From Cerasicoccus sp. TK19100 (GTDB taxonomy: Bacteria; Verrucomicrobiota; Verrucomicrobiia; Opitutales; Cerasicoccaceae), in assembly GCF_027257155.1 (NCBI RefSeq), contig NZ_JAPWDU010000005.1, positions 62,001 through 126,000 on the forward strand: DNA of 64,000 nucleotides, given 5' to 3'. The position numbers and the translations under genes are program-made. Every line of letters begins with the position of its first letter. Position 1 is the stretch's first letter. Under the pieces are notes generated by a model. It saw nothing but the letters and a program-made list of their open reading frames with translations. It was not told the origin of the DNA and made no database searches. Of the stretch, positions 1-64,000 are shown in pieces.

Positions 1-1
1 T

Positions 2-322
2 GTGCAGCGCGCTTTGACCAAGGACCACTACGCGGCGACTGAGTTCGACCTGCAAATGCGCACCAAGGCGGAGTCCGATCCCGTGGTTGCGGCGGCGTCG
101 ATTTGCGCGCGCGCGGAGTTTGTCCGCCGCATGGCCGCGCTGTCCAAGGAGGCGGATATTCCGCTGGCCAAAGGTGCCAGCAAGAAAGTGAAGGATCAGG
201 CCAAGGAGATCGTTAAAAAATTTGGCGACGCCCGCCTCGGCGATTTTGCCAAACTCCACTTCCGCACCGCCTTCGAGGCCCGCGGCCTTCCCGTGCCCGA
301 GAAGAAGGTGTGGAAGGGGTAG
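2..322 (+). CDS. rnhC: Ribonuclease HIII, C-terminal fragment (5' end outside window)
   Basis: Only the last ~106 codons are present; the frame is open to the left edge, so the true start lies outside the window. The segment KAESDPVVAAASICARAEF matches the conserved 'KAE...VAAASI.AR..F' block of RNase HIII, and the closing part (KGASKKV, then GDFAKLHFRTA) matches the family's usual C-terminal end. The enzyme cleaves the RNA strand of RNA-DNA hybrids in the cytoplasm. The acidic active-site residues of the N-terminal half cannot be seen, so RNase HIII rather than HII rests on this tail. Confidence 0.85.
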   Translation: MQRALTKDHYAATEFDLQMRTKAESDPVVAAASICARAEFVRRMAALSKEADIPLAKGASKKVKDQAKEIVKKFGDARLGDFAKLHFRTAFEARGLPVPEKKVWKG

Positions 323-352
323 CGTGTTGAGTCTGTGACAGAGGCTTATTTA

Positions 353-395
353 GGCCTTTGATCGATGCTTGTTTAGGCTGAAAAGGCCGAATTTT
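353..395 (+). terminator. Possible weak terminator after rnhC
   Basis: GGCCTTT (353-359) and AAAGGCC (382-388) form a perfect 7-bp stem with a long 22-base loop, followed by GAATTTTG. The long loop and short U-run make this a weak candidate. It is the only hairpin between rnhC and the next gene. Confidence 0.3.
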
Positions 396-415
396 GATAA
401 ATTAGCATTTATTCT

Positions 416-442
416 TTGACGAATTGGCGATTTTTGTATAAC
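416..442 (+). promoter_or_regulatory. Possible sigma70-type promoter of the PEP-CTERM gene
   Basis: TTGACG (416-421) and TATAAC (437-442) are separated by 15 bases, in an AT-rich stretch about 50 bases before the ATG at 495. The hexamers fit well but the spacer is shorter than the ideal 17. Confidence 0.4.
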
Positions 443-494
443 GATTTAGTTAACATTGATTCGTTCTTCTTATCATCAACTCAATACTACCCCT

Positions 495-1379
495 ATGAAA
501 AGTACACTACCGGTTAACCCGCTCTTTACCAACAAGCTTGGCGCTCGCTTGTTGATCTCTGCATCACTGATACTTGGTGTCTCCTCGGCTGCCCATGCCG
601 ATACTTTGGCCTATGATGGATTTGGCGTTGGTGGCGATGGTTATACTGATGGCGCTGGAATCAGCGGTAACGGCAATGGCACGGGATGGGCAGGAGCCTG
701 GACCGGTGGCTCGCAGTATGCGACGGTCACCGGGAGTATCGCGCCCAGCTCGGTTGAGAGCGAGAACGGCATGGTTACCTTTGGCGATGGGACGTCCAGC
801 CAAGCTTTGGGACGCCAGTATAATGCTAGTTTCAGCGCCAGCGGCCTCACGGAAGGGTGGGCCAGTTGGACGGTTCAGCGAAATGGTTTGCGCGAGTTCC
901 GGCTAAATCCTTTTGCGACTAACACCACCGGTGCGGGTCAGTTTATGGGGATCCACGCGGAAAATTTCAGCACTACGTTGGTGGCGAACATCCGTTTCGG
1001 CTCGGCAGCAGACATCGCTGTAGGCACCTCGTTTGAAATGGCCGAAGACACCAGCTATTTCATGGTGGCGCAGGCGCTGCTGAACTCCAGCGGCACGCCC
1101 GATACCTTCAATGTCTGGATTTTTGAATCGAGCAGTTACACGGGTGCCGCGCTCGGGACACCGACGATTTCGGTTTCGCACGACTCCGACCACACTTTTA
1201 ACTCTTGGTCGATGACTGACCAGAACCCGCAAGGAAACACCGCGAATGTCATTTATGACGAGTTCCGCCTCGGTGAATCTTTTGCAGACGTGTCTGGCGT
1301 TGTGCCCGAGCCCTCGACTTACGCGCTTTTGGCCGGTGTGGCTTGTGTCGGCGTAGCCTTTTTGCGTCGCCGCAAGTAA
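495..1379 (+). CDS. PEP-CTERM sorting domain protein
   Basis: Secreted protein of 294 residues. It has an N-terminal signal peptide (basic start, hydrophobic LLISASLILGVSS, then AHA cleavage region). It ends in a PEP-CTERM tail: VPEPSTYALL, a hydrophobic segment (AGVACVGVAFL) and the basic cluster RRRK. Such tails are processed by exosortase/archaeosortase-like enzymes and anchor proteins at the surface or in extracellular matrix. The body is Gly/Ser/Thr-rich and probably a beta-sandwich; no enzyme motif is seen. The ATG at 495 is chosen over an upstream TTG (456) because the signal peptide begins there. No exosortase gene lies in the window. Confidence 0.85.
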   Translation: MKSTLPVNPLFTNKLGARLLISASLILGVSSAAHADTLAYDGFGVGGDGYTDGAGISGNGNGTGWAGAWTGGSQYATVTGSIAPSSVESENGMVTFGDGTSSQALGRQYNASFSASGLTEGWASWTVQRNGLREFRLNPFATNTTGAGQFMGIHAENFSTTLVANIRFGSAADIAVGTSFEMAEDTSYFMVAQALLNSSGTPDTFNVWIFESSSYTGAALGTPTISVSHDSDHTFNSWSMTDQNPQGNTANVIYDEFRLGESFADVSGVVPEPSTYALLAGVACVGVAFLRRRK

Positions 1380-1394
1380 GTCTAGCGACCGGGT

Positions 1395-2132
1395 TTAATA
1401 ATACACGCGCTCCAGCCACAGCCCTTTAGACGGGGCGGTGGCGACGCGGTTTGTGCGCTCGCGGCTTTCTAAAATCGTGCGAACTTCAGCTGGAGTGAGC
1501 TTGCCTAAGCCAACCTCTACCAATGTGCCCGCCAAGCTGCGGACCATCTTGTAGAGGTAGCCACTGGCCTCGGTGACGAGGGTCAGTGTGGGGCCTTCAC
1601 GATGGACCTCCAGCGTGCGCATGTCCTTGATGGGGTTGTCCTCGGAGCCGTCGCCGCGGTTGGCACCGAAGGCGGTGAAATCATGCTGCCCAAGGAGCTG
1701 CGCGGCAGCGGTGTTCATCGCAGATTCGTCTAGACGGCGTCGGCCGAGCTCCCAGCAATAGCGAGCATCCCATGGGCGCGCCCAGCCTTCATAAAATCGG
1801 TAGGCATAGCGCTTACCAGTTGCGGAGAATCGGGCGTGAAAATCGTCCGCCGCCGGTTCAACTTGATAGACCTGAATGCCGGCCGGCAGACCGCTGCGGA
1901 AGGCGCGTTCGAGCTTGTCCGCGCCGTGTTCCCAGTCGGCTTTGAAATTGAACGTCTGCGCTTTGGCGTGGACCCCGGCATCGGTGCGACCGCTGCCATG
2001 GATACGCAGCGGCGTTTTAAAAATTTGCTCCAGCCGCGCTTCTATGAAGTCCTGCACGGTGTTGCCGCCGGGCTGGCTTTGCCAACCGTTCAGGCCGTTG
2101 CCATCGTAGGCGCAGGTGCACTTCCAATTCAT
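1395..2132 (-). CDS. truA: tRNA pseudouridine synthase A
   Basis: Converts U38-U40 in the tRNA anticodon stem-loop to pseudouridine. The protein is 245 residues, normal for TruA. It carries the catalytic-aspartate block GRTDAGVHAKAQ, the N-terminal YDG..GWQ.QP..NTVQ motif and the C-terminal 'FLY.MVR..AG' equivalent (GYLYKMVRSLAGTL). The ATG at 2132 is chosen because it starts directly at MNWKCTCAYDG. The frame is open upstream, but that part overlaps mrdA and is not TruA-like. It lies 4 bases after mrdA, so the two are probably co-transcribed. No Shine-Dalgarno (SD) sequence is obvious. Confidence 0.95.
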   Translation of the reverse strand: MNWKCTCAYDGNGLNGWQSQPGGNTVQDFIEARLEQIFKTPLRIHGSGRTDAGVHAKAQTFNFKADWEHGADKLERAFRSGLPAGIQVYQVEPAADDFHARFSATGKRYAYRFYEGWARPWDARYCWELGRRRLDESAMNTAAAQLLGQHDFTAFGANRGDGSEDNPIKDMRTLEVHREGPTLTLVTEASGYLYKMVRSLAGTLVEVGLGKLTPAEVRTILESRERTNRVATAPSKGLWLERVYY

Positions 2133-2136
2133 CGGG

Positions 2137-4065
2137 TTAGGGCTGCATGGAGAGCAGTTCCTCGGCGGCGCGTTCCTGGAAAAACTCCTTGAAGACAGCG
2201 CGGGCGACGGGGGCTGCGGTGGCACCGCCTGCATAGCGGTCGCCAGGCGTGAGTCCTTCCACGATGACGGCAATTGCAATCTGCGGCTTATCCACCGGGG
2301 CGAACCCGGCAAACCAAGCGAGCGTCAATTTGCCAGACGGGCGTTTTACCTGCGCGGTGCCGGTTTTTCCTGCGATGCGGACGCCGTCAATCATGGCATA
2401 TCGGCCAGTGCCCTGTGGGCCCACTACGCGCTCCATGCCTTCGAGAATGGCCTGGTATTGGTAATCGGTTAAGCCGATGGGCTCGCCACCATGATCTATG
2501 ATTTCTCCGGTGTCGCGTCTGAGCAGGGTGAGGTCCGTGCGTGTTTCGCGACGGGCGAAAGAGGCCATAAACGAGGCCACATGCAGTGGCGTCATGAGCA
2601 GGTCGCCCTGGCCGATGGCGACGTTGGCGGTGTCACCCGCACGCCAGCCAAAGCCACGTACCTCGCGCGACCACTCCATATCGGGGACGATCATGCGGGT
2701 CTGCTGGAAGGGCAGCTCGATGTCGAGTGGCTCGTCCATACCAAAGCGCCGGGCCTCGTTAGCAATATTTTCAATGCCGGTGCGGATGCCCATGTCGTAG
2801 TAATAGACGTTGGAGCTCTTCTCGATGGCTTTGCGGACGTCGGTATCGTAATACGGGCCGCCGGAGTGCTCCGGGAACAATCGATTACCAACGCGGAAAT
2901 GGGAACCGCCTTGCACCTGCTCGTCCGGATTTATGGCACCGGAGCGCATGCCTGCGATCGTGGTAAGCAGCTTAAAAGTCGAGCCGGGCGGGTAGAGGCC
3001 TTTTGCCGCGCGGTTGACCCAGGCACCTTTCTCGTTGATCTCGTTAACGGTCTCCTGGGTGAGGCGGGGGCTGAAGTCGTTGAGGTCGTAGCCGGGGCTG
3101 CTGGCCAGCACGAGGATTTCGCCGGTTTCCACCATGATGGCGGCCACGGCACCGGTCCGGTCGCCCAGGGCGCGCTCAGCGGCAAGTTGAAGATCGATGT
3201 CGAGGCTGGTGTGGACATGGCCTCCCTGCTTGGCGTTTTGCTGGAAAATGGGCTCGCCGAACTGGTATTGGAATTTGTCGACGAGGTAAATTTCGCCACC
3301 GGACTCACCTTGCAGGATATCGTCAAACTGCTTTTCCAGACCGTTGATGCCGACTTCTCCCTTGTAAGTGTAGGTGCGCAGTTCATCACCCGGGATGCCT
3401 TCTGGAGGTACTATCCAACTTCCGCGCACGTAGCCCAGAGTATGTGCTGCCGCGGAGCCGTTTGGGTAGTCGCGGGCGGTGTCGGTGTAGATCCCGATTT
3501 TTGAGCCCAGCGGAAGCTGTTCGATGAGACGCGCGTAGTCCTCGCGAGGTAGGTCGCTAACGAGCTCAAACGGCATTAGCTGGCGTTCCACGAAGTGCCG
3601 GCGGAAATAGCGCTTATCGATCTGGTGGTCTGTTCCCAGGATATCATTAATCTCGGAGAGATAGCGCTGGATGACATTTTCCCGCGCTTGCCAGGAGGTT
3701 TCTTTCCAGTCGAAGGCAAATTTCTCTTCCGGGTTTTCGGCCTCATGCTGTGCCTGAAGCTCGCGCTTGATGTTGATGTATTCTTCCTGGATTTCGCTGC
3801 GGAGCTCTTCCAGGTAGACGACGGCTGAGAAGCGCGGCCGGTTGCCAACGAGCAGTTTGCCCGAGTAGTCGTAAATATTGCCGCGTGGTCCGGGCTGAAT
3901 AATGCGCCGCTGGCTCTGACGTTGCTCACGCTCACGGTATTCCTGGTGCATCAACAACTGTCGCCACGCCAAGCCCGACGCCAATACGGCAAAGAGCAGG
4001 GCGGCGACTACATAAAACACCCCCATTCGGGGATTACCATGCCGATAATGATGGACAACGTTCAC
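2137..4065 (-). CDS. mrdA: Penicillin-binding protein 2 (class B peptidoglycan transpeptidase)
   Basis: Elongasome transpeptidase that cross-links peptidoglycan in lateral wall growth. The 642-residue protein has a short cytoplasmic start, one membrane anchor (about residues 14-33), a PBP dimerisation/pedestal domain, then the transpeptidase domain. All three active-site motifs are visible: STFK (in YPPGSTFKLL), SSN (in KSSNVYYYD) and KTG (in AGKTGTAQV). The N-terminal motif PRGNIYDYSGKLL is typical of PBP2 ('RG.I.DRNG..L'). The usual partners rodA and mreCD are not adjacent, and truA follows instead. Assignment to PBP2 rather than FtsI rests on overall layout. Confidence 0.92.
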   Translation of the reverse strand: MNVVHHYRHGNPRMGVFYVVAALLFAVLASGLAWRQLLMHQEYREREQRQSQRRIIQPGPRGNIYDYSGKLLVGNRPRFSAVVYLEELRSEIQEEYINIKRELQAQHEAENPEEKFAFDWKETSWQARENVIQRYLSEINDILGTDHQIDKRYFRRHFVERQLMPFELVSDLPREDYARLIEQLPLGSKIGIYTDTARDYPNGSAAAHTLGYVRGSWIVPPEGIPGDELRTYTYKGEVGINGLEKQFDDILQGESGGEIYLVDKFQYQFGEPIFQQNAKQGGHVHTSLDIDLQLAAERALGDRTGAVAAIMVETGEILVLASSPGYDLNDFSPRLTQETVNEINEKGAWVNRAAKGLYPPGSTFKLLTTIAGMRSGAINPDEQVQGGSHFRVGNRLFPEHSGGPYYDTDVRKAIEKSSNVYYYDMGIRTGIENIANEARRFGMDEPLDIELPFQQTRMIVPDMEWSREVRGFGWRAGDTANVAIGQGDLLMTPLHVASFMASFARRETRTDLTLLRRDTGEIIDHGGEPIGLTDYQYQAILEGMERVVGPQGTGRYAMIDGVRIAGKTGTAQVKRPSGKLTLAWFAGFAPVDKPQIAIAVIVEGLTPGDRYAGGATAAPVARAVFKEFFQERAAEELLSMQP

Positions 4066-4142
4066 GAGCTAAAAGCCTTACCTTTAAGGCAATTGCGTGT
4101 TTCGACAACAACAAGCTCGAATTGGTTCAAATTTTACCAAGT

Positions 4143-4472
4143 TTAGTATTCGGGATTCACGATCCAGAAGCGCCGAACTGTTTGGTCGGGCATGAGTGTT
4201 TCCTTGATGACTATGAAGCGAATCGGCTCGGGGGTTGGGAAATCGAGCACGCCTTGAGGTTCGGATGCGCTTGGGTAATGATGGCCTCCCTGATATGAAA
4301 TCGTGGCCTGTTGCATCTCAGGCGCTTGGACGTTGGGACCAACTTGTGGCAGCTGGTTTTGCATCGGCACGAGGTCCGTGGCACCGGGTGGAAAGTGGGG
4401 CGAGAGGTGGCTCTGGCCAAAAGCGTTGGCCGCTAAAAACAAAATGACGATGCCTGCGATGTGTTTCATCAT
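4143..4472 (-). CDS. Small secreted hypothetical protein
   Basis: 109 residues with a clear signal peptide (MMKHIAGIVILFLAANAFGQ, probable cleavage after AFG or AFGQ), then a Pro/Gln-rich segment and a C-terminal part ending RRFWIVNPEY. No family is recognised. Its start overlaps the stop of the preceding secreted protein by 4 bases, and an AAGGA-like ribosome site precedes the ATG, so the two are translationally coupled. It is probably a periplasmic or outer-envelope protein of unknown role. Confidence 0.7.
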   Translation of the reverse strand: MMKHIAGIVILFLAANAFGQSHLSPHFPPGATDLVPMQNQLPQVGPNVQAPEMQQATISYQGGHHYPSASEPQGVLDFPTPEPIRFIVIKETLMPDQTVRRFWIVNPEY

Positions 4473-5359
4473 ATTCCTTTTGCGTCTTCTTTGTAGGTTA
4501 CCGTGAGCAGCTTGTTCAGGACACGGCCGGAGTTCTCATTGTAGGCTCGTCCCTCGGCCATGGTTTCCAAGGTTCTGATGCTTGAATCGAGTACGAAGTC
4601 GATCGTGCCGTGTTGGGTTTGCACGTGGCTATGACCGCTATTGGCGAACTCTTGTTTGGCGGCTTGCAGCTTCTCGGCAACGCCGATGACGAGCAAAGGG
4701 TTGTTTTGCAAGTAGTCCAGCGTGTCGTGGAAGCTATCGTGATCACCCGCAAAGTAGTTGAGAACGCGCTTGGAAGTGACCTCAGCGGAGAAATCCCAGG
4801 TGCTGCCATAATAATAAGCCGAATAATAATAGTAGCTCCTGCCAATGGGCTTGCCAGTTTGGTTGCGCACAATGGGGGCACCGGCGAAGAGGTCATTGAT
4901 CATGGTATGATAGCGACGCTGCGCCCGCTGCCAGGCATCGAATGAGTTCCGGCTTCGGCTATAATAATTCTCGAACCAATGGTCGTAGGAGCTCGGCAGC
5001 GGAACGGCGAAACGCTCATCCAGGGATTTTCTCATGGACACCATGATCTCGTCATACGTCTTGTGGTTTTCGAAGACGCCGAGCTTGAGCATGACTTCGT
5101 TTTGGCCCAGGCTACTGCGGGTGTAAGCAGTATATATTTCCGGCTGCTCAGCCTTCATGGCGTCGAGGTCAAACTTTTCCCACGGGACGACCATTTCATT
5201 GGCGTCCGGCGAAATTTTCACGGTTAAGCCTTCCTTGCTGGCCTTCAGAACTCCGGCAAAATCCACCTCCCGGCCATTGGCCCCCTTGAGCATGATTCCC
5301 CAAAGCGGGTTGAGTGCCGACAGCACCAGAATAACACAGAAAGCGTACTTCATTTTCAT
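4469..5359 (-). CDS. Secreted hypothetical protein with SHD1-like N-terminal segment
   Basis: About 296 residues from the ATG at 5359 (another ATG lies at 5353; a longer non-ATG start at 5383 is less likely). It has a signal peptide (KYAFCVILVLSALNPLWG). The segment 'GREVDFAGVLKASKEGLTVKI..' resembles the small SHD1-like beta module often found after the signal peptide in Verrucomicrobia and Planctomycetes proteins; this is a weak match by eye. The middle is Tyr-rich (SYYYYSAYYYGS) and the rest is helical. It forms a two-gene unit with the small secreted protein downstream. Function unknown. Confidence 0.6.
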   Translation of the reverse strand: MKMKYAFCVILVLSALNPLWGIMLKGANGREVDFAGVLKASKEGLTVKISPDANEMVVPWEKFDLDAMKAEQPEIYTAYTRSSLGQNEVMLKLGVFENHKTYDEIMVSMRKSLDERFAVPLPSSYDHWFENYYSRSRNSFDAWQRAQRRYHTMINDLFAGAPIVRNQTGKPIGRSYYYYSAYYYGSTWDFSAEVTSKRVLNYFAGDHDSFHDTLDYLQNNPLLVIGVAEKLQAAKQEFANSGHSHVQTQHGTIDFVLDSSIRTLETMAEGRAYNENSGRVLNKLLTVTYKEDAKGI

Positions 5360-5587
5360 AAAAAGTAGGAAGGTAGTGGGCAATGTCCAGTGTGGATTGA
5401 TTGTGGGCCGATATTGTTCGGGAAATTAGCTAACCTCCAGGGGCCTATTAATTTGACTGAGAGATTTTGAAAGAAATTGCGCGTTTTGTGGAGTATTGCT
5501 TGCAGAATGAGTCGTTTTTCTCCAAGTATTCGATGCTAGCGAAGCCAGGTTACGCCTGCTAATCTATCAACCCGAACGAACCCCGAT

Positions 5588-6829
5588 ATGTTTGACCAAG
5601 TTAAAGACTCTTACGCCGAGCTCGGCGTTGATGTTGAAAAAGCACTCGAAGTCATGGCTTCGACCCCGATTTCCCTCCATTGCTGGCAGGGTGACGATGT
5701 TGGCGGTTTCGAGGGAGGTGATGGCGAGCTGGGCAGCGGCTTGGCCGTGACGGGGAACTTCCCGGGCAAGGCGCGTTCGATTGCCGAGCTGCAGACCGAC
5801 TTGGAGAAAGTGCTGTCGCTCCTGCCGGGCAACCACCGGCTGAACCTGCACGCGATTTATGGTGATTTCGGCGGCGAAAAGGTCGACCGCGACGAGATCG
5901 AAGTGAAGCACTTCCAAGGCTGGATCGATTGGTGCAAGGCACAGGGCATCGGCATGGATTTCAACCCGAGCTGCTTCTCGCACCCAAAGGCCGATGATGG
6001 CTTTACCCTTAGCTCACCCGATGCGGGCACGCGCGATTTTTGGATCGAACACTGTAAGCGCAGCCGGGCAATCGGTGCCGAGATGGGCAAGCAACTTGGC
6101 AGCCCTTGCGTGACGAATATTTGGGTGCCGGACGGTCTCAAAGACCTGCCTGCCGACCGCTTGGGCTTCCGTAAAAATCTTTCCCGGAGCCTCGATACGG
6201 TCCTGTCGGAAAAGCTCGATCCGTCCCACAATATTGACGCTGTCGAATGCAAGCTCTTCGGTATTGGCTCGGAAAGCTACGTCGTCGGCTCGCACGAGTT
6301 CTACATGGGCTACGCGATGAAGAACCAGACCGCGCTCTGCCTCGACGCCGGCCACTTCCACCCGACTGAGGGCATTGCCGACAAGATTTCCTCCGTCCTG
6401 CTTTACGTGCCCGAGCTGCTGCTCCACGTCTCACGCGGTGTTCGTTGGGACAGCGACCACGTAGTCCTCTTCGATGATCAGACGCAGGCCATCATGCAGG
6501 AGCTCGTCCGCTGCGACGCGCTGTCGCGCACCCACATCGGCCTGGACTTTTTCGATGCGTCCATTAACCGCATTGGGGCATGGGTGATTGGTACTCGTGC
6601 GGCGCAAAAGTCGCTTCTGCTCGCGTTGCTGGAACCGAGTGAAAAGATGCATGCTGCCGAGCAGGCGGGTGACTTCACCACGCGCCTCATGCTGCACGAG
6701 GTCAACAAGGCCATGCCGTGGAGCGTGGTGTGGAACGAGTTCTGTGCCCGCAATAACACTCCGTCCGATTGGCAGGCGATGTCTGCTATCAAGGACTACG
6801 AAGCCTCGGTGCTTTCCGGTCGTAGCTAA
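5588..6829 (+). CDS. rhaA: L-rhamnose isomerase
   Basis: Catalyses L-rhamnose to L-rhamnulose, the first step of rhamnose catabolism, in the cytoplasm with a divalent metal. The 413-residue length is typical of RhaA. Recognisable blocks are [15 protein letters not shown] near the N-terminus, [18 protein letters not shown] (conserved in RhaA), the metal-site region [12 protein letters not shown], and [11 protein letters not shown]. The kinase (rhaB) and aldolase (rhaD) are not adjacent, so the pathway is split in this genome. The ATG follows a C-rich stretch rather than an SD sequence. The next gene follows 6 bases later and may be co-transcribed. Confidence 0.96.
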
Positions 6830-6835
6830 GCCTGC

Positions 6836-7720
6836 ATGCTGTCGGCAAAAGCAATTTTCTGGTCGCAGCTTGGAGACGATAAAGAACTCCGGCTGCGGCT
6901 GATTTGCTTTTACCTTTGCTTGAGCTGGGAGCTCTATCTGGACCAGGCCGAGGTGTCGGATCAGATCGAGCAACTCCTCGTCGGCGCACAGCTGTCGGCG
7001 TATCAGCGCTGGGTAGTGGAGCTGTATCGGGAAGATCGCACGAGCCTGGAAGAAGGCCGCGCGGCTTTCGCCCGGCTAAAGGCCGCAGTGCGTCGTTGCC
7101 ACAATGGTAAGAAGGCGCGCGAGTTTTTATTTTCGATCATTCCGGACAACAAACAGGCTGCAGCGGTAAAGCATCCCTTGATGGGTGATTTGGTCGGCCA
7201 CCGCGCCGGGCCAACGCATCTTTTTTCCGTGCGCCGCGCGCGGATTACGAGTCGCAAGGCGTCGGTTGATTCTTTGCCCGTGGTGGAGCGCGAGGCGGAA
7301 TTTGATGACTTTCTGCGGAAGCCCGGCTTTCTGGAATCCTTTGAACTCTTCTGGCGGCAGCCACCGAAGAATCGGGACAACAAACGCACGCGCGTGCTCA
7401 TTCTTGCCGCCGCGATTGTTGCGCTCATCACGCCGCTGACTGACGAGGCGGACATGGATCGCGAGATCGGCCTGCTGCAGCGCAAGTGCCACTTTAGCGT
7501 GGAAACAGGCGAGGCGATTATCCGCATTTGCCATCACCTGAGCCCGGAATTTCTCGACCCGGATTGGGTGGCGCAAAGCTTCATAGCCGACGCGGAACCG
7601 GCCGACCGCGACAGCTACGAAACGCTGGTCCAGACAGCCGCTGACAATGAAAACTTGCCAACCAATTACCGGATGTTGGCCCGCCAATTGTTGGAAGCAT
7701 TCAAGCTGGCACGGTTTTAA
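6836..7720 (+). CDS. Hypothetical protein downstream of rhaA
   Basis: 294 residues, soluble, mostly alpha-helical, with many charged residues and no signal peptide. The C-terminal third (TDEADMDREIGLLQRKCHFS...) has a helical pattern faintly like TerB/DnaJ-associated acidic helices, but I do not claim membership. It starts 6 bases after rhaA and shares its strand. Its 3' end overlaps the 3' end of the convergent dehydrogenase gene by 4 bases. Linkage to rhamnose metabolism is only positional. Confidence 0.65.
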   Translation: MLSAKAIFWSQLGDDKELRLRLICFYLCLSWELYLDQAEVSDQIEQLLVGAQLSAYQRWVVELYREDRTSLEEGRAAFARLKAAVRRCHNGKKAREFLFSIIPDNKQAAAVKHPLMGDLVGHRAGPTHLFSVRRARITSRKASVDSLPVVEREAEFDDFLRKPGFLESFELFWRQPPKNRDNKRTRVLILAAAIVALITPLTDEADMDREIGLLQRKCHFSVETGEAIIRICHHLSPEFLDPDWVAQSFIADAEPADRDSYETLVQTAADNENLPTNYRMLARQLLEAFKLARF

Positions 7721-10656
7721 TTTAACAACGCGGCGTGCAACACTTCGGCTGGGTGGAGTGCGGTTTTCTGGGCCCCGTCGTGGATCTGATGGCGGCAAGA
7801 AGTGCCGGCGGCAGCGATGATATCATTTTCATCGGCAGCACGGACAGCGGGTAGCAGTGCGAGCTCGGCCACCTTCATCGAGACGTTGTAATGTTCGTGC
7901 TCGTAGCCAAAGGAACCCGCCATGCCGCAGCAGCCACTCGGGATCAGCACGACGGCGTAATTTTGTGGTAAGGTAAGCGCCGCCAAGGATGGCTGCACGC
8001 CAACCAGCGCCTTTTGAAAACAGTGGCCGTGGAGGCGCACGGTGCGTGGTTCGTCCGTGAAAGACTCGTGCTTGATGCGGCCTGCCTCGAACTCGCGCAC
8101 CATAAATTCCTCGAAGGTCCAGCAGTGCTGGGCGGTGTCTTTGGCGCGTTGTTTTTGCTCGCCGCGGGCGAGGTCGATCGCTTCATCGCGGAAGGTTAAA
8201 ATCGCCGAGGGCTCGATGCCGATCATTGGCTTTTGCTTCGTTACTTTGCGATGCAAAGTATCGGTGTTGTGGTTGATCAGTTCTTGGGCTTGGCGGACAA
8301 ATCCTTTGGAGAGCCAGGTGCGGCCGCTCTCTTCAACGGGTGCCAAATCCACCTTGTAGCCGAGTCGCTCCAGCAGCTCCACTGCCTTGATGCCTACGTG
8401 CGGATCGCCGAAGTTGGTGAACTCGTCATTGAACAACCAGACTTCGCCAACCTTACCTGCGTTGGCATGTGGGGTGTGCCGCTTGAACCAGGACTTGAGC
8501 GTTTGCTTGGGCATCAGGGGGATGGTGCGGTCCGGGTGAAAGCCAACGAAGAAGTTCAGCGCTTTGCGAATGGATTCTGTGCCGAAAAGGAGATTCCACG
8601 CCCATGGTGCCATGCGCGCGAGCTTCTGGCTTTGCACGTATTTGGCGATCATCTTGGCGCGTTGCGGGGCACCGTGAATGTCGTAGTGATGCTGGAGGAA
8701 CTCGGCCTTGAGCTTGGCCATGTCGACGTTGGACGGGCACTCGGATTTACAGCCTTTGCAGGACAGGCAAAGATCGAGCACTTCCTTGGCATCCTTGCTG
8801 CCAAAGGCGGCGCGGGCGGTTTGTGGGCCCTCGGTGATCGTCTGGCGCAGGATGTTGGCGCGGGCACGAGTGGTGTCTTTTTCGTGCTTCGTAGCCATGT
8901 AGCTGGGGCACATCGTGCCACCGGCGGTGGGTCCTTTGCGGCAGTCGCCGGAGCCGTTGCATTGCTCGGCGGCGTGGAGGAATCCATGGGTGTCGGAGAA
9001 ATCGAAGAGGGTCTCGTACTCGGGGTAATTTTTATCCGGCCCGTAGCGGAGCTGGGCGTCCATCGGGGGCGTGTCGACGATCTTTCCGGGGTTAAAAATG
9101 TTCTGCGGATCGAAGGCGGCTTTGACGCGCTTCATCATCGCGTAGCATTCCTCGCCTACCATGAGCGGGATGAACTCCCCCCGCAAACGGCCGTCGCCGT
9201 GTTCGCCGCTGAGCGAGCCATTGTATTTGCGTACAAGGGCGGCGATGTCTTCGGCGACGCCGCGAAATTTCTGCATGCCTTCCGGCGTCTTCAGGTTGAA
9301 GATGGGGCGCGTGTGTAGCTCACCGGAGCCGGCGTGCGCGTAGTAAACGCATTCGATGTCATACTTGTCGCGCATGATCTGATCGAACTCGCCAATGTAG
9401 GCTGGCAAGTCACGCACGTCGACGGCGGTATCTTCACAAACTTCACGCGGTTTGGCGTCGCCGGGAATGTTGCTCATCAGGCCTTGGCCAGCGCGTCGTA
9501 GCTCCCAGACTTTGCCTTGGTCAGTACCACGTAAAACCGGGTAGGCGTAGCCAAGCTGAGCGAACTTCAAGTTGTTAATCAGGTGCTCGATCTTGCGATC
9601 GACTGCGTCCTGAGTTTCGCCGCGTATGTCGACCACGATGATCGCGCCGGGATCGCCCTGGACAAAGAATCGGTTCTGCAGTTGCTCGCGACTGCGCTTG
9701 CTGGCATCGAGAATGTTTTTATCGATCAGCTCCACCGCAAACGGCTGCTCGCTGAGCGCCAGGCCGACGGAATTCAGCGACTCGAGCACAGTTTCAAAAT
9801 GTGCGCAAACCAAGGCGCTGTAGGGCGGGGGCAGGGGGTTACAGTCGATCTCAAATTCGACGCCGATAAACAGGGTGCCTTCGCTACCGGCGATGAGCTT
9901 GCACAGGTTGAACGGCTGCTCGGAATCGGGGTCGAAGACCTTGGCGTCCATCAGCATATCGAGCGCGTAGCCGGTATTGCGCCGGGGGATGGATTTCTTC
10001 GGGAAGCGTTCGGTGATGGTGGCGCGGTTGGCCGCATCGCTGAGCAGGTCGCGGCACTCGCGGTAGATGTGCGCCTCCAGTGAGTCGCCCTCGCATTTGG
10101 CGGCAAACTCAGCTTCGGTCAGCGCTTTAAAGGTCACCTCGCTACCGTCACTCAGAAAACCACGGCAGGAGATCAGGTGGTCACGCGCGCTGCCGTAGAC
10201 GACCGAGTTGGAGCCGCAGGAATTGTTGCCCACCATGCCGCCAATCATGGCGCGATTGGCGGTGGATGTTTCCGGGCCAAATAGCATGCCGTGCGGGTAG
10301 AGCACCTGGTTGAGCTCGTTGCGGACGACGCCCGGCTGAACGACGACGCGGCGGGATTCGGCGTCGATGTGCTTGATCTGATTCAGCCGCCCGAGATCGA
10401 CGACAATGCCATGTCCCACAACCTGCCCGGCGAGTGAGGTGCCGGCGGTACGGGGGATCAGCGAAAGGCCGTTGTTTCGGGCAAAATGAATGAGCGCGGG
10501 GATGTCGCTTTCGGCCTCGGGAAAGGCCACTGCGGCGGGCATTTCCTGATACTCCGAAGCGTCGGTGGCGTAGAGTCGGCGCATCATGTCGCCAGTGTTG
10601 AGTTCGCCACGTAGGGAGGCGCTGAGAGACGTGAAGTCGATCAGGGGAGAAAGCAT
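7717..10656 (-). CDS. Fused FAD-linked oxidase and Fe-S protein (D-lactate/D-2-hydroxyacid dehydrogenase, GlcD-GlcF type)
   Basis: 979-residue fusion of the YdiJ/Dld type. Residues ~35-220 are an FAD-binding_4 domain (PRTAGTSLAGQVVGHGIVVD and GGMVGNNSCGSNS). Residues ~240-530 are the FAD-oxidase C-terminal domain (SGEHGDGRLRGEF). Residues ~555-640 bear a ferredoxin-type Fe-S pair (CNGSGDCRKG..GTMCPSY and CLSCKGCKSECP). The end has the CCG-type domain (GHCFQKAL and SGCCGMAGSFGYE). Such enzymes oxidise D-lactate, D-2-hydroxyglutarate or glycolate at the membrane and pass electrons to quinone. The substrate cannot be told from sequence. One copy of the intragenic palindrome (8242-8260) lies in a variable loop before IGIEPSAIL. 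Confidence 0.9.
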   Translation of the reverse strand: MLSPLIDFTSLSASLRGELNTGDMMRRLYATDASEYQEMPAAVAFPEAESDIPALIHFARNNGLSLIPRTAGTSLAGQVVGHGIVVDLGRLNQIKHIDAESRRVVVQPGVVRNELNQVLYPHGMLFGPETSTANRAMIGGMVGNNSCGSNSVVYGSARDHLISCRGFLSDGSEVTFKALTEAEFAAKCEGDSLEAHIYRECRDLLSDAANRATITERFPKKSIPRRNTGYALDMLMDAKVFDPDSEQPFNLCKLIAGSEGTLFIGVEFEIDCNPLPPPYSALVCAHFETVLESLNSVGLALSEQPFAVELIDKNILDASKRSREQLQNRFFVQGDPGAIIVVDIRGETQDAVDRKIEHLINNLKFAQLGYAYPVLRGTDQGKVWELRRAGQGLMSNIPGDAKPREVCEDTAVDVRDLPAYIGEFDQIMRDKYDIECVYYAHAGSGELHTRPIFNLKTPEGMQKFRGVAEDIAALVRKYNGSLSGEHGDGRLRGEFIPLMVGEECYAMMKRVKAAFDPQNIFNPGKIVDTPPMDAQLRYGPDKNYPEYETLFDFSDTHGFLHAAEQCNGSGDCRKGPTAGGTMCPSYMATKHEKDTTRARANILRQTITEGPQTARAAFGSKDAKEVLDLCLSCKGCKSECPSNVDMAKLKAEFLQHHYDIHGAPQRAKMIAKYVQSQKLARMAPWAWNLLFGTESIRKALNFFVGFHPDRTIPLMPKQTLKSWFKRHTPHANAGKVGEVWLFNDEFTNFGDPHVGIKAVELLERLGYKVDLAPVEESGRTWLSKGFVRQAQELINHNTDTLHRKVTKQKPMIGIEPSAILTFRDEAIDLARGEQKQRAKDTAQHCWTFEEFMVREFEAGRIKHESFTDEPRTVRLHGHCFQKALVGVQPSLAALTLPQNYAVVLIPSGCCGMAGSFGYEHEHYNVSMKVAELALLPAVRAADENDIIAAAGTSCRHQIHDGAQKTALHPAEVLHAALLN
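8242..8260. repeat. Intragenic palindromic unit, copy 1
   Basis: TACTTTGC-GAT-GCAAAGTA, a perfect 8-bp inverted repeat with a 3-base centre, inside the FAD/Fe-S dehydrogenase gene. On the coding strand it encodes TLHRKV in a stretch where family members vary. See the finding on the dispersed palindrome. Confidence 0.7.
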
Positions 10657-10762
10657 GTTTTTGGTTTATAAGTTTTCCCTGCAACGGCAAGTGTTTCATT
10701 GGTTAACCGACTTTATTATCGCCACTTTCCGGTAAGTATGGACAGATGTTTTTATAACGAGT

Positions 10763-11965
10763 ATGACTGCTAATAAATTTAGAAATGAAGTGCCGCAAAT
10801 TGCGCTGATTGGCGTGACTGGATTTGGCAATGCTCACCTGGAATCCTTACAGAAACTGGAAGGCGAGGGCCTGTTGAAGTTGGCGGCGGCGACCATTATT
10901 AATCGCGATGAAGCCGCTGAGGCCTGGGACGCGCTGGACGCCAGCGGCTGCCGAATTTATGAAGACTACGAGGCGATGCTTGGCGCGGAGAAGGGCAAGA
11001 TTGACATTTGCTCCATCCCGACCGGCATTGGCTGGCATTGCCCGATGACGGTCAATGCGCTGGCCGCCGGTTGCCACGTGCTGGTCGAGAAACCCGTTGC
11101 CGCCACGCTATCCGAAGTTGATGAAATGATCGCCGCGCGGGATGCGACCGGGCTGGAGGTGCATGTCGGCTTCCACGATCTATATCAGCCCCCAATCATT
11201 CGGATGAAAGAGCACATTTTGGCGGGGAAGATTGGCCGCGTAAAGCGCGTCAAAGTCTGGGCCAGCTGGCCGCGTACGCTTGACTACTACCAGCGCAATA
11301 ACTGGGCGGGACGCGTGAAAGTTGGCGATAATTTTATCTACGATTCGCCCGCAAACAATGCCTTGGCGCACTTCGTGATTGCCGGGTTGTACTTTGCGGG
11401 TTCGGAGCAGTTTGGCGTCGCGCGAATTCGTGAGGGGTTGGCCGAGCTATACCGTGCTAAGCCAATTGAAACGTTCGATACCGTGGTCACTCAGTTACGG
11501 ATGGAAAACGGCGTCGAAATGCAGGTGAATCTCACGCACAGCGGGGCAGAGACGACGACTCCAATGGTAGAGGTGATTGGTGAGGATGGTTCGGTCATTT
11601 GGGAATTTCATGAGGAGGTCTCACTTCGTCCCGATGGCGAGAGCCTGCCTACCCCCGCCGGTCGAGAAAACACGGTAGAAATGTTTAGGCAGCTGGTGAA
11701 CGCTATGCGCGAGGGGCGTCCGATGGGTTGCTCGCTTGAGATGGCGCGCGAGCACACGCGCCTGATCAACGCGCTGCATAACAGTTGCGAAATCCACTCT
11801 ATCGAGCCGCCGCATCGCTATGAAATGGATTGGCGGGGCGAGCTTCTTTCTGCGGCCGAAGGGATAAATGAGGCCTTGGTGGAGTCTATCGACCAAGGGA
11901 AATTCTTTGCCGAGATGAACGTGGCCTGGGCAAAGCCAGCGACTCCGCTAACGTTGGCAGAATAG
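10763..11965 (+). CDS. Gfo/Idh/MocA family oxidoreductase
   Basis: NAD(P)-dependent sugar or inositol-type dehydrogenase of 400 residues. The N-terminal Rossmann motif is IALIGVTGFGNAH, and the catalytic-region EKP motif is in HVLVEKPVAATLSE. The C-terminal alpha/beta half carries the substrate-facing region. The next gene is a DUF1961 (YesU-like) protein 47 bases later on the same strand, so the pair probably acts on oligosaccharide or uronic-acid breakdown products; this is inferred from context. The ATG has no SD. Exact substrate unknown. Confidence 0.88.
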   Translation: MTANKFRNEVPQIALIGVTGFGNAHLESLQKLEGEGLLKLAAATIINRDEAAEAWDALDASGCRIYEDYEAMLGAEKGKIDICSIPTGIGWHCPMTVNALAAGCHVLVEKPVAATLSEVDEMIAARDATGLEVHVGFHDLYQPPIIRMKEHILAGKIGRVKRVKVWASWPRTLDYYQRNNWAGRVKVGDNFIYDSPANNALAHFVIAGLYFAGSEQFGVARIREGLAELYRAKPIETFDTVVTQLRMENGVEMQVNLTHSGAETTTPMVEVIGEDGSVIWEFHEEVSLRPDGESLPTPAGRENTVEMFRQLVNAMREGRPMGCSLEMAREHTRLINALHNSCEIHSIEPPHRYEMDWRGELLSAAEGINEALVESIDQGKFFAEMNVAWAKPATPLTLAE

Positions 11966-12012
11966 CTTATCATGGCTAATCGGTGCCGCCGCGTTTTAAC
12001 CAGTATGATCGC

Positions 12013-12705
12013 ATGTTACCTGAAGAATCACTTGGAGAGCTCTTTTACGCAAATCCACTGAACAGAGCCTCTGATTTGGATGGGTTTCAGTTTGAAGGTG
12101 ATGCAGCGTCCAGCTTCCCTCTGAATCGGTGGCGACTGGAGGGGACGCGGGATCCGGGCGAGGGGCAGGCGGCGAATCTGGTGGCATGGTGTCCGCAGGA
12201 GTTTCCGGACGATGTATACATCAGCTGGAACTACCGCGCCGTGCAAGAGCCCGGGCTAAGCATACTGTTCTTTTCGGCCAAGGGGCGGCATGGCGAGGAT
12301 GTGCTGGACCCATCCTTAGAGCCGCGTAATGGCCCCTACCAACAGTATCACTCAGGCGATATTAATGCGCTGCACGTGAGTTATTTCCGCCGTCGTTGGG
12401 AGACTGAGCGTGCGTTTACCACGTGCAATCTGCGGAAAAGCCATGGCTTTCATCTGGTAGCGCAAGGGGCTGATCCGATCCCGGGCGTCCCTGACCAGAA
12501 GGAGAGCTACCGCATTTGGTTAATCAAATCCGGTGCCCAGGTTCGCTTTGGGGTGGATGCGCTGGAGTGCTTCCGCTGGACCGATCCGGGGGATGCTTTC
12601 GGGCCAGTGCTCGGAGGCGGGAAAATCGGGTTTCGCCAGATGACCCCGCTCATCGCGGAATACTGGGACTTGAAGGTTCACCAGCTTAAGGAGCCGCTCA
12701 AGTGA
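12013..12705 (+). CDS. DUF1961 (YesU-like) family protein
   Basis: About 230 residues from the ATG at 12013; a GTG at 11983 would add ten residues. The blocks WNYRAV...LSILFFSAKGRHGED, then QQYHSGDINALHVSYFRRR, match the DUF1961 family as I recall it. That family includes B. subtilis YesU, encoded in the rhamnogalacturonan-degradation cluster, and is expected to be a lectin-like beta-sandwich. No signal peptide is seen, so it is probably cytoplasmic. It pairs with the upstream Gfo/Idh/MocA enzyme. The biochemical function of the family is not established to my knowledge. Confidence 0.8.
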   Translation: MLPEESLGELFYANPLNRASDLDGFQFEGDAASSFPLNRWRLEGTRDPGEGQAANLVAWCPQEFPDDVYISWNYRAVQEPGLSILFFSAKGRHGEDVLDPSLEPRNGPYQQYHSGDINALHVSYFRRRWETERAFTTCNLRKSHGFHLVAQGADPIPGVPDQKESYRIWLIKSGAQVRFGVDALECFRWTDPGDAFGPVLGGGKIGFRQMTPLIAEYWDLKVHQLKEPLK

Positions 12706-12862
12706 ACTCGTCGTGTAAGGTCGGGGCCTCGCGCCAGTGCCTTCGATCCACAGAAAATCCTAAATCATGCTCGAAGGCCCTGGCGGCAAGTGTGCGTATC
12801 TCAATGCTGTGGTAGACGAGCTTCCGCCGCTTCGCGTGATCGAATTTTAAAGCGGGAGATAA
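12698..12862 (-). pseudogene. Possible gene remnant with an overlapping hairpin
   Basis: The reverse strand holds about 50 sense codons ending in TGA at 12698-12700 with protein-like composition (part reads KLVYHSIEIRTLAARAFEHD), but with no plausible start codon and a stop just upstream. It may be the tail of a lost gene. The same stretch contains an inverted repeat: 12732-12746 against 12771-12785 (15-bp arms, one mismatch, 24-base loop), which could also act as a structure after the DUF1961 gene. No family was recognised. Confidence 0.25.
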
Positions 12863-12941
12863 AGAAAATTAATATAGTGGCTTGACTTTGTTCAGGAAAA
12901 TGAGACTCAGTCTAGTTTATCTGATCATGAGTCTCAACGAA

Positions 12942-13394
12942 ATGACCACACACATTATTTATGGCACCGTCACCGGCAATGCGCAGGATTTGGCGGAACG
13001 CTTCTCCGACCAGTGCGACGCCAAGGGCGTAAAGCACACCCTGAACGCCGCGGAAGACTGGGATCTTTCGCGTTTCGCCGACGCCAAGCGCGTGGTGTTT
13101 ATTTTCTCCACGTGGGGCGATGGTGAGCCGCCCGACGACGCCATCGAATTCTGCGAAGCCCTTTACGAACAGAAAATCGAAGTGGCCCACCTCGAATATT
13201 ATGTGGTGGCCCTGGGCGACAGCGCTTATGATGATTTTTGCGGCTGCGGTCGCCAGCTTGATGAAGCACTGCAAAAGGGCGGAGCTAAGCCGCTGGCCGA
13301 GCGTGTGGAGCTGGATGTCGATTTCGACGAAGGCTTCGATGCCTGGATGGAGCGCTTTTTTGAGTCCAACCTGACTGTAGGGCAGGATGCGTAA
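12942..13394 (+). CDS. Flavodoxin-domain protein (MioC-like)
   Basis: 150-residue FMN-binding electron carrier. The N-terminal phosphate-binding loop is GTVTGNAQDLAE; the aromatic-loop regions are FIFSTWGDGEPPDD and VALGDSAYDDFCGCG, the latter typical of the flavodoxin domains of sulfite reductase/MioC. The ATG at 12942 (MTTHIIYG) is chosen because the flavodoxin fold begins there; starts at 12882, 12900 and 12927 add a non-conserved leader. The next gene overlaps by 8 bases, so the two are co-translated. It probably supplies electrons to an iron- or haem-related reaction, judging from its neighbour. Confidence 0.88.
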   Translation: MTTHIIYGTVTGNAQDLAERFSDQCDAKGVKHTLNAAEDWDLSRFADAKRVVFIFSTWGDGEPPDDAIEFCEALYEQKIEVAHLEYYVVALGDSAYDDFCGCGRQLDEALQKGGAKPLAERVELDVDFDEGFDAWMERFFESNLTVGQDA

Positions 13395-14337
13395 CGATCC
13401 GACCAAGTCGCGCGAGCCGAAGGAGCAGGCCGAAGAGGCTTGCCCTCATTGCCGCGTCGAAATGATCCACGCGGGTGAGCTGCACTGTCTGCCTGATGAG
13501 ATCCTGGCCGAGGCCAACAAAGTCGGCCCCATGCTATGCTACGGGCGCAACCGCAATGCCATTCTCGGCTACTCCGGCTCGCTGCCTGTTATGCGGCCCG
13601 AAAGCGGTCTGCTGCGCGGTTCGTCGATGGAGACCTATCTCACGTTGGACGTCAACCAGTGGCATCAAATCTGCATCATGCAGGAGCGCTCCCTGCATTG
13701 CGGGGACCTGATCGGGCTGGAGGCTTTCGATGCCGAGCAAAGCGCGCTGTTTCGCATGGCGGTGGCCCCCGATTCGGATGCCGAAGTATGGGAGGAGCTG
13801 ACCCGCACTTTTTACCGGCGTGACTTGGAGCTGGAACAGGTGAGAAACTTCGGGCGTATTGCTTCGTTGACGCCAGAAACGCACCAACACCAGCGTGGGC
13901 CGTCGGTAGATTTGACCCATAGTGAGCTGCGTTGCGAGCCGCTCTCAATCAGTAATGGCTTCCCCGTGGACTTCGAGATGGGCTTTGCCGGGGGTGAATT
14001 CCTGGCGCGTGCGATTTTCTCGGAAATTGTTGAAGAGCGTCAAAACGTCGTGGTCAGCATTGCTGGTGCCTTTGGTTACCTGAGCGTTTCCATGCAGCCT
14101 TGCTGCCTGGAGGCAATCCAGAGAGGTTGGCTATTCATTGGCGGGGAGGGGCGGGCGCTGCGACTGAATGCACAGGCGGTGATCTCCTATTGGATCGGCT
14201 ACGCCTCACTGGGTGACCGCGACTTCAGCTACCTCGAAGCGCTCGATTGCTATGGCGATCTCATGTTCCGGCTGACTTCGGAAAACGCACAGAGCTACCG
14301 TTATTGGCAGGCGCTGGCCCGTAGCACCCAGCTTTAA
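13387..14337 (+). CDS. Divergent HemS/ChuS-like (haem-degrading factor family) protein
   Basis: 316 residues. Two half-repeats follow the order of the HemS/ChuS family. In the first: GRNRNAILGYSGSLP (compare TRNE.AVHE..G.Y), LTLDVNQWHQ (compare IDLR.F...W), then LEAFDAEQSALFRMAVAPDSD and EVWEEL. In the second: VVVSIAGAFGYLSVS, then YLEALDCYGDLMFRL and YWQALA. This is pattern matching by eye and identity is low. Family members bind haem and either shuttle it or degrade it with an electron donor. The 8-base overlap with a flavodoxin and the nearby Fur-family gene fit this. A CPHC motif near the N-terminus may bind metal. The haem-ligand histidine cannot be placed with confidence. Confidence 0.5.
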   Translation: MRNDPTKSREPKEQAEEACPHCRVEMIHAGELHCLPDEILAEANKVGPMLCYGRNRNAILGYSGSLPVMRPESGLLRGSSMETYLTLDVNQWHQICIMQERSLHCGDLIGLEAFDAEQSALFRMAVAPDSDAEVWEELTRTFYRRDLELEQVRNFGRIASLTPETHQHQRGPSVDLTHSELRCEPLSISNGFPVDFEMGFAGGEFLARAIFSEIVEERQNVVVSIAGAFGYLSVSMQPCCLEAIQRGWLFIGGEGRALRLNAQAVISYWIGYASLGDRDFSYLEALDCYGDLMFRLTSENAQSYRYWQALARSTQL

Positions 14338-14466
14338 GATACTGAGATTTCTTTTCAGAAGCCTGCGACTGCATATCATTAACAGGTAGGGGTTTACGCG
14401 TTCTTTAGCTTTTATTTTCCGGTATCCGTGCTAGAGTTATTCACAACAACTCAACGGATAAGTATT

Positions 14467-14661
14467 ATGGAATCAACAGCCACACACACTAAGACATGCA
14501 GCGCATGCGCATACTGGAAGGAAACCACATCGGGCGAAGGCGAATGTCGCGTTCGTTCTCCCCAAGCCATCGTTTTTAAGGTGGATGCGGGCACGCAGTT
14601 CGAGAGCCGTTTCCCGGAAACCAAGGCCAGTGATTGGTGCGGTGAGTTCTCCGCCAAGTAA
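14467..14661 (+). CDS. Small four-cysteine protein
   Basis: 64 residues starting at the ATG at 14467; a TTG 39 bases upstream is less likely. Four cysteines are arranged as CSACAYW, then GECR, then DWCGEF at the end. This layout recurs in small bacterial proteins thought to bind a metal or Fe-S centre. It is followed by a strong terminator, so it ends a transcription unit. Function unknown; an iron or redox role is inferred from its neighbours. Confidence 0.7.
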   Translation: MESTATHTKTCSACAYWKETTSGEGECRVRSPQAIVFKVDAGTQFESRFPETKASDWCGEFSAK

Positions 14662-14684
14662 GCAAAATCGCTAATTTTCAATAC

Positions 14685-14716
14685 AAGCCCGGCTGATATG
14701 CGTCGCCGGGCTTTTT
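14685..14716 (+). terminator. Rho-independent terminator
   Basis: AAGCCCGGC (14685-14693) pairs perfectly with GCCGGGCTT (14705-14713) in a 9-bp GC-rich stem with an 11-base loop, followed by a T-run. It lies directly after the four-cysteine protein gene. Confidence 0.85.
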
Positions 14717-14769
14717 CTTTGCGAAAATAATGCTTGCGATTGAGTCGCATTTGCTCCAGTTTTCGTTTC

Positions 14770-15159
14770 ATGGAACAAATACTGCCCATCTTGCCGGAAT
14801 CCGTCGTGCTGCCGCTCTGCAAGCCCTTTAGTAAAGCGGCTGACAGCCTGCTGGACTTGTATGGGATGACGCAGAACCCGAGCTCGCCGAGCCAATGTGT
14901 GCAGTGCTTTTTCAAATTGCTCCATGTGTCTGATTCTCAATCGCAGATTGCCTTGCAGCCGCTGCGTAGCTGGATTGAGTCCAACATCGAAATTTCCATC
15001 CAAGCGGGTGACGCGCCTTCGGGCAGCTTCCCCGTATCGCTTGATCAAGGCGATCTGGAGGAGTTTTGCCACCGTGCGATGGAGCGCGTGCGCATGGACA
15101 CCATGTCGCACAACCGCCCGATCGAGCTTACTTTCCGCTACAAGCCCAGCGCTGCTTGA
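14770..15159 (+). CDS. Hypothetical protein
   Basis: 129 residues from the ATG at 14770. No signal peptide or membrane segment, and no family recognised. It contains two nearby cysteines (QCVQCFF) and a mixed alpha/beta composition. It ends 2 bases before the Fur-family gene and is probably co-transcribed with it. It lies just after a terminator, so it likely has its own promoter. Confidence 0.6.
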   Translation: MEQILPILPESVVLPLCKPFSKAADSLLDLYGMTQNPSSPSQCVQCFFKLLHVSDSQSQIALQPLRSWIESNIEISIQAGDAPSGSFPVSLDQGDLEEFCHRAMERVRMDTMSHNRPIELTFRYKPSAA

Positions 15160-15161
15160 CC

Positions 15162-15617
15162 ATGGCCGAGACCGCTCATTCGGATCCTGCCGACCGCTTG
15201 GCCGAATGGGAAACGCTCCTCAAACAAGCCGGCCACCGGATAACTATTCCGCGCCGCGTCATCCTGCAATCCGTGATGGAGCAGGGTGGGGCCTTTGATG
15301 CCGAGCAGCTCCTGGCCAGCGCCCGGCAGGTTGACGAGCTCATTTCCCTCGCGACGATTTACCGCACGATCAACGTACTCGAAGACTGCGACCTCGTGCG
15401 GCAAATCGATGGCGTCGGCGAAAAACAGCAGTACGAAGTCGGCTCCGGCGTCGATACTCAGGCATATCTGGTTTGCGACGAATGCGGAAAGACGATCCCA
15501 CTGCACGACGATTGCCTGATACTGCGCGAGCGATTCATGATCAAGCAAATGGGCTACACGGTCCGCCAAGTCAACTTGCGCGTCCGTGTTTGCTGCGACG
15601 CCCATAGCGCGAATTAA
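15162..15617 (+). CDS. Fur-family metal-responsive regulator
   Basis: 151 residues. The N-terminal winged helix includes AGHRITIPRRVIL and the recognition region SLATIYRTINVLED ('LATVYR.L..L' in the family). The C-terminal dimerisation domain has YLVCDECGKTI and a late VCCDAH that could hold the structural zinc. It could sense iron, zinc or peroxide; the sequence does not decide. The start at 15162 follows the stop of the preceding gene by 2 bases. The nearby flavodoxin and HemS-like genes make an iron response plausible. Confidence 0.88.
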   Translation: MAETAHSDPADRLAEWETLLKQAGHRITIPRRVILQSVMEQGGAFDAEQLLASARQVDELISLATIYRTINVLEDCDLVRQIDGVGEKQQYEVGSGVDTQAYLVCDECGKTIPLHDDCLILRERFMIKQMGYTVRQVNLRVRVCCDAHSAN

Positions 15618-15654
15618 AATGCACCAGCTATAGCCAACCGGCAACCCTATGGAG

Positions 15655-15685
15655 ATTCCGCCTTGAACTAAGGCGGGAATTTTTT
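15655..15685 (+). terminator. Rho-independent terminator after the Fur-family gene
   Basis: ATTCCGCCTT (15655-15664) pairs with AAGGCGGGAAT (15670-15680) with one bulged G and a 5-base loop, then six T. It separates the Fur-family gene from the biotin operon. Confidence 0.8.
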
Positions 15686-15718
15686 GTTAATGCATTCGTC
15701 GAATTTGCTTAACAAAAG

Positions 15719-15754
15719 AAAAACTTATGGTATGGTTTTTTGCTATAAGTTTTT
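15719..15754. promoter_or_regulatory. Inverted-repeat operator candidate in front of the biotin operon
   Basis: AAAAACTTAT (15719-15728) and ATAAGTTTTT (15745-15754) are perfect 10-bp inverted arms with a 16-base spacer, ending 3 bases before the bioA ATG. A -35-like TTGCTT (15705) lies just upstream and the likely -10 falls between the arms, so a bound protein would block transcription. The spacing resembles BirA biotin operators (14-16 bases), but the arms do not match the TTGTAAACC consensus. The binding protein is unknown. Confidence 0.55.
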
Positions 15755-15757
15755 GAT

Positions 15758-17107
15758 ATGAAAGCTGGGTTCCAGTCAATCGCATCACCAGAAGGCCAAG
15801 CGGACGCGCTTGATGTCCGGCGGAGCTGGCACCCCTTTACGCAGATGCAGGAGTATTGCAGCCTGCCTCGCGTGCAGATTGCCAGTGGTGAAGGCTGCTG
15901 GTTGACCGACGTTGATGGCAAGCGCTACCTGGATGCCAACGCCTCGATTTGGACGAATGTCCACGGGCACCAGGATGCGGATTTAAACAACGCCATCATC
16001 GAGCAGCTTGGCAAAGTCGCGCATTCGACTTACCTCGGGCTAGGGCACGAGCCGGGCTCGCTGCTCGCGGATAAGCTTTGCGAGCTCACCGGTCTCGACC
16101 GCGTATTTTATTCAGACAACGGCTCGAACGCCGTGGAGATCGCGCTGAAGTTGTCCTTTCAATATTTTCAGCTCACTGGGCAGCCGCAGCGCCGCCGCGT
16201 AATCGCGCTCTCCAACGCCTACCACGGCGACACCTTTGGCACGATGTCGTTGGGCGATTGTGGCGTGTTCCACCAGCGCTTTGATCCGTGGAAATTTCCC
16301 GTAGAGCGCATTCCTGCGCCGACTTGCGAGGAGTTTGGCGGAGAAGTTTTCTCCAGCGACATGGAGGAATCCCTCGCCGCGCTCGACGCCCACTTCGCGA
16401 ACTTTGGCGATGAAGTTGCCGCGGTGATTCTGGAGCCGTGGGTGCAGGGCGCGGGCGGCATGCTGATGCAGCCGCGCGGATACCTCGCTGAGGTGCAGCG
16501 CCGCTGTCGCGAAAAGGGTGTCCACCTGATTCTGGACGAAGTTTTTGTCGGCTTTGGCCGCTGTGGTCCCATGCTGGTCGGCGAGTCCGAGGGCGTGACA
16601 CCCGACTTCTACTGCTTGGCCAAGGGGCTGACGGCCGGCTACCTGCCGCTCGCCGCAACGGTCTCACGCGAGGAAATTTACCAGGCCTTCCTCGGCGAGT
16701 TCGGCGAATACAAGGCCTTCTTCCACGGCCACACGTTTACCGGCAATCCACTGGGCTGCGTCGTTGCGCTGAAGAGCATTGAAAAGCTTGAAACGCTAAT
16801 CCATACCGGTCAACTGGCGGACACGATTGAGGCCTTTAATGAGTTTTACCGCGAACTGCGCGCCGAGCTGCCAGAGTCTTTTTCAATGCGCCAGCGCGGA
16901 CTCGCCAGTGCGCTGGATTTGCCCGCGGGCGATGCCTCACTGCGCCGCGGCATGCACTTCTGCATCGCGCTGCGGGAAGCAGGCGTCCTCTTGCGTGCGC
17001 TGGGCGACAGTCTGTTGATTGTGCCGCCGTTGGTCATTAGCCGCGATGAAATCAATTTCCTTAAATCAGCCTTGCTCGATACTTTGCGATGCAAAGCTTA
17101 CCTTTAA
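15758..17107 (+). CDS. bioA: Adenosylmethionine-8-amino-7-oxononanoate aminotransferase
   Basis: Converts 8-amino-7-oxononanoate (KAPA) to 7,8-diaminopelargonate using S-adenosylmethionine and PLP. 449 residues. Conserved blocks are HPFTQMQEYC near the N-terminus, DANASIWTNVHGH, FYSDNGSNAVEIALK, ALSNAYHGDTFGTMS, LDEVFVGFGRCG, the PLP lysine in CLAKGLTAGYLPLAAT, and HGHTFTGNPLGC. It opens the biotin operon, directly behind the inverted-repeat operator. The last codons (TLRCKAYL) come from a copy of the dispersed palindrome (17081-17097), so the C-terminus looks modified. Confidence 0.96.
   Translation: MKAGFQSIASPEGQADALDVRRSWHPFTQMQEYCSLPRVQIASGEGCWLTDVDGKRYLDANASIWTNVHGHQDADLNNAIIEQLGKVAHSTYLGLGHEPGSLLADKLCELTGLDRVFYSDNGSNAVEIALKLSFQYFQLTGQPQRRRVIALSNAYHGDTFGTMSLGDCGVFHQRFDPWKFPVERIPAPTCEEFGGEVFSSDMEESLAALDAHFANFGDEVAAVILEPWVQGAGGMLMQPRGYLAEVQRRCREKGVHLILDEVFVGFGRCGPMLVGESEGVTPDFYCLAKGLTAGYLPLAATVSREEIYQAFLGEFGEYKAFFHGHTFTGNPLGCVVALKSIEKLETLIHTGQLADTIEAFNEFYRELRAELPESFSMRQRGLASALDLPAGDASLRRGMHFCIALREAGVLLRALGDSLLIVPPLVISRDEINFLKSALLDTLRCKAYL
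17081..17097. repeat. Intragenic palindromic unit, copy 2
   Basis: ACTTTGC-GAT-GCAAAGC, with 6-bp perfect arms (CTTTGC/GCAAAG), in the last codons of bioA, encoding TLRCKA. Confidence 0.65.
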
Positions 17108-17144
17108 TTTTTAATCTGCTCACTCTAATCTAACCAACAACACC

Positions 17145-18248
17145 ATGACACTCGACGAAATACGCGAAATCTACAACCTGCCAATCACCACGCTGATGTT
17201 CCGCGCTCAGCAGGTTCACCAAAAATACCAAGACCCGGCCGGTGTGCAGCTTTGCACGCTGAAGTCGATTAAGACCGGCCGTTGCTCGGAAGACTGCGCC
17301 TACTGCCCGCAGTCCGCGCACAACAAGACCTTCGTCGAGCCGGAAGTGCTGCTCGATACGCCTACCATTCTCAAGGACGCTCAGGCCGCCAAGGCTGGCG
17401 GTGCTTCCCGCTTCTGCATGGGCGCTGCCTGGCGTCGCGTTTATAACACCTCGCAGTTCGATAACATTATCGAGACCGTGAAGGGCGTGAAAGACATCGG
17501 CCTCGAAGTTTGCTGCACGCTCGGCATGCTCGATGGCAATCAAGCCAAGCGCCTCAAGGAAGCCGGCTGCGATGTGTATAACCACAATCTCGACACTTCG
17601 CGCGAATACTATTCCAAGATCATCAGCACCCGTAGCTACGACGACCGCCTGCAAACGCTGCAGAACGTTCGCGAGGCTGGCATGGAAGTTTGCAGCGGCG
17701 GCATCCTTGGGATGGGCGAGTCCATCGATGACCGCTTGAAGCTCCTGAAGGAACTTGCCGACATGGACCCGCAGCCGGATTCCGTGCCGATCAATGCACT
17801 CGTCGCTGTGAAGGGCACGCCGCTCGAAGACCAGAAGTTCGTCGATAGTTTTGAGTTTGTGCGTATGATTGCCACTGCGCGCATTATCATGCCCAAGGCG
17901 ATGGTGCGTCTGTCGGCTGGCCGCACCGAGATGAACGACGAGATGCAGGCGCTTTGCTACTTGGCTGGCGCGAACAGCATTTTCCTGGGTGATAAGCTGC
18001 TGACCACCGCGAACCCGAGTGCCACGGACGATCGTCAATTGCTCGACAAGCTTGGCCTGCACCCGCTCAATCCTGACGACGCGCGTGCGATTCATGCCGC
18101 AGCCGACGCCAAGGACCACGCGCACGAAGACCCCTTTGCCGAACACCTCGAAGAAGGCGCGGCTTACTGGGCGCACGCATGCGAAGGCGGCTGTGATCAC
18201 GATCACGGTGCCGAGGCGCAACCCGAAGCGGAACCCGTCAAAGCCTAG
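17145..18248 (+). CDS. bioB: Biotin synthase
   Basis: Radical SAM enzyme that inserts sulfur into dethiobiotin to form biotin. 367 residues. The [4Fe-4S] motif C-x3-C-x2-C is at C47, C51, C54 (RCSEDCAYCPQS). Other conserved blocks are GASRFCMGAAWR, YNHNLDTSREYY, GILGMGE and RLSAGR. The sacrificial [2Fe-2S] cluster arginine region is present. The C-terminal tail (CEGGCDHDHGAEAQPE) is longer than the common end and is rich in His, Cys and acidic residues. It lies 37 bases after bioA and has no SD. Confidence 0.97.
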   Translation: MTLDEIREIYNLPITTLMFRAQQVHQKYQDPAGVQLCTLKSIKTGRCSEDCAYCPQSAHNKTFVEPEVLLDTPTILKDAQAAKAGGASRFCMGAAWRRVYNTSQFDNIIETVKGVKDIGLEVCCTLGMLDGNQAKRLKEAGCDVYNHNLDTSREYYSKIISTRSYDDRLQTLQNVREAGMEVCSGGILGMGESIDDRLKLLKELADMDPQPDSVPINALVAVKGTPLEDQKFVDSFEFVRMIATARIIMPKAMVRLSAGRTEMNDEMQALCYLAGANSIFLGDKLLTTANPSATDDRQLLDKLGLHPLNPDDARAIHAAADAKDHAHEDPFAEHLEEGAAYWAHACEGGCDHDHGAEAQPEAEPVKA

Positions 18249-18254
18249 CCTGCC

Positions 18255-18926
18255 ATGCCCACGGTTTTTATTTCTGCAAATGACACCGGCGTCGGCAAGA
18301 CGTGGGTGTCCGCCGCGATTGCACGGATGTTGGCCGGGCAGGGCGCGAGCGTGCAGAAAATAAAACCAGTGGAAACCGGCATCGCCCCAGGTGGTGCCGG
18401 CGATGCCGAATTCGTGGCCCAAGCTTTGCATTGCAAAGAAACTTTGCCGGGCAAAGCTACGGTCCACACGCTTCAGCGATACACCAAACCGATGGCACCG
18501 GTAGAAGCGGCTCAAGCCGATGGCGAGGAGTTGTCCTTCGATGCTTTAGTGCAAGGTGTGTTAGAAATGACTGTGGCTGACTGGCGCATCGTCGAGGGTG
18601 CCGGTGGCCTCAGCGTTCCGCTGGAGAGCGGCCCCGCACCACGTGATTGGGCAGACTTCGCCTTGGCGATTCAGGCGGATTATGTCGTGCTCGTGGTGGG
18701 CGACCGGCTGGGCGCGATCAACCAAGCGCGTCTGCTGGCGCACTATGCAAACGCCAAAGGCTTGCACGCCGGATGGTGGCTCAATGAGTCGCAGCTGGGG
18801 ACGTCGGACGAGGTGCGACTCGTTAATGAAAACGTGCTGAGTGAGTTGGCGTTTCCGCTGTGGGCCTTGCAGGATTTCGAGATGCCACTGCCGCGCAAAC
18901 TGGAGGCACCATGGTTGAAGCAATGA
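18255..18926 (+). CDS. bioD: Dethiobiotin synthetase
   Basis: ATP-dependent carboxylation of 7,8-diaminopelargonate to close the ureido ring of dethiobiotin. 223 residues. The P-loop is NDTGVGKTWV (residues 9-18). KIKPVETG and VEGAGGLSVPL are the two other signature blocks. It lies 6 bases after bioB. Two tandem copies of the dispersed palindrome (18424-18456) encode ALHCKETLPGKATV in a variable stretch between conserved blocks. Confidence 0.95.
   Translation: MPTVFISANDTGVGKTWVSAAIARMLAGQGASVQKIKPVETGIAPGGAGDAEFVAQALHCKETLPGKATVHTLQRYTKPMAPVEAAQADGEELSFDALVQGVLEMTVADWRIVEGAGGLSVPLESGPAPRDWADFALAIQADYVVLVVGDRLGAINQARLLAHYANAKGLHAGWWLNESQLGTSDEVRLVNENVLSELAFPLWALQDFEMPLPRKLEAPWLKQ
18424..18438. 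repeat. Intragenic palindromic unit, copy 3
   Basis: CTTTGC-ATT-GCAAAG, perfect 6-bp arms, inside bioD. It is immediately followed by copy 4 with a 3-base gap. Confidence 0.65.
18442..18456. repeat. Intragenic palindromic unit, copy 4
   Basis: CTTTGC-CGG-GCAAAG, perfect 6-bp arms, in tandem with copy 3 inside bioD. Confidence 0.65.
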
Positions 18927-20053
18927 GCAGCTTGTGGCACCGCGTGGATGAGTCATTGGCGGAGCGCGACGCGAGCGGCTTACGTCGAACGCTGACTGCG
19001 CGCAGCGCGGAGTCCACGCTAATCGATCTATCGAACAACGATTACATGCGGCTGTCGCAGCACCCCGAGGTGATTGCAGCCGGGCAGGCAGCTATGGCGA
19101 AGTGGGGTGCGTCTGCTGCTGCGTCTCCGCTGATCTCTGGCTACACTGAGGCGCACGCGGAGCTCGAAGCGCGACTTTGCCAATGGGCGGGTTTTTCCAG
19201 TTGTTTGGTTTGGAACTCCGGCTATGCGGCCAATCAGGCGGTGTTGGGCCGGTTACCGCAGCGGGGGGACCTTGTGTTGGCCGACCGGTTGATTCACGCC
19301 AGCATGATCGAAGGTGTCCTGCACTCCGGTGCGCGATTGCAGCGTTACCAACACTTGGACCTCGGGCATCTGGAGTCACTGCTGGAGCAACACACCGGCG
19401 ATGAGCGCGATGTATTCGTGTTGACCGAGTCCGTGTTTTCCATGGATGGGGACTACCCGGACCTCGCTGCGATGGCGGAGCTTAAAGCGCGTTACGGTTT
19501 TATTTGGATCGTCGATGAAGCGCATGCGATCGGTTGGTATGGTGCGAAGGGAAGTGGCTTGGTTGAGGAAGCCGGCGTCGCGGAGTTTGTCGATGTGTTG
19601 GTTGGAACTTTGGGCAAAGGGCTTGGTTCGATGGGTGCCTTTACTTTGTTTCGCAAAGTAGAGCTGCGCGAATACCTCATTAACTTTGCCAACGAGTTTA
19701 TCTATTCCACCTACCTTGCTCCAGCCTCAGCCGCGGCGGCGAGTAAGGCCGTGGAAATTGCTGAGGCTATGACGGAAGAGCGGGTGCAATGGCGTCAGCG
19801 CTCCCGCGACTTTCGTAGTGCCATTGCGGAGGCACCCGACGGAGATTCGCCAATTGTGCCGGTGCTGCTAGGCCCGGCAGATAAAACAATGGCAGCCGCG
19901 CAGGAATTGCTGATGAGCGGTTTCCGTGTCGGCGCGGTGCGTCCACCAACCGTGCCTGCCAATAGCAGCCGCTTGAGAATCTCACTCAATACGGGTTTAA
20001 CCGAGGGTCAACTTGAGCAACTTACGGCAGTGTTGCAGGAGGTCGCCCGATGA
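18911..20053 (+). CDS. bioF: 8-amino-7-oxononanoate synthase
   Basis: PLP enzyme that condenses pimeloyl-ACP (or CoA) with alanine to give KAPA. 380 residues from the ATG at 18911, which has GGAGG four bases upstream; an ATG at 18923 overlaps the bioD stop as ATGA and is the other option. Conserved blocks are SNNDYMRLS, WGASAAASPLISGYT, VWNSGYAANQAVLG, TESVFSMDGDYPDL, VDEAHAIGWYG and the PLP lysine in GTLGKGLGSMGAF. A palindrome copy (19642-19660) follows the lysine block and encodes TLFRKV. Confidence 0.95.
   Translation: MVEAMSSLWHRVDESLAERDASGLRRTLTARSAESTLIDLSNNDYMRLSQHPEVIAAGQAAMAKWGASAAASPLISGYTEAHAELEARLCQWAGFSSCLVWNSGYAANQAVLGRLPQRGDLVLADRLIHASMIEGVLHSGARLQRYQHLDLGHLESLLEQHTGDERDVFVLTESVFSMDGDYPDLAAMAELKARYGFIWIVDEAHAIGWYGAKGSGLVEEAGVAEFVDVLVGTLGKGLGSMGAFTLFRKVELREYLINFANEFIYSTYLAPASAAAASKAVEIAEAMTEERVQWRQRSRDFRSAIAEAPDGDSPIVPVLLGPADKTMAAAQELLMSGFRVGAVRPPTVPANSSRLRISLNTGLTEGQLEQLTAVLQEVAR
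19642..19660. repeat. Intragenic palindromic unit, copy 5
   Basis: TACTTTG-TTTCG-CAAAGTA in bioF: 7-bp perfect arms. One base of the usual core has changed (C to T), so the loop reads as five bases. Confidence 0.6.
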
Positions 20054-20658
20054 AGCACTGGATTTGGGTTGGTGGCTGGGGCCTGTCGTCGAGTGAGCAG
20101 CAATGCGCATTTGCTGAGCGCTGGCCGGAGTTTGAGCATACGGTATTGGTGCCCGATTCACTTTGCATCGCAGAGTTAGTTCGCTTTTGCCGCGAGTACG
20201 AGGTCGAGCGAATCGGGGGGTATTCACTTGGCGCTTTCCTGCTGCTGCGGGAGTATGCGCAATTGCCAGAGCTGCCGATTATGCTGCTGGCACCGATCTT
20301 GGATTTTAAGCGCGAAGCGTTGAAAGGCGGGCGTGTCGATGGTCGGCGTTTGTCGGTGTTGCTGCGCTGGCTGCGCCGTGATCCGCTGGCGGCACTTCAG
20401 GATTTTTATCAGCAGGCAGGCATTGCGCGAGATGCGTCTGAAGTGCTGCCCTATGATTTTGATGCGCTGTATTGGGGCATCGAGCAATTGGCCGGGCCGG
20501 GAGTCGAGCATTGGCGTCGTGACAACATTCGCGCCTGCGTTGGTGAGCGGGATCATTTGCTCGATGCGGTGCAGTTGCAGCAACGGTGGCCGGACCTGCT
20601 CATCTTGCCAGATGCAGGACATGACTTTAAGGAACTTCTGCAGGAGGTTGCGGTATGA
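20050..20658 (+). CDS. Alpha/beta hydrolase of the biotin operon (candidate pimeloyl-ACP methyl ester esterase)
   Basis: 202 residues. Candidate catalytic triad: S59 in the nucleophile elbow GYSLG, D168 in VGERDHLLD and H191 in DAGHDF. The start WIWVGGWGL resembles the 'GWG' opening of BioH/BioG esterases. It overlaps bioF by 4 bases (ATGA) with a strong AGGAGG site and overlaps bioC by 4 bases. BioC methylates malonyl-ACP, and some esterase must remove the methyl group after two elongation rounds; this gene sits exactly where bioH or bioG would. It is too diverged to call either by eye. Palindrome copy 6 encodes SLCIAEL at residues 37-43. Confidence 0.75.
   Translation: MKHWIWVGGWGLSSSEQQCAFAERWPEFEHTVLVPDSLCIAELVRFCREYEVERIGGYSLGAFLLLREYAQLPELPIMLLAPILDFKREALKGGRVDGRRLSVLLRWLRRDPLAALQDFYQQAGIARDASEVLPYDFDALYWGIEQLAGPGVEHWRRDNIRACVGERDHLLDAVQLQQRWPDLLILPDAGHDFKELLQEVAV
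20160..20176. repeat. Intragenic palindromic unit, copy 6
   Basis: ACTTTGC-ATC-GCAGAGT in the biotin-operon esterase gene, with one mismatch in the right arm. It is read in a different frame from copies 2 and 5 (giving SLCIAEL). Confidence 0.6.
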
Positions 20659-21380
20659 TGAGATTTGACGAGCGAGCCCACGTATATGCCCAGCATGCTC
20701 ATGTGCAGCGGCAAATGGCGCAGTGGCTGGGCGAGTGGCTGGACGCAGTGATGTTTGTTGGTGATCGCGTGGTGGAATACGGTGCCGGAGAGGGGCTGTT
20801 TACGCAGATGTTGACCGGACGTTTGGCGGACATTACGGCGGTCGATCTCGCCCCGCGAATGGTGCAGCAGGGGGCGCAAAATGCACCGGATGCGCAGTGG
20901 CGGCAAGGCGATGCCTGGGCGGGAGTCGCGCTGGAGCCGACGGTGGATATCGTGGTGTCTTCGAGCGTGATGCAGTGGTGCCCGGACCCGGTTGAGATCT
21001 TGCGCGATTGGCGGAGCCGATTGCCCAGTGGGGCGCGCATGCTGCATGGTTTTTATATCGATCCGACCTTGATGGAGCTGCGTGGCTTGCAGGGTGAGGA
21101 GTCTGCGCCACTCAACTGGCTGACCGCTGAGCAATGGCGGAACGCCTTTATCGAGGCCGGATGGGAAATCGAGCGCATGGACCACGAAACGAAGCGAATA
21201 GTTTACCTGAATTCTCTGGAACTGCTGCGGAGCCTGCATGGGGTTGGCGCAGTGCGGCGCGGGCAAATGCGCGGGACGCGTTTGCGCCGCCTGATTCGTG
21301 ACTATGATCAACGTTTTGCAAACGAAGGTGGCGGGGTCTATGCCAACTGGACTTTTTGCCGGGTGCAGGCGAAATCCTGA
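20655..21380 (+). CDS. bioC: Malonyl-ACP O-methyltransferase
   Basis: SAM-dependent enzyme that caps malonyl-ACP as its methyl ester so that fatty-acid synthesis can build pimelate. 241 residues. The start FDERAHVYAQHAHVQRQMA has the BioC-type 'F...A..Y...A..Q' pattern. The SAM-binding motif is VVEYGAGEGLFTQML, followed by ITAVDLAPRMVQQ and SSSVMQWCPDP ('S...lQW..d' in BioC). It overlaps the esterase by 4 bases with AGGAGG upstream and is the last gene of the operon. Confidence 0.9.
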   Translation: MMRFDERAHVYAQHAHVQRQMAQWLGEWLDAVMFVGDRVVEYGAGEGLFTQMLTGRLADITAVDLAPRMVQQGAQNAPDAQWRQGDAWAGVALEPTVDIVVSSSVMQWCPDPVEILRDWRSRLPSGARMLHGFYIDPTLMELRGLQGEESAPLNWLTAEQWRNAFIEAGWEIERMDHETKRIVYLNSLELLRSLHGVGAVRRGQMRGTRLRRLIRDYDQRFANEGGGVYANWTFCRVQAKS

Positions 21381-21419
21381 TGCTTGCGTGCGCGCTATTT
21401 TTATCGTTAGTTTATCGCC

Positions 21420-21860
21420 GTGTCTCATACCCATCACCATGTAGCGAACATTGATTCGATTTTGGACAAACTGCGTGCGCACGGCATGCGCATCACCGCG
21501 ACTCGTAAGCGGCTGACCAGTGTCTTGTGTGATGCCGGTACGCCGCTCTCGATTGAGGCGATTCACCAGCGGCTTGGCCCCAAAAGCTTTGACCTCGTTA
21601 CGCTATATCGCTGCCTGGACGCCTTTGAGGAAGTCGGTGTCGTACAGGTGGTGCGCGACGAGCATGGCAAGGCGCTTTATGAACTGATTGATGCCGACCA
21701 CGGGCACCACCACCATGTGATTTGCCGCAACTGTGGAAAAATTGAATGCCTGGACCATTGTGCGATTGCGCCGTTTGAAGCTGCCGCCAAGCGCCTGGGC
21801 TATGATGACTTAGCCCACCGGCTGGAGCTTTACGGGGTTTGTGCCGATTGCCGGACCTGA
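21420..21860 (+). CDS. Fur/Zur-family regulator
   Basis: 146 residues starting at a GTG. The N-terminus is His-rich (SHTHHHV). The winged helix includes HGMRITATRKRL and the recognition region SFDLVTLYRCLDAFEE. The C-terminal half has HGHHHHVICRNCGKIECL and CADC, giving two CxxC pairs for structural zinc and a His cluster for sensing. The HHHH-CxxC arrangement is common in Fur and Zur. It lies 39 bases after bioC but is probably a separate unit. No target site is identified. Confidence 0.85.
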   Translation: MSHTHHHVANIDSILDKLRAHGMRITATRKRLTSVLCDAGTPLSIEAIHQRLGPKSFDLVTLYRCLDAFEEVGVVQVVRDEHGKALYELIDADHGHHHHVICRNCGKIECLDHCAIAPFEAAAKRLGYDDLAHRLELYGVCADCRT

Positions 21861-21890
21861 TTTTGATACGCAGCCAACGCTTGCCAATCC

Positions 21891-23849
21891 ATGCGCGATC
21901 GCCTGTATTCGCATGCAAAATTCGTGGTAATCAAAGTCATACATTTTCTTGGCCTGATCCTGGCCCGTAGTCCGGAGGTGCTTAGCCGTGCCTTGGCGGC
22001 AGCCCTGGGTGACTTGATTTACTTCCTGCCCACAAAGCGTCGGCGCAGTGTATTGGCTAATCTGCACCATGCGTTCCCGGAGATGACCGAGGGTGAGCGT
22101 CGCAGGATCGCGCGCACGAGCTGCCGGCGAACCATGGAGATGGGACTGTTCGTACTGGTCTCGCCTCATTTTTCCAAAAAGCAATTGATGGCGCGCTTTT
22201 CGATTGATGAGAACTTCGAGCGCGAGATTCAGCAAAATGCGGCAAAGCCCGAGCCGGCCGTCGTTATCGTGCCGCACCTTTGCCTGATGGAAAGCCTGAC
22301 GATTTTGCCCGCGCTGACGGGGGGCTCATTCCCGGAAGTGGGCACGGTTTATCGCCCGCTTAAGCAGGCTGCGATTGAGGACTGGGTCCTGCGCACGCGC
22401 CAGCGTTTCGGTTTGCGGCTGCTATCGCGCAAGGAAGGCTTTGCCGAAGCGATACAGATGGTGCGCGACAATAAAGTGATCGGTATTTTATTTGACCAGA
22501 ATGCGGGCAACATTGGCGTGCTGTCGACTTTTATGGGGCGTGTGTGTTCGACCACGGAGTTGCCCGGCATGCTCGCGGCGCGATACAAAACCCGCATTGG
22601 AGCCGTGTGGACGGAGCGCACGGGCTTCTGGCGCGGCGTGATAAAACTGGAGGAGTTGGCTAAGCCCTCGGAGTCGATTGATGTCGTTTTTGCCGCCAAC
22701 CAATGGTTTGAGGGTAAGCTGCGCTCAGAGGAGAAATTTCGCACCGACTGGCTATGGCTACACGAGCGCTGGCGCACGCAGGATGAGCCGGAACGGCGGC
22801 TACAACTGAAGCATCGCCGCAATGCGCTGGAGGACGAAATGGCATGGCGCGGCTGGGAATCTCTCCCGAGGCAAACCCGCATTTGGATACGACTACCGAA
22901 CTGGCTGGGAGACGTGATCATGGCCATGCCGTTGATCCGCGCCATTCGCGAGGGCCGACCGGATGCGGAGATCACGGTGCTGGCCCGCGGGCAGTTTCGT
23001 CCGTTGTTGGAAGCTTTTCCCATTGCCGATCGGCTGATTACTTTGCCGGACAAAGGTTCCTCTGGAGCGGGAAAGTTTTTCCGTGATCTCGCGCTCGAGT
23101 ATCCCGACACACAAATACTTTTTACCAACTCATTCCGCGGTGATCATGAGGCCAAACGTATCGGCGCGCCGCAGCGGTTTGGCATTTTGCGACCAGGGAA
23201 ACCGCGGCCGTTACTGACGCATCATTGGGAGCTGCCGGCGGGCTTTGATGAGGCAACCGTGCATCAAACGGAACTCTGGCGACAATTCCTGGCTGAGTTT
23301 GGTTTGAAGCAAAAACCGAATTTTGCTCCCTATACCGCGGCAGAACTAACGGGCGTAGTGGCACCCACTTCGCGCAACACGATTGGCCTTATCTGCGGCA
23401 CGGAAAACGAACCCGCCAAGCGTTGGCCGGTCTCGCACTGGCGGGCGCTGATTGAAAAATTTCCCGATGAGCATTTCACGCTTTTTGGCACGGCTAACGA
23501 CCGGGCGATCACGAATGAAGTGGCGAGTGGTTTTGATGAGTCTCGCGTGATAAACCGTGCAGGCAAAACGAACCTGATGGAGTTCGCCAGCGAGCTGTTG
23601 GCCTGCCGCGTGTTGGTGACGAATGATACCGGCGGCATGCATTTGGCCAACGCGCTTGGTGTACCGGTGATCGTCGTTTTTGGCCCAACCAATCCGATAC
23701 GAACGGGACCATGTTTTGACGCACCACGGGTTTTGCTGCAGCCGCCAAATTGCGCGCCAACGGGTGGTGGCGATATTAGCCAGGTTACGCCCGAAGTAGT
23801 GGGTGATTCGCTCACGACATTCCTTCAGGAGAGCGCTGCCCATGCTTGA
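21891..23849 (+). CDS. Fusion of LpxL/HtrB-type lipid A acyltransferase and GT9 heptosyltransferase
   Basis: 652 residues with two domains. Residues ~1-300 are a lysophospholipid/lipid A acyltransferase of the LpxL family: a membrane-proximal N-terminus, the catalytic H-x4-E at H129/E134 (PHLCLMES), and the family's end block WLWLHERW. Residues ~320-645 are a glycosyltransferase family 9 domain (RLPNWLGDVIMAMPLIRAI, LICGTENEPAKRWP, TNDTGGMHLANALGVPVIVV, FGPTNP), as in LPS heptosyltransferases WaaC/WaaF. Both activities act on lipid A and core at the inner face of the inner membrane. Lipid A acylation and core glycosylation by one polypeptide is unusual. It begins the LPS operon. Confidence 0.9.
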   Translation: MRDRLYSHAKFVVIKVIHFLGLILARSPEVLSRALAAALGDLIYFLPTKRRRSVLANLHHAFPEMTEGERRRIARTSCRRTMEMGLFVLVSPHFSKKQLMARFSIDENFEREIQQNAAKPEPAVVIVPHLCLMESLTILPALTGGSFPEVGTVYRPLKQAAIEDWVLRTRQRFGLRLLSRKEGFAEAIQMVRDNKVIGILFDQNAGNIGVLSTFMGRVCSTTELPGMLAARYKTRIGAVWTERTGFWRGVIKLEELAKPSESIDVVFAANQWFEGKLRSEEKFRTDWLWLHERWRTQDEPERRLQLKHRRNALEDEMAWRGWESLPRQTRIWIRLPNWLGDVIMAMPLIRAIREGRPDAEITVLARGQFRPLLEAFPIADRLITLPDKGSSGAGKFFRDLALEYPDTQILFTNSFRGDHEAKRIGAPQRFGILRPGKPRPLLTHHWELPAGFDEATVHQTELWRQFLAEFGLKQKPNFAPYTAAELTGVVAPTSRNTIGLICGTENEPAKRWPVSHWRALIEKFPDEHFTLFGTANDRAITNEVASGFDESRVINRAGKTNLMEFASELLACRVLVTNDTGGMHLANALGVPVIVVFGPTNPIRTGPCFDAPRVLLQPPNCAPTGGGDISQVTPEVVGDSLTTFLQESAAHA

Positions 23850-24819
23850 ACGCGATCGCCAGTTTATGCTTTTTGGGTTGTCGCCCGATCGCTATAGCCG
23901 TCGCGGTGTCTGGTTGTTTTTTGCAATATGGTTTGGCGCACTGCTTTTTGCGGGGTTATTTGCACCGATAGTATACTACGGCTTCTCGTTGATGGCCGAA
24001 GGGAATCCCGACGGCGTCGCGGCAGGACTCGTTGCGCGAAGCTTTGACAAGTTTGTGGATCGTTGTCGCTATCTGCCGATTTTGTTCCTTCTGCCTTGGT
24101 TGATGATTGTAGTGGGGCTGTTGGGCCGATCGGCAGGCTTTCTCAAAGCTAACGATTTAAAAGGAAGGCCCGGGAGTCTGCGATGGTTCTTCGGCAGCTG
24201 CATATTGGGTGTGGCCATGGCTGCATTGTTAATCACGTTGCAGCTGATATTCACTTGGTATTGGCCGGGTGAGGTATCGACGACCGGTGGTTGGCTCAAG
24301 GTTATTGGTGGTGCTGCGCTAAGTGCGATCCTGTTGGGCCTTATTGAAGAGGTGCTCTTTCGTAGTCTGATCTTTAGGATTTTCTATACGGGGTTTCGGC
24401 CAAAGGTCGCTATCGTGCTTTCTTCGATGATCTATGCGTATTTGCACTTTAGAGCCCCGGGAGAAATGTTGGCCGGACCCAATGCGAATCCTGGCTTTGT
24501 TGCGGGCTTGCAAATCGCGGGACTCAACGCAGCGGGTGCTTTTTTAAATTTTAACATTATCGAGTTTGCCAACTATACATCGCTCGGCGCGCTATTGAGT
24601 GTGCTGTATCTGCGCTCGCGGACTCTGTGGGCACCAGTGGGGCTGCATGTAGGCATTGTATTCATCATGCTCACCTATCAGCGGAGCGTCTGGGTTTTTT
24701 CCGATGAACTGCGTTGGATCTTTGCCGGAGGAGGACTAACCGACGGCATTTTACCGCTGATACTCACGCTGGCGTTGACGTTTGTTTTCGCTCTTCGCTT
24801 GCCGGTTTCCCGCAGATGA
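23842..24819 (+). CDS. CPBP-family intramembrane metalloprotease
   Basis: 325 residues from the ATG at 23842, with AGGAG at good spacing; it overlaps the fusion gene by 8 bases. Several membrane helices are visible (residues ~25-50, ~80-100, ~120-145, ~160-185 and near the end). The CPBP/Abi signature is present: EEVLFR in helix ~5 (EExxxR) and YAYLHF further on (the FxxxH-type motif), both lining a metal site. Relatives process prenylated or lipid-linked proteins or act in bacteriocin immunity. Its place inside an LPS operon suggests an envelope role, but the substrate is unknown. Confidence 0.88.
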   Translation: MLERDRQFMLFGLSPDRYSRRGVWLFFAIWFGALLFAGLFAPIVYYGFSLMAEGNPDGVAAGLVARSFDKFVDRCRYLPILFLLPWLMIVVGLLGRSAGFLKANDLKGRPGSLRWFFGSCILGVAMAALLITLQLIFTWYWPGEVSTTGGWLKVIGGAALSAILLGLIEEVLFRSLIFRIFYTGFRPKVAIVLSSMIYAYLHFRAPGEMLAGPNANPGFVAGLQIAGLNAAGAFLNFNIIEFANYTSLGALLSVLYLRSRTLWAPVGLHVGIVFIMLTYQRSVWVFSDELRWIFAGGGLTDGILPLILTLALTFVFALRLPVSRR

Positions 24820-26192
24820 CAGCGCCTAGAATTATTCACTGTATCGGAGACAGCCATGTCGCATTTTTCTCCGGTTCCAATTCTACCTGGATTGAGAATG
24901 GGGAGGATCGCGCCTGGGAATGCTTTCGGGCTTACCACTTGGGGCCGGTTTTGGCGTATAATTTGCCATCGACGAACACCACGACCAAGGGGCGTGAAAA
25001 GTTGTTTTATCTTTTAGACAATCACATTACCCCTGGTAGCTGGGTGATGACGGTTTTTGGCGAAATTGATTGTCGGGCACATTTGTTGAAACAAGCGGAG
25101 AAGAAGCAACTACCGATAGAGGATGTGACTGCGGCCTGTGTGCAAAGGTATTTTTCTGTCGTGCAGGAGATTGAGAGTAGGGATTATCATGTCATCGTTT
25201 ATAACTCCATTCCGTCACTTCCGCTGCATGGAGATGAGCAGACCGGGCAGGCCAACTGCTATCCGGTATATCGATCTCAAGCTGAACGAAACGAGGCAGT
25301 GCAGGCTTTTAATTTTCAGATGTGCGAGCTTTGCTCAGAGCATGGTATAAAGTTTCTGAATACCTATGACAAGATTGTCGATGCTACTGGGCGACCCAAC
25401 GGCGATCTATATTGTGACGAGATACATCTGGGCCAAAAAGCAATGCCGTTTACTTTTGACGCATTGAAGGAAATGTTTGGCGATTGGGAATTTGACCGCA
25501 ATGCAAAGCCCAACGTTCCTTTAGCGACCGAAAATAAGACGAGCTATAACAAGCATGGCAATGCGATTAGCCGTATGCGGTCGAAGCTGGCAAATGTCGG
25601 CGAAGCGATTCACCCGCGCTCGCTTCAGGCTATTATTCGCGGTTCGAGCTCCGAGGAATTAAAGGCGATCCGGCGATCCTTGAGACCGGTTCCGCCAACA
25701 ACGGAGGCTCAGATTCGCGTCCTTTCGGAAGTGTGCTCGAAGTATCGATGCAAGAATTATGTCGAAACGCAGTGCGATGACGGTGACCGGTTGGACGCAT
25801 TTTCCAAGACACTCGCGCGCTGCTTCTCCATCGAGTCAAGGATGGATGCCTATCTATCGGCATGCTTACGATTCGAAGGCGTTGATGGCGCAACCGTGGT
25901 CCATCGTAAGGTTGCGTCTGGCATGGAGGGCATTTTATCCGAGCTCACTGAGCGAACATTGTTTTTTCTCTTGGATAATGAGCACTCACTGCCTGAGGCA
26001 TCGGCACCAATCGAATATTTGCTTTCCCAACTTTGCCATTACTCATCAGCAGGGCATTGTATCGTAATCAACCATGCCGGGCGTTTTGGCCGTTCGCGCA
26101 ATCTACCTTCTTTGCGCGTACTCAGAAAACTCGTGCAACCACACTTTTCGGGTTGGGAGATTCGAGATAATTTAATCATTATAACACCATGA
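24816..26192 (+). CDS. SGNH-hydrolase-like protein with degenerate methyltransferase-like C-terminal domain
   Basis: 458 residues from the ATG at 24816 (ATGA overlap with the protease). Residues ~5-210 look like an SGNH/GDSL esterase: HCIGDSHVAFF (GDSH, residues 11-14) and CDEIHLG (D202-x-x-H205). Residues ~320-458 follow the order of sugar-linked methyltransferases ('YVETG..DGD..DAF', 'SIE', 'WLDAH'), but the key positions read YVETQCDDGD, FSIES and LLDNEHS, so SAM binding or catalysis may be lost. It could add or remove acyl groups on LPS or O-antigen. It overlaps msbA by 4 bases. Confidence 0.65.
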   Translation: MTAPRIIHCIGDSHVAFFSGSNSTWIENGEDRAWECFRAYHLGPVLAYNLPSTNTTTKGREKLFYLLDNHITPGSWVMTVFGEIDCRAHLLKQAEKKQLPIEDVTAACVQRYFSVVQEIESRDYHVIVYNSIPSLPLHGDEQTGQANCYPVYRSQAERNEAVQAFNFQMCELCSEHGIKFLNTYDKIVDATGRPNGDLYCDEIHLGQKAMPFTFDALKEMFGDWEFDRNAKPNVPLATENKTSYNKHGNAISRMRSKLANVGEAIHPRSLQAIIRGSSSEELKAIRRSLRPVPPTTEAQIRVLSEVCSKYRCKNYVETQCDDGDRLDAFSKTLARCFSIESRMDAYLSACLRFEGVDGATVVHRKVASGMEGILSELTERTLFFLLDNEHSLPEASAPIEYLLSQLCHYSSAGHCIVINHAGRFGRSRNLPSLRVLRKLVQPHFSGWEIRDNLIIITP

Positions 26193-27934
26193 AAACCCTT
26201 CGCCGCTTTAAGCCTTATTTTCCCATGTTCAAGCCTGTCGGGGGTGAGCTGGTCGTGGCCCTGGTGTGCGGCCTAATTGCTGGTGCCCTGGGTGGAGCAG
26301 GCATCCCGGTTATTCTTTATAAGATTGTGCCGGTGGTGTTTGAGGATCGCAACCTGACCACGACTGACCTTTGGTTTTATTGCCTGCTGCCGGCCATGGT
26401 CATGGGGGGGCGTGGGCTGACGACGTTTTTCAGCAACTACTATTTAGCTTACTGTGGCCAAACGGTGCTGGAGAAAATTCGTATCAATCTCTTTGCCAAA
26501 CTGCAGCGTTTGCCGTTGAGCTTTTACCATAAGAATCCTCCGGGCGAACTGGTCTCTCGAGCGATGTCGGACTCCAACGTCGTTCAGCAAAGCATCATCA
26601 CGATCACGCAAGAGGTCATTCGGCAACCGGCGACACTGGTCTTTGCAATCGGCATGCTGGCCTTCCTCTCGATGAAGCATGAGCAGGTGATTTACCTGAT
26701 GATCTTTATGGTCGCGATTCCGGTTTGCATCGTCCCGGTTCAGATGATCGGCAAGAAGATGAAGAAAAAGGCGTCTTCTTTGCAGTTTGAGTTGGCTGAT
26801 GCCACGAATCGAATTTGCGAAAACCTTGAAGCCACGCAGGAGATTCGCGCCTACAATTTGGAAGAGCGCGAAAATGAAAAATTTACCCAATCGGCGTCGC
26901 GGGTATTTACAGGCTTCATGAAGTTGGCGAAATACAACACACTTATTTCGCCGATTATTGAGTTTATTGGTGCGCTGGGCGTTGGTGTCGGCCTTTACTA
27001 CACCTACAAAAGCCAGATCGATGAAGGTGCGTTTACGGCTCTGTTGGCGGCGCTCTACATGTGCTACGAACCGGTTAAGCGGCTGGGGCGACTCAACAAC
27101 AGTATGCAGGCGGGCATTGCGTCTTTGGAGCGCATTGAGCACATATTGGATGAGGACGAGGTCATACATGATCCCGAATCGCCAAAGAATTTTCCCGCAG
27201 TGGTTACCGGGCAAATTACTTTCGATAACGTCTCGTTTGCGTATGCGGACGAACCGGTCCTGCGTGGGGTTTCGATGAGCATCGAAGCCGGAAAAACCTA
27301 TGCGCTTGTGGGACCCAGCGGTGCGGGTAAGACGACATTTGCGAACCTGATTTTGCGCTACTACGACGTCACCGATGGAGCTGTCCGGGTCGAGGGAATC
27401 GATGTTCGGGACTTGCGTCAAAACGAACTGCGCTCGCAGATTTCGGTGGTCGCGCAAAGTCCGGTGCTGTTCAACGACAGCATTGCTGGCAATATCGCGG
27501 TCGGTGCTCCAGACGCCACGCAGAGCATGATTGAGGACGCTGCTCGGCAAGCCTATGCGCATGATTTTATCATGGCGATGCCTGATGGCTATAAGACGCA
27601 GGTCGGGCCCAGTGGCGCGCGTTTGAGCGGCGGTCAGCGTCAACGCATCGCACTGGCAAGGGCCTTCCTGAAGAAGGCCCCCATTCTGATTCTCGACGAG
27701 GCCACCTCTGCGCTCGACGCCGAGAGTGAGCGCTATATCCAACTGGCCATGGAGCGCTTGTCGGAGAAGAAAACAGTGATCGTCATCGCGCACCGATTCA
27801 GCTCGATTCAACGGGCAGACGAGATCCTGGTCTTTCAGCAGGGGCAAATTGTCGACCAAGGTTCGCACAGTGAACTGCTGTCGCGCGATGGCCTTTATAA
27901 AAATCTCTACATAGCACAAGGCGGTGAGGCCTAA
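26189..27934 (+). CDS. msbA: Lipid A export ABC transporter (MsbA family)
   Basis: 581-residue half-transporter that flips lipid A-core from the inner to the outer leaflet of the inner membrane. Residues ~20-310 form the six-helix ABC exporter domain. The nucleotide-binding domain has Walker A GPSGAGKTTF, signature LSGGQRQRIALARA, Walker B ILILDEATSALD and the switch histidine in IAHRFSS. The context (LpxL-GT9 fusion, three coupled genes upstream) supports a lipid A substrate rather than a drug. It starts inside the stop of the preceding gene and ends the operon, 5 bases before a convergent gene. Confidence 0.9.
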   Translation: MKTLRRFKPYFPMFKPVGGELVVALVCGLIAGALGGAGIPVILYKIVPVVFEDRNLTTTDLWFYCLLPAMVMGGRGLTTFFSNYYLAYCGQTVLEKIRINLFAKLQRLPLSFYHKNPPGELVSRAMSDSNVVQQSIITITQEVIRQPATLVFAIGMLAFLSMKHEQVIYLMIFMVAIPVCIVPVQMIGKKMKKKASSLQFELADATNRICENLEATQEIRAYNLEERENEKFTQSASRVFTGFMKLAKYNTLISPIIEFIGALGVGVGLYYTYKSQIDEGAFTALLAALYMCYEPVKRLGRLNNSMQAGIASLERIEHILDEDEVIHDPESPKNFPAVVTGQITFDNVSFAYADEPVLRGVSMSIEAGKTYALVGPSGAGKTTFANLILRYYDVTDGAVRVEGIDVRDLRQNELRSQISVVAQSPVLFNDSIAGNIAVGAPDATQSMIEDAARQAYAHDFIMAMPDGYKTQVGPSGARLSGGQRQRIALARAFLKKAPILILDEATSALDAESERYIQLAMERLSEKKTVIVIAHRFSSIQRADEILVFQQGQIVDQGSHSELLSRDGLYKNLYIAQGGEA

Positions 27935-27939
27935 GCGGA

Positions 27940-29277
27940 CTATTTCTTATCGTCGTCTTCTTTGGGAAACTCTTGCTGCGAAAGTCCGGCGATTTCGATG
28001 TCGGGATGCTCTTTACGCAATGCCTTTAGTTGCTTTGGAGCGATGTCGATTCCGTGAAGGTAAAGTTCGGTTAAGGCAGGTAATTCTAAGGCGACCTTCA
28101 GGCCTGGTTCCTTGATCTGTGTGCCGCTGATATTGAGGTAGCTCAGTTGTTTGAGTTCCTTTAGCTTGGACAGGTCGGCGTCGGTCACGTTGCTATTTTC
28201 CAAGTGCAGGCGCTGGAGCTTGGGGAAGTCTTTTAGTTGCGCGTAAAACTCCGGCGGCCACTCCTGGTTGCCGGCATTGAGCCAGGTAAGCTTGTTGGCC
28301 AATGGTATTAACTTTGTCATGCAAAGTGACCAGTCGGGTGCCTCCATTTGGCTGAGGTTGACCAGCACTGTGCCGTCGCCCCACGGGGTGAAGTCTGCCG
28401 CCGCCCCCGTTTCGCGAAGTTCGTCAAGCTGCTTGATTGTCTTCGGGTCCAAGGTTGCTTCACTATCGGACGATTCGCCGGGAAACTGTCCGCCAGCTTC
28501 GATCCACGAGCGCAGGGTTTCCAACTGTTCGGCTGTCAGTGGCGTGCGTTTGCCCGGAGGCATGGCACCCTCGGCACCCCGGGGAAGCTCGGCGCGAATG
28601 ATCAGCTCACTCTCGTCAGGTTTGCCGGCGACAATGCCTGGTTTATGGCTGTCACCTCCGGCGCGCGCTAAGCGCGGCACGTCGATACGGTAGCCGCCTT
28701 TACGCTTGTTCAGGCCATGGCACTCGATGCAATTGTTTTCAAGAATGGTATAAGCTTCGACGGCGTAGGGATTGCTGGGAGGAGCCTCACTTTGCGGTAG
28801 AGAGTTACTTTGCGTTGCAGAGTCTTTGGGGATGGTTCGCATGGTCGGCAGCGCTTCATCCAGCACGCCCTCGCCATGGGTGATGACGGCTCCGTAGTGT
28901 CCGGTTACAACCAGTGCGACAAACGCAAAAGTAAGGCTGACGGCATAGAGTCCGGCGGCAGCGTTGTTCGGGCGCCAGCGGCTCCACCAAAACATCAGCG
29001 TTGCCGCACCGAGAAAATAGACGAATATCAGGCCCATCTTCCTGTGCTCAGCCACCGTTTCCGGGCTGAAATCCGTGTCCGCCAATGCGATGCCGAGACG
29101 CACGGTTAAAATGCTGAACAACAGGCATAGCGGCAGCAGCACGCCGAGTGCCGTGTTGTAGGCTTCCTGATGCTTGTCGCGCGAGAGGCCGACTTCGAGC
29201 GCTAGGATGCCAACGAACAGCCCGATCGGGATGTGGAGCAATACGAGGTGCAGGGCACCGTAGGTATCCCAGCTCAT
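27940..29277 (-). CDS. Membrane cytochrome c with leucine-rich repeats (planctomycete-type PSC1)
   Basis: 445 residues. The N-terminal third has four hydrophobic helices of DUF2231 type (LVLLHIPIGLFVGILALEV and similar). A planctomycete-type cytochrome c domain follows with haem site CIECH in LENNCIECHGLNKRKGGYRID, then PDESELIIR and AMPPGKRTPLTAEQ. The C-terminal ~130 residues carry leucine-rich repeats (LQRLHLENSNVTDADLSKL). The gene abuts the DUF1501 gene and is third in a three-gene operon. It is likely an inner-membrane or periplasmic haem protein tied to the DUF1549/1553 protein. Three palindrome copies lie in its linker and LRR parts. Confidence 0.88.
   Translation of the reverse strand: MSWDTYGALHLVLLHIPIGLFVGILALEVGLSRDKHQEAYNTALGVLLPLCLLFSILTVRLGIALADTDFSPETVAEHRKMGLIFVYFLGAATLMFWWSRWRPNNAAAGLYAVSLTFAFVALVVTGHYGAVITHGEGVLDEALPTMRTIPKDSATQSNSLPQSEAPPSNPYAVEAYTILENNCIECHGLNKRKGGYRIDVPRLARAGGDSHKPGIVAGKPDESELIIRAELPRGAEGAMPPGKRTPLTAEQLETLRSWIEAGGQFPGESSDSEATLDPKTIKQLDELRETGAAADFTPWGDGTVLVNLSQMEAPDWSLCMTKLIPLANKLTWLNAGNQEWPPEFYAQLKDFPKLQRLHLENSNVTDADLSKLKELKQLSYLNISGTQIKEPGLKVALELPALTELYLHGIDIAPKQLKALRKEHPDIEIAGLSQQEFPKEDDDKK
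28311..28327. repeat. Intragenic palindromic unit, copy 7
   Basis: ACTTTGT-CAT-GCAAAGT, one mismatch in the left arm, in the cytochrome/LRR gene. On the coding strand it gives SLCMTKL, close to the SLCIAEL of copy 6. Confidence 0.6.
28789..28805. repeat. Intragenic palindromic unit, copy 8 (decayed)
   Basis: ACTTTGC-GGT-AGAGAGT: the left arm is intact and the right arm has two changes. It lies next to copy 9 in the linker between the membrane and cytochrome domains. Confidence 0.45.
28807..28823. repeat. Intragenic palindromic unit, copy 9
   Basis: ACTTTGC-GTT-GCAGAGT, one mismatch. With copy 8 it encodes SATQSNSLPQSE in a flexible linker. Confidence 0.55.
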
Positions 29278-30573
29278 TTAGAACAGCATGCGCAGCGGCT
29301 CACCCTTGTCGGCGAGCGTGAAGGGGCGTCCGCTGGGAGACATGACCACCTGTTCCACGGGCAGGCCGAGGGAGTAGGCAATGGTCGCGTTGAAGTCTGG
29401 AATGGTGACGGCTTTTTCGGCAACTTCGCCGCCGCGCTCGTCAGTGGCACCAAACACTTGTCCGCCCTGCACACCACCGCCCGCGAGCAGGCAAGTGAAT
29501 GCGGCGGGGTGGTGGTCGCGACCTGAGTTGCGGTTGATACCCGGGCTGCGGCCAAACTCGGTGGCGACGACGATCAAGGTCTCGTCGAGCATGCCACGCC
29601 AGTAAAGGTCGTCGATCAGCGCGGAGAGCACTTGGTCAATTTCGTAGGCGAGGGCTTCGACTTGGTTGTGGTTGTCGTTATGTGTGTCCCACCCGCCGCG
29701 ATTTACCTCCACATAGCGCACGCCATTTTCGACGAGGCGGCGCGCAAGTAGACAGCCTTTGCCAAATTGAGAATTTCCATAGCGCTCGCGCACATGGGCG
29801 GGCTCCTTGCGCAGGTCAAAGGCGGCAAGATCTTCGCTGGTCATCAGCTTGATCGCCTCCTCATACATGTCGCCATAGGAGGCGATTTGCTTGCTGTTGT
29901 ATTTCTGGTGAAAGCTGAGGTCCATCAGTTCGGCTAGCGCGAGGCGCTCCTGCAGCTCGGTGTCATCGACGCGGTGGTGCTGCTTGATGTGGCGGAGTCC
30001 CTTGTCGGGATTACCAATGAATAGCGGGGCGTAACGCTTTTCCAGGAAACCTTCGCGGCCGGGCATTTGCGCGCTGCCACCGATGCGGACGTTGCCCGGG
30101 AGCGTGGTGTTCGTCTTGCCCGACATGTTCATTAGCCAGGCACCGAGGCCCGGGTGCTGAATCGTGCCGCGCGGCGCATAGCTGGTGCGCATGTAATAGG
30201 TGCCCGATTCGTGTGCGCCCTGGGTGGATGTCATTGAGCGGATCAGCGCAAGGTGGTTCATCCGCTGAGCGAGACCGGGAAGCCATTCGCCGACTTGGAT
30301 GCCCGCGACATTGGTTGGGATGACGTTTACCGGGCCATACTGGGAGTCAGACTGCGGCTTCGGGTCGAACGTGTCGAGGTGGCTCATCCCGCCCGCGAGG
30401 TAAATATAAATCACGTTGCGCGCATGGGGGCGACCGGCCTTTGCGGCGGCGACATTGGCCCACAGCGGATTGTTGGCCGCGGAGGCTAAACCCACGCCGA
30501 GCAGTGCGCGGGCGGTGTAGTTGAGAAACTTCCGGCGCGAAAGGTCATCGAGTTTTTTCAGGTCGTCGTCCAT
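29278..30573 (-). CDS. DUF1501 family exported protein
   Basis: 431 residues. The N-terminus has a twin-arginine-like export signal (SRRKFLNYTARALLGVGLASA). Family blocks are VIYIYLAGGMSHLDTFDPKP near the start, GAHESGTYYMRTSY, a GGWDTHNDN block and VVATEFGRSPGIN. DUF1501 proteins have a sulfatase/phosphatase-like fold and occur beside DUF1549/DUF1553 proteins in Planctomycetes and Verrucomicrobia, where a role in breakdown of complex carbohydrate or sulfated polymers is suspected but unproven. It lies 10 bases after the DUF1549/1553 gene and touches the cytochrome gene. Confidence 0.92.
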   Translation of the reverse strand: MDDDLKKLDDLSRRKFLNYTARALLGVGLASAANNPLWANVAAAKAGRPHARNVIYIYLAGGMSHLDTFDPKPQSDSQYGPVNVIPTNVAGIQVGEWLPGLAQRMNHLALIRSMTSTQGAHESGTYYMRTSYAPRGTIQHPGLGAWLMNMSGKTNTTLPGNVRIGGSAQMPGREGFLEKRYAPLFIGNPDKGLRHIKQHHRVDDTELQERLALAELMDLSFHQKYNSKQIASYGDMYEEAIKLMTSEDLAAFDLRKEPAHVRERYGNSQFGKGCLLARRLVENGVRYVEVNRGGWDTHNDNHNQVEALAYEIDQVLSALIDDLYWRGMLDETLIVVATEFGRSPGINRNSGRDHHPAAFTCLLAGGGVQGGQVFGATDERGGEVAEKAVTIPDFNATIAYSLGLPVEQVVMSPSGRPFTLADKGEPLRMLF

Positions 30574-30583
30574 GGTGCTCCGG

Positions 30584-32647
30584 CTATTGAATGAAGATGA
30601 ATTCCTGCGTGTTGACCATGGCCCACGCCATGCGCTGGCGCGTCAGGTTGGGGTCGGCCTCCCACTGCGCGAGCACGTAGGCCTTCTCCTTTTCGTTGGG
30701 CTGGCGGGTCAGGAAGCCCATCGTTAAAATCTCCAATGCCTGCATCGGCTCTTTGGTTTTCCGTGCGCGTTTTATCGGGTCGGAGTGGTCGGCGAGCACG
30801 CCGTTGGTCTCGGAGGAGTTGAGAAGCAGCAACGCCTGATTGATCGTCGAGGTGTCGTCAGCATTGTCCACGATGTCGCGGTCGGACTGACCAAAAACGC
30901 GGAGCCAGTGGTCGACGTTTTCCGGGCTGTTGAGGTCGGCCGCGCGGTGTAAATTCTTTTCCCACCATTCGAGTTTCTTGCCCTTGTTCGGCTTGTCGTT
31001 ATCGAGAGTTTCATCGCCTTCCATGCTGGCACCCATCATAGTCATCGAGGCGTCGACGTTGGAGTATTGCCGCCACTTTTGTTCTGCGTCGCGATGGGTT
31101 TGCTGAAGCTCTTTATACTCAGGCGTGTCGCGCAAATCAGGATCGTTGCGAATCTTAAAAAATGCGGTTCGTGCATCCTGACGCTCCTGCCAGGCGACTT
31201 CGGCGCTTTCCAAATAATCGGCAAATTGATCGTTGGTAAAGGTGCTAAGCAGCTGGACGGGAGCAGGGGGCGGTGGAATGGAGTCGCGGTAGTCGGCGGG
31301 CTTCTCATCGGCTTCTGGCTTGAGCAGGACGACGTAAGAATCCCACATCTGTTCGGCGGTCAGGCGGCGCAAAACGGGGCCGGTGTAATGGTAGTCCTGC
31401 GGCTGCTCGGGATCGAAGATGACCGCACTGCGCTGGAAGAAATCCGTTTTCAAAATGACGGTGTAAAAGGCCCGTATGTCGAAGTCCTTCGCCTGCATGA
31501 TCTCGGTCAACGCCTCGGCCAAGCCCGGAACCTGGGACTTCGAGTCGGCGCGCAAGTCGTCAATCGGCTCGATGGCACCGCGGCCCATGGCAGCCTTCCA
31601 CAGGCGGTTGGCGATTACGGTGGTAAAGCGCGGGTTATCGGCGGAGGTCACCCACTCGGCGTAATACTCGGTGCGCTCGGCGGCTTTCATTTTTTTGGTA
31701 TCCGCGTTCTCGCCAAAGATCGTGTGCGGCTCCACGTTGGTATTCGCTTTGACGTCGTCGTATTGGTAGTCGTGCGGATACTTGAGCGGCTGTTCGCGGT
31801 GGGCGGTTTGCCAGAGCATCGGGCGGAAGAGGTCGCGCCCGGCCGGATTGAGCAGACGACTGGCGTTCATGCGCTTCTTGTCTTTGTCGGAAAGCTCCTC
31901 GAAGTTGCGCTCTTGGAGAACTTCGAGAACTGGCTTTAGCTCGTCGATATTGCCATAGCCAATGCGCGTATTGACGGCGTAGCGGTAGGCGGCCATCTCG
32001 TAAAAATCGCGTCGCGTCCAGACGTCGGTCGGGTGGTCGTGGCACTGGGCGCATTGCATTTGGGTGCCGAGGAAAACCTGCATCGTCAGCGCCATGTTAT
32101 CGAGCGGCATGCCCTGATCGCGGAGGTAATAGGAGCTCGCGGGGTTATCCCACGGCGCGCCCTCGGCGGAAAGAATTTCGCGGACGAGTTCATCGTAGGG
32201 GCGGTTCGCGCGGAGCTGATTCTTCAGCCACGGGACAAAATATTTGCCGCCGCTCACGTTGCCCTCGCGGCCGGTGGTGCGGATGCGCAGCGCGTCGGCC
32301 CAGAGATTAAACTGATGACTCACGAAGCCCTCTGATGCGATTAATTTGTCAATGAGGGCGTGGCGCTTGTCGGGGCTTTTGTCGGCGAGCCAAGCGGTCG
32401 CCTCCTCGTAGGTTGGGATCCGACCAACAATGGTCAGGTAGGTGCGGCGCAGGTAAATTTCGTCATCGACGATGGGCTCGCCCTTCACGCCTTGGCTCTG
32501 CCAATAGTCGGTGAGCAGTTGATCAATGCGGGCGCTTTCCTTGGGCTTGGCGGCTACTGCGGGTAATGCGGCAAAGAGCAGGGCTATCGTCAGAATTTGT
32601 CGAAAAATCTGCCGCGAACTGAGCCTGAGGCTGCGCGTATTTAACAT
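30584..32647 (-). CDS. DUF1549/DUF1553 domain protein
   Basis: 687 residues from the ATG at 32647; the frame runs further upstream but the signal peptide begins there. Signal sequence: IFRQILTIALLFAALPAVAA. The DUF1549 half contains RIDQLLTDYWQ, DDEIYLRRTYLTIVGRIPT and the CxxCH block QCAQCHDHPTDVW, which may bind haem. The DUF1553 half contains FTTVIANRLWKAAMGRG and the end block (TMGFLTRQPNEKE, then AMVNTQEFIFIQ). It leads the three-gene operon with DUF1501 and cytochrome c. It is probably periplasmic; the reaction is unknown. Confidence 0.92.
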   Translation of the reverse strand: MLNTRSLRLSSRQIFRQILTIALLFAALPAVAAKPKESARIDQLLTDYWQSQGVKGEPIVDDEIYLRRTYLTIVGRIPTYEEATAWLADKSPDKRHALIDKLIASEGFVSHQFNLWADALRIRTTGREGNVSGGKYFVPWLKNQLRANRPYDELVREILSAEGAPWDNPASSYYLRDQGMPLDNMALTMQVFLGTQMQCAQCHDHPTDVWTRRDFYEMAAYRYAVNTRIGYGNIDELKPVLEVLQERNFEELSDKDKKRMNASRLLNPAGRDLFRPMLWQTAHREQPLKYPHDYQYDDVKANTNVEPHTIFGENADTKKMKAAERTEYYAEWVTSADNPRFTTVIANRLWKAAMGRGAIEPIDDLRADSKSQVPGLAEALTEIMQAKDFDIRAFYTVILKTDFFQRSAVIFDPEQPQDYHYTGPVLRRLTAEQMWDSYVVLLKPEADEKPADYRDSIPPPPAPVQLLSTFTNDQFADYLESAEVAWQERQDARTAFFKIRNDPDLRDTPEYKELQQTHRDAEQKWRQYSNVDASMTMMGASMEGDETLDNDKPNKGKKLEWWEKNLHRAADLNSPENVDHWLRVFGQSDRDIVDNADDTSTINQALLLLNSSETNGVLADHSDPIKRARKTKEPMQALEILTMGFLTRQPNEKEKAYVLAQWEADPNLTRQRMAWAMVNTQEFIFIQ

Positions 32648-32740
32648 GAACGGATGCGAGGTAAATGGGAAAACTAGATAGTCAAAGCCTAGATTGTAAC
32701 CAAAATACTGCATTCGCCAACCCAACCGCAATGAAAACTT

Positions 32741-32780
32741 TGTGGGCCATGCAGCCCACTCTGGCGCTGGGCTTTTTCGG
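32741..32780. terminator. Possible terminator region between mutY and the DUF1549 gene
   Basis: Two alternative hairpins overlap: GTGGGC-CATGCA-GCCCAC and AGCCC...GGGCT followed by five T on the plus strand. The T-run faces right although both neighbouring genes are on the minus strand, so a terminator role for mutY is uncertain. Confidence 0.3.
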
Positions 32781-32789
32781 GTAGACGGG

Positions 32790-33839
32790 TTATCGGGGCT
32801 TACTATTGAGCAGCTCGCTGAGCCATTTGCGATGCGGCCCGGTCAGGGTGATGGCGTCAAGCTCGGCCACCGGTTGCCAGAACAGCGTTTCCTCGCCACC
32901 GACAAATTTCTCGATCGCGGGCGACCACTCTACGTGGAGGAAGCGCTCCTCGATGCGTTCATTGGCGATGCCACGGCGGCGGGTCAGGATCAGTTCGGCG
33001 GGGTAGGCGACGCTGAGCAATTCGGCTGGTGGCAGCTCGCACATGCCGGCGAGGCGGCGGGCAGTCTTGGGAATCTGGTGCACGAGCAGGCAGCCCTCGT
33101 GCGCGAGGAATACGCGGTCGATGCGGCGGTTGATGACGGACTTTTTCCGCATGCGCGGCAGTTGGGCGGGGTCGGCCTCGCGGTAGCCGGCGCAGAAGCC
33201 GCGCACCGGGCAGAGCAGGCATTGCGGGTTGGCTTTGGCGCAGATCGTCGCGCCCAGCTCCATCATGGCCTGGTTGTGGTCGCCGGGCTCGGCGGTGTGC
33301 TGGATCAGTTCGTCGGCGAGCGCGGTAAACACCTTCACCGCCTTGCCGTTGTCGGTAAATTCCTGTTGGTCGTTGGTCAGCCGCGCAAGGATACGGACAA
33401 CGTTGCCATCGACGACGGCGCTCTTTTCGCCAAAGGCAATGCTGGCAATCGCGGCTGCCGTGTAGGGGCCCACGCCGGGGAATGCGCGCCAGGCTTCGGC
33501 GGTTTGCGGCTTGGGCTTGGCGGCCATCCATTGCTTGGCCAGCTTGTGCAAATTGCGTGCGCGTGAGTAATAGCCCAGGCCCTCCCAGAGCTTGACGACC
33601 TGCTCCTCCGGCGCGCTGGCGAGCGCGGCAAAATCCGGCAGCGCCTGCATCCAGCGGGCGAAATAGGGCAGCACGGTCGCAATCTGCGTTTGCTGGCACA
33701 TAAACTCCGACACGACCGTGCGGTAGAGCGAGGGCTCCTCGCGCCAGGGCAGCGGTCGGTAATTTTCGCGATACCAGGCGAGCAGGGCGTGGGCGAAGTC
33801 TCCGGCGGCGTCGGGCAAAGTGGGTGGCTTGGCGGGCAT
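32790..33839 (-). CDS. mutY: A/G-specific adenine DNA glycosylase
   Basis: Removes adenine mispaired with 8-oxoguanine. 349 residues from the ATG at 33839. The N-terminal HhH-GPD domain includes FMCQQTQIATVLPYF, the helix-hairpin-helix FPGVGPYTAAAI and the catalytic aspartate in SAVVDGNVVRILARL. The [4Fe-4S] cysteines follow as C-x6-C-x2-C-x5-C (residues spanning CAKANPQCLLCPVRGFC). A NUDIX-like C-terminal domain recognises 8-oxoG. It lies 10 bases after an SDR gene on the same strand. Confidence 0.96.
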   Translation of the reverse strand: MPAKPPTLPDAAGDFAHALLAWYRENYRPLPWREEPSLYRTVVSEFMCQQTQIATVLPYFARWMQALPDFAALASAPEEQVVKLWEGLGYYSRARNLHKLAKQWMAAKPKPQTAEAWRAFPGVGPYTAAAIASIAFGEKSAVVDGNVVRILARLTNDQQEFTDNGKAVKVFTALADELIQHTAEPGDHNQAMMELGATICAKANPQCLLCPVRGFCAGYREADPAQLPRMRKKSVINRRIDRVFLAHEGCLLVHQIPKTARRLAGMCELPPAELLSVAYPAELILTRRRGIANERIEERFLHVEWSPAIEKFVGGEETLFWQPVAELDAITLTGPHRKWLSELLNSKPR

Positions 33840-33849
33840 GGTATTTTCT

Positions 33850-34545
33850 TTAATAACCCTCAATGCGGAGGGATTGCCCGTTGTGCTCGGCACCGAGGCC
33901 GAGGAGGAATGGTGCGGCGACTCTGGCCCAGCGCTCGGGTGAGGCCTGTTCCCGCGAGCGCTCGCCATAGTGTCCGCGCAGGAGGTCGGTGTCGATGAGG
34001 CCGGGCTGCACGGGAACGCTTGCCATCGGGGGAGAAAGCTCCAGCGCCAGCGATTTCAAGATGCCTTCAATGGCGTGCTTGGTGGCGCAGTAGGGCGCGA
34101 TCTTCGGGTAACCCCGGTGCCCGGCACCCGAGCTGAATGCTGTAATAACACCCGCGCCGCGCGCCTTCATCGCCGGTACGAAAGCTCGCAGTGTGTGGAC
34201 GACGCCCATCACGTTGAGGCTCAGCATTTCCTCCCAGTGGGCAACGGGGATCTCGGCCATATCGCCGTGCCTATTCATCATGCCGGCGTTAGCGATTAAG
34301 AGGTCCGGCGCGCCAAGGCGGTTGGTTAATTGATCCGCCCAATCTTGCACTTGGGCATGGTTGGTCACATCGACTTGGGCGAAGTTGTCTGGCTGGCTGG
34401 TCAGTGCGCGCAGCTCGTCGAGTTTGGCGTCATCACGCGCGCAACCAGCCAGCCGATAGCCGGCGGCGTGGTAAGCCTCGACCAGCGCGCGGCCCAGCCC
34501 GCGGGTGCACCCGGTGATCACGATGTAGCGCGGCAGATCAGACAT
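33850..34545 (-). CDS. Short-chain dehydrogenase/reductase
   Basis: 231 residues from the ATG at 34545; a GTG at 34554 is less likely. Rossmann motif TGCTRGLGRA (TGxxxGxG), NAG motif IANAGMMN, and a catalytic Ser...YxxxK set (SSGAGHRGYPKIAPYCATKH: S, Y, K). An NAD(P)-dependent oxidoreductase of unknown substrate. It is upstream of mutY and likely co-transcribed; no functional link is implied. The C-terminus (GQSLRIEGY) resembles the usual SDR ending. Confidence 0.9.
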   Translation of the reverse strand: MSDLPRYIVITGCTRGLGRALVEAYHAAGYRLAGCARDDAKLDELRALTSQPDNFAQVDVTNHAQVQDWADQLTNRLGAPDLLIANAGMMNRHGDMAEIPVAHWEEMLSLNVMGVVHTLRAFVPAMKARGAGVITAFSSGAGHRGYPKIAPYCATKHAIEGILKSLALELSPPMASVPVQPGLIDTDLLRGHYGERSREQASPERWARVAAPFLLGLGAEHNGQSLRIEGY

Positions 34546-34638
34546 GCTGGCCACGATACGCGGCGCAGCGGCAGAGAGTCAATCTTGGCGAAAAATGCTT
34601 TGCGCCAATTCACGGCAGGCGCCTTTATTTGCCAGACG

Positions 34639-35418
34639 ATGGAGGTGATTTTTCTAGGGACGGGCACATCGCAGGGGGTGCCCATGATCGCGCACGACAG
34701 CGAGGGTTGCGACTTGGCCAACCCCAAGAACTGGCGCACGCGCAGCAGTATCCATGTCGTCATGGACGGCTATCACGTGCAGGTCGACGCCGCGCCGGAG
34801 TTTCGCCTGCAGTGCATCCGCAACCAGATCGAGTGGATCGACACGTTTATTTTAACGCACCCCCACGCCGATCACATTCAGGGGATGGACGACTTGCGCC
34901 GCTTTTGCGACATGCATGGTGGCGTGGCGCTGCCCGTTTACAGCACCGAGCTGGGCTTGGCGCGTATCAAGCAGATTTACCCCTACGCGATAGGCGAGCG
35001 CCCGGCGAGCACGGGCTACGCGGCATTTCGATTGGCGGAGATGCCCGGCGTCCTGGAAACGCCCGGTGGCACGGTGTCGAGCACGCTGCTTCCCCACGGT
35101 GGGTTGATGTCGCTTGGGCTGGTGTTTGAGGAGAAGTCGTCGGGCCGCAAGTTGGCGTATTTTAATGACTGTAGCGAGGTGCCGCCCGCCGCTCGCGAGT
35201 TGGCCGCTGGGGCCGATGTGGTCGTGCTGGATGGCCTGCGCCCGAAGGAGCACCCGACGCACATGTCGACCCCCAAGGCGATGCAAACCGCCGTCGAAAT
35301 GGGGGCTCCGCAGTCCTACTTGACGCACTTCACCTTTCACATCGATCACGAGACTTGGTCGGCCAAAATGCCGGAAAAAGTGGCCTTGGCCTACGACGGG
35401 TTGAGGCTCTCTCTGTAA
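34639..35418 (+). CDS. MBL-fold metallohydrolase (PhnP-like)
   Basis: 259 residues from the ATG at 34639, where the fold starts (MEVIFLGTGTSQGVP). The metal-binding motif is THPHADHIQGMDDL (HxHxDH), with later histidines in LLPHGGL and LTHFTFHIDHE and the metal-bridging Asp in YFNDCSE. The opening GTGTSxGVP and 'R.SS..V' are typical of PhnP-like phosphodiesterases, which cleave cyclic phosphates. No phn genes are nearby, so the substrate is uncertain. Confidence 0.88.
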   Translation: MEVIFLGTGTSQGVPMIAHDSEGCDLANPKNWRTRSSIHVVMDGYHVQVDAAPEFRLQCIRNQIEWIDTFILTHPHADHIQGMDDLRRFCDMHGGVALPVYSTELGLARIKQIYPYAIGERPASTGYAAFRLAEMPGVLETPGGTVSSTLLPHGGLMSLGLVFEEKSSGRKLAYFNDCSEVPPAARELAAGADVVVLDGLRPKEHPTHMSTPKAMQTAVEMGAPQSYLTHFTFHIDHETWSAKMPEKVALAYDGLRLSL

Positions 35419-35599
35419 CGCACCGGTTGCCTATCTGGCGTTCTGGCAGTGAGTTAGCAAAAGGGCGATTTCGTAAATGTGGGTCTGATTTCCCTTGCCG
35501 CAGAGAAAAGTGGCCTATACCGTCTTTGGTTGCTTATAGTTACATTACGCCTTCGAGACATCGGTTACCGCCGAAATCTCAGGCCGCTATGCTCCCCAC

Positions 35600-38143
35600 A
35601 TGAATCATCGCATTTCACAACGCGTTTATTCGGACGCCGCACTCGACAGTTGGTTGATGCGCCTGATGGACGACTGGGAGCAGCAATTTGACTCCGAGGC
35701 GGTCGATGAGGGCCGCCGACTGTATCGCAAGGGGAACATCCGGCAAGTCGAGCTTGGCGCTGACGACGCGATTGTCCACCTGCGTCTCGAAGACGGCTCG
35801 GATGTTTACGTGGTGCTGGAGTGGGAGAAGGAACGCTTTTCGGCGCGCTCGTCTCTGGAAGATTCCTACCTGCGCGAAATCATCGCCGCTGCCGCGCTTT
35901 ACGAAATCGAAGAGCTGGTCGCCGAAGAGGTCGGCGCGCTGCCGCCCGAGGATAAGCCCAAGGCCAAGCAGGTGGAGGAAGAAGCCGCCGTCGAGCCCGA
36001 GCCGGCTCCCGAGGTTAAACCAGCGCCGAAGGTCGAGCCTGAGCCTACCCGCCAGCTCATCCTGAAATTTAGCGCCATCGACGCTGGCCTGGCGATGCTG
36101 GCCATCTGGCGTGAACCTAATGGGCAGGAACAGCGCGCGCTTGGCCCCCATGCGCCTAGGGCGGACATGACCACCGCCGAGGAGCGCGAAGACCTGATCC
36201 GCCTGGCCAGTGGTGCCCGTCGCGACGGCTTCCGTTACCAGTCGGGATCAGCTCGTTACGAGCTGCATCAGCTGGACCGTTTGCCGGGCTTTGTGCGGCA
36301 GGATTTGCCCAAGTGGGAGCAGCACTTTACCGTCGAGATCGACCCCGATGTGCAATGCCTCGCCGAGGGCGTGCGCGAGATCGACGTCGCCGTGGAAATT
36401 GACGAAGTCCTCACCGGCGGCGACCTCGATATCAATTGGAAGCTCACGCTGGGCTCCAGCCGACTGACGGACAAAGAACGCCGCCGCCTCTTGCGGAAGA
36501 TCGACGAGGGGCCGGTGCTCCTGCCGGGGCGCGGTCTGGTCCGGCTCAATCGCGAGCAGGCTAAAGCCATTGCCGAAACGGGTGATAGCATGGCCGTTAT
36601 TTCCGGCCGCGCGCCGCGCTATCTGCTATTTTCTTTTTTCGCGCAGGAGGCGGTGAAGCTCGACCTCTCGCCCGAGCTGGATGACTGGCGCAAACGGCTT
36701 TTCCACCCGGACCCGGGTGTCAACGGCGCGCCGGAGTTTCTTCGCGGCTACCAGCAGCACGGTGTCCATTGGATGCAGCATTTGTTCGGCTGCGGCTGCC
36801 ATGGCTTGCTGGCGGACGAGATGGGCTTGGGCAAAACCCTGCAGGTCCTGAGCCTGCTGAGTATCCGTCAGGTAGCGGGCAAGCCGAGCCTGATCGTTTG
36901 CCCGGCGAGCGTGGTGCCCGTGTGGCAGCAGGAGGTGCAGCGCTTTTTCCCGCATATGCGCACCGAAGCGCTCGGCAAGGGGCAGAGTTTCGAATCCTTC
37001 GACGACCCGAATATCCTTTGGCTGGCCAGCTACACGCAGCTCCGCCGCCACCGCTCGCAGCTTGACGACCGTGAGTTCGGCTACGTGGTGCTCGACGAGG
37101 CACAGTTTATTAAAAACCCCGACGCCAAGTCCACGCAGGCCTGCCTCGCGCTGAAGGCCGATCATCGCCTCGCGCTGACGGGCACGCCGCTGGAAAACCG
37201 CTTCCTCGACGTGTGGACCATTTTCCGTTTCCTGATGCCGGGTCTGCTCGGCATGCGTCGCCGGTTCGAGGAGACCATCCACGACGAGGGTGCTGTGGCC
37301 ATGGAGCGCATCCGCACGCAATTGGCACCGTTTATCCTGCGCCGCACGAAAAAGGAGGTCGCCAAGGAGCTGCCGGACAAGGTGGAGCTAGACCTCGTTT
37401 GCCCGCTCACGGACCTGCAACGCTCCGAGTATTTGCGGATTTCCACGGAGGGTGTAAGCCGCTTTGGCGACAACTTGCCCGCCGGTATGCGCGAGAATGC
37501 GATGGGGCTCTTAACGCTGCTCACGCGACTGCGGCAGACCTGTTGCGATCCCGGCCTGCTGCCGTGGATGAGCTCCGACGCCACTCAAAGCGGCAAGCTC
37601 AACATGCTGCGCGACCGCTTGCGCGAGATCATCGCCAGCGGGCACAAGGCCGTGGTGTTCAGCCAGTTTGTCTCGCTCCTCGACCGCGCCAAAGACGTGC
37701 TTAAAGAGGAGTTCCCCGACCTACCGATTTACGAACTGAGCGGGAAAACGATCGACCGGCAAAAGCCCGTTGCCGAGTTCCAAAAGCAGAAGGGGGCGGG
37801 GATATTCCTCGTCAGCCTGCGCGCGGGCGGATCGGGCATCACGTTGCACGCGGCGGATTACGTCTTCCTGCTCGACCCGTGGTGGAACCCGGCCGTCGAG
37901 GCGCAGGCCATCGACCGCGTCCACCGCATCGGTCAAAAGCGCGTGGTATTCGTCTATCGCATGATCACCGCGGGCACGATTGAGCAGCGCATTCAGAAGC
38001 TCAAGGCCGAGAAGCGCGAGCTCTTCGAGCAAGCCGTGGGCGGTGCCACTGGCGGCGACGACTTCACCAGCTACTTCCGCTCGCTAACGGATTTAACCGA
38101 GCTGCTGGACGAATCGAGCCGGCCGGAACTGGCTCCGGCGTAG
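35600..38143 (+). CDS. SNF2-family DNA helicase/translocase
   Basis: 847 residues. The N-terminal ~350 are a family-specific region containing an acidic Pro/Glu linker (residues ~120-150). The motor has motif I DEMGLGKTLQ, motif Ia (LIVCPASVVPVW), motif II VLDEAQFIKN (a DEAQ variant of DEAH), LTGTPLENR, and C-terminal motifs VFSQF, SLRAGGSGITLHAADYV and AIDRVHRIGQKR. Such bacterial SNF2 proteins translocate on double-stranded DNA, probably to remodel nucleoprotein or RNA polymerase complexes. It stands alone between unrelated genes, with no nuclease domain or defence partner visible. Confidence 0.92.
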   Translation: MNHRISQRVYSDAALDSWLMRLMDDWEQQFDSEAVDEGRRLYRKGNIRQVELGADDAIVHLRLEDGSDVYVVLEWEKERFSARSSLEDSYLREIIAAAALYEIEELVAEEVGALPPEDKPKAKQVEEEAAVEPEPAPEVKPAPKVEPEPTRQLILKFSAIDAGLAMLAIWREPNGQEQRALGPHAPRADMTTAEEREDLIRLASGARRDGFRYQSGSARYELHQLDRLPGFVRQDLPKWEQHFTVEIDPDVQCLAEGVREIDVAVEIDEVLTGGDLDINWKLTLGSSRLTDKERRRLLRKIDEGPVLLPGRGLVRLNREQAKAIAETGDSMAVISGRAPRYLLFSFFAQEAVKLDLSPELDDWRKRLFHPDPGVNGAPEFLRGYQQHGVHWMQHLFGCGCHGLLADEMGLGKTLQVLSLLSIRQVAGKPSLIVCPASVVPVWQQEVQRFFPHMRTEALGKGQSFESFDDPNILWLASYTQLRRHRSQLDDREFGYVVLDEAQFIKNPDAKSTQACLALKADHRLALTGTPLENRFLDVWTIFRFLMPGLLGMRRRFEETIHDEGAVAMERIRTQLAPFILRRTKKEVAKELPDKVELDLVCPLTDLQRSEYLRISTEGVSRFGDNLPAGMRENAMGLLTLLTRLRQTCCDPGLLPWMSSDATQSGKLNMLRDRLREIIASGHKAVVFSQFVSLLDRAKDVLKEEFPDLPIYELSGKTIDRQKPVAEFQKQKGAGIFLVSLRAGGSGITLHAADYVFLLDPWWNPAVEAQAIDRVHRIGQKRVVFVYRMITAGTIEQRIQKLKAEKRELFEQAVGGATGGDDFTSYFRSLTDLTELLDESSRPELAPA

Positions 38144-38176
38144 CGGGGGGGATTTGGTGTCGTGTTGCCATTCGGC

Positions 38177-38464
38177 TTAAGAGCCGCGTCGCCGGGCTTT
38201 CTTGTAAACCTGTGATCGTTCTCGCTTGCCGACGGTAATCACGATGACGGACACTTCACCGTCGTCGACTTCGTAAACAAGGCGGTAGCCCGAGGAGCGA
38301 AGCTTGATCTTGTAGTGGTTTTTGAAGCCATGAAGCCGATCTGCCGGAACGTTTGGTTCAATCAATCGCTCCTTTAGTTTCTTTTTGAGCTGCTCGCGGA
38401 TCGTGGGCCCGAGCTTCTGCCATTCTTTCAGTGCGCTGGGGAGGAATTTCAGCTTATAGCTCAT
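38177..38464 (-). CDS. RelE/ParE-type toxin
   Basis: 95 residues, basic. It shows the RelE pattern: LKFLPSALKEWQKLGPTIREQL at the start, then HGFKNHYKIKLRSSGYRLVYEV and VIVITVGKRERSQVY near the end. RelE relatives cleave mRNA on the ribosome; the sequence RSSGYRLVYEV and the C-terminal KRERSQVY are the expected catalytic region. It overlaps the antitoxin by 11 bases with GAGG upstream of its ATG. Toxin activity is inferred. Confidence 0.9.
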   Translation of the reverse strand: MSYKLKFLPSALKEWQKLGPTIREQLKKKLKERLIEPNVPADRLHGFKNHYKIKLRSSGYRLVYEVDDGEVSVIVITVGKRERSQVYKKARRRGS

Positions 38465-38705
38465 CCAAGCTGACCTCTTGCGCCATAGTCTTCTCGGCGG
38501 CGCGTTGCTCTATGATTTGCGCTAATTCATGATCCTCGATCACGCTGGTAATCCACTCATATGTCTCGGCTGGAATCAGGTAAGCCGTTGGCTTGTTGTG
38601 ATTTAAAATCGCGACAGCCTCCCCATTTGCCTGTTCGATCAGCTGGCTTGGGTTCTTCTTCAGCTCCGAGATGCTTGCCGAATATGGGCTTAAAATAGGA
38701 CTCAT
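38454..38705 (-). CDS. Phd/YefM-type antitoxin
   Basis: 83 residues. The N-terminal half (SISELKKNPSQLIEQANGEAVAILNHNKPTAYLI) is the DNA-binding Phd/YefM fold, and the helical C-terminal tail (ELAQIIEQRAAEKT...VSLDEL) would wrap the toxin. It is the first gene of the pair. An operator palindrome 11 bases before the start fits autoregulation. Confidence 0.9.
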   Translation of the reverse strand: MSPILSPYSASISELKKNPSQLIEQANGEAVAILNHNKPTAYLIPAETYEWITSVIEDHELAQIIEQRAAEKTMAQEVSLDEL

Positions 38706-38715
38706 AATAGCGCTA

Positions 38716-38731
38716 AAATAAGCTCTTATTT
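38716..38731. promoter_or_regulatory. Operator palindrome of the toxin-antitoxin pair
   Basis: AAATAAG-CT-CTTATTT: perfect 7-bp arms with a 2-base centre, 11-26 bases upstream of the antitoxin ATG. Position and symmetry suit binding by the Phd-type antitoxin dimer. Confidence 0.65.
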
Positions 38732-38795
38732 GTGTTTTTCAAGTCTACTCCACCGCGGTATACAGGTTTAATTACGATTTGGAGCTTCCAAGCTA

Positions 38796-39167
38796 TCAGA
38801 ACAGCAATTGCTTTTGCTGGATCACGACGATGGAGCGGTTTTCGAGCAGGATTTTATCGGCGTCGGGGAAGACGGCCATGTCGTAGAGCATTGGGTCTTT
38901 GCTGCCAATCTGCTCAATCACCCAGATGCGCGAAATATTGCTGAAAACGCTGAACCCGCCCGCCATTTCAATGGCGTCCTTGAGCGTGGGCTGGTGCTGG
39001 AACCTAGCTTCGGCGGGTTGGCCGTAGGTTTGCTTTTCGTAAGCGCCTTCCTTGGCGCCAAAGATCGAAATATGGTAAACTTTCGGCGTCGATGGCGGCT
39101 TGAAGGCATAGGCGATGCCTGACATAAAGATTAACAACGCCAAGGCGGCGAGTGCATGCTTGCTCAT
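38796..39167 (-). CDS. Secreted protein with SLBB-like segment
   Basis: 123 residues from the ATG at 39167, with a signal peptide (ALAALALLIFMSGIAYA). The mature part includes PTLKDAIEMAGGFSVFSNISRIWVI, then DKILLENRSIVVIQQ. This follows the SLBB pattern ('tl..ai..AGG', then 'l..GD.i.V') seen in polysaccharide export proteins such as Wza. It is short and lacks the poly_export domain, so it may be a stand-alone periplasmic binder. The family call is tentative. Confidence 0.6.
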   Translation of the reverse strand: MSKHALAALALLIFMSGIAYAFKPPSTPKVYHISIFGAKEGAYEKQTYGQPAEARFQHQPTLKDAIEMAGGFSVFSNISRIWVIEQIGSKDPMLYDMAVFPDADKILLENRSIVVIQQKQLLF

Positions 39168-39253
39168 GGTATCCTTAGAACCGATTTCGGTAAAAATGTT
39201 ACAGCGAAGTAGCGTGGTCGTCAAATGATTGGCAGGGAATGCGCACGATGGCG

Positions 39254-40333
39254 TTACGTATCCTTGGCTGCTTCTTCCGGCTCGTCCTCGGTGGGTAGAC
39301 CCATGCGGGCGGCGCGCACGCGCCATAGTTTGCGGGCAAAGGCCTGGAGGTCCTGATGGCGGTCGTTTTCGTCGACGATTTCAAAGCCGAGCACCGTTTC
39401 GATGACGTCCTCAAAAGTGACGATGCCTGCGGCCGAGCCGAACTCATCCGTGGCCAGCATGATATGGGTGTTTTCCTCGGACAGACGGCGGAACATGACG
39501 TCCACCGATTCGCGCTCGGAGGTGACGAGGATGGGGCGGCGGCAGGCCTCGATAGCGAAGTCGTCGCCCTCGGTGGCGCAGCGGTAAAGCACTTCGGAGC
39601 GAACCACGAAGCCGGTAATGTCGTCGCGATTCTCTCGGAAGATCGGGATGCGGGTGAAGGGCTTGTCCTTGATCGCCTCAATGAACTGGCGGCCGGTGGT
39701 TTTCTCCGAGAGCATGAAAACGACGGGGCGCGGCGTCATGATGTTGACCACGCGCATATTTTTGAGCTCCAGGATGTTTTGGAAAACGGTGCGCTCATGC
39801 GAGTCGATGATGCCTTCTTCCTCGCCGAGGTTGGCCATAGCGAGCAGCTCAGCACGGTCGGTGTGTGTGCCCTCGACACTGCCGCGCGTGATGAGCTTCG
39901 TGATCTGTTTGCAGAACCAGACCAGCGGGCTGAGCAGCCGGATGAGCCAGGGGAGAATCCACGAAACAATCGGCGCGAAAAACAACGCATAGCGCGCGCC
40001 CAGGGTCTTTGGAATAATCTCCGTGACGATGAGGATCGCCAGGGTCAGTACGCCGGCAAAGATCGACTCACCCACGTTGCCATAGACCTTGGCGTATTGC
40101 GCGCCGGCCCCGGCTGCGCCCATGGTGTGGGCGATGGTGTTGAGCGTGAGGATCGCCGAGAGCGGCCGGTCGATGTCGGCTTTGAGCATTTCCATGCGAA
40201 CGCCCCAGGCTTTGCCGGCGGATTTGGCGCGTTCGATCTTCGACGGAGTAACGGTCAGAAGGGTCGACTCCAGCAGCGAACAAAGGAAGGAGAAGCCCAG
40301 CGCGATCAGCACATATACAATTAAAAGAAACAT
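39254..40333 (-). CDS. CNNM/HlyC-CorC family membrane protein with CBS pair
   Basis: 359 residues from the ATG at 40333. The N-terminal CNNM (DUF21) domain has about four membrane helices and the block SLLESTLLTVTPSKIE; a further conserved block is EIIPKTLGARYAL. A tandem CBS pair follows (IMTPRPVVFMLSEKTTGRQF ... and ILVTSERESVDVMF...LATDEFGSAAGIVTFEDVIE). It stops shortly after the CBS pair without the usual CorC_HlyC C-terminal domain. Relatives export magnesium or other divalent cations, gated by nucleotide binding to CBS domains. Confidence 0.9.
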   Translation of the reverse strand: MFLLIVYVLIALGFSFLCSLLESTLLTVTPSKIERAKSAGKAWGVRMEMLKADIDRPLSAILTLNTIAHTMGAAGAGAQYAKVYGNVGESIFAGVLTLAILIVTEIIPKTLGARYALFFAPIVSWILPWLIRLLSPLVWFCKQITKLITRGSVEGTHTDRAELLAMANLGEEEGIIDSHERTVFQNILELKNMRVVNIMTPRPVVFMLSEKTTGRQFIEAIKDKPFTRIPIFRENRDDITGFVVRSEVLYRCATEGDDFAIEACRRPILVTSERESVDVMFRRLSEENTHIMLATDEFGSAAGIVTFEDVIETVLGFEIVDENDRHQDLQAFARKLWRVRAARMGLPTEDEPEEAAKDT

Positions 40334-40392
40334 TATTGGCCACAACTGAACACACCCAGCGTCGCGCGACAACACTAACCGGTCGATTCGCG

Positions 40393-41466
40393 CTACGATG
40401 CGCGGGTGCCATTGGTCGCGGCGGCGTTGTGTTCGGTCGAGCCGCGGACAATCAAGTCATGTTGAAACTGTATGACACGAGAGCGCGGCAGGCCGTCGTC
40501 ATCAAGGAAATCGATCAAGTAACGCGTCGCGTCCGCGACCATGTCTTCCACGGGAATCTGCATGGTGGTGATGCCCGGGTAGGCATTGCGGGATTGGGGA
40601 TCGTCGTTATAGCCGGTGACGCACACCTCGTCGGGCACGCGAAAGCCGGCCTGAGTGGCGACCCCGACTGCGGGGACGGCGTCGCTATCGGTCCAGCAGA
40701 CCAGCGCGGTCTTCTGCCCGGCGTCACGGCCTGCCTGCAGGAACTGGATGAGCTGCTCGGAGTTGACAGGGTCGTTGGCCAGGCTGCCATCGATGATGGC
40801 ATGCGCCGTCACGGTCTGGTTGGCGGCAATGAATTCATCGATCGCAATTTCGCGGCCGGCCTTGGAGCGCATGGCCAACGGTCGACCCGTCACATAAGCC
40901 AAACGAGTGCAGTTGAGCTGATGGTGGACGTAATTGAGCATCGTCATCATACCAGCACGGTCGTCATCCACAAGCTGAAGCAGGCCCTTTCGCTCGGGGA
41001 TTGGACGGCGAATTAAGGCAACCGCGACAGACTGGTTGATCAAGGCGTCGATAACCTTCGAATAGTTGGTGCGCGGGCAGAAGTAGATCAGACCTTTGCA
41101 GCCGAGCGCATGGGCGCTATCGGGTTGTTTGACCCCGAGGCGCTTACTGATGTCTTCCTCCGTGAAGAGTTTACAGTCGTAATCGTGGACGGTGGCCGCG
41201 TCGCGAAATGTGGAAATGGCGCGGTTGTAGAAGGCGTTGTTCAGGCAACCGGAATCGGGCAGCACGATGCCAATGGACCGTGTGCGCATGCGCTGCACAG
41301 CGGATACGTTTTGCAGGACGTTGTAGTTTAGTTTCTTGGCGGCCGCGAGGACCTTCTCGCATGTTTCCGGTTTGATGTTGCCCCGATTATTCAGGGCGGA
41401 GGAGACCGTGAAAATGGAATACCCGCATTCTTTGGCGACGTCGCGTATCGTTACCTTCTTCTTCAT
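40393..41466 (-). CDS. LacI-family transcriptional regulator
   Basis: 357 residues. The N-terminal helix-turn-helix is VTIRDVAKECGYSIFTVSSALN with the hinge-helix region following. The C-terminal periplasmic-binding-like domain binds a sugar effector (SIGIVLPDSGCLNNAF..., LVCWTDSDAVPAVGVATQAG, VTGYNDDP). It is 52 bases downstream of a PEP-CTERM gene and on the same strand. Its regulon is not evident from position; sugar genes elsewhere in the window are candidates. Confidence 0.93.
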   Translation of the reverse strand: MKKKVTIRDVAKECGYSIFTVSSALNNRGNIKPETCEKVLAAAKKLNYNVLQNVSAVQRMRTRSIGIVLPDSGCLNNAFYNRAISTFRDAATVHDYDCKLFTEEDISKRLGVKQPDSAHALGCKGLIYFCPRTNYSKVIDALINQSVAVALIRRPIPERKGLLQLVDDDRAGMMTMLNYVHHQLNCTRLAYVTGRPLAMRSKAGREIAIDEFIAANQTVTAHAIIDGSLANDPVNSEQLIQFLQAGRDAGQKTALVCWTDSDAVPAVGVATQAGFRVPDEVCVTGYNDDPQSRNAYPGITTMQIPVEDMVADATRYLIDFLDDDGLPRSRVIQFQHDLIVRGSTEHNAAATNGTRAS

Positions 41467-41518
41467 TCAGTTTGGGCTGAAGCCTACGTGCGTGGGCAAA
41501 CTTGGCAATACCAAGCGG

Positions 41519-42169
41519 CTAGCGTTGGCGTCTACGCCACCAAGCGATGCCTAGTACGCCCAGCCCCAGAATTGCGGCGTAGGTTTCGGGCTCGGGGACG
41601 ACATCAGCGGTAATGACGATGTAGTCGATCTCGTAGCCTGTGCCCGCGACATCACCTATTGGGTCGAAGCGCCATCCGTTGGCGGCGATGGGCGTGTCGG
41701 TAGAGTCGGAAATGTCCCAAGTGAATTCCACCCATTCGCCGGATGGCTCGAAGGTAAAGGTCCAGTCGCCGCCGCTGGTGGTGGGCAACGGTTGTTTAAA
41801 GCCTGAGCCCGGCCATTGGATGCGGGTGCCGGAATTGGCATAGGCTTGGGTAGCCGTACCGACGTCGATGGGGTCGCCATCGAGTTGCCGCCAGCGAATG
41901 GTCATGGTTTCCCAGTTTTGGAAGCCGACCGGCGTGGTGATTTCATTCGTGTAAAATAGCTTGGGGTCGTTGGTGCTGGCACCAGCACTGAGGACGCTTT
42001 CCGATCCACTAACGGCAGCGCGGACGTCCAAATTGGTGCTGCCATCGGCGATCCACCCTTCGGTGTCGCCGGGGGAGTTAAACTGCCAGTCTTCGACGAC
42101 GACGATGGCGGCGGAAGCATTTACGGTCAAAAGTGACGATAGGGCGATGAGGGATAGTGTCTGTTGCAT
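41519..42169 (-). CDS. PEP-CTERM sorting domain protein
   Basis: 216 residues from the ATG at 42169, where the signal peptide starts (LSLIALSSLLTVNASAA). The mature part is a likely beta-sandwich (WQFNSPGDTEGWIADGSTNLDVRA). The C-terminal tail has VVPEPETYAAILGLG, a hydrophobic stretch and WWRRRQR. It is the second such protein in the window and would be handled by the same exosortase. Upstream is a 250-base AT-rich region containing its likely promoter. Confidence 0.88.
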   Translation of the reverse strand: MQQTLSLIALSSLLTVNASAAIVVVEDWQFNSPGDTEGWIADGSTNLDVRAAVSGSESVLSAGASTNDPKLFYTNEITTPVGFQNWETMTIRWRQLDGDPIDVGTATQAYANSGTRIQWPGSGFKQPLPTTSGGDWTFTFEPSGEWVEFTWDISDSTDTPIAANGWRFDPIGDVAGTGYEIDYIVITADVVPEPETYAAILGLGVLGIAWWRRRQR

Positions 42170-42426
42170 AATTGATGTGGGTTGTTGCAAACTACAGTGC
42201 ATATAACTGTTATATTGTAAATTATATAATTCCCTAAATTTCTTTTTAAACAAACGAGGATCGGAACGAACTGTTTTGAAATTAGCTTGTCGAAAGCAGT
42301 TTTGAAAGTGGTTATATTCCGACTAGGTGATAAATTCCGTGCTACTGGTCCTGAAAATAGTTTCTAATGTGATAAGAAAGCTGCTAAGCAAACCAGTGAT
42401 TCCTTCACCCCAACCCAATTCCCCCT

Positions 42427-43425
42427 GTGACTGAGACCGAAGACTACATTGCGCAAGTTACCCAAGAAGTTCAAAATGCTAACCAATGGCTGCCCGCGCT
42501 GCATGAACAGCTCGCTAAGCGCATCGTTGGCCAGCATTACCTGATCGATCGCCTGCTCGTCGGCCTGCTCGCTAACGGTCACGTGCTGCTGGAGGGCTTG
42601 CCCGGGCTCGCCAAGACATCGACCATCAATGCGCTTGCGCTGGCGGTAAATTCCGACTTTTCGCGCATCCAGTTTACGCCTGATTTGCTTCCCGCCGACC
42701 TGATCGGCACGCTCGTTTACAACCCGAAGGACAACGTCTACACGACGCACAAGGGACCGCTGTTCGGCAACCTGATCCTCGCCGACGAAATTAACCGCGC
42801 CCCTGCCAAGGTGCAGTCCGCGCTGTTGGAGGCTATGCAGGAGCATCAGGTGACCATCGGCGACACCATCTATCCGCTGCCCGAGCCGTTCCTGGTGTTG
42901 GCGACGCAGAATCCTGTCGACCAAGAGGGGACTTATCCGCTGCCCGAGGCGCAGATGGATCGCTTCATGCTCAAGGTAGTTGTCGAATATCCGGAGGAGC
43001 ACGAGGAGCTGCAAATCCTCGACATCATGGCGCAGACACGGCCCAAGATTCCCATTGAGCCGGTGCTGTCACCGGAGAATATTTTGGCGATGCAGGACAT
43101 CGTGGACAAGGTTTACGTCGATGAGTCCGTGCGCAAATACATCGTGAGCTTGGTGATGACCACGCGTGATCCGGCCCGCGTCGATGAGAAGCTCGTGCCG
43201 TATATTAAATACGGCGCTTCGCCGCGTGCGACGATCAACCTGACCCTCGCTGCCCGGGCCAAAGCGTTCCTCTCCGGCCGCGGTTACGTGACGCCGGACG
43301 ACGTCAAAGACATGGCGCTCGACGTGATGCGCCACCGCATCAACACCACTTACGAAGCGGCCGCCGACGAGGTGACCCGCGAGGATATTTTGACCCGCGT
43401 GCTTGAACTCGTCCAGGTTCCCTAA
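42427..43425 (+). CDS. MoxR-family AAA ATPase (Bat operon)
   Basis: 332 residues from a GTG start with no SD. AAA_3 domain: Walker A LLEGLPGLAKTS, Walker B LILADEINRAPAKVQSALLEAM, sensor region LATQNPVDQEGTYPLPEAQMDRF, and an AAA lid domain (AAARAKAFLSGRGYVTPDDV region). MoxR ATPases act as chaperones for partner VWA proteins. The order MoxR-DUF58-DUF4381-VWA-VWA-TPR is the Bat (aerotolerance) operon. Confidence 0.95.
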   Translation: MTETEDYIAQVTQEVQNANQWLPALHEQLAKRIVGQHYLIDRLLVGLLANGHVLLEGLPGLAKTSTINALALAVNSDFSRIQFTPDLLPADLIGTLVYNPKDNVYTTHKGPLFGNLILADEINRAPAKVQSALLEAMQEHQVTIGDTIYPLPEPFLVLATQNPVDQEGTYPLPEAQMDRFMLKVVVEYPEEHEELQILDIMAQTRPKIPIEPVLSPENILAMQDIVDKVYVDESVRKYIVSLVMTTRDPARVDEKLVPYIKYGASPRATINLTLAARAKAFLSGRGYVTPDDVKDMALDVMRHRINTTYEAAADEVTREDILTRVLELVQVP

Positions 43426-43444
43426 GCCCGCAGGGTCGCTGATT

Positions 43445-44326
43445 ATGAGCGCCAAGCAATGGCTGAAGCGGGTCCGCGCCGTCGAGGTGAAGACCCGACT
43501 GCTCTCGGAGCAACTCCTACAGGGGCAGGCGCACTCCATCTTTACGGGGCGCGGCATCGACTTCGAAGACGTCCGGCCCTACCAGCCGGGGGACGACGTG
43601 CGCCGCATCGATTGGAACGTCACCGCGCGCATGCGCGAGCCCTACGTGAAGCGCTTCATCGAAGAGCGCGAACTGACCTTTATCATTCTGCTGGACCTGA
43701 GTTCGTCGGGTGCCTTTACCTCGGCTGAGCAGTCGAAAAACGAGCTCGCCGCCGAGCTGTGTGGCGTTTTCGGCTTCAGTGCGATTCGCAGTAACGACCG
43801 CGTCGGGCTGGTGCTCTTTACGAGCGAAGTCGAGGCGTGGATTCCCCCCGCCAAGGGCGAGGACCACGTGCTGCACATGATTAAAGGCGCGCTGTTCCAC
43901 GAGCCGCGCAACAGCGGCACGAACATTTCCGAGGCGGTGAAATTCCTCGAACGCGTGTCGGCGAGACCGGCGGTGGTAGTCGTCATTTCCGATTTCATGG
44001 ACGAGGGCTTCGAGCGGGCGATCAAGTCTGCCAACCAACGCCACGAAATGATGGCGCTGAACCTGATCGACCACCGCGATTTCGAGCTGCCGCGTGTGGG
44101 ATGGGTGACGTTGCAGGACCCCGAGACGGGCGACTTCGTGGAGATCAACACGAACAAAAAGAAGATCCGCGAGGCTTACAAAGAGCGGGCGATGGCTCGC
44201 TACCGGAGCCTGCATCACAAGCTGCGCAGTGGCGGCGTGCCGGCGTTGGACATCCATACCGATCGCCCGTATTTCGTCGATCTCTGTCAATTTCTAACCG
44301 AGCGCTCGTCGCGACGACTGGCCTGA
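43445..44326 (+). CDS. DUF58 domain protein (Bat operon)
   Basis: 293 residues from the ATG at 43445. The DUF58 signature is GRGIDFEDVRPYQPGDDVRRIDWN, followed by a VWA-like fold (LTFIILLDLSSSGAF with partial MIDAS residues, VVVVISDFMDEGFE). It belongs to the MoxR-associated set and probably works with the upstream ATPase. The stop overlaps the next start by one base (TGATG). Confidence 0.93.
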   Translation: MSAKQWLKRVRAVEVKTRLLSEQLLQGQAHSIFTGRGIDFEDVRPYQPGDDVRRIDWNVTARMREPYVKRFIEERELTFIILLDLSSSGAFTSAEQSKNELAAELCGVFGFSAIRSNDRVGLVLFTSEVEAWIPPAKGEDHVLHMIKGALFHEPRNSGTNISEAVKFLERVSARPAVVVVISDFMDEGFERAIKSANQRHEMMALNLIDHRDFELPRVGWVTLQDPETGDFVEINTNKKKIREAYKERAMARYRSLHHKLRSGGVPALDIHTDRPYFVDLCQFLTERSSRRLA

Positions 44327-44886
44327 TGGCGGACGAAACCACAGAGGCAACCACCGTTGAAGAGATCGGCCTGATCGACGACCTTGCGCCCGCCACGCCG
44401 CCGGCCGAGGTCAGTGCGTGGTGGTTTATCGGCCCAGCAATCGTGGTCATCGCATTGGCGGCGATTATCTGGCAGATGCGGGCGCGCATACGGGCGAAGA
44501 TAGAGCAGCTAACCGCGCCGCCGCCTCCCAATCCCGCCAAGGATGCGCGTGAAGCCCTGGCAGAGCTGCGTGCAGCGATGAGCGAGCTGACCATGCGCGA
44601 ATTTATTGACCGCTTGTCGAAGATTTTTCGCGCCTATTTGGAGGGACGTTTCACCATTCGCGCCACGAGCCAAACGACGCGTGAGTTTCTGAAAGCCGCG
44701 ACGAAGGGCAGCCGTTTCAATGAAGAAACGCGCGAGAAAATTCGCGAGTTTCTGGAGACGTCCGACCGTGCCAAGTTCGCGCATCAGACGGTGCCCGAAG
44801 AGACGGGAAACGCGTTTTTGGCTTTCGTCGAAAGCTACATTGAGGCAACCGAGAAATCACCACCTGCCAAGGAGGATTCGCGATGA
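44326..44886 (+). CDS. DUF4381-like membrane protein (Bat operon)
   Basis: 186 residues. One membrane helix (WWFIGPAIVVIALAAIIWQM, about residues 31-50), then a Pro-rich linker and a helical cytoplasmic domain (AREALAELRAAM..., LSKIFRAYLEGRF, TTREFLKA). The size and layout fit the DUF4381 proteins found between DUF58 and VWA genes in Bat operons. It overlaps batA by 4 bases, where a strong AAGGAGG site precedes the next ATG. Confidence 0.8.
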   Translation: MADETTEATTVEEIGLIDDLAPATPPAEVSAWWFIGPAIVVIALAAIIWQMRARIRAKIEQLTAPPPPNPAKDAREALAELRAAMSELTMREFIDRLSKIFRAYLEGRFTIRATSQTTREFLKAATKGSRFNEETREKIREFLETSDRAKFAHQTVPEETGNAFLAFVESYIEATEKSPPAKEDSR

Positions 44887-45959
44887 ACGACTTCTGGCTG
44901 CGCGCGGCGGAAATACGCTTTGCCTACCCGTGGCTGCTGGTGCTGTGGGTGCTGATCCCGGTGGCGGTTTACCTGGCTTCGCGCCATGGGCCAGCGGGCT
45001 CGTTGACGTTTTCTTCGACGAAAATCCTCGCCGGGCTGGCCAAGGAAAACCGCGTGAGCCGCGGTTTCTTTCTACGCCTGTTGAGGATCATTGGGCTGGC
45101 GCTGCTCGTTGCCGCCATCGCGCGGCCGCGGATTCCGCAGGGTGAAATTCCGGACTCGGAGAAGGGTATCGACATCATGCTCGTGCTCGACTTTTCCGCC
45201 TCGATGGACGCCGAGGATTACGTGGTCGACGGCGAGAAAGTTTCCCGCCTGACCGCGCTGAGCACCGTCATTGGCGAGTTCCTCAAAGGCCGTGCGCACG
45301 ACCGTTTTGGCATCGTGGGTTTTGCCAAGCATCCGTATCTCACGAGCCCGCTTACCCTGGACTATGACTGGATCGAAAACGCGCTGAAATCGATCAAGAC
45401 GGAAGGCGGCACGGCGGTAGGCGAGGGTATCCACATGTCCGTGAAATACCTGCTTGCCGACGAGCGCAGCCGCGTGGCGGAGGAGGCGGGGCAGGAGCCA
45501 CAGCCAGCCTCGCACTGGTACGACATGCTCGACATGCAGGAGCATATCGAGGTGGAGGGATCGCGCGGCCCGGACAAGCGGCAGAAGGTGCTGATTCTCG
45601 TTTCCGACGGCATTAGCAACACCGGTATGTCGCCGTTGGAGGCTGCCAAAATCGCCAAAGAGCACCAGATCCGCGTGCACACGATTCGGATTAATCCCGG
45701 CACGGTTCAGCCGCGCAGTTTGGAGCGCGATGTCATGTATGCGATCGCCAAGGAAACCGGTGGCGAGTTTTTCCAGGCTACGAATACCGCCACGCTACTG
45801 TCGATTTACCAGCAGATCGACCAGATGGAAAAGACCGTCATCGAACAAAAGCGTTTTCAGAATTACGACGAGGTTTACCACTGGTTTGCCTGGGGCGGGC
45901 TGGGGTGCCTGGCGCTGAACTTCCTGCTGTGGCAGACGATTAAAAGGAGGCTGCCATGA
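44883..45959 (+). CDS. batA: VWA-domain membrane protein BatA
   Basis: 358 residues. Two N-terminal helices (about 17-32 and 64-80), a periplasmic VWA domain with the MIDAS motif D103-F-S-A-S107, and a C-terminal helix (WFAWGGLGCLALNFLLWQT). Relatives are proposed to protect against oxidative stress or chaperone envelope proteins. AAGGAGG precedes the start. It overlaps batB by 4 bases. Confidence 0.9.
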   Translation: MNDFWLRAAEIRFAYPWLLVLWVLIPVAVYLASRHGPAGSLTFSSTKILAGLAKENRVSRGFFLRLLRIIGLALLVAAIARPRIPQGEIPDSEKGIDIMLVLDFSASMDAEDYVVDGEKVSRLTALSTVIGEFLKGRAHDRFGIVGFAKHPYLTSPLTLDYDWIENALKSIKTEGGTAVGEGIHMSVKYLLADERSRVAEEAGQEPQPASHWYDMLDMQEHIEVEGSRGPDKRQKVLILVSDGISNTGMSPLEAAKIAKEHQIRVHTIRINPGTVQPRSLERDVMYAIAKETGGEFFQATNTATLLSIYQQIDQMEKTVIEQKRFQNYDEVYHWFAWGGLGCLALNFLLWQTIKRRLP

Positions 45960-46990
45960 GGTTCGTTTATCCGGAAATTTTTTGGGGCGGGCTTGGCTTT
46001 CTGGTCTTGTTGCTCGCGGTCTTTGTCTGGTCGAACTGGCGGGCCAAGCGGCGCATGCGTTTGTTCCTCGGGCCGGCGATTCAACGCGTGGCAAACCTCC
46101 GCGCCATCTATGCGCGCAGCCGGTTGAAGGCGCTGTTGTTTTTGCTCGGTCTGCTGATGATTTTAATTGGCTTGGCGCGACCGGTGTTGGAGCCTGAAGA
46201 CCAGGAAATCAAGCGCATCGGCATGGACTACTTTATCGTGCTGGATGGCTCCAAGAGCATGCTCGCGACCGATATGGAGAGCAACCGGCTGGAGGCCTCG
46301 AAGCGGGCCATTAAAAAACTGCTGGAGGCATCCAAGGGCGACCGCGTGGGGCTGGTGGTGTTTGCCGGAAAAGGCTTTTTGCGCGCCCCGCTGACCTTCG
46401 ATTTCGCCGCGTATAATCTCGTGCTGGACCACGTGAGCGCGAGCAATACCTACCCGGGCGGCACGAATCTAGAGGGCGGCCTGGAGCGCGTGGCCGACGC
46501 CATGGCCGACATGGACCTGAAGCACAAGGCCGTGATCGTCATCTCCGACGGCGAGGAGCTGGAGGGGGACGCCGTGGGCTTTGCACGCCAAATGTATAAC
46601 GAGCACGGCATCGTTACGCACGCCGTGGCCGCTGGCACGATGACGGGTGCGAAGATCGAGCTGAGCCGTCGCGGCGACCGCGTTTATTATCAGCGCGATG
46701 CGTATGGCACCGAGGTCACTTCGCGCATGGACCGCTCGCTGCTGCGCCGCGTGGCCGAGGCCGGGCGCGGTAAGTTTATCGAGCTCGACGAAGACGGCGA
46801 CGCGCTCGTGGACCTCTATTACGAATCGCTGAAGCCGCTTGGCGACGAGGCCGACGTGACCACGATGAAAGGTTATGTTGAGTTTTTCCCGATTCCGTTG
46901 TTAATTGGTTTGGCACTGCTCTTGGTGCAGACCGTGATTCCCGAAAAGAACATCCGCCACACGCCGCGCGCAATTTTGACCGATGAGTAA
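45956..46990 (+). CDS. batB: VWA-domain membrane protein BatB
   Basis: 344 residues, the same architecture as BatA: N-terminal helices (about 9-25 and 58-74), a VWA domain with the complete MIDAS motif D97-G-S-K-S101, and a final helix (FFPIPLLIGLALLLVQTVI). The pair of adjacent VWA proteins is typical of Bat operons. AAGGAGG lies just before the start, and the 3' end overlaps the TPR gene by 8 bases. Confidence 0.9.
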   Translation: MRFVYPEIFWGGLGFLVLLLAVFVWSNWRAKRRMRLFLGPAIQRVANLRAIYARSRLKALLFLLGLLMILIGLARPVLEPEDQEIKRIGMDYFIVLDGSKSMLATDMESNRLEASKRAIKKLLEASKGDRVGLVVFAGKGFLRAPLTFDFAAYNLVLDHVSASNTYPGGTNLEGGLERVADAMADMDLKHKAVIVISDGEELEGDAVGFARQMYNEHGIVTHAVAAGTMTGAKIELSRRGDRVYYQRDAYGTEVTSRMDRSLLRRVAEAGRGKFIELDEDGDALVDLYYESLKPLGDEADVTTMKGYVEFFPIPLLIGLALLLVQTVIPEKNIRHTPRAILTDE

Positions 46991-48878
46991 CTTTACCCGC
47001 ATCCTCCTCGCCGGTGTTTTGCTCGCCGCGCCCTTTGTCTCGCACGCGCAGTATGAGGCCATCGAAAAGCTGATCGCGGATGGCAAATTTACCGAGGCCA
47101 AACCGCTGATTGACCAGCGTCTCCAGCAGACGCCGGAAGATCCTTACCTCGTCTACAATCTCGCGCTGGTTCACTATGCGGGGGGCAATTACGAGGACGC
47201 GATTGTGCTGTGGGAAAAGGTCCGCCTCGCGCCCGACAAAGACCTCGTGACCAAGGCCATGGCGCAGATCGGAAACGCGAGCTACCGGATTAGCGAGCAG
47301 ATCAAGGCGGACGGGCGGCAGGAGGACGCCACGATCCAGCTGCGCCGCGCCCAGCACTCGTTGCAAGCCGCCGTGGACCGAGATGATGGCTACGATATCG
47401 CGGTTCAAAATTACGAGTTCGTCTCAGATAAGCTCGTTGCGCATCTCGTGCAGCAGGGCAATTCCAAGATCGAAAAATCCGACAGCGAATGGGTGAAGGG
47501 CGAGCGCGATTTGGTGCTGTTTCGCTCGGCGCTGACGGACTATGAGGAGGCCTTGTTAATCCGCCCGGAGGACGAGGAGATCCAGCAACTCGTCAACAAC
47601 ACGCGCCAGAAGATGACGGACTATTTAAAAGATTCTGGAGAGAAAAATTTGGCCTCTGCCGAAAAGAAAATTGAGAATGTCGATGACCCCACGGCCAAGG
47701 AAAAGCTGGAGCAACAGGATGCGCGCGAGCTGCAACATGCCGAGGACCAAATCGGTGAGGCAGTGGCGAACTTTGAAGACGCATTGTCGATCAGCCCTGA
47801 TGACAAAGAGGCTGCGAAAGCTCTGGAAGAAGCGCGTGAAAAAGCCTCGAAGCTGATGGATGAAATCGCCGATAAGTGGCGACAGAACAGTGAGCTTTAC
47901 GAGCAGAAAACCGCCGATCTACAGCAGCAGCGCAAGGATGTGCAGCAGCAGTTGGAAAACGAGCAGGATAAGAAAAAGCGCAAGCAGCTCGAAAAGGAAT
48001 CCAAGGAGCTCGCGCAAAATATTCGCCGCAGCCAGTACGACAGCCAGAACCAGGCGGAGAAGGCGATGGAGGATTATCAGAAGGCCCTCGACTACGATCC
48101 GGAAAACCAACAGGCCCAGCAGGCGCTGCAAAAAATGCAGCAAAAAATGTCTCAGGAGCTGGAGGCCCAGGCGGATGAAAATCTTGCCGTTGCCGCGGGT
48201 GCACAGGAGCATATTGACTCCCGGCAGGATCGTTTAGAGCAGATGCAAAAGGAACTCGCGCAGCAGCCCGACGCCAATCGCCAGAAGCGCCTGGAAAACG
48301 AAATTGCCAAGTATGAGGAGTATAATGCCCGTAGCGCGCAGAACGCCGCCGACCGTTTACTCACGGCCAAGAGCGAGCTTGAAAAGGCGTTGGATTTTGA
48401 CCCCGGCAATGAATCCGCCGAGAAAAAGTTAGCCGAAACCACGCAAAAAATAGCCGCCGCTCTGGAGCAAGCGGGCGACCAGCAAATGCTCGCCGCCGCG
48501 ACTCACGAGGAAAATGGAAACGAAGACCAGGCCATCGCCCACATGGAGCAGGCGATCAAAAATTTCGACTCCGCCATGGCCCTCGCGCAGGACGATGCGC
48601 AAGCCGACGCCATTGGCCAAAAGATGGATGCCGCCCGCGAAGAGCTGCTCGCCCAGCGCAATGAACGCGCCCAAGAGCTTGCCGCCGCACAGCAGCAAAT
48701 GCAGGCTCAGCAACAAGCCCAGCAGCCGCAGCAACCCAGCGAGCCAAATGCGCAAAACGCTCAGGAGGTCGCCATGGAATACCAGGAGATGGTCCAGTTT
48801 GCCGAAGACGCGCAAGGCAGCGAGGAGTTCGGCAATTTCGACACCAAGGCCATGAAGCGCGTCGTCAAGGACTGGTAA
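46983..48878 (+). CDS. TPR/coiled-coil periplasmic protein (BatC-like position)
   Basis: 631 residues with a signal peptide (ILLAGVLLAAPFVSHA). TPR-like units occur at the start (FTEAKPLIDQRLQQTPEDPYLVYN...) and recur through the protein (ALSISPDDKEAAKALEEA, ALDYDPENQQAQQALQKM, ALDFDPGNESAEKKLAET). Between them are long Glu/Lys/Gln-rich helices predicted to be coiled coil. A Gln-rich stretch precedes the C-terminus. BatC proteins are TPR proteins but usually shorter. No BatD-like gene follows. Confidence 0.8.
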   Translation: MSNFTRILLAGVLLAAPFVSHAQYEAIEKLIADGKFTEAKPLIDQRLQQTPEDPYLVYNLALVHYAGGNYEDAIVLWEKVRLAPDKDLVTKAMAQIGNASYRISEQIKADGRQEDATIQLRRAQHSLQAAVDRDDGYDIAVQNYEFVSDKLVAHLVQQGNSKIEKSDSEWVKGERDLVLFRSALTDYEEALLIRPEDEEIQQLVNNTRQKMTDYLKDSGEKNLASAEKKIENVDDPTAKEKLEQQDARELQHAEDQIGEAVANFEDALSISPDDKEAAKALEEAREKASKLMDEIADKWRQNSELYEQKTADLQQQRKDVQQQLENEQDKKKRKQLEKESKELAQNIRRSQYDSQNQAEKAMEDYQKALDYDPENQQAQQALQKMQQKMSQELEAQADENLAVAAGAQEHIDSRQDRLEQMQKELAQQPDANRQKRLENEIAKYEEYNARSAQNAADRLLTAKSELEKALDFDPGNESAEKKLAETTQKIAAALEQAGDQQMLAAATHEENGNEDQAIAHMEQAIKNFDSAMALAQDDAQADAIGQKMDAAREELLAQRNERAQELAAAQQQMQAQQQAQQPQQPSEPNAQNAQEVAMEYQEMVQFAEDAQGSEEFGNFDTKAMKRVVKDW

Positions 48879-48893
48879 GGCAACAGCAATGGG

Positions 48894-49005
48894 GTAGGGA
48901 CGCATCTCCGAGGCGTCCGCTGAGTTGGCGTGGCGTGCGCGGTCGGCTTCAGCCATCCGCATCTCTGCGCGAATTACATGTCGGCCTCTAAAGAGACCGA
49001 CCTAC
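48894..49005. repeat. Two hairpins in the intergenic region after the Bat operon
   Basis: GGACGC (48898-48903) pairs with GCGTCC (48913-48918), extended by imperfect bases to 9-bp arms. A second hairpin pairs GTCGGCCTCT (48980-48989) with AGAGACCGAC (48992-49001), 10-bp arms with one mismatch. Both lie between convergent genes and could act as terminators, though neither has a T-run. They may be members of an intergenic repeat family. Confidence 0.5.
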
Positions 49006-49033
49006 GCCACTCCCGCGCAACGGCTTTTGCGTC

Positions 49034-49915
49034 TTACTTTGCGGACTTCGGGTCAAACGCGTCGCGCAGGCCGTCACCGATCGCGTTGAGCGAAAACAAG
49101 GTTGCCGAGAAAAACAGCGCAGGAAAAAGCAGGAGCCACGGGAACTCTTCCATCGTTTCGGCACCTTGGTTGAGCAGGTCGCCCCAGCTTGTCATCGGGG
49201 CTTGCACGCCGAGTCCGAGGAAGCTGATAAACGCCTCGAGCAGCATGACGCCCGGCACCGTGAGCGTGGCAAAGACGATGATTACGCCAAAGAGATTGGG
49301 TAGCAAGTGCCGTAAAATAATGGCCAAGTCGCCTTGGCCCAGTGCGCGCGATGCCTGCACGAACTCGCGGGTCTTGAGCTCCAGAGCCTGCCCGCGCACG
49401 ATGCGCGCCATGGTCAGCCATTCGACGGCACCAATGGCCACAAAGATCAGCGCGAAGTTTCGCCCGAAAAAGGTCAGAAGCAGGATGACAAAAATCACAA
49501 AGGGCATGGCCTGCAAAATCTCCACGCCGCGCATCATGGCGCGGTCGGCCATGCCTCCGGCCAGCCCGGCGATCACGCCATAGGTCACGCCAATGAGGAC
49601 GGATACGAGGGAAGCCAGCAGCCCGACGGCAAAGGAAATACGCCCGCCGATCATGATGCGCGCCAGCAAGTCGCGGCCGAGAATATCGGTGCCTAGCCAG
49701 TGCTCGGCCGATGGCGCGCTGGCACCTAGCTCAAGGTTGGTGACTTCGTGGTATTTCGCCGGTTGGAAAAACGGGCCGATCAGGCACACGGCGATGATCA
49801 GCGCAAGCAGGATGGCGCTGGCGAGGGCCAAGCGGTTTTTTCGCCAGCGATGCCACCCATCCGACCACGGAGAGGCCGGTGCCGGGGCAGGGGGGCTGGC
49901 GGCGGCGTTGCTCAT
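49034..49915 (-). CDS. Peptide/oligosaccharide ABC transporter permease (OppC/DppC type)
   Basis: 293 residues with the OppC layout: an N-terminal helix ([21 protein letters not shown]), [21 protein letters not shown], helices through residues ~90-280, and the EAA-type loop [24 protein letters not shown]. It transports peptides or oligosaccharides together with an OppB partner and two ATPases, none of which is nearby. It overlaps ubiE by 4 bases. Confidence 0.9.
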
Positions 49916-50607
49916 CGAATCGCTTCGTGGATCGCCACAATGCCAAACGTCAGCGGCACGGCACGCACCTCGCTAAAGCCCGCTTCGCGAATCTGCGCGC
50001 TGAGGGTCTCACGTGCCGGAAAGCCCTCGATGGAGCACGCCAGGTAGTCGTAGGCGTCTTTTTTCCCCGTCACGATGGCAGCCAGCGGCGGCAGCACGCA
50101 CTTCAGATAGAAATAGTAAAACGGGCGAAACCACGTGTAGGGCTGCGAAAACTCCAGGATGAACAGCCGTCCGCCGGGGCGCAGGGAGCGGCGCATTTCG
50201 CGCAGGCCGCGTAGGCGGTCCTCGAAATTTCTCACGCCAAAGGCGATCGTGATCGCATCGGTGGACTCGCTTTCCAGTGGCAGGTCCAGGCAGTCGCCAA
50301 AGGCGAAGCGGATGGCCTCGTCGCCAAACTGGTCGCGTTGCTTGGCGCGGGCCTCATCGAGCATCGGTTCGCAAAAATCGAGGCCGGTCAAATTCACCTC
50401 GGCGGGTAACTTGCGCCGCAGGGCAAAGGCGACATCGCCGCTACCGGTGGCCAGATCGACGACTACCTGCGGCTTGGCTTTGGCAACCATGCCCACGAGC
50501 ACTTTGCGCCAGTAGAAGTCCACCCCGCCACTAAGCACGTGATTCGCGGCATCGTAGCGATGCGCGATTTGTCCAAACATCTGGCTGATTGCGGCTCCTT
50601 CCGGCAT
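49912..50607 (-). CDS. ubiE: Demethylmenaquinone/ubiquinone-type C-methyltransferase
   Basis: 231 residues. SAM-dependent methylase that makes menaquinone (or ubiquinone) from the demethyl precursor. Signature blocks are [18 protein letters not shown], the SAM motif [25 protein letters not shown] (UbiE/MenG signature) and [12 protein letters not shown]. The quinone cannot be decided from this gene alone; Verrucomicrobia usually use menaquinone. The start overlaps no upstream gene. It is followed by oppC through a 4-base overlap. Confidence 0.95.
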
Positions 50608-50673
50608 AATCCCTTACTAGAACGCAAACTTTGCCCGTTTGACAACCTCGCGTTTCGCTTTTGCGAGGTCGCG

Positions 50674-52329
50674 CTAAGATTTTTCCGGTTCGGTAGCGTC
50701 GTTGTCGATTGGAGGCGTTTCGTCTGCGGGCTTGTTTTCCTCGACTTCTTTGAAGCTCTGGACGACCCACTGGGAAAGCTCTTTGTCGGGGTTTTCTGCG
50801 GCGGCGGCGCTGATTTCGAAGGCAGTCTTGCCGGTGTTGCGGGCGACGATGTTCAGGCCGTGGGGGAAGTCCTTAAAGCGCTCATCGCAGATGGTGCGGA
50901 GGGTGCGGTCGGCTTCGGTGGCGGCTTCGATCAGGACGTCAGCGGCTTCATCGGTGAAGGTCAGCTTGAAGCTGTTTTCGCTTTCGAAGGCTTTAGTGAA
51001 GGCCTCCAGTTCGCTCTCCCAGACCTCGCGCATCAGGTGCTTGTGGTCGACGATGAGCTTCGTCAGCGACTCCTCGGGGTCGGCGATCATGTCGGTGGTG
51101 ACCTCGAAGGACTTGATGGCGGTCGAGGGGAGCTCGAACTTGTAATTTCGGAAAATGCGCTCCAGGACGGTCATTAGGCCGCGGGCACCGGTCTTCTCCT
51201 CGTAAGCTTGGCGGGCGATCTCGATGATGGATTCCGGCGTAATTTTAAACTCGATCTCGTAGCCAGCGAAGTCGCGGCGGTATTGCTTGAGCAGCGAGCC
51301 CTCGGAGCTGGTCAGGATCGCGGCGAGGTCCTCGGGCTTCAGGCTTTCGCAGGCCACGCGCACCGGGATGCGGCCAATGAATTCCGGCTCGAATCCGTAG
51401 TCGATAAAGTCGCGCGTGGCGGCCTGCTGGAGGTATTTGAAGGGGTCGTCCGCCGCCGCATCGCTGAGATTGGCACCGAAGCCGATGGAGGTCTGCTCGA
51501 CGCGCTTCTGGATTTTTTCGCCCAACTTATCGAAAGCACCGCTGACAATGAACAGGATGTGCCGCGTATTGATGGTGCGTTTGTTGGGCTTTTTGCCGCC
51601 GCGGCCGCCTGTCATCATTGCCTGCATCTGGCCCATGATGTCATTGGGCGAGAAGAGGTTGACCTCGGTGTCTTCCATCAGCTTGAGCAGGTTGATCTGC
51701 ACGCCGCGACCAGACACATCCTTGCCGCCTTGGGCGTTGCCGGCGGAGGCAATCTTGTCGATTTCGTCGATGTAAATGATGCCGTATTGAGCGAGCTCCA
51801 CATTGCCATTGGCCGCCTTGACGAGGTCGCGCACGAGGTCTTCCACATCGGAGCCCACGTAGCCGGTCTCAGAGAACTTCGTGGCGTCGGCCTTGACGAA
51901 GGGCACGCCGATGTAACGCGCGATGTTGCGCATCAGGTAGGTTTTACCCACACCCGTGGGCCCGAGCAGGAGGATGTTCTGCTTGGCGTAGTCCTGCTCC
52001 AGCAGGCGCTCGTTTTCCAGGCACTGGCGGATGTGGTTGTAGTGGTCGCAAATGGCGACGGAGAGGACCTTTTTCGCGTCAAACTGCTTGATGACATAGC
52101 GGTTCAGGTGGTCGCGAATGTCTTTGGGTTTAAGGTTGAAGTCGCGGATGCGGCGCAGGGTTTCGGCGTCTTCTGCTTCCTGGTCGATCTCGCCCTTGGT
52201 GGGCTCTTCCTCGGTGGCTCCCATACTGCCCATGGGGTGCATGCCCATGACTTTGCTGCCGGGAGGCATCATATTCTGAAGCTTTTTCTGGATTTCTTCG
52301 AGGAGGTTGCCGTCGTCTTTATCGCTCAT
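50674..52329 (-). CDS. clpX: ClpX-like AAA+ unfoldase lacking the zinc-binding domain
   Basis: 551 residues. Walker A GPTGVGKT (123-130), Walker B IIYIDEID (about 184-191), the ClpP-docking IGF loop (SIGFGANL, 281-288), the pore and sensor regions, and a ClpX-type lid ([15 protein letters not shown]). Canonical ClpX begins with a C4 zinc finger for adaptor and substrate binding; here residues 1-60 have none and are Met/Gly/Glu-rich instead. A C-terminal extension of about 120 residues follows the lid, ending in a Pro/Asp/Glu tail. ClpP is not in the window. Alternative: a distinct ClpX-like subfamily with its own adaptors. Confidence 0.85.
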
Positions 52330-52427
52330 GTTTTGTATGAAATTGGATGGGTTATATGGGTTTGGACGGTGTGTCCGTGGGTGTAAAAAATTTCCTAACT
52401 AATAGATGATGAGGGACTAAATAATGT

Positions 52428-52456
52428 TTGACAGTCTGTTTGTGTTGCAAGACTAT
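52428..52456 (+). promoter_or_regulatory. Probable sigma70 promoter of the HU/IHF gene
   Basis: A consensus TTGACA (52428-52433) is followed by a 17-base spacer and GACTAT (52451-52456), about 55 bases before the ATG at 52511. Confidence 0.5.
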
Positions 52457-52510
52457 GACTTCCACCAGTCCACCGTGTTGCGTCTATAACATCTCTTTTC
52501 TTTCCTTGTC

Positions 52511-52840
52511 ATGTCCGGGAACCTCACCAAACGGGATATCGTTCTACAAATCTACGAAAAAACCAATTTTCCGCAAAAGGAGGTTCGGGAAACTGTCCAA
52601 TTGACCCTCGATGCCATTGCGGACGCACTTGCCGCCGGTCGCAACGTTGAACTGCGAAATTTCGGCGTATTTGAGGTCCAGTTGCGCAAAAGTCGCATCG
52701 GCCGCAATCCCAACCGCCCGGAGAAAGACGTCGTCATTCCCAAGCGTGCCGTGATTAAATTCAAGGCGGGCAAGGAGCTGAAGGCGCACTTGAAAGATCT
52801 AGATTTGTCCAAACTAGACGCTGAAGACACCGCTGAGTAG
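52511..52840 (+). CDS. HU/IHF-family DNA-binding protein
   Basis: 109 residues. Nucleoid protein with the family layout: TKRDIVLQIYEKTNFPQKEV at the start, the core VELRNFGVFEVQLRKSRIGRNPNRPEKDVVIPKRAVIKFKAGKELK carrying the DNA-bending arm RNPNRPEKDV. A short acidic tail (DLSKLDAEDTAE) extends past the usual 90-95 residues. HU and IHF cannot be separated with certainty. A good promoter lies upstream. Confidence 0.95.
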   Translation: MSGNLTKRDIVLQIYEKTNFPQKEVRETVQLTLDAIADALAAGRNVELRNFGVFEVQLRKSRIGRNPNRPEKDVVIPKRAVIKFKAGKELKAHLKDLDLSKLDAEDTAE

Positions 52841-53142
52841 CGGAGGTTCGGATTTTTAGGTTCGATACGTGGGTTTTTAGCCACGGATGAACGCGGATGT
52901 AACACGGATGCCAGCGTGACTGAGTTTTTTAGGGCGATGCTTCGTCATCGCCGCACATAGCTTTCTTGGGGATGGTTCGTCATGGCCGTTGGTTGCCTCG
53001 CCGATTGTAGAAGCGACTTCCAGCCGCCTTTAGTATCAATGACTAAGGAAAGCGGCAAAATGCCGCGTCCACGCCAAATGCAATGGATCAGCGTTTAATC
53101 CGCGTTCATCCGCGGCTAAAAGAAAACTTTGCCTCTCCGCGT
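52841..53142. other. Non-coding region of about 300 bases between the HU and parA genes
   Basis: No gene is supported here. The stretch is filled by the inverted-repeat-bounded block described at 52875-53121, containing small internal hairpins. It lies between the 3' ends of convergent genes. Confidence 0.7.
52875..53121. repeat. MITE-like non-coding repeat block with inverted ends
   Basis: The left end (52875-52898) and right end (53098-53121) are inverted copies of about 24 bases with one mismatch, of the 'CCACGGATGAACGCGGAT' type. Inside are GGGCGATG-CTTCGT-CATCGCC and GCGGC-AAAAT-GCCGC hairpins. The end motif resembles interspersed intergenic repeats found in many bacterial genomes. No transposase is present, and no target-site duplication is clear. 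Confidence 0.6.
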
Positions 53143-53931
53143 TTACCCGTTCTTTTCCAGTCCGAAGCGCTCGATGACTTCCTTGGCGAACTTGCCGTAG
53201 GCGAAGGCACCGGGGTTGAGCCGGGCGTATTCGAAAATGGATTTACCGAAGCTGGGTGCCTCTGACAGGCGGACCGTGCGCGGGATGATCGTCTTGAAAA
53301 GGAGGTCTGGGCGGTAGTTGCGGACCTCATCGACGATTTCCTTGGAAAGCTTGGTGCGGGAGTCATACATCGTCATCAGGATGCCACCGACAGATAGATC
53401 GGGGTTCACCTCAGCTTCGCGGAGCTGGTCGACCACGCTTAGGATTTGGCCCAGGCCTTCGAGTGCGAGGTATTCGCACTGCAGAGCGACGAGCAGGTAG
53501 TCCGCCGCGGTCAGGCTGTTCATCGAGATCATGCCGAGGGCAGGGGGGCAATCCAGAATGATCGCGGAGAACTGGCCACTTTGCTTGACGGGCTCCAGCA
53601 CGTTTTTGAGCTGCATCAGGTAGTCTTCTTTTTGGCCAAGCTCCACCTCGATCGCGGACAAGTCGACTTCCGAGGGGATCATCCACAGATTCTTATCGCG
53701 GGTCTCCTGAATCTTGTCCATGGCCTCACCTTCGCCATGAAGGGCGTCGTAGAGGCTGCCGCCGGGCTCTTTTTCGAATCCGAGGCCGCTGGTTGCGTTG
53801 GCCTGGGCGTCGAGATCGATCAGGAGGGTAGGCACCTTGCGGCGGGCCAAGCCCACGGCGAGGTTGATCGCGGTCGTGGTTTTGCCCACGCCGCCTTTTT
53901 GATTGGCGATAGAGAAGACCTTGGTCGGCAT
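53143..53931 (-). CDS. parA: ParA/Soj-family chromosome-partitioning ATPase
   Basis: 262 residues. Deviant Walker A KGGVGKTTT with the signature lysine, then LIDLDAQANATSGLG, Walker B-like IILDCPPALGMIS, and the block IIPRTVRLSEAPSFGKSI typical of chromosomal ParA/Soj. It works with ParB and parS to segregate the origin region. ParB normally follows parA, but the next position downstream is the non-coding repeat block and no parB is in the window. Confidence 0.95.
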   Translation of the reverse strand: MPTKVFSIANQKGGVGKTTTAINLAVGLARRKVPTLLIDLDAQANATSGLGFEKEPGGSLYDALHGEGEAMDKIQETRDKNLWMIPSEVDLSAIEVELGQKEDYLMQLKNVLEPVKQSGQFSAIILDCPPALGMISMNSLTAADYLLVALQCEYLALEGLGQILSVVDQLREAEVNPDLSVGGILMTMYDSRTKLSKEIVDEVRNYRPDLLFKTIIPRTVRLSEAPSFGKSIFEYARLNPGAFAYGKFAKEVIERFGLEKNG

Positions 53932-54050
53932 TGGGGTGGGTTTAGATTATATTGCTCTTCGGCGAAAGACGAAAAACGCCAATGTGGAAAAAACGCAAAA
54001 AGCGCTTGAAAGGTTCGGATTTTTACGTTGGCTTGTTCGCTTTGGTCAAT

Positions 54051-54122
54051 GGTGCGGTAGCCAAGTGGTAAGGCCCGGGTCTGCAAAACCTGTATTCGGC
54101 GGTTCGATTCCGCCCCGCACCT
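54051..54122 (+). tRNA. tRNA-Cys (anticodon GCA)
   Basis: Full cloverleaf: acceptor GGTGCGG/CCGCACC, D-arm with AGTGGTAAGG, anticodon stem CGGGT/ACCTG around loop CTGCAAA (anticodon GCA), and T-arm GGCGG-TTCGATT-CCGCC. Discriminator base T, then an encoded CCA (54123-54125). Confidence 0.96.
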
Positions 54123-54357
54123 CCATTCCTGATTTTTGTGAATCAAGTGACCTTGGGCAATTTGGCCCGTTTAATGCCTCAATGTTGGGCAATGGGATTT
54201 CGATTCTATCAAGGGGAATATCTACCTCTGCGGAATACTCCAATCTTGCCTCGGTCTGTTAGGGTTTAGGGCCTAATATGCCTGAATTAAGGTGCATTTT
54301 CGGGTTTTACTTCATGAATTGCCTCAACTTGAATGATAAGTCAGGTTTATAACGTAA

Positions 54358-56520
54358 ATGAATGCCACGGCTAAGCTCACTAACGGCCTGACGGTTTTTG
54401 ACAGGTATCGTTTAAAACGCCTCTTGGGACGAGGCGGAATGGGTGTGGTTTGGCTGGCGCACGACATTGAGCTGGAGAAAGATATTGCGCTCAAATTTCT
54501 CACCGAAAACCTGCTTTTCGACAGTGCGGCGATTAAAGACCTGAAGAAGGAAACCCGCCGTGGCATGGAGCTCGCGCACCCGAATATCATCCGGGTTTAC
54601 GGGTTTTTCTCCGGTGATGACCGTGCAGCGGTCGCCATGGAATACGTGGAGGGGAACAACCTCTCCACTCTGCGCGATACCCGGCATGGTAGCTATTTTG
54701 AAGTGGCAGAAATCGCCTCTTTGACGATGGAGCTTTGTTCGGCGCTTCATTATGCGCACTCGAATGCGGAGATCGTCCACCGCGACCTGAAGCCGGCCAA
54801 TTTGATGGTCGACCAAAAGAACCGCCTCAAGGTGGCGGACTTCGGCATTTCCTCGAGTCTGAATGACGCCCATACCCGGCTAACGGGCACGATGGGGCTG
54901 CGCGGCACCATGCTTTACATGGGCCCGCAGCAGCTCATGGGGCAGCGCCCTTGTATTTCCCACGATATTTACGGGCTGGGGGCGACGCTGTTTGATTTGC
55001 TCACGGGCAAACCGGTTTTCTACACGGGCGACATCAGCCTGCAAATTCGCGAGAGCATGCCGCCAAGTATTCAGGAGCGGCGCACCGAATTAGAAATCAT
55101 CGGTGAGGAAATCCCGCCAGCATGGGAGGACACTATCGCGGCCTGTCTGGCGAAGGACGCTGCCGATCGCCCCAGCTCGGCGGCGGAAGTCATTAATCGA
55201 CTTTGCCTGACTGAAGGGCTGGCCAACAGTGCCACGCCTTTTCCCATGCCGATGAGCGGGGCGTATTCGTCTGGGCCAGCGGCGCCGACGATCCGTGATG
55301 CGGGGGACTCGATTGAACTTAGTGGCCGTAATTACCGCCACCCGCCGACAGCGCAAACAACGGTAAAAGAGCCAACGGATTCCGCAAACACTCAGCAGCC
55401 GGTCACGATCCAGCAGCGGCAGTCGCCATTGTCTGGGCTGGTTTTGGTGCTACTGGTGCTTTGCAGCGTGGCGGGTGGCGGCGCTATCGCCTATCTCGCG
55501 TTTCATCAGGGGAGTCATGAAGCCACGATTAAGGCTAATGCGTCACCCTTGGCCAACAACGCAAACCTGACCGCGGGCCCAGGGCCATCAGGTTTGAATG
55601 CGCGGCCGACGCCGGGTGGACAGTATCCCGGTCCGCCCAACTTTGACACCATGGGTGAGGGTCCGCCATCCCCCAACTTTGGCCCCGGCCAGACGATTAA
55701 CACCGGTATGCATCGTGGTGTGCCTGAGGGCATTATTTCCACGGGTATTACCAATCGCGCGGGGCCGGATATCGTAGAGGCCCCACGCCGCGGTTATGAT
55801 TTCAAATTGCAGAATACCGGCATGGTGTTTCGCTGGGCACCGCCATTTCGTTTTCAGATTGGATCACCTGCGCATCGTGTAGGGGATTCCGTGAATGACA
55901 GCTCCACGCTGGTCGACTTCACCCAAGGGTTCTGGATCTGCCAGCATGAGGTGACGCAGCATGAATATGAAAAATTCATGGGCATGAACCCCAGCGAAAA
56001 CGTCCATGGCAAGCACCCCGTGGAAAATGTTTCCTGGAGCGAGGCTATGGCGTTTTGCGCGAAATTGAACGAGGTTTATGCGAGCCAAATTCCGGAGGGC
56101 TATACGTTTTCCCTGCCGACTCAGGCTCAGTTCGAATACGCATCCCTTGGTGCCGTGAATGGCTACTACGGACAGCAGGGCAGATTTGAAAGATTTGCTT
56201 GGAACTCCGTTAATTCTGAGATGCGCTCGCATCCGGTGGGCGAACTGGAGCCGAACGAGTTTCAGTTATATGACACCGTGGGCAATGTTTCCGAGTGGAC
56301 GCTGGACTGGTATGGCCCGTTGCCTGGGGGCGAGGTTAAAGACTTTGCTGGCCCGGAAACCGGCGAGGCCAAAGTCGTCCGTGGTGGAAATTATACGCAG
56401 GGTGGTTCCGACTTACGTGTGAGTGTTCGCGAAAGTTACCCACCGGAAACAAAGGACCCGCGCATCGGCTTTCGCGTTGCACTGATACCGATTACTTTCC
56501 ACAATTCGCCCGAAAATTAA
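54358..56520 (+). CDS. Membrane Ser/Thr protein kinase with C-terminal FGE-sulfatase-like domain
   Basis: 720 residues. The N-terminal Hanks-type kinase (about 16-285) has the G-loop LLGRGGMGVV, K46 in IALKFL, HRDLKPANLM (D143) and ADFGISS (DFG 161-163). A Gln/Pro-rich linker and one membrane helix (LVLVLLVLCSVAGGGAIAYLAF) follow. The outer part is Gly/Pro-rich and then a SUMF1/FGE-like domain (GFWICQHEVTQHEYEKFMG, HPVENVSWSEAMAFC, LYDTVGNVSEWTLDW, VVRGGNYTQGG). The two catalytic cysteines of true FGE are absent near RGG, so this domain is likely a sensor or binder. An FHA protein follows 10 bases later. Confidence 0.93.
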   Translation: MNATAKLTNGLTVFDRYRLKRLLGRGGMGVVWLAHDIELEKDIALKFLTENLLFDSAAIKDLKKETRRGMELAHPNIIRVYGFFSGDDRAAVAMEYVEGNNLSTLRDTRHGSYFEVAEIASLTMELCSALHYAHSNAEIVHRDLKPANLMVDQKNRLKVADFGISSSLNDAHTRLTGTMGLRGTMLYMGPQQLMGQRPCISHDIYGLGATLFDLLTGKPVFYTGDISLQIRESMPPSIQERRTELEIIGEEIPPAWEDTIAACLAKDAADRPSSAAEVINRLCLTEGLANSATPFPMPMSGAYSSGPAAPTIRDAGDSIELSGRNYRHPPTAQTTVKEPTDSANTQQPVTIQQRQSPLSGLVLVLLVLCSVAGGGAIAYLAFHQGSHEATIKANASPLANNANLTAGPGPSGLNARPTPGGQYPGPPNFDTMGEGPPSPNFGPGQTINTGMHRGVPEGIISTGITNRAGPDIVEAPRRGYDFKLQNTGMVFRWAPPFRFQIGSPAHRVGDSVNDSSTLVDFTQGFWICQHEVTQHEYEKFMGMNPSENVHGKHPVENVSWSEAMAFCAKLNEVYASQIPEGYTFSLPTQAQFEYASLGAVNGYYGQQGRFERFAWNSVNSEMRSHPVGELEPNEFQLYDTVGNVSEWTLDWYGPLPGGEVKDFAGPETGEAKVVRGGNYTQGGSDLRVSVRESYPPETKDPRIGFRVALIPITFHNSPEN

Positions 56521-56530
56521 TTCCTGCACA

Positions 56531-56857
56531 ATGCCTGATAGCTTACACGATTCCACGACGATTGAACCCGGCCTTAAGGTGACCGTAGAAGGCAAGACCT
56601 ACCTGGCGCACCATGGCGACATTCTTGGTCGCGAAGGCACGGTGGCCAAAGACGTTTTTTACTTCATTAAGACGGTGTCCCGGATTCATGTGAAAATCTT
56701 GAAGCAGGAAGGCCATTGGTTCGTGGTTGTGCCCAAGGCCGTCAGCAACTCGACCAAACTTGATGGCGTGGAAGTGCCGCGCGACGAGCCCCAGAAAGTT
56801 CTGGGTACTCGTATTTTGAAGATGTCCGAAAACTGCGTCGTTACGCTGGAAGCGTAG
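56531..56857 (+). CDS. FHA-domain-like protein
   Basis: 108 residues, single domain. The FHA pattern is visible: ILGREG early (GR motif), VSRIHVKI (the S-R-x-H phosphothreonine-binding block), and VSNSTKLDGVEV (the N-x-x-x-x-N/G turn). FHA domains bind phosphothreonine; a partner kinase is encoded directly upstream on the same strand, so this is a probable readout or scaffold for its targets. The domain is close to minimal length. Confidence 0.8.
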   Translation: MPDSLHDSTTIEPGLKVTVEGKTYLAHHGDILGREGTVAKDVFYFIKTVSRIHVKILKQEGHWFVVVPKAVSNSTKLDGVEVPRDEPQKVLGTRILKMSENCVVTLEA

Positions 56858-56886
56858 CGGCCCGCGCGAGATACTTTCTGGTTGCT

Positions 56887-57981
56887 CTAATAGCGTGCGA
56901 CCAGCTCTGCTTCGTAGGCTTGCCCATCCAGTGGCAGGACGACCGGCTGGCTCTTGAAGGTGGAGTAAAGCATCGCATTGGCGAGCTCCACCGAGTGGAT
57001 GCCTTCCGCGGCTGGCGCAATGAGCGGCTCGCCGTGGAGAATCGCATTGGCGAAATTGGTGAGGATGGCGACATGGCCGTTTGCACCGGCCTGATGCGGT
57101 ATATCGATGTGCCATTTTTCCGGGCGATCAAAGCCGTGAGTGGACTGGCGCAAGTGCTCGGAGACGAGTTTCTCGGTTCGGGTGAACTGAAACTTCTCGC
57201 CCTCAATGATGATCAGCCCGCGATCGCAGGCCACTTCGAGTCGGTTGACTCCGGGAGCCTCTCCCGTGCTGGTGACAAAGACACCGGTGGCCCCGTTGGC
57301 GAACTCCAGCATCGCAGTCACGTCGTCTTCCACCTCAATGTCATGATGGCGGCCAAACTGGCAGATGGCGGTGAGCTTTTTCGGCATGCCAAACAGCCAT
57401 TGTAGCAAGTCCAGGTTGTGCGGGCATTGGTTGAGCAGCACGCCGCCGCCTTCGCCTTTCCAAGTGGCGCGCCAGCTACCCATGCGGTAGTAGGTGTCGG
57501 TGCGGTACCAGTCGGTGATGGTCCAGTTGACGCGTTGTATCTCGCCCAGCTGACCACTTTGGATCAGCTCGCGCAGCTTTCGGTAGTGTGGCGTGCAGCG
57601 TTGGTTGAAGACCGCGCCAAAGACCAGATCAGGGTTGGTGTGGGCGCGGATCAGTTTCTCGCAATCGGCCTTGTGGACTGAAATAGGCTTCTCCACCAGC
57701 ACGTGCAAATTGCGCTCGAGCGCCGCAATTCCCAGGGGAGTGTGGCTGAAGTGCGGCGTCGCGATAAGCACCGCTTCCACCTGGCCGGAGTCCATCATTG
57801 TGGTGGAATCAGTGAACTTCGCCACCGATTCCGAAAATACGCTGAGGCGGGCCTCATCCGCGTCGGCAATGGCGGCCAGCGTCAGGCCGGACGCTCGTCC
57901 TTCGAGGATGTTTCTGGCGTGAATGTTGCCCATCGTGCCAAGGCCGATGATGCCGAGTCGAACTGTCTTTTCTGTGCTCAT
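56887..57981 (-). CDS. Gfo/Idh/MocA family oxidoreductase
   Basis: 364 residues. Rossmann motif LGIIGLGTMGNIHARN (GxGxxG), AIADADEARL, the EKP block HVLVEKPISVHKADC, and the C-terminal catalytic region GGGVLLNQCPHNLDLLQWLFG with its histidine (D-x-x-x-H equivalent CPHNLD). It is an NAD(P)-dependent sugar dehydrogenase of unknown substrate. Its start touches the stop of the upstream truncated beta-mannosidase gene, so it is probably in the same transcript. Confidence 0.92.
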   Translation of the reverse strand: MSTEKTVRLGIIGLGTMGNIHARNILEGRASGLTLAAIADADEARLSVFSESVAKFTDSTTMMDSGQVEAVLIATPHFSHTPLGIAALERNLHVLVEKPISVHKADCEKLIRAHTNPDLVFGAVFNQRCTPHYRKLRELIQSGQLGEIQRVNWTITDWYRTDTYYRMGSWRATWKGEGGGVLLNQCPHNLDLLQWLFGMPKKLTAICQFGRHHDIEVEDDVTAMLEFANGATGVFVTSTGEAPGVNRLEVACDRGLIIIEGEKFQFTRTEKLVSEHLRQSTHGFDRPEKWHIDIPHQAGANGHVAILTNFANAILHGEPLIAPAAEGIHSVELANAMLYSTFKSQPVVLPLDGQAYEAELVARY

Positions 57982-58773
57982 TTAGTCGAGATAACTTTCG
58001 CGGTAAGAGTAAACGGTCAGCCTCTTTCGTACTTCGGCGACAGAGATATTGTCAAACAGTCGCAGGGTGACGTTTTTTTCTTCGCCAGGGAAGAGGTCGA
58101 AGAAGTTGTCGCTCAAGCGATGCGGAATCGCGCCGTCGAGATTCAGGTAGACGCGGTAGGCGATTTTATCCGTGGATAATGTGATGGCGAACGCACCGTC
58201 GCTGGCTTTGGCTACCTTGGTTTTTATTTTCGGTAACTGGAATTCCAGACGCTTGGGTCCGGTCAGGCAGGTGGTGTTAACGCTGTCTTCGTAACCCTCC
58301 GCGGTGAGGCGCGTGCGGATGATCAAGTCATCGAAACTGTGGGATTCAACTTGCTTGGCCAGGTCGAGCTTTTTGCCAGAAATGGGTTTGCCGGGGGTGA
58401 GCTTGACGGCCTTGGATTCCTCCAGCAGCAATTTGTTTTCGGCGACTGACCAGACCTGCCAGGAGAGTTCTCCGGAAGCGGCTTTGACGCCGTCGAATAC
58501 CGTGTAAATATCCACGGCGCTCACGTGCTGGGCGGCCAGATCAGCCTCGGTTAACGTAATGCTCGTGCGATATTGCCAGTCCGTCTGTTCGACCCAGAGC
58601 AGGTCATGCTCGTTGCGACGGCAAAAGGGATCAGGGATTAACCCATGGCTGAGCAAATCGGTATGTACGCAACCCGGGACGGTCGCCTGGAGCGATGTTT
58701 TTTCGCCAGCCTGGCGGAATTCCCAGTTCTGGTTTAAACAGTGGTTTGGTGTCAGGGTGGGGGGCGATGACAT
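57982..58773 (-). pseudogene. Internally deleted GH2 beta-mannosidase (catalytic domain missing)
   Basis: 263 codons in one open frame. Residues 12-80 are the N-terminal sugar-binding domain of GH2 beta-mannosidases (LNQNWEFRQ, VPGCVHTDLLSHGLIPDPF, EHDLLWVEQTDWQYRT). From about residue 86 the sequence jumps to the late Ig-like domains (VDIYTVFDGVKAASGELSWQVW ... LTPGKPISG) and ends with LRLFDNISV. Roughly 500 residues containing the TIM barrel and both catalytic glutamates are absent, with the frame kept. It would encode a carbohydrate-binding shell with no hydrolase activity. Junction near base 58520. An assembly or cloning error is the other explanation. Confidence 0.75.
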
Positions 58774-58827
58774 GCCCCCCCAGTAAGTTGCGAAGCGTTT
58801 CGCTAGTGCGAGATAAAAATGATTCTC

Positions 58828-59490
58828 TTAGAAGGGGTGAAACATTTTGAGTGTCACCTCATCAATGGTCAGGCCCTCCACGTGGCCGTCGGCAAAAAGA
58901 ATGTTTGCGGTGTTGTTGGCCTCGCGAAATCCAAGCGTGTCAACCGGTCGGGTTGCTTCGTCGGGGTGGGCCAGTGTGGTGCCACCACTACCTTTGCCTC
59001 CGAAACCCCAGTTTTCATTGATGCCAACATCGCCAAGCATGACCGTGTCGGTTGGGTTTATCAGCTTGTTATGATACCAATATTGCTGATCCCATCTGGT
59101 CACCAGGTTTTTGTTCATTGCATAGCAGACCGTGCCTTCCCCAGCAAGGCAGTCGGTATTTGGGCAAACCATCATGTTATAAGTTTCGTCCTTTGTGATG
59201 TAGCCATTATTTACCAAGCTAGCTGTCCAGGGCAGGTTGTCGTCCAACTCTTCACTCGCTTGTTTGGGCAACCATGGGTTTGGCATGCGGAAATCATTTT
59301 CCTGCGCATAAACCTGGAGTAAGCTTCCCCAGTTGCGAAGTGTTGATTGGCACTCACTGGTTTTGGCGGCATGTCGGACTTTGCCGACTGCGGGTATGAG
59401 GATCGTGGCCAAAATGGCGACGATGGCGATAACTGTCAGGAGTTCTACCAAGGTAAAACCCTGTCGGGGGGTACGATAGGGGAGTTTCAT
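58828..59490 (-). CDS. Prepilin-type N-terminal cleavage/methylation protein (pseudopilin)
   Basis: 220 residues. The prepilin peptidase site is RQGFTLVELL followed by the hydrophobic helix TVIAIVAILATILIPAV. The C-terminal block NILFADGHVEGL is the 'DGH' signature of the large DUF1559-like and pseudopilin families in Planctomycetes and Verrucomicrobia. Other secretion genes are not nearby, so it is a solitary pseudopilin, probably of a type II-like system. Confidence 0.9.
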   Translation of the reverse strand: MKLPYRTPRQGFTLVELLTVIAIVAILATILIPAVGKVRHAAKTSECQSTLRNWGSLLQVYAQENDFRMPNPWLPKQASEELDDNLPWTASLVNNGYITKDETYNMMVCPNTDCLAGEGTVCYAMNKNLVTRWDQQYWYHNKLINPTDTVMLGDVGINENWGFGGKGSGGTTLAHPDEATRPVDTLGFREANNTANILFADGHVEGLTIDEVTLKMFHPF

Positions 59491-59636
59491 AAAGTAAGGG
59501 GTTTGAATGCATACGATTAATCAACTGCGGACTAATTGCAAGCATTGGTTGACGAATCCTTGCTGTATAGGTGATTCCCGGTGTCAGTTGTCAGCTAAGA
59601 CCCGATATCATCGAAATAGCGATTCGGAACGGAGAC

Positions 59637-60674
59637 TTAGCTCAAAATGGAATCGATTTTCGCCAATTCTTCGTCGCTCAGAGGGCCTGCGTCCAGTGCT
59701 TTGGCGCAGTCTGTAATCTGCTTGGGGCGGCTGGCACCGATCAAGACGCTGGTGGTTTCCGGGTGGCGAAGCACCCACGCTAACGCGAGTTGTGCGAGGG
59801 TTTGCCCGCGCTCGGAGGCGACTTCATTGAGGGCGCGGAGCTTCTGCTGGAGTTCGGGGGTGATGCGGTCGGCGTTCAGGAAAACGCTTTGGCTGCCGAT
59901 GCGGGAATCCTCCGGGATGTCCTGCAGGTACTTCCCAGTCAGAAGGCCACCTGCAAGCGGACTAAATATCATTGTGCCGACGCCATCAGCAGCGTTGGTT
60001 TTAAGTAATGCGTCGCGCCCCTCGCGATTGAGCATACTGTAGCTGAACTGGTGGATGATGGGCACCGTCCAGCCATTGCGGCGACAGGTTTCCACGACTT
60101 GCCGGGCATGCTCCGGCGCATAGTAGTTGGAAAAACCCGTGTAGAGTGCACGTCCGCTTTGGACGAGATAGTCGAGCGCGGCCAGGGTTTCCTCCAGCGG
60201 GGTCTCGTTATCCGGGCGGTGGTGATAAAAGATGTCCACATAATCAAGCTGCAGGCGCTTGAGTGACTGGTCGCAGGAGCTGATGATGTATTTGCGCGAA
60301 CCGCCGTCGCCATAGGGGCCATCCCACATGTGGTAGCCGGCCTTCGACGAGATGATGAGTTCGTCGCGGTGATTGGCAAAGTCCTCGCGGATAATTTTAC
60401 CGCAGCGTTCTTCGGCTGAGCCGGGGGGAGGGCCGTAGTTGTTGGCCAAGTCGAAGTGGGTGATGCCCAGATCGAAGGAGGTAAAAAGCATTTGTTGGCA
60501 ATTCGCGTGGATGGTCGCCTCGTCACCGCTGTGGAGGGAGTCGGTACCCGGCGCGCCGAAGTTGTGCCAGGCACCCATGCTGACCGCGGGTAGTTTCAAG
60601 CCGGAGTTGCCGCAGTAGCGAAACCAGTTGGCGGGGTTGTTCTTGTAGCGATTTTCAGAGGGGGAATACGACAT
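59637..60674 (-). CDS. Aldo/keto reductase (YghZ/Gpr type)
   Basis: 345 residues from the ATG at 60674. The AKR catalytic residues are visible: D and Y in HFDLANNYGPPPGSAEE, K in ISSKAGYHMWDGPYG and H in VDIFYHHRPD. The GSAEE and KAGYHMWDGPYG blocks are typical of the L-glyceraldehyde-3-phosphate reductase (YghZ) subgroup, which reduces small aldehydes with NADPH. It stands alone, next to sugar genes. Confidence 0.9.
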   Translation of the reverse strand: MSYSPSENRYKNNPANWFRYCGNSGLKLPAVSMGAWHNFGAPGTDSLHSGDEATIHANCQQMLFTSFDLGITHFDLANNYGPPPGSAEERCGKIIREDFANHRDELIISSKAGYHMWDGPYGDGGSRKYIISSCDQSLKRLQLDYVDIFYHHRPDNETPLEETLAALDYLVQSGRALYTGFSNYYAPEHARQVVETCRRNGWTVPIIHQFSYSMLNREGRDALLKTNAADGVGTMIFSPLAGGLLTGKYLQDIPEDSRIGSQSVFLNADRITPELQQKLRALNEVASERGQTLAQLALAWVLRHPETTSVLIGASRPKQITDCAKALDAGPLSDEELAKIDSILS

Positions 60675-61028
60675 ATGGCGCAAGAGTAAGCAGATGTTTT
60701 CGCTTTTGGCTACGCTTGAGCTTCAATTTTCTATCTTTTGTTGATGCTGACGTTTACACCCAGCACGATCAGCGGCGCTGGAAATGATGTTCGAAAAGGA
60801 ATCGAAACGGTGAAACTTTTTGCCAAAAATGCACCGGTTGCAGAATTATTGTAACTTGAAAATCTTGACTATCGATTCGTCTGACGGGTGAGTAAGTCAG
60901 CAAGTTGATGACCTCGATTTCGGTAAATTTATTAAACCATACTCTCTAACAAGTTATTAAACAAAGGATGCAATTTTTAGGTGGACAAGGTTAGTTCATT
61001 TACTCTCATTGGTGGTTTCCCCCGATCA
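60675..61028. other. AT-rich intergenic region of about 350 bases before the transporter operon
   Basis: No gene, strong hairpin or repeat is seen. It lies between divergent genes and probably holds both promoters. A TTGACT at 60865 is the best -35-like hexamer but has no good -10 at the right distance. Confidence 0.5.
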
Positions 61029-61946
61029 ATGAATCCCAATAACTCCAAGTTTAACTTTTATGGTAGGCTCGTGATCATAGAAGTGATTACGGCATTTACG
61101 CTCATCTTTAGCGGTTGTGACGCTCAAGATCGGTCGGGTGATGGAGAACTCTCAGCCTACGAAAAAGGCCTGGACGCGCTGGAGATGTTTGATTTCGGCG
61201 AGGCTTATGATCAGCTCTCCATCGCACAACCCGAGCTCTCGCCTTCGGATGAAAAATGGCTTGATGCGACATATGCCTACGCTTTGGCAAGCTGGCATCG
61301 CCCACCGCCTCGCGCTGAGACGATCGACCAAGCAGAAGGTTTGTTCAATGAGCTGCTGGCGGCAGATATTTCCGACGATTGGAAGACACGCGTTAAGCTT
61401 TCGCTGGCGCGTATCTATGAGGTGAATGATTACCCCGGCGATGTTGTTGACTTGGACAAGGCTCGCGCCCTTTACCGCGATGTAATGGAAACCCATCCCA
61501 CCGGGGAGTTCGGTTACCAGTCCTCGCTGCGATTGGCGCAGACTTACATCCAGCAACTGGATACGTCTTCTATTCTAGAAGGTATCAAAATCATCCAAGA
61601 GCAGATTGAGCGTGATCCGGACTCCAACTGGGCGAACATCGCCTATCAGTATTTGGGTGATACCTATTATTTTGGCATGGAAGATCCGAGCAAGGCGCTG
61701 GAGTATTATCTCATTGCGGAAGAACTCGGATTCTCCAATGACGCGTCGACGCACTTTTTCCTTTGGCGTATGGCCGAATGGGCTAATGAATTAGGGGAGG
61801 AGCGCGAAGCAGTCCGCCTGTGGACACGTATTGTTAACGAGTTTCCCCGCAGCCCGTATGGCACACTTTCACGCGATTATGTTCGCGCATACGTGAAAAA
61901 ACACCCGGATAGCGGTATTACTCCTCCTGAACTGCAGACCTGGTAG
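61029..61946 (+). CDS. TPR lipoprotein preceding a sugar ABC transporter
   Basis: 305 residues from the ATG at 61029; a GTG at 60981 is also possible. The lipobox is IFSGC with the acylated Cys at residue 30. The mature part has TPR-like helical pairs (FGEAYDQLSIAQPELSPSDEKWLDATYAYALAS..., NWANIAYQYLGDTYYFGMEDPSKALEYYLIAEELG, REAVRLWTRIVNEFPRSPYG). Its stop is 1 base before the substrate-binding protein gene, so it is almost certainly part of the same transport system, perhaps a scaffold at the membrane. Confidence 0.8.
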   Translation: MNPNNSKFNFYGRLVIIEVITAFTLIFSGCDAQDRSGDGELSAYEKGLDALEMFDFGEAYDQLSIAQPELSPSDEKWLDATYAYALASWHRPPPRAETIDQAEGLFNELLAADISDDWKTRVKLSLARIYEVNDYPGDVVDLDKARALYRDVMETHPTGEFGYQSSLRLAQTYIQQLDTSSILEGIKIIQEQIERDPDSNWANIAYQYLGDTYYFGMEDPSKALEYYLIAEELGFSNDASTHFFLWRMAEWANELGEEREAVRLWTRIVNEFPRSPYGTLSRDYVRAYVKKHPDSGITPPELQTW

Positions 61947-61947
61947 T

Positions 61948-63804
61948 ATGAGCAAAGACGATTCAGAGAGCAAAGGCTTTAACTGGAACTTGGTGGCGCT
62001 CGGCATTTTGCTGATTGCTTACCTTTTTAGTGCCGGCCGTTTCTTCATTTATAGCGCTACTCATAGTGATGATGGTGATAACAAAATCGTGCGCGTGGCG
62101 CATTGGCAGCTAGAGCCAGGTTATCGTGAGGCCCTTGAGTGGGCTATGAATGAATACAATAATCTTCCGCATGTTAAGGAAGCCGGGATCACAGTGACAC
62201 AAATGGCGCTGCCCACCCGGGTGTATCCCCAATTCATGAACGTGCACCTGATTAGTGGCACCGCGCCAGACATCGCAGCCGCAGGTATGTCCACCATCAT
62301 TGAGGGTAGCTCGATCGCGCGCTTTTATGCGTCGCTGGGTGAGTATGTGAAGGAGCCCAATCCTTACAATTCCCGTGAGTATACAGACCCAGAGATGGAA
62401 GAGGAATTGCGCGAATATCTGGCAGTTTCTCCATGGAAGGAAACCTTCCTCGATGGTATGGAAGGTGGCTGGAAAGGTGAGCTGAACGATTACTACTCGG
62501 TGCCGGTTAGTAGCTTCGGCAGCGTTCGCATGTTCTACAACACCAAGCTGGTTAATGAAGCGAAGGAATACATTCTCGCCAACATCGACAAGAAACCGCA
62601 GCCAGAGTGGTTGCAGCAGGTCTGGATCAATGATGTCGATGGCGAAGTGACTGGTTATTTGCCCGACAATGAGCGGTTGCGGACTTGGTTGGACAAGGCG
62701 GATGTTCCCCCCGAAACCTTGGGGCAGTTCATTCTCTTCTGCTTTGCGATTGAAGAAATGGCTATCGAGAAGGACCGTAGCACCCTCACGCCAATCTCGG
62801 TTGGTAACTATGCGATTGGTGACCCTATCTACCGCTATCAGATCAGCTTCTTCCGTCATCTGGGTAACAACCAGATCGAGCAAAATGGGTCGCCGGGCAT
62901 CAGTGGCTTGGAGGCAATGGATGCATTGCACCGTGGTGCCTGGACCTTCCAGGACGAGCCGATTATTGAGTTCGTCAAGCTGGCCAAGCTTTTTAGCAGT
63001 TTTTACCCCGCTGGGTATATGGGCCTCGACCGCGAGCAAGTGCAGCGTCGCTTCGTTTCCGGTGATGCCGCAGTCTTTGCATCTGGTGGCTGGGATGCCG
63101 CTGGCGTTTACAAAGGCTCACAGGAAAGTGAGGACCCCAGCAAGCGCTTCCAGGTGCAGATCAAGCCAGTTCCCACGCCCGCGCCCGATGAGCGTTGGGC
63201 TGATATGCTATACTACCTGCCATCGGAGGCTAACTTTAAGGCCGGCGTACCCTTGGCGGTGAATAAGCAGTCGCGGAATTTTGATTGGTCCCTGGACTTC
63301 CTCAAGTTCCTCTCATCGCAGCCGATCAATGAGGAGTTCAACCGCCGCGCAGCTTGGCTGCCTGCTGCCCTTGGCGCGAAGCCGGTGGAATCTATGGTGG
63401 AGTTTTCTCCAATCATCGAGGGTTATCCGGGTGAAATGACCTTTAACCCCACCAATTCACGTGCCCCGATTCGCAGTAAGTGGCAGGGTGACTTTAAGCT
63501 CATGGTGACTGGTGAAATGTCTTACGAAGATTTCTCCAACGGATTCATGGAATTTTTGGAAAATCCATACCAGGGCATGCAAGGTTACTGGTATCAAGAT
63601 CGTCAAAATGCGAGAGATCGCACCCGTGCACTGGATCGCAACTTGTCGGTCGAAGAGTTTTTTGCGGCGAAGGATCATGATTCCAAAGTGGCTAACCGCT
63701 TCCAGTCTTTGTTCTATCAGAGCCTGGGTAGCGATGAAGGCGTAATGCTTGATTTGATCTGGAGCCGACTTCACCCGGGCGAACCTTTCCCGGATATTGA
63801 TTAA
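61948..63804 (+). CDS. ABC transporter substrate-binding protein with N-terminal membrane anchor
   Basis: 618 residues, longer than most family 1 solute-binding proteins. Residues ~13-35 are a hydrophobic helix (WNLVALGILLIAYLFSAGRFFI) with no lipobox or clear cleavage site, so the protein is likely anchored. The periplasmic body has the family 1 pattern (VRVAHWQLEPGYREALEWAMNEYN, SGTAPDIAAAG, FGSVRMFYNTKLVNEA). It probably binds an oligosaccharide. It starts 1 base after the TPR lipoprotein and is followed by a permease. Confidence 0.88.
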   Translation: MSKDDSESKGFNWNLVALGILLIAYLFSAGRFFIYSATHSDDGDNKIVRVAHWQLEPGYREALEWAMNEYNNLPHVKEAGITVTQMALPTRVYPQFMNVHLISGTAPDIAAAGMSTIIEGSSIARFYASLGEYVKEPNPYNSREYTDPEMEEELREYLAVSPWKETFLDGMEGGWKGELNDYYSVPVSSFGSVRMFYNTKLVNEAKEYILANIDKKPQPEWLQQVWINDVDGEVTGYLPDNERLRTWLDKADVPPETLGQFILFCFAIEEMAIEKDRSTLTPISVGNYAIGDPIYRYQISFFRHLGNNQIEQNGSPGISGLEAMDALHRGAWTFQDEPIIEFVKLAKLFSSFYPAGYMGLDREQVQRRFVSGDAAVFASGGWDAAGVYKGSQESEDPSKRFQVQIKPVPTPAPDERWADMLYYLPSEANFKAGVPLAVNKQSRNFDWSLDFLKFLSSQPINEEFNRRAAWLPAALGAKPVESMVEFSPIIEGYPGEMTFNPTNSRAPIRSKWQGDFKLMVTGEMSYEDFSNGFMEFLENPYQGMQGYWYQDRQNARDRTRALDRNLSVEEFFAAKDHDSKVANRFQSLFYQSLGSDEGVMLDLIWSRLHPGEPFPDID

Positions 63805-63824
63805 TTACTGTATTTGAATTCCCC

Positions 63825-64000
63825 GTGGCTACTAATTTAAAAGCGACCAAAGGCAGTCCATCCAAGGGACTCTTTCCGAAGGGAAAGCTTTACCTTGCGC
63901 TCTATTTGCTTTGCTTTCCAACGACGGTCTCCCTGCTGATCTTCAGTTACTACCCGAAGATTGACGTGGTTTTCATGTCGTTCTTCCGGTGGAAGCCCCC
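63825..64000 (+). CDS. Sugar ABC transporter permease (MalF/UgpA type), N-terminal fragment
   Basis: The gene starts at a GTG (63825), 20 bases after the binding-protein stop, and runs off the window. The visible ~58 codons read as a basic N-terminus, then a first membrane helix (LYLALYLLCFPTTVSLLIFS), YYPKIDVVFMSFFRWKP. The 'YP....S...W' start is typical of MalF-family permeases. Only this fragment can be judged. Confidence 0.75.
   Translation, partial: MATNLKATKGSPSKGLFPKGKLYLALYLLCFPTTVSLLIFSYYPKIDVVFMSFFRWKP

Follow-up and report, generated by a model that had tools for sequence, protein, structure and literature searches.

A GH2 beta-mannosidase gene of Cerasicoccus sp. TK19100 has lost its catalytic middle in frame, probably through a young, lineage-specific deletion

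We analyzed a 64,000-nucleotide stretch of the genome of Cerasicoccus sp. TK19100 (contig NZ_JAPWDU010000005.1, positions 62,001 to 126,000; hereafter the window) against a same-genus comparison set consisting of C. frondis (L033), C. maritimus (L034), and genome G002 (L067). An open reading frame at 57982-58773 on the minus strand begins with ATG, encodes 263 amino acids, and contains 0 internal stops. It lies among the following features, all on the minus strand:

56887-57981, minus strand: Gfo/Idh/MocA oxidoreductase gene, its ATG directly after the remnant stop; same order in the 3 relatives
57982-58773, minus strand: GH2 beta-mannosidase remnant gene, 263 codons (834 codons in intact relatives)
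57982-58527, minus strand: C-terminal piece of the remnant, about codons 83-263 plus the stop, with Mannosidase_ig (PF17786) and Ig_mannosidase (PF17753)
58522-58536, minus strand: putative deletion junction, about codons 80-84, where 571 codons (1,713 bp) of the relatives are absent
58528-58773, minus strand: N-terminal piece of the remnant, about codons 1-82, matching the first 68 of 167 positions of PF22666 and colinear with the N-termini of the 3 relatives
58828-59490, minus strand: prepilin-type N-methylation protein gene, between the aldo/keto reductase gene and the remnant, an arrangement not found in the 3 same-genus relatives
59637-60683, minus strand: aldo/keto reductase gene, immediately upstream of GH2 in the relatives

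The adjacency to a Gfo/Idh/MocA gene that a preliminary description of this DNA had pointed out is as described: in the window the next ATG follows the GH2 stop immediately (0 bases), compared with spacers of 4, 1, and 4 bases in C. frondis, C. maritimus, and G002, respectively (start codon assumed). Because the remnant stop directly abuts the Gfo/Idh ATG, continued expression of the remnant, which the same description had raised, is plausible. Scans for promoters and terminators returned 4 and 5 candidates against shuffled expectations of 2.4 and 5.4, respectively, both close to expectation. In the 3 relatives, the gap from the aldo/keto reductase gene to GH2 is only about 90-270 bases. The prepilin-type protein has a weak H-X9-DG match (TIGR04294) below the cut-off, and the window genome has 25 matches to it. 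On the plus strand, 54358-56520 encodes a protein kinase whose C-terminal domain is of the FGE-sulfatase (SUMF1-like) type, and the small protein encoded next to it, at 56531-56857, matches FHA below the cut-off. Also on this strand, a TPR protein and a solute-binding protein (60981-63804) are encoded divergently from the GH2 row, in the same arrangement as in C. frondis and G002.

Searches with Pfam-A identified Glyco_hydro_2_N2 (PF22666) at residues 17-84 of the remnant (profile positions 1-68 of 167, E-value 5e-20), Mannosidase_ig (PF17786) at residues 86-162 (E-value 2e-4, with 22.2 bits just below the 23.4 cut-off), and Ig_mannosidase (PF17753) at residues 179-259 (profile positions 2-80 of 81, E-value 5.7e-18, 64.8 bits, above the cut-off). 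With Pfam E-values of 5e-20 and 6e-18, chance is excluded as an explanation for the matches at the 2 ends. The same Pfam searches matched neither a barrel model nor domain 2, the second N-terminal beta-sandwich, and a search of NCBIfam assigned no family to the remnant.

In 3 of the 3 other same-genus genomes searched, the same aldo/keto reductase and Gfo/Idh/MocA genes flank a GH2 gene encoding 834 aa, the full-length homologue in close relatives that the preliminary description had proposed looking for. The remnant aligns colinearly with the 3 intact copies at its two ends, and its sequence switches from likeness to their N-flank to likeness to their C-flank at about codons 80-84, which in plus-strand numbering lies close to the junction "near base 58520" given earlier. 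The length difference is 571 codons, so the missing part is larger than the earlier estimate of about 1.5 kb. In the intact copies, PF22666 matched over positions 1-167 of 167, PF00703 (domain 2) was present, and Mannosidase_ig started at residue 657, with the C breakpoint falling two or three residues before it. What the remnant lacks is the last 60% or so of the N-terminal domain, all of domain 2, and the whole barrel. The loss of the entire barrel from an otherwise open GH2 frame was correctly recognized in the preliminary description, but its extent was understated with respect to domain 2 and the N-terminal domain. The 10 genomes of the family Cerasicoccaceae gave 16 PF17753 matches; 15 of these fall in open frames of 825-887 aa, and the remaining one, that of the window, in a frame of just 281 aa.

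The glutamates of the CGNNE and SEFG motifs, which we take to be the GH2 catalytic pair, are residues 422 and 510 in each of the 3 relatives, where they fall in the missing part, and neither motif is present in the remnant. The assignment agrees with titles of PDB entries for XacMan2A that give E477 and E575 as acid-base and nucleophile. Because both catalytic glutamates are gone, the remnant product is predicted to be unable to hydrolyse mannosides. PMC5145203 describes the barrel as common to all GH2 architectures and 2 N-terminal beta-sandwich domains as a further GH2 feature; the predicted product does not have the TIM barrel, the acid/base and nucleophile glutamates, and the 2 N-terminal beta-sandwich domains of a functional GH2 enzyme. 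The ancestral activity appears to be lost, as in a pseudogene. By descent, the remnant would still be a GH2 beta-mannosidase, as judged from its C-terminal Mannosidase_ig and Ig_mannosidase domains and from its synteny with the orthologues. In position, neighbors, and colinear ends, it is like the intact genes of C. frondis, C. maritimus, and G002, from which it differs in that those encode 834 aa with a complete N-terminal domain, domain 2, and barrel. Alignment with the structure of BtMan2A (2je8) placed remnant residues 13-83 on residues 13-83 and remnant residues 174-237 on residues 755-818; compared with this enzyme, XacMan2A (6byc), and related GH2 beta-mannosidases, the remnant has an incomplete N-terminal domain and is without domain 2, barrel, and catalytic residues.

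We examined whether the short form is a property of the genome or of its assembly. At the corresponding breakpoint positions, no direct repeat longer than 5 bp was found in the 3 relatives, nor did the two 90-bp breakpoint flanks share a common word longer than 5 bp in any of them. The short direct repeats anticipated in the preliminary description are thus missing from the relatives, and repeat-mediated deletion or collapse was rejected; this favors illegitimate recombination over an assembly collapse driven by repeats, with the proviso that the ancestral sequence of this lineage may differ. The junction lies within a contig of 567,657 bases in a 5.07-Mb assembly of 13 contigs with 97% completeness. 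When the missing part was sought in the assembly with the middle of the C. frondis protein, we recovered a paralogue (C5:341520-343220, 49% identity, in an 835-aa frame) and 1 weak match (E-value 4e-4, in a 612-aa frame), and relocation of the barrel elsewhere in the genome was rejected on these results. Together, these observations make it very unlikely that the true genome carries the full gene and that the assembly or its consensus is at fault, even though the short form was seen in 1 genome only, in the one assembly of the species analyzed. A 27-base pattern spanning the junction had no match in viral_contigs, which says little.

Replacement of the gene by an already shortened copy acquired horizontally, instead of a deletion in place, would fit some features of base composition: the GC3 of the remnant (0.678) is somewhat lower than that of its neighbors (0.728 and 0.742), and that of the adjoining prepilin-type gene, present here in this genome only, is lower still (0.593). 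The N-terminal piece is also 53-55% identical to its counterparts in the genus and 59% identical to a Saprospiraceae gene over residues 13-80. The best-scoring matches of both halves are, however, the same-genus orthologues (58-70% identity for the C-terminal part and 82-89 bits for the N-terminal part), synteny is retained, and no other in-frame barrel-less copy was recognized among the matches listed from 288 genomes of the phylum, 2 of which, in short frames, did not align with the C. frondis protein. We regard such a replacement as extremely improbable.

We compared the remnant with its intact counterparts for signs of constraint or decay. Identity of the N-terminal part to the 3 intact copies is 51-54%, against 49-54% among the intact copies themselves; for the C-terminal part, the values are 59-71% and 65-75%, respectively. 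The PF17753 score of the remnant is similar to those of the 3 orthologues (62.4-70 bits), and its 22.2 bits for PF17786 compare with 25.9, 26.4, and 35.5 bits in the orthologues and 34.5 bits in the paralogue. Leave-one-out profile scores placed the remnant among the better-conserved members, ranking from the worst 44th of 55 for the N-terminal part and 44th of 47 for the C-terminal part. Identical duplicates were removed from the alignment for these scores, as was any row that spanned <70% of the window's columns, and the scores replaced a conserved-site test (cut-offs 0.9 and 0.95) that had only 4-6 columns. In conserved columns, the remnant departs at residue 72, which is I (F in 52 and V in 2 of the 54 others), and at residue 86, already past the junction. 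The reading of DPFCRRNE in place of DPFYGxNE as a sign of decay was dropped, with positions 51 and 52 falling outside the columns at least 70% conserved in the wider alignment.

Rates of change in the C-terminal part depended on the outgroup. When G002 served as outgroup, the Tajima test counted 22 vs 10-11 unique changes (chi-square 3.7-4.5); with a more distant outgroup, the counts were 12-14 vs 10-11 (chi-square 0.2-0.4). The branch of the remnant is the longest of the 3 nearest sequences (0.286 vs 0.148 and 0.128), and the neighboring Gfo/Idh gene is also unequal in rate by the Tajima test, in C. maritimus. Synonymous divergence between the species by NG86 is 1.2-4.3, saturated and undefined in many pairs, with pairs involving the window at least 1.3 where defined; this comparison of identity and dS used an inner start for the C. 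frondis Gfo/Idh gene and an incomplete G002 kinase. A neutral sequence of the remnant's composition would have a 95% probability of containing a stop after about 0.11 substitutions per site, with transitions weighted four times a transversion. This is far below the separation of the species, so the remnant is either young relative to them or has had its frame kept. Overall, the remnant carries no clear mark of decay, which by these alignments is equally compatible with a recent deletion and with selection on the remnant.

Selection could have acted on a recruited non-catalytic protein composed of 2 Ig-like domains and an N-terminal extension, kept for binding a glycan or partner enzymes. The open frame and the presence and conservation of the C-terminal domains speak for this, as does the position of the C breakpoint just ahead of the start of the Mannosidase_ig profile. 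The AlphaFold2 model of the remnant, with a mean pLDDT of 87.7 and values of 78-94 over most of the N-terminal piece, points the same way; the high local pLDDT of that piece may, however, simply follow the alignment and is no proof of folding. Against recruitment, the pTM of the model is 0.66, and the N-terminal piece is modeled with only three short strands plus a few helices, also short. A Foldseek search with the model returned GH2 mannosidases as the best matches (query TM-score 0.31). The long branch and the outgroup-dependent Tajima result for the C-terminal part, and the occurrence in 1 genome only, also count against selection, and we consider recruitment unlikely.

The specific proposal of the preliminary description, a shell able to bind mannosides without cutting them, has a precedent in PMC9232400, which reports non-catalytic binding of galactomannan by BtMan2A, with docking that names residues 26-221. 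That paper also assigns two putative galactomannan pockets to GH2 mannosidases, one at the interface of domains 1, 2, and 3 and the other at that of domains 3 and 4. The remnant retains only the part matching up to about residue 83, so that, with the N-terminal domain cut at 68 of 167 profile positions, most of the equivalent of residues 26-221 is gone. Because this domain is truncated and domain 3, the barrel, which is part of both pockets proposed there, is missing, mannoside binding by the remnant appears poorly supported. A mannoside binder was accordingly set aside as the preferred reading and kept as a rival. That the barrel-less protein is a stable, expressed, and selected two-Ig-domain module with a non-enzymatic role, either in binding a glycan or partner or as a folding partner of the paralogue, seems to us quite unlikely; if true, it would be a bacterial pseudoenzyme that arose in a single step via a 1.7-kb in-frame deletion.

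The remnant is most likely a real, lineage-specific, and probably young deletion allele without enzymatic function. Under this reading, a 1,713-bp deletion in this Cerasicoccus lineage would have removed about codons 83-653 of an 834-codon GH2 gene, by illegitimate and not repeat-driven recombination. The paralogue recovered above is a second, full-length GH2 mannosidase gene in the window genome (C5, about 341.3-343.8 kb) that keeps both glutamate motifs and is 78% identical to a C. frondis gene, and its presence may be what made the remnant tolerable. C. maritimus has 1 Ig_mannosidase match only and, by that test, no second copy. By chance alone, one deletion in three would preserve the reading frame. 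The frame may also have been kept through coupling of the remnant stop to the Gfo/Idh start, as a deletion that preserved it would leave translation of the downstream Gfo/Idh gene undisturbed. We assign a probability of roughly three in four to this reading as a whole, comprising a real deletion by illegitimate recombination, a young and functionless remainder tolerated through the paralogue, and a frame perhaps kept by coupling.

Ig_mannosidase matches were identified in 99 of 288 genomes sampled from the phylum Verrucomicrobiota, and 7 of the 150 matches listed, including that of the window, lie in frames <700 aa. The other 6 short-frame loci were compared with the C. frondis protein. L087 and L088 contain the end of the barrel, and both loci are truncated by a contig end. 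L086 and L090 had no match to this protein. L085 (G291:C113:14000-18000) encodes at 720-3154 a GH2 mannosidase with a barrel and with its last domain in another frame, probably through a frameshift. In L089 (G248:C486:5500-9500), the N and C parts of a GH2 mannosidase at 2580-2955 lie about 50 bases apart in different frames, with no barrel, and this locus appears to be an out-of-frame counterpart of the window remnant. Judged by these comparisons, barrel loss was seen twice among the matches listed, and the in-frame case was recognized only in the window.

The locus provides a clean, polarized instance of in-frame loss of a catalytic domain within a gene row that has otherwise persisted, and it would allow the idea of loss through redundancy to be put to the test. 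Domain-level searches still recover GH2 domains from the ORF, but annotation should not list it among the GH2 mannosidases. A literature search for in-frame loss of the catalytic domain of a glycoside hydrolase, partly at the level of titles, returned nothing on point, and we do not claim that such cases are absent from print. Most likely, the remnant is a dead leftover and an ordinary case of gene decay. Bacterial pseudogenes formed by internal deletion are a known kind, and the remnant is like them in its lineage-specific loss of the catalytic part, in the full-length paralogue present in the same genome, and in the intact orthologues of its sister genomes; unlike them, it has kept its frame, and a 263-aa protein could still be made from it.
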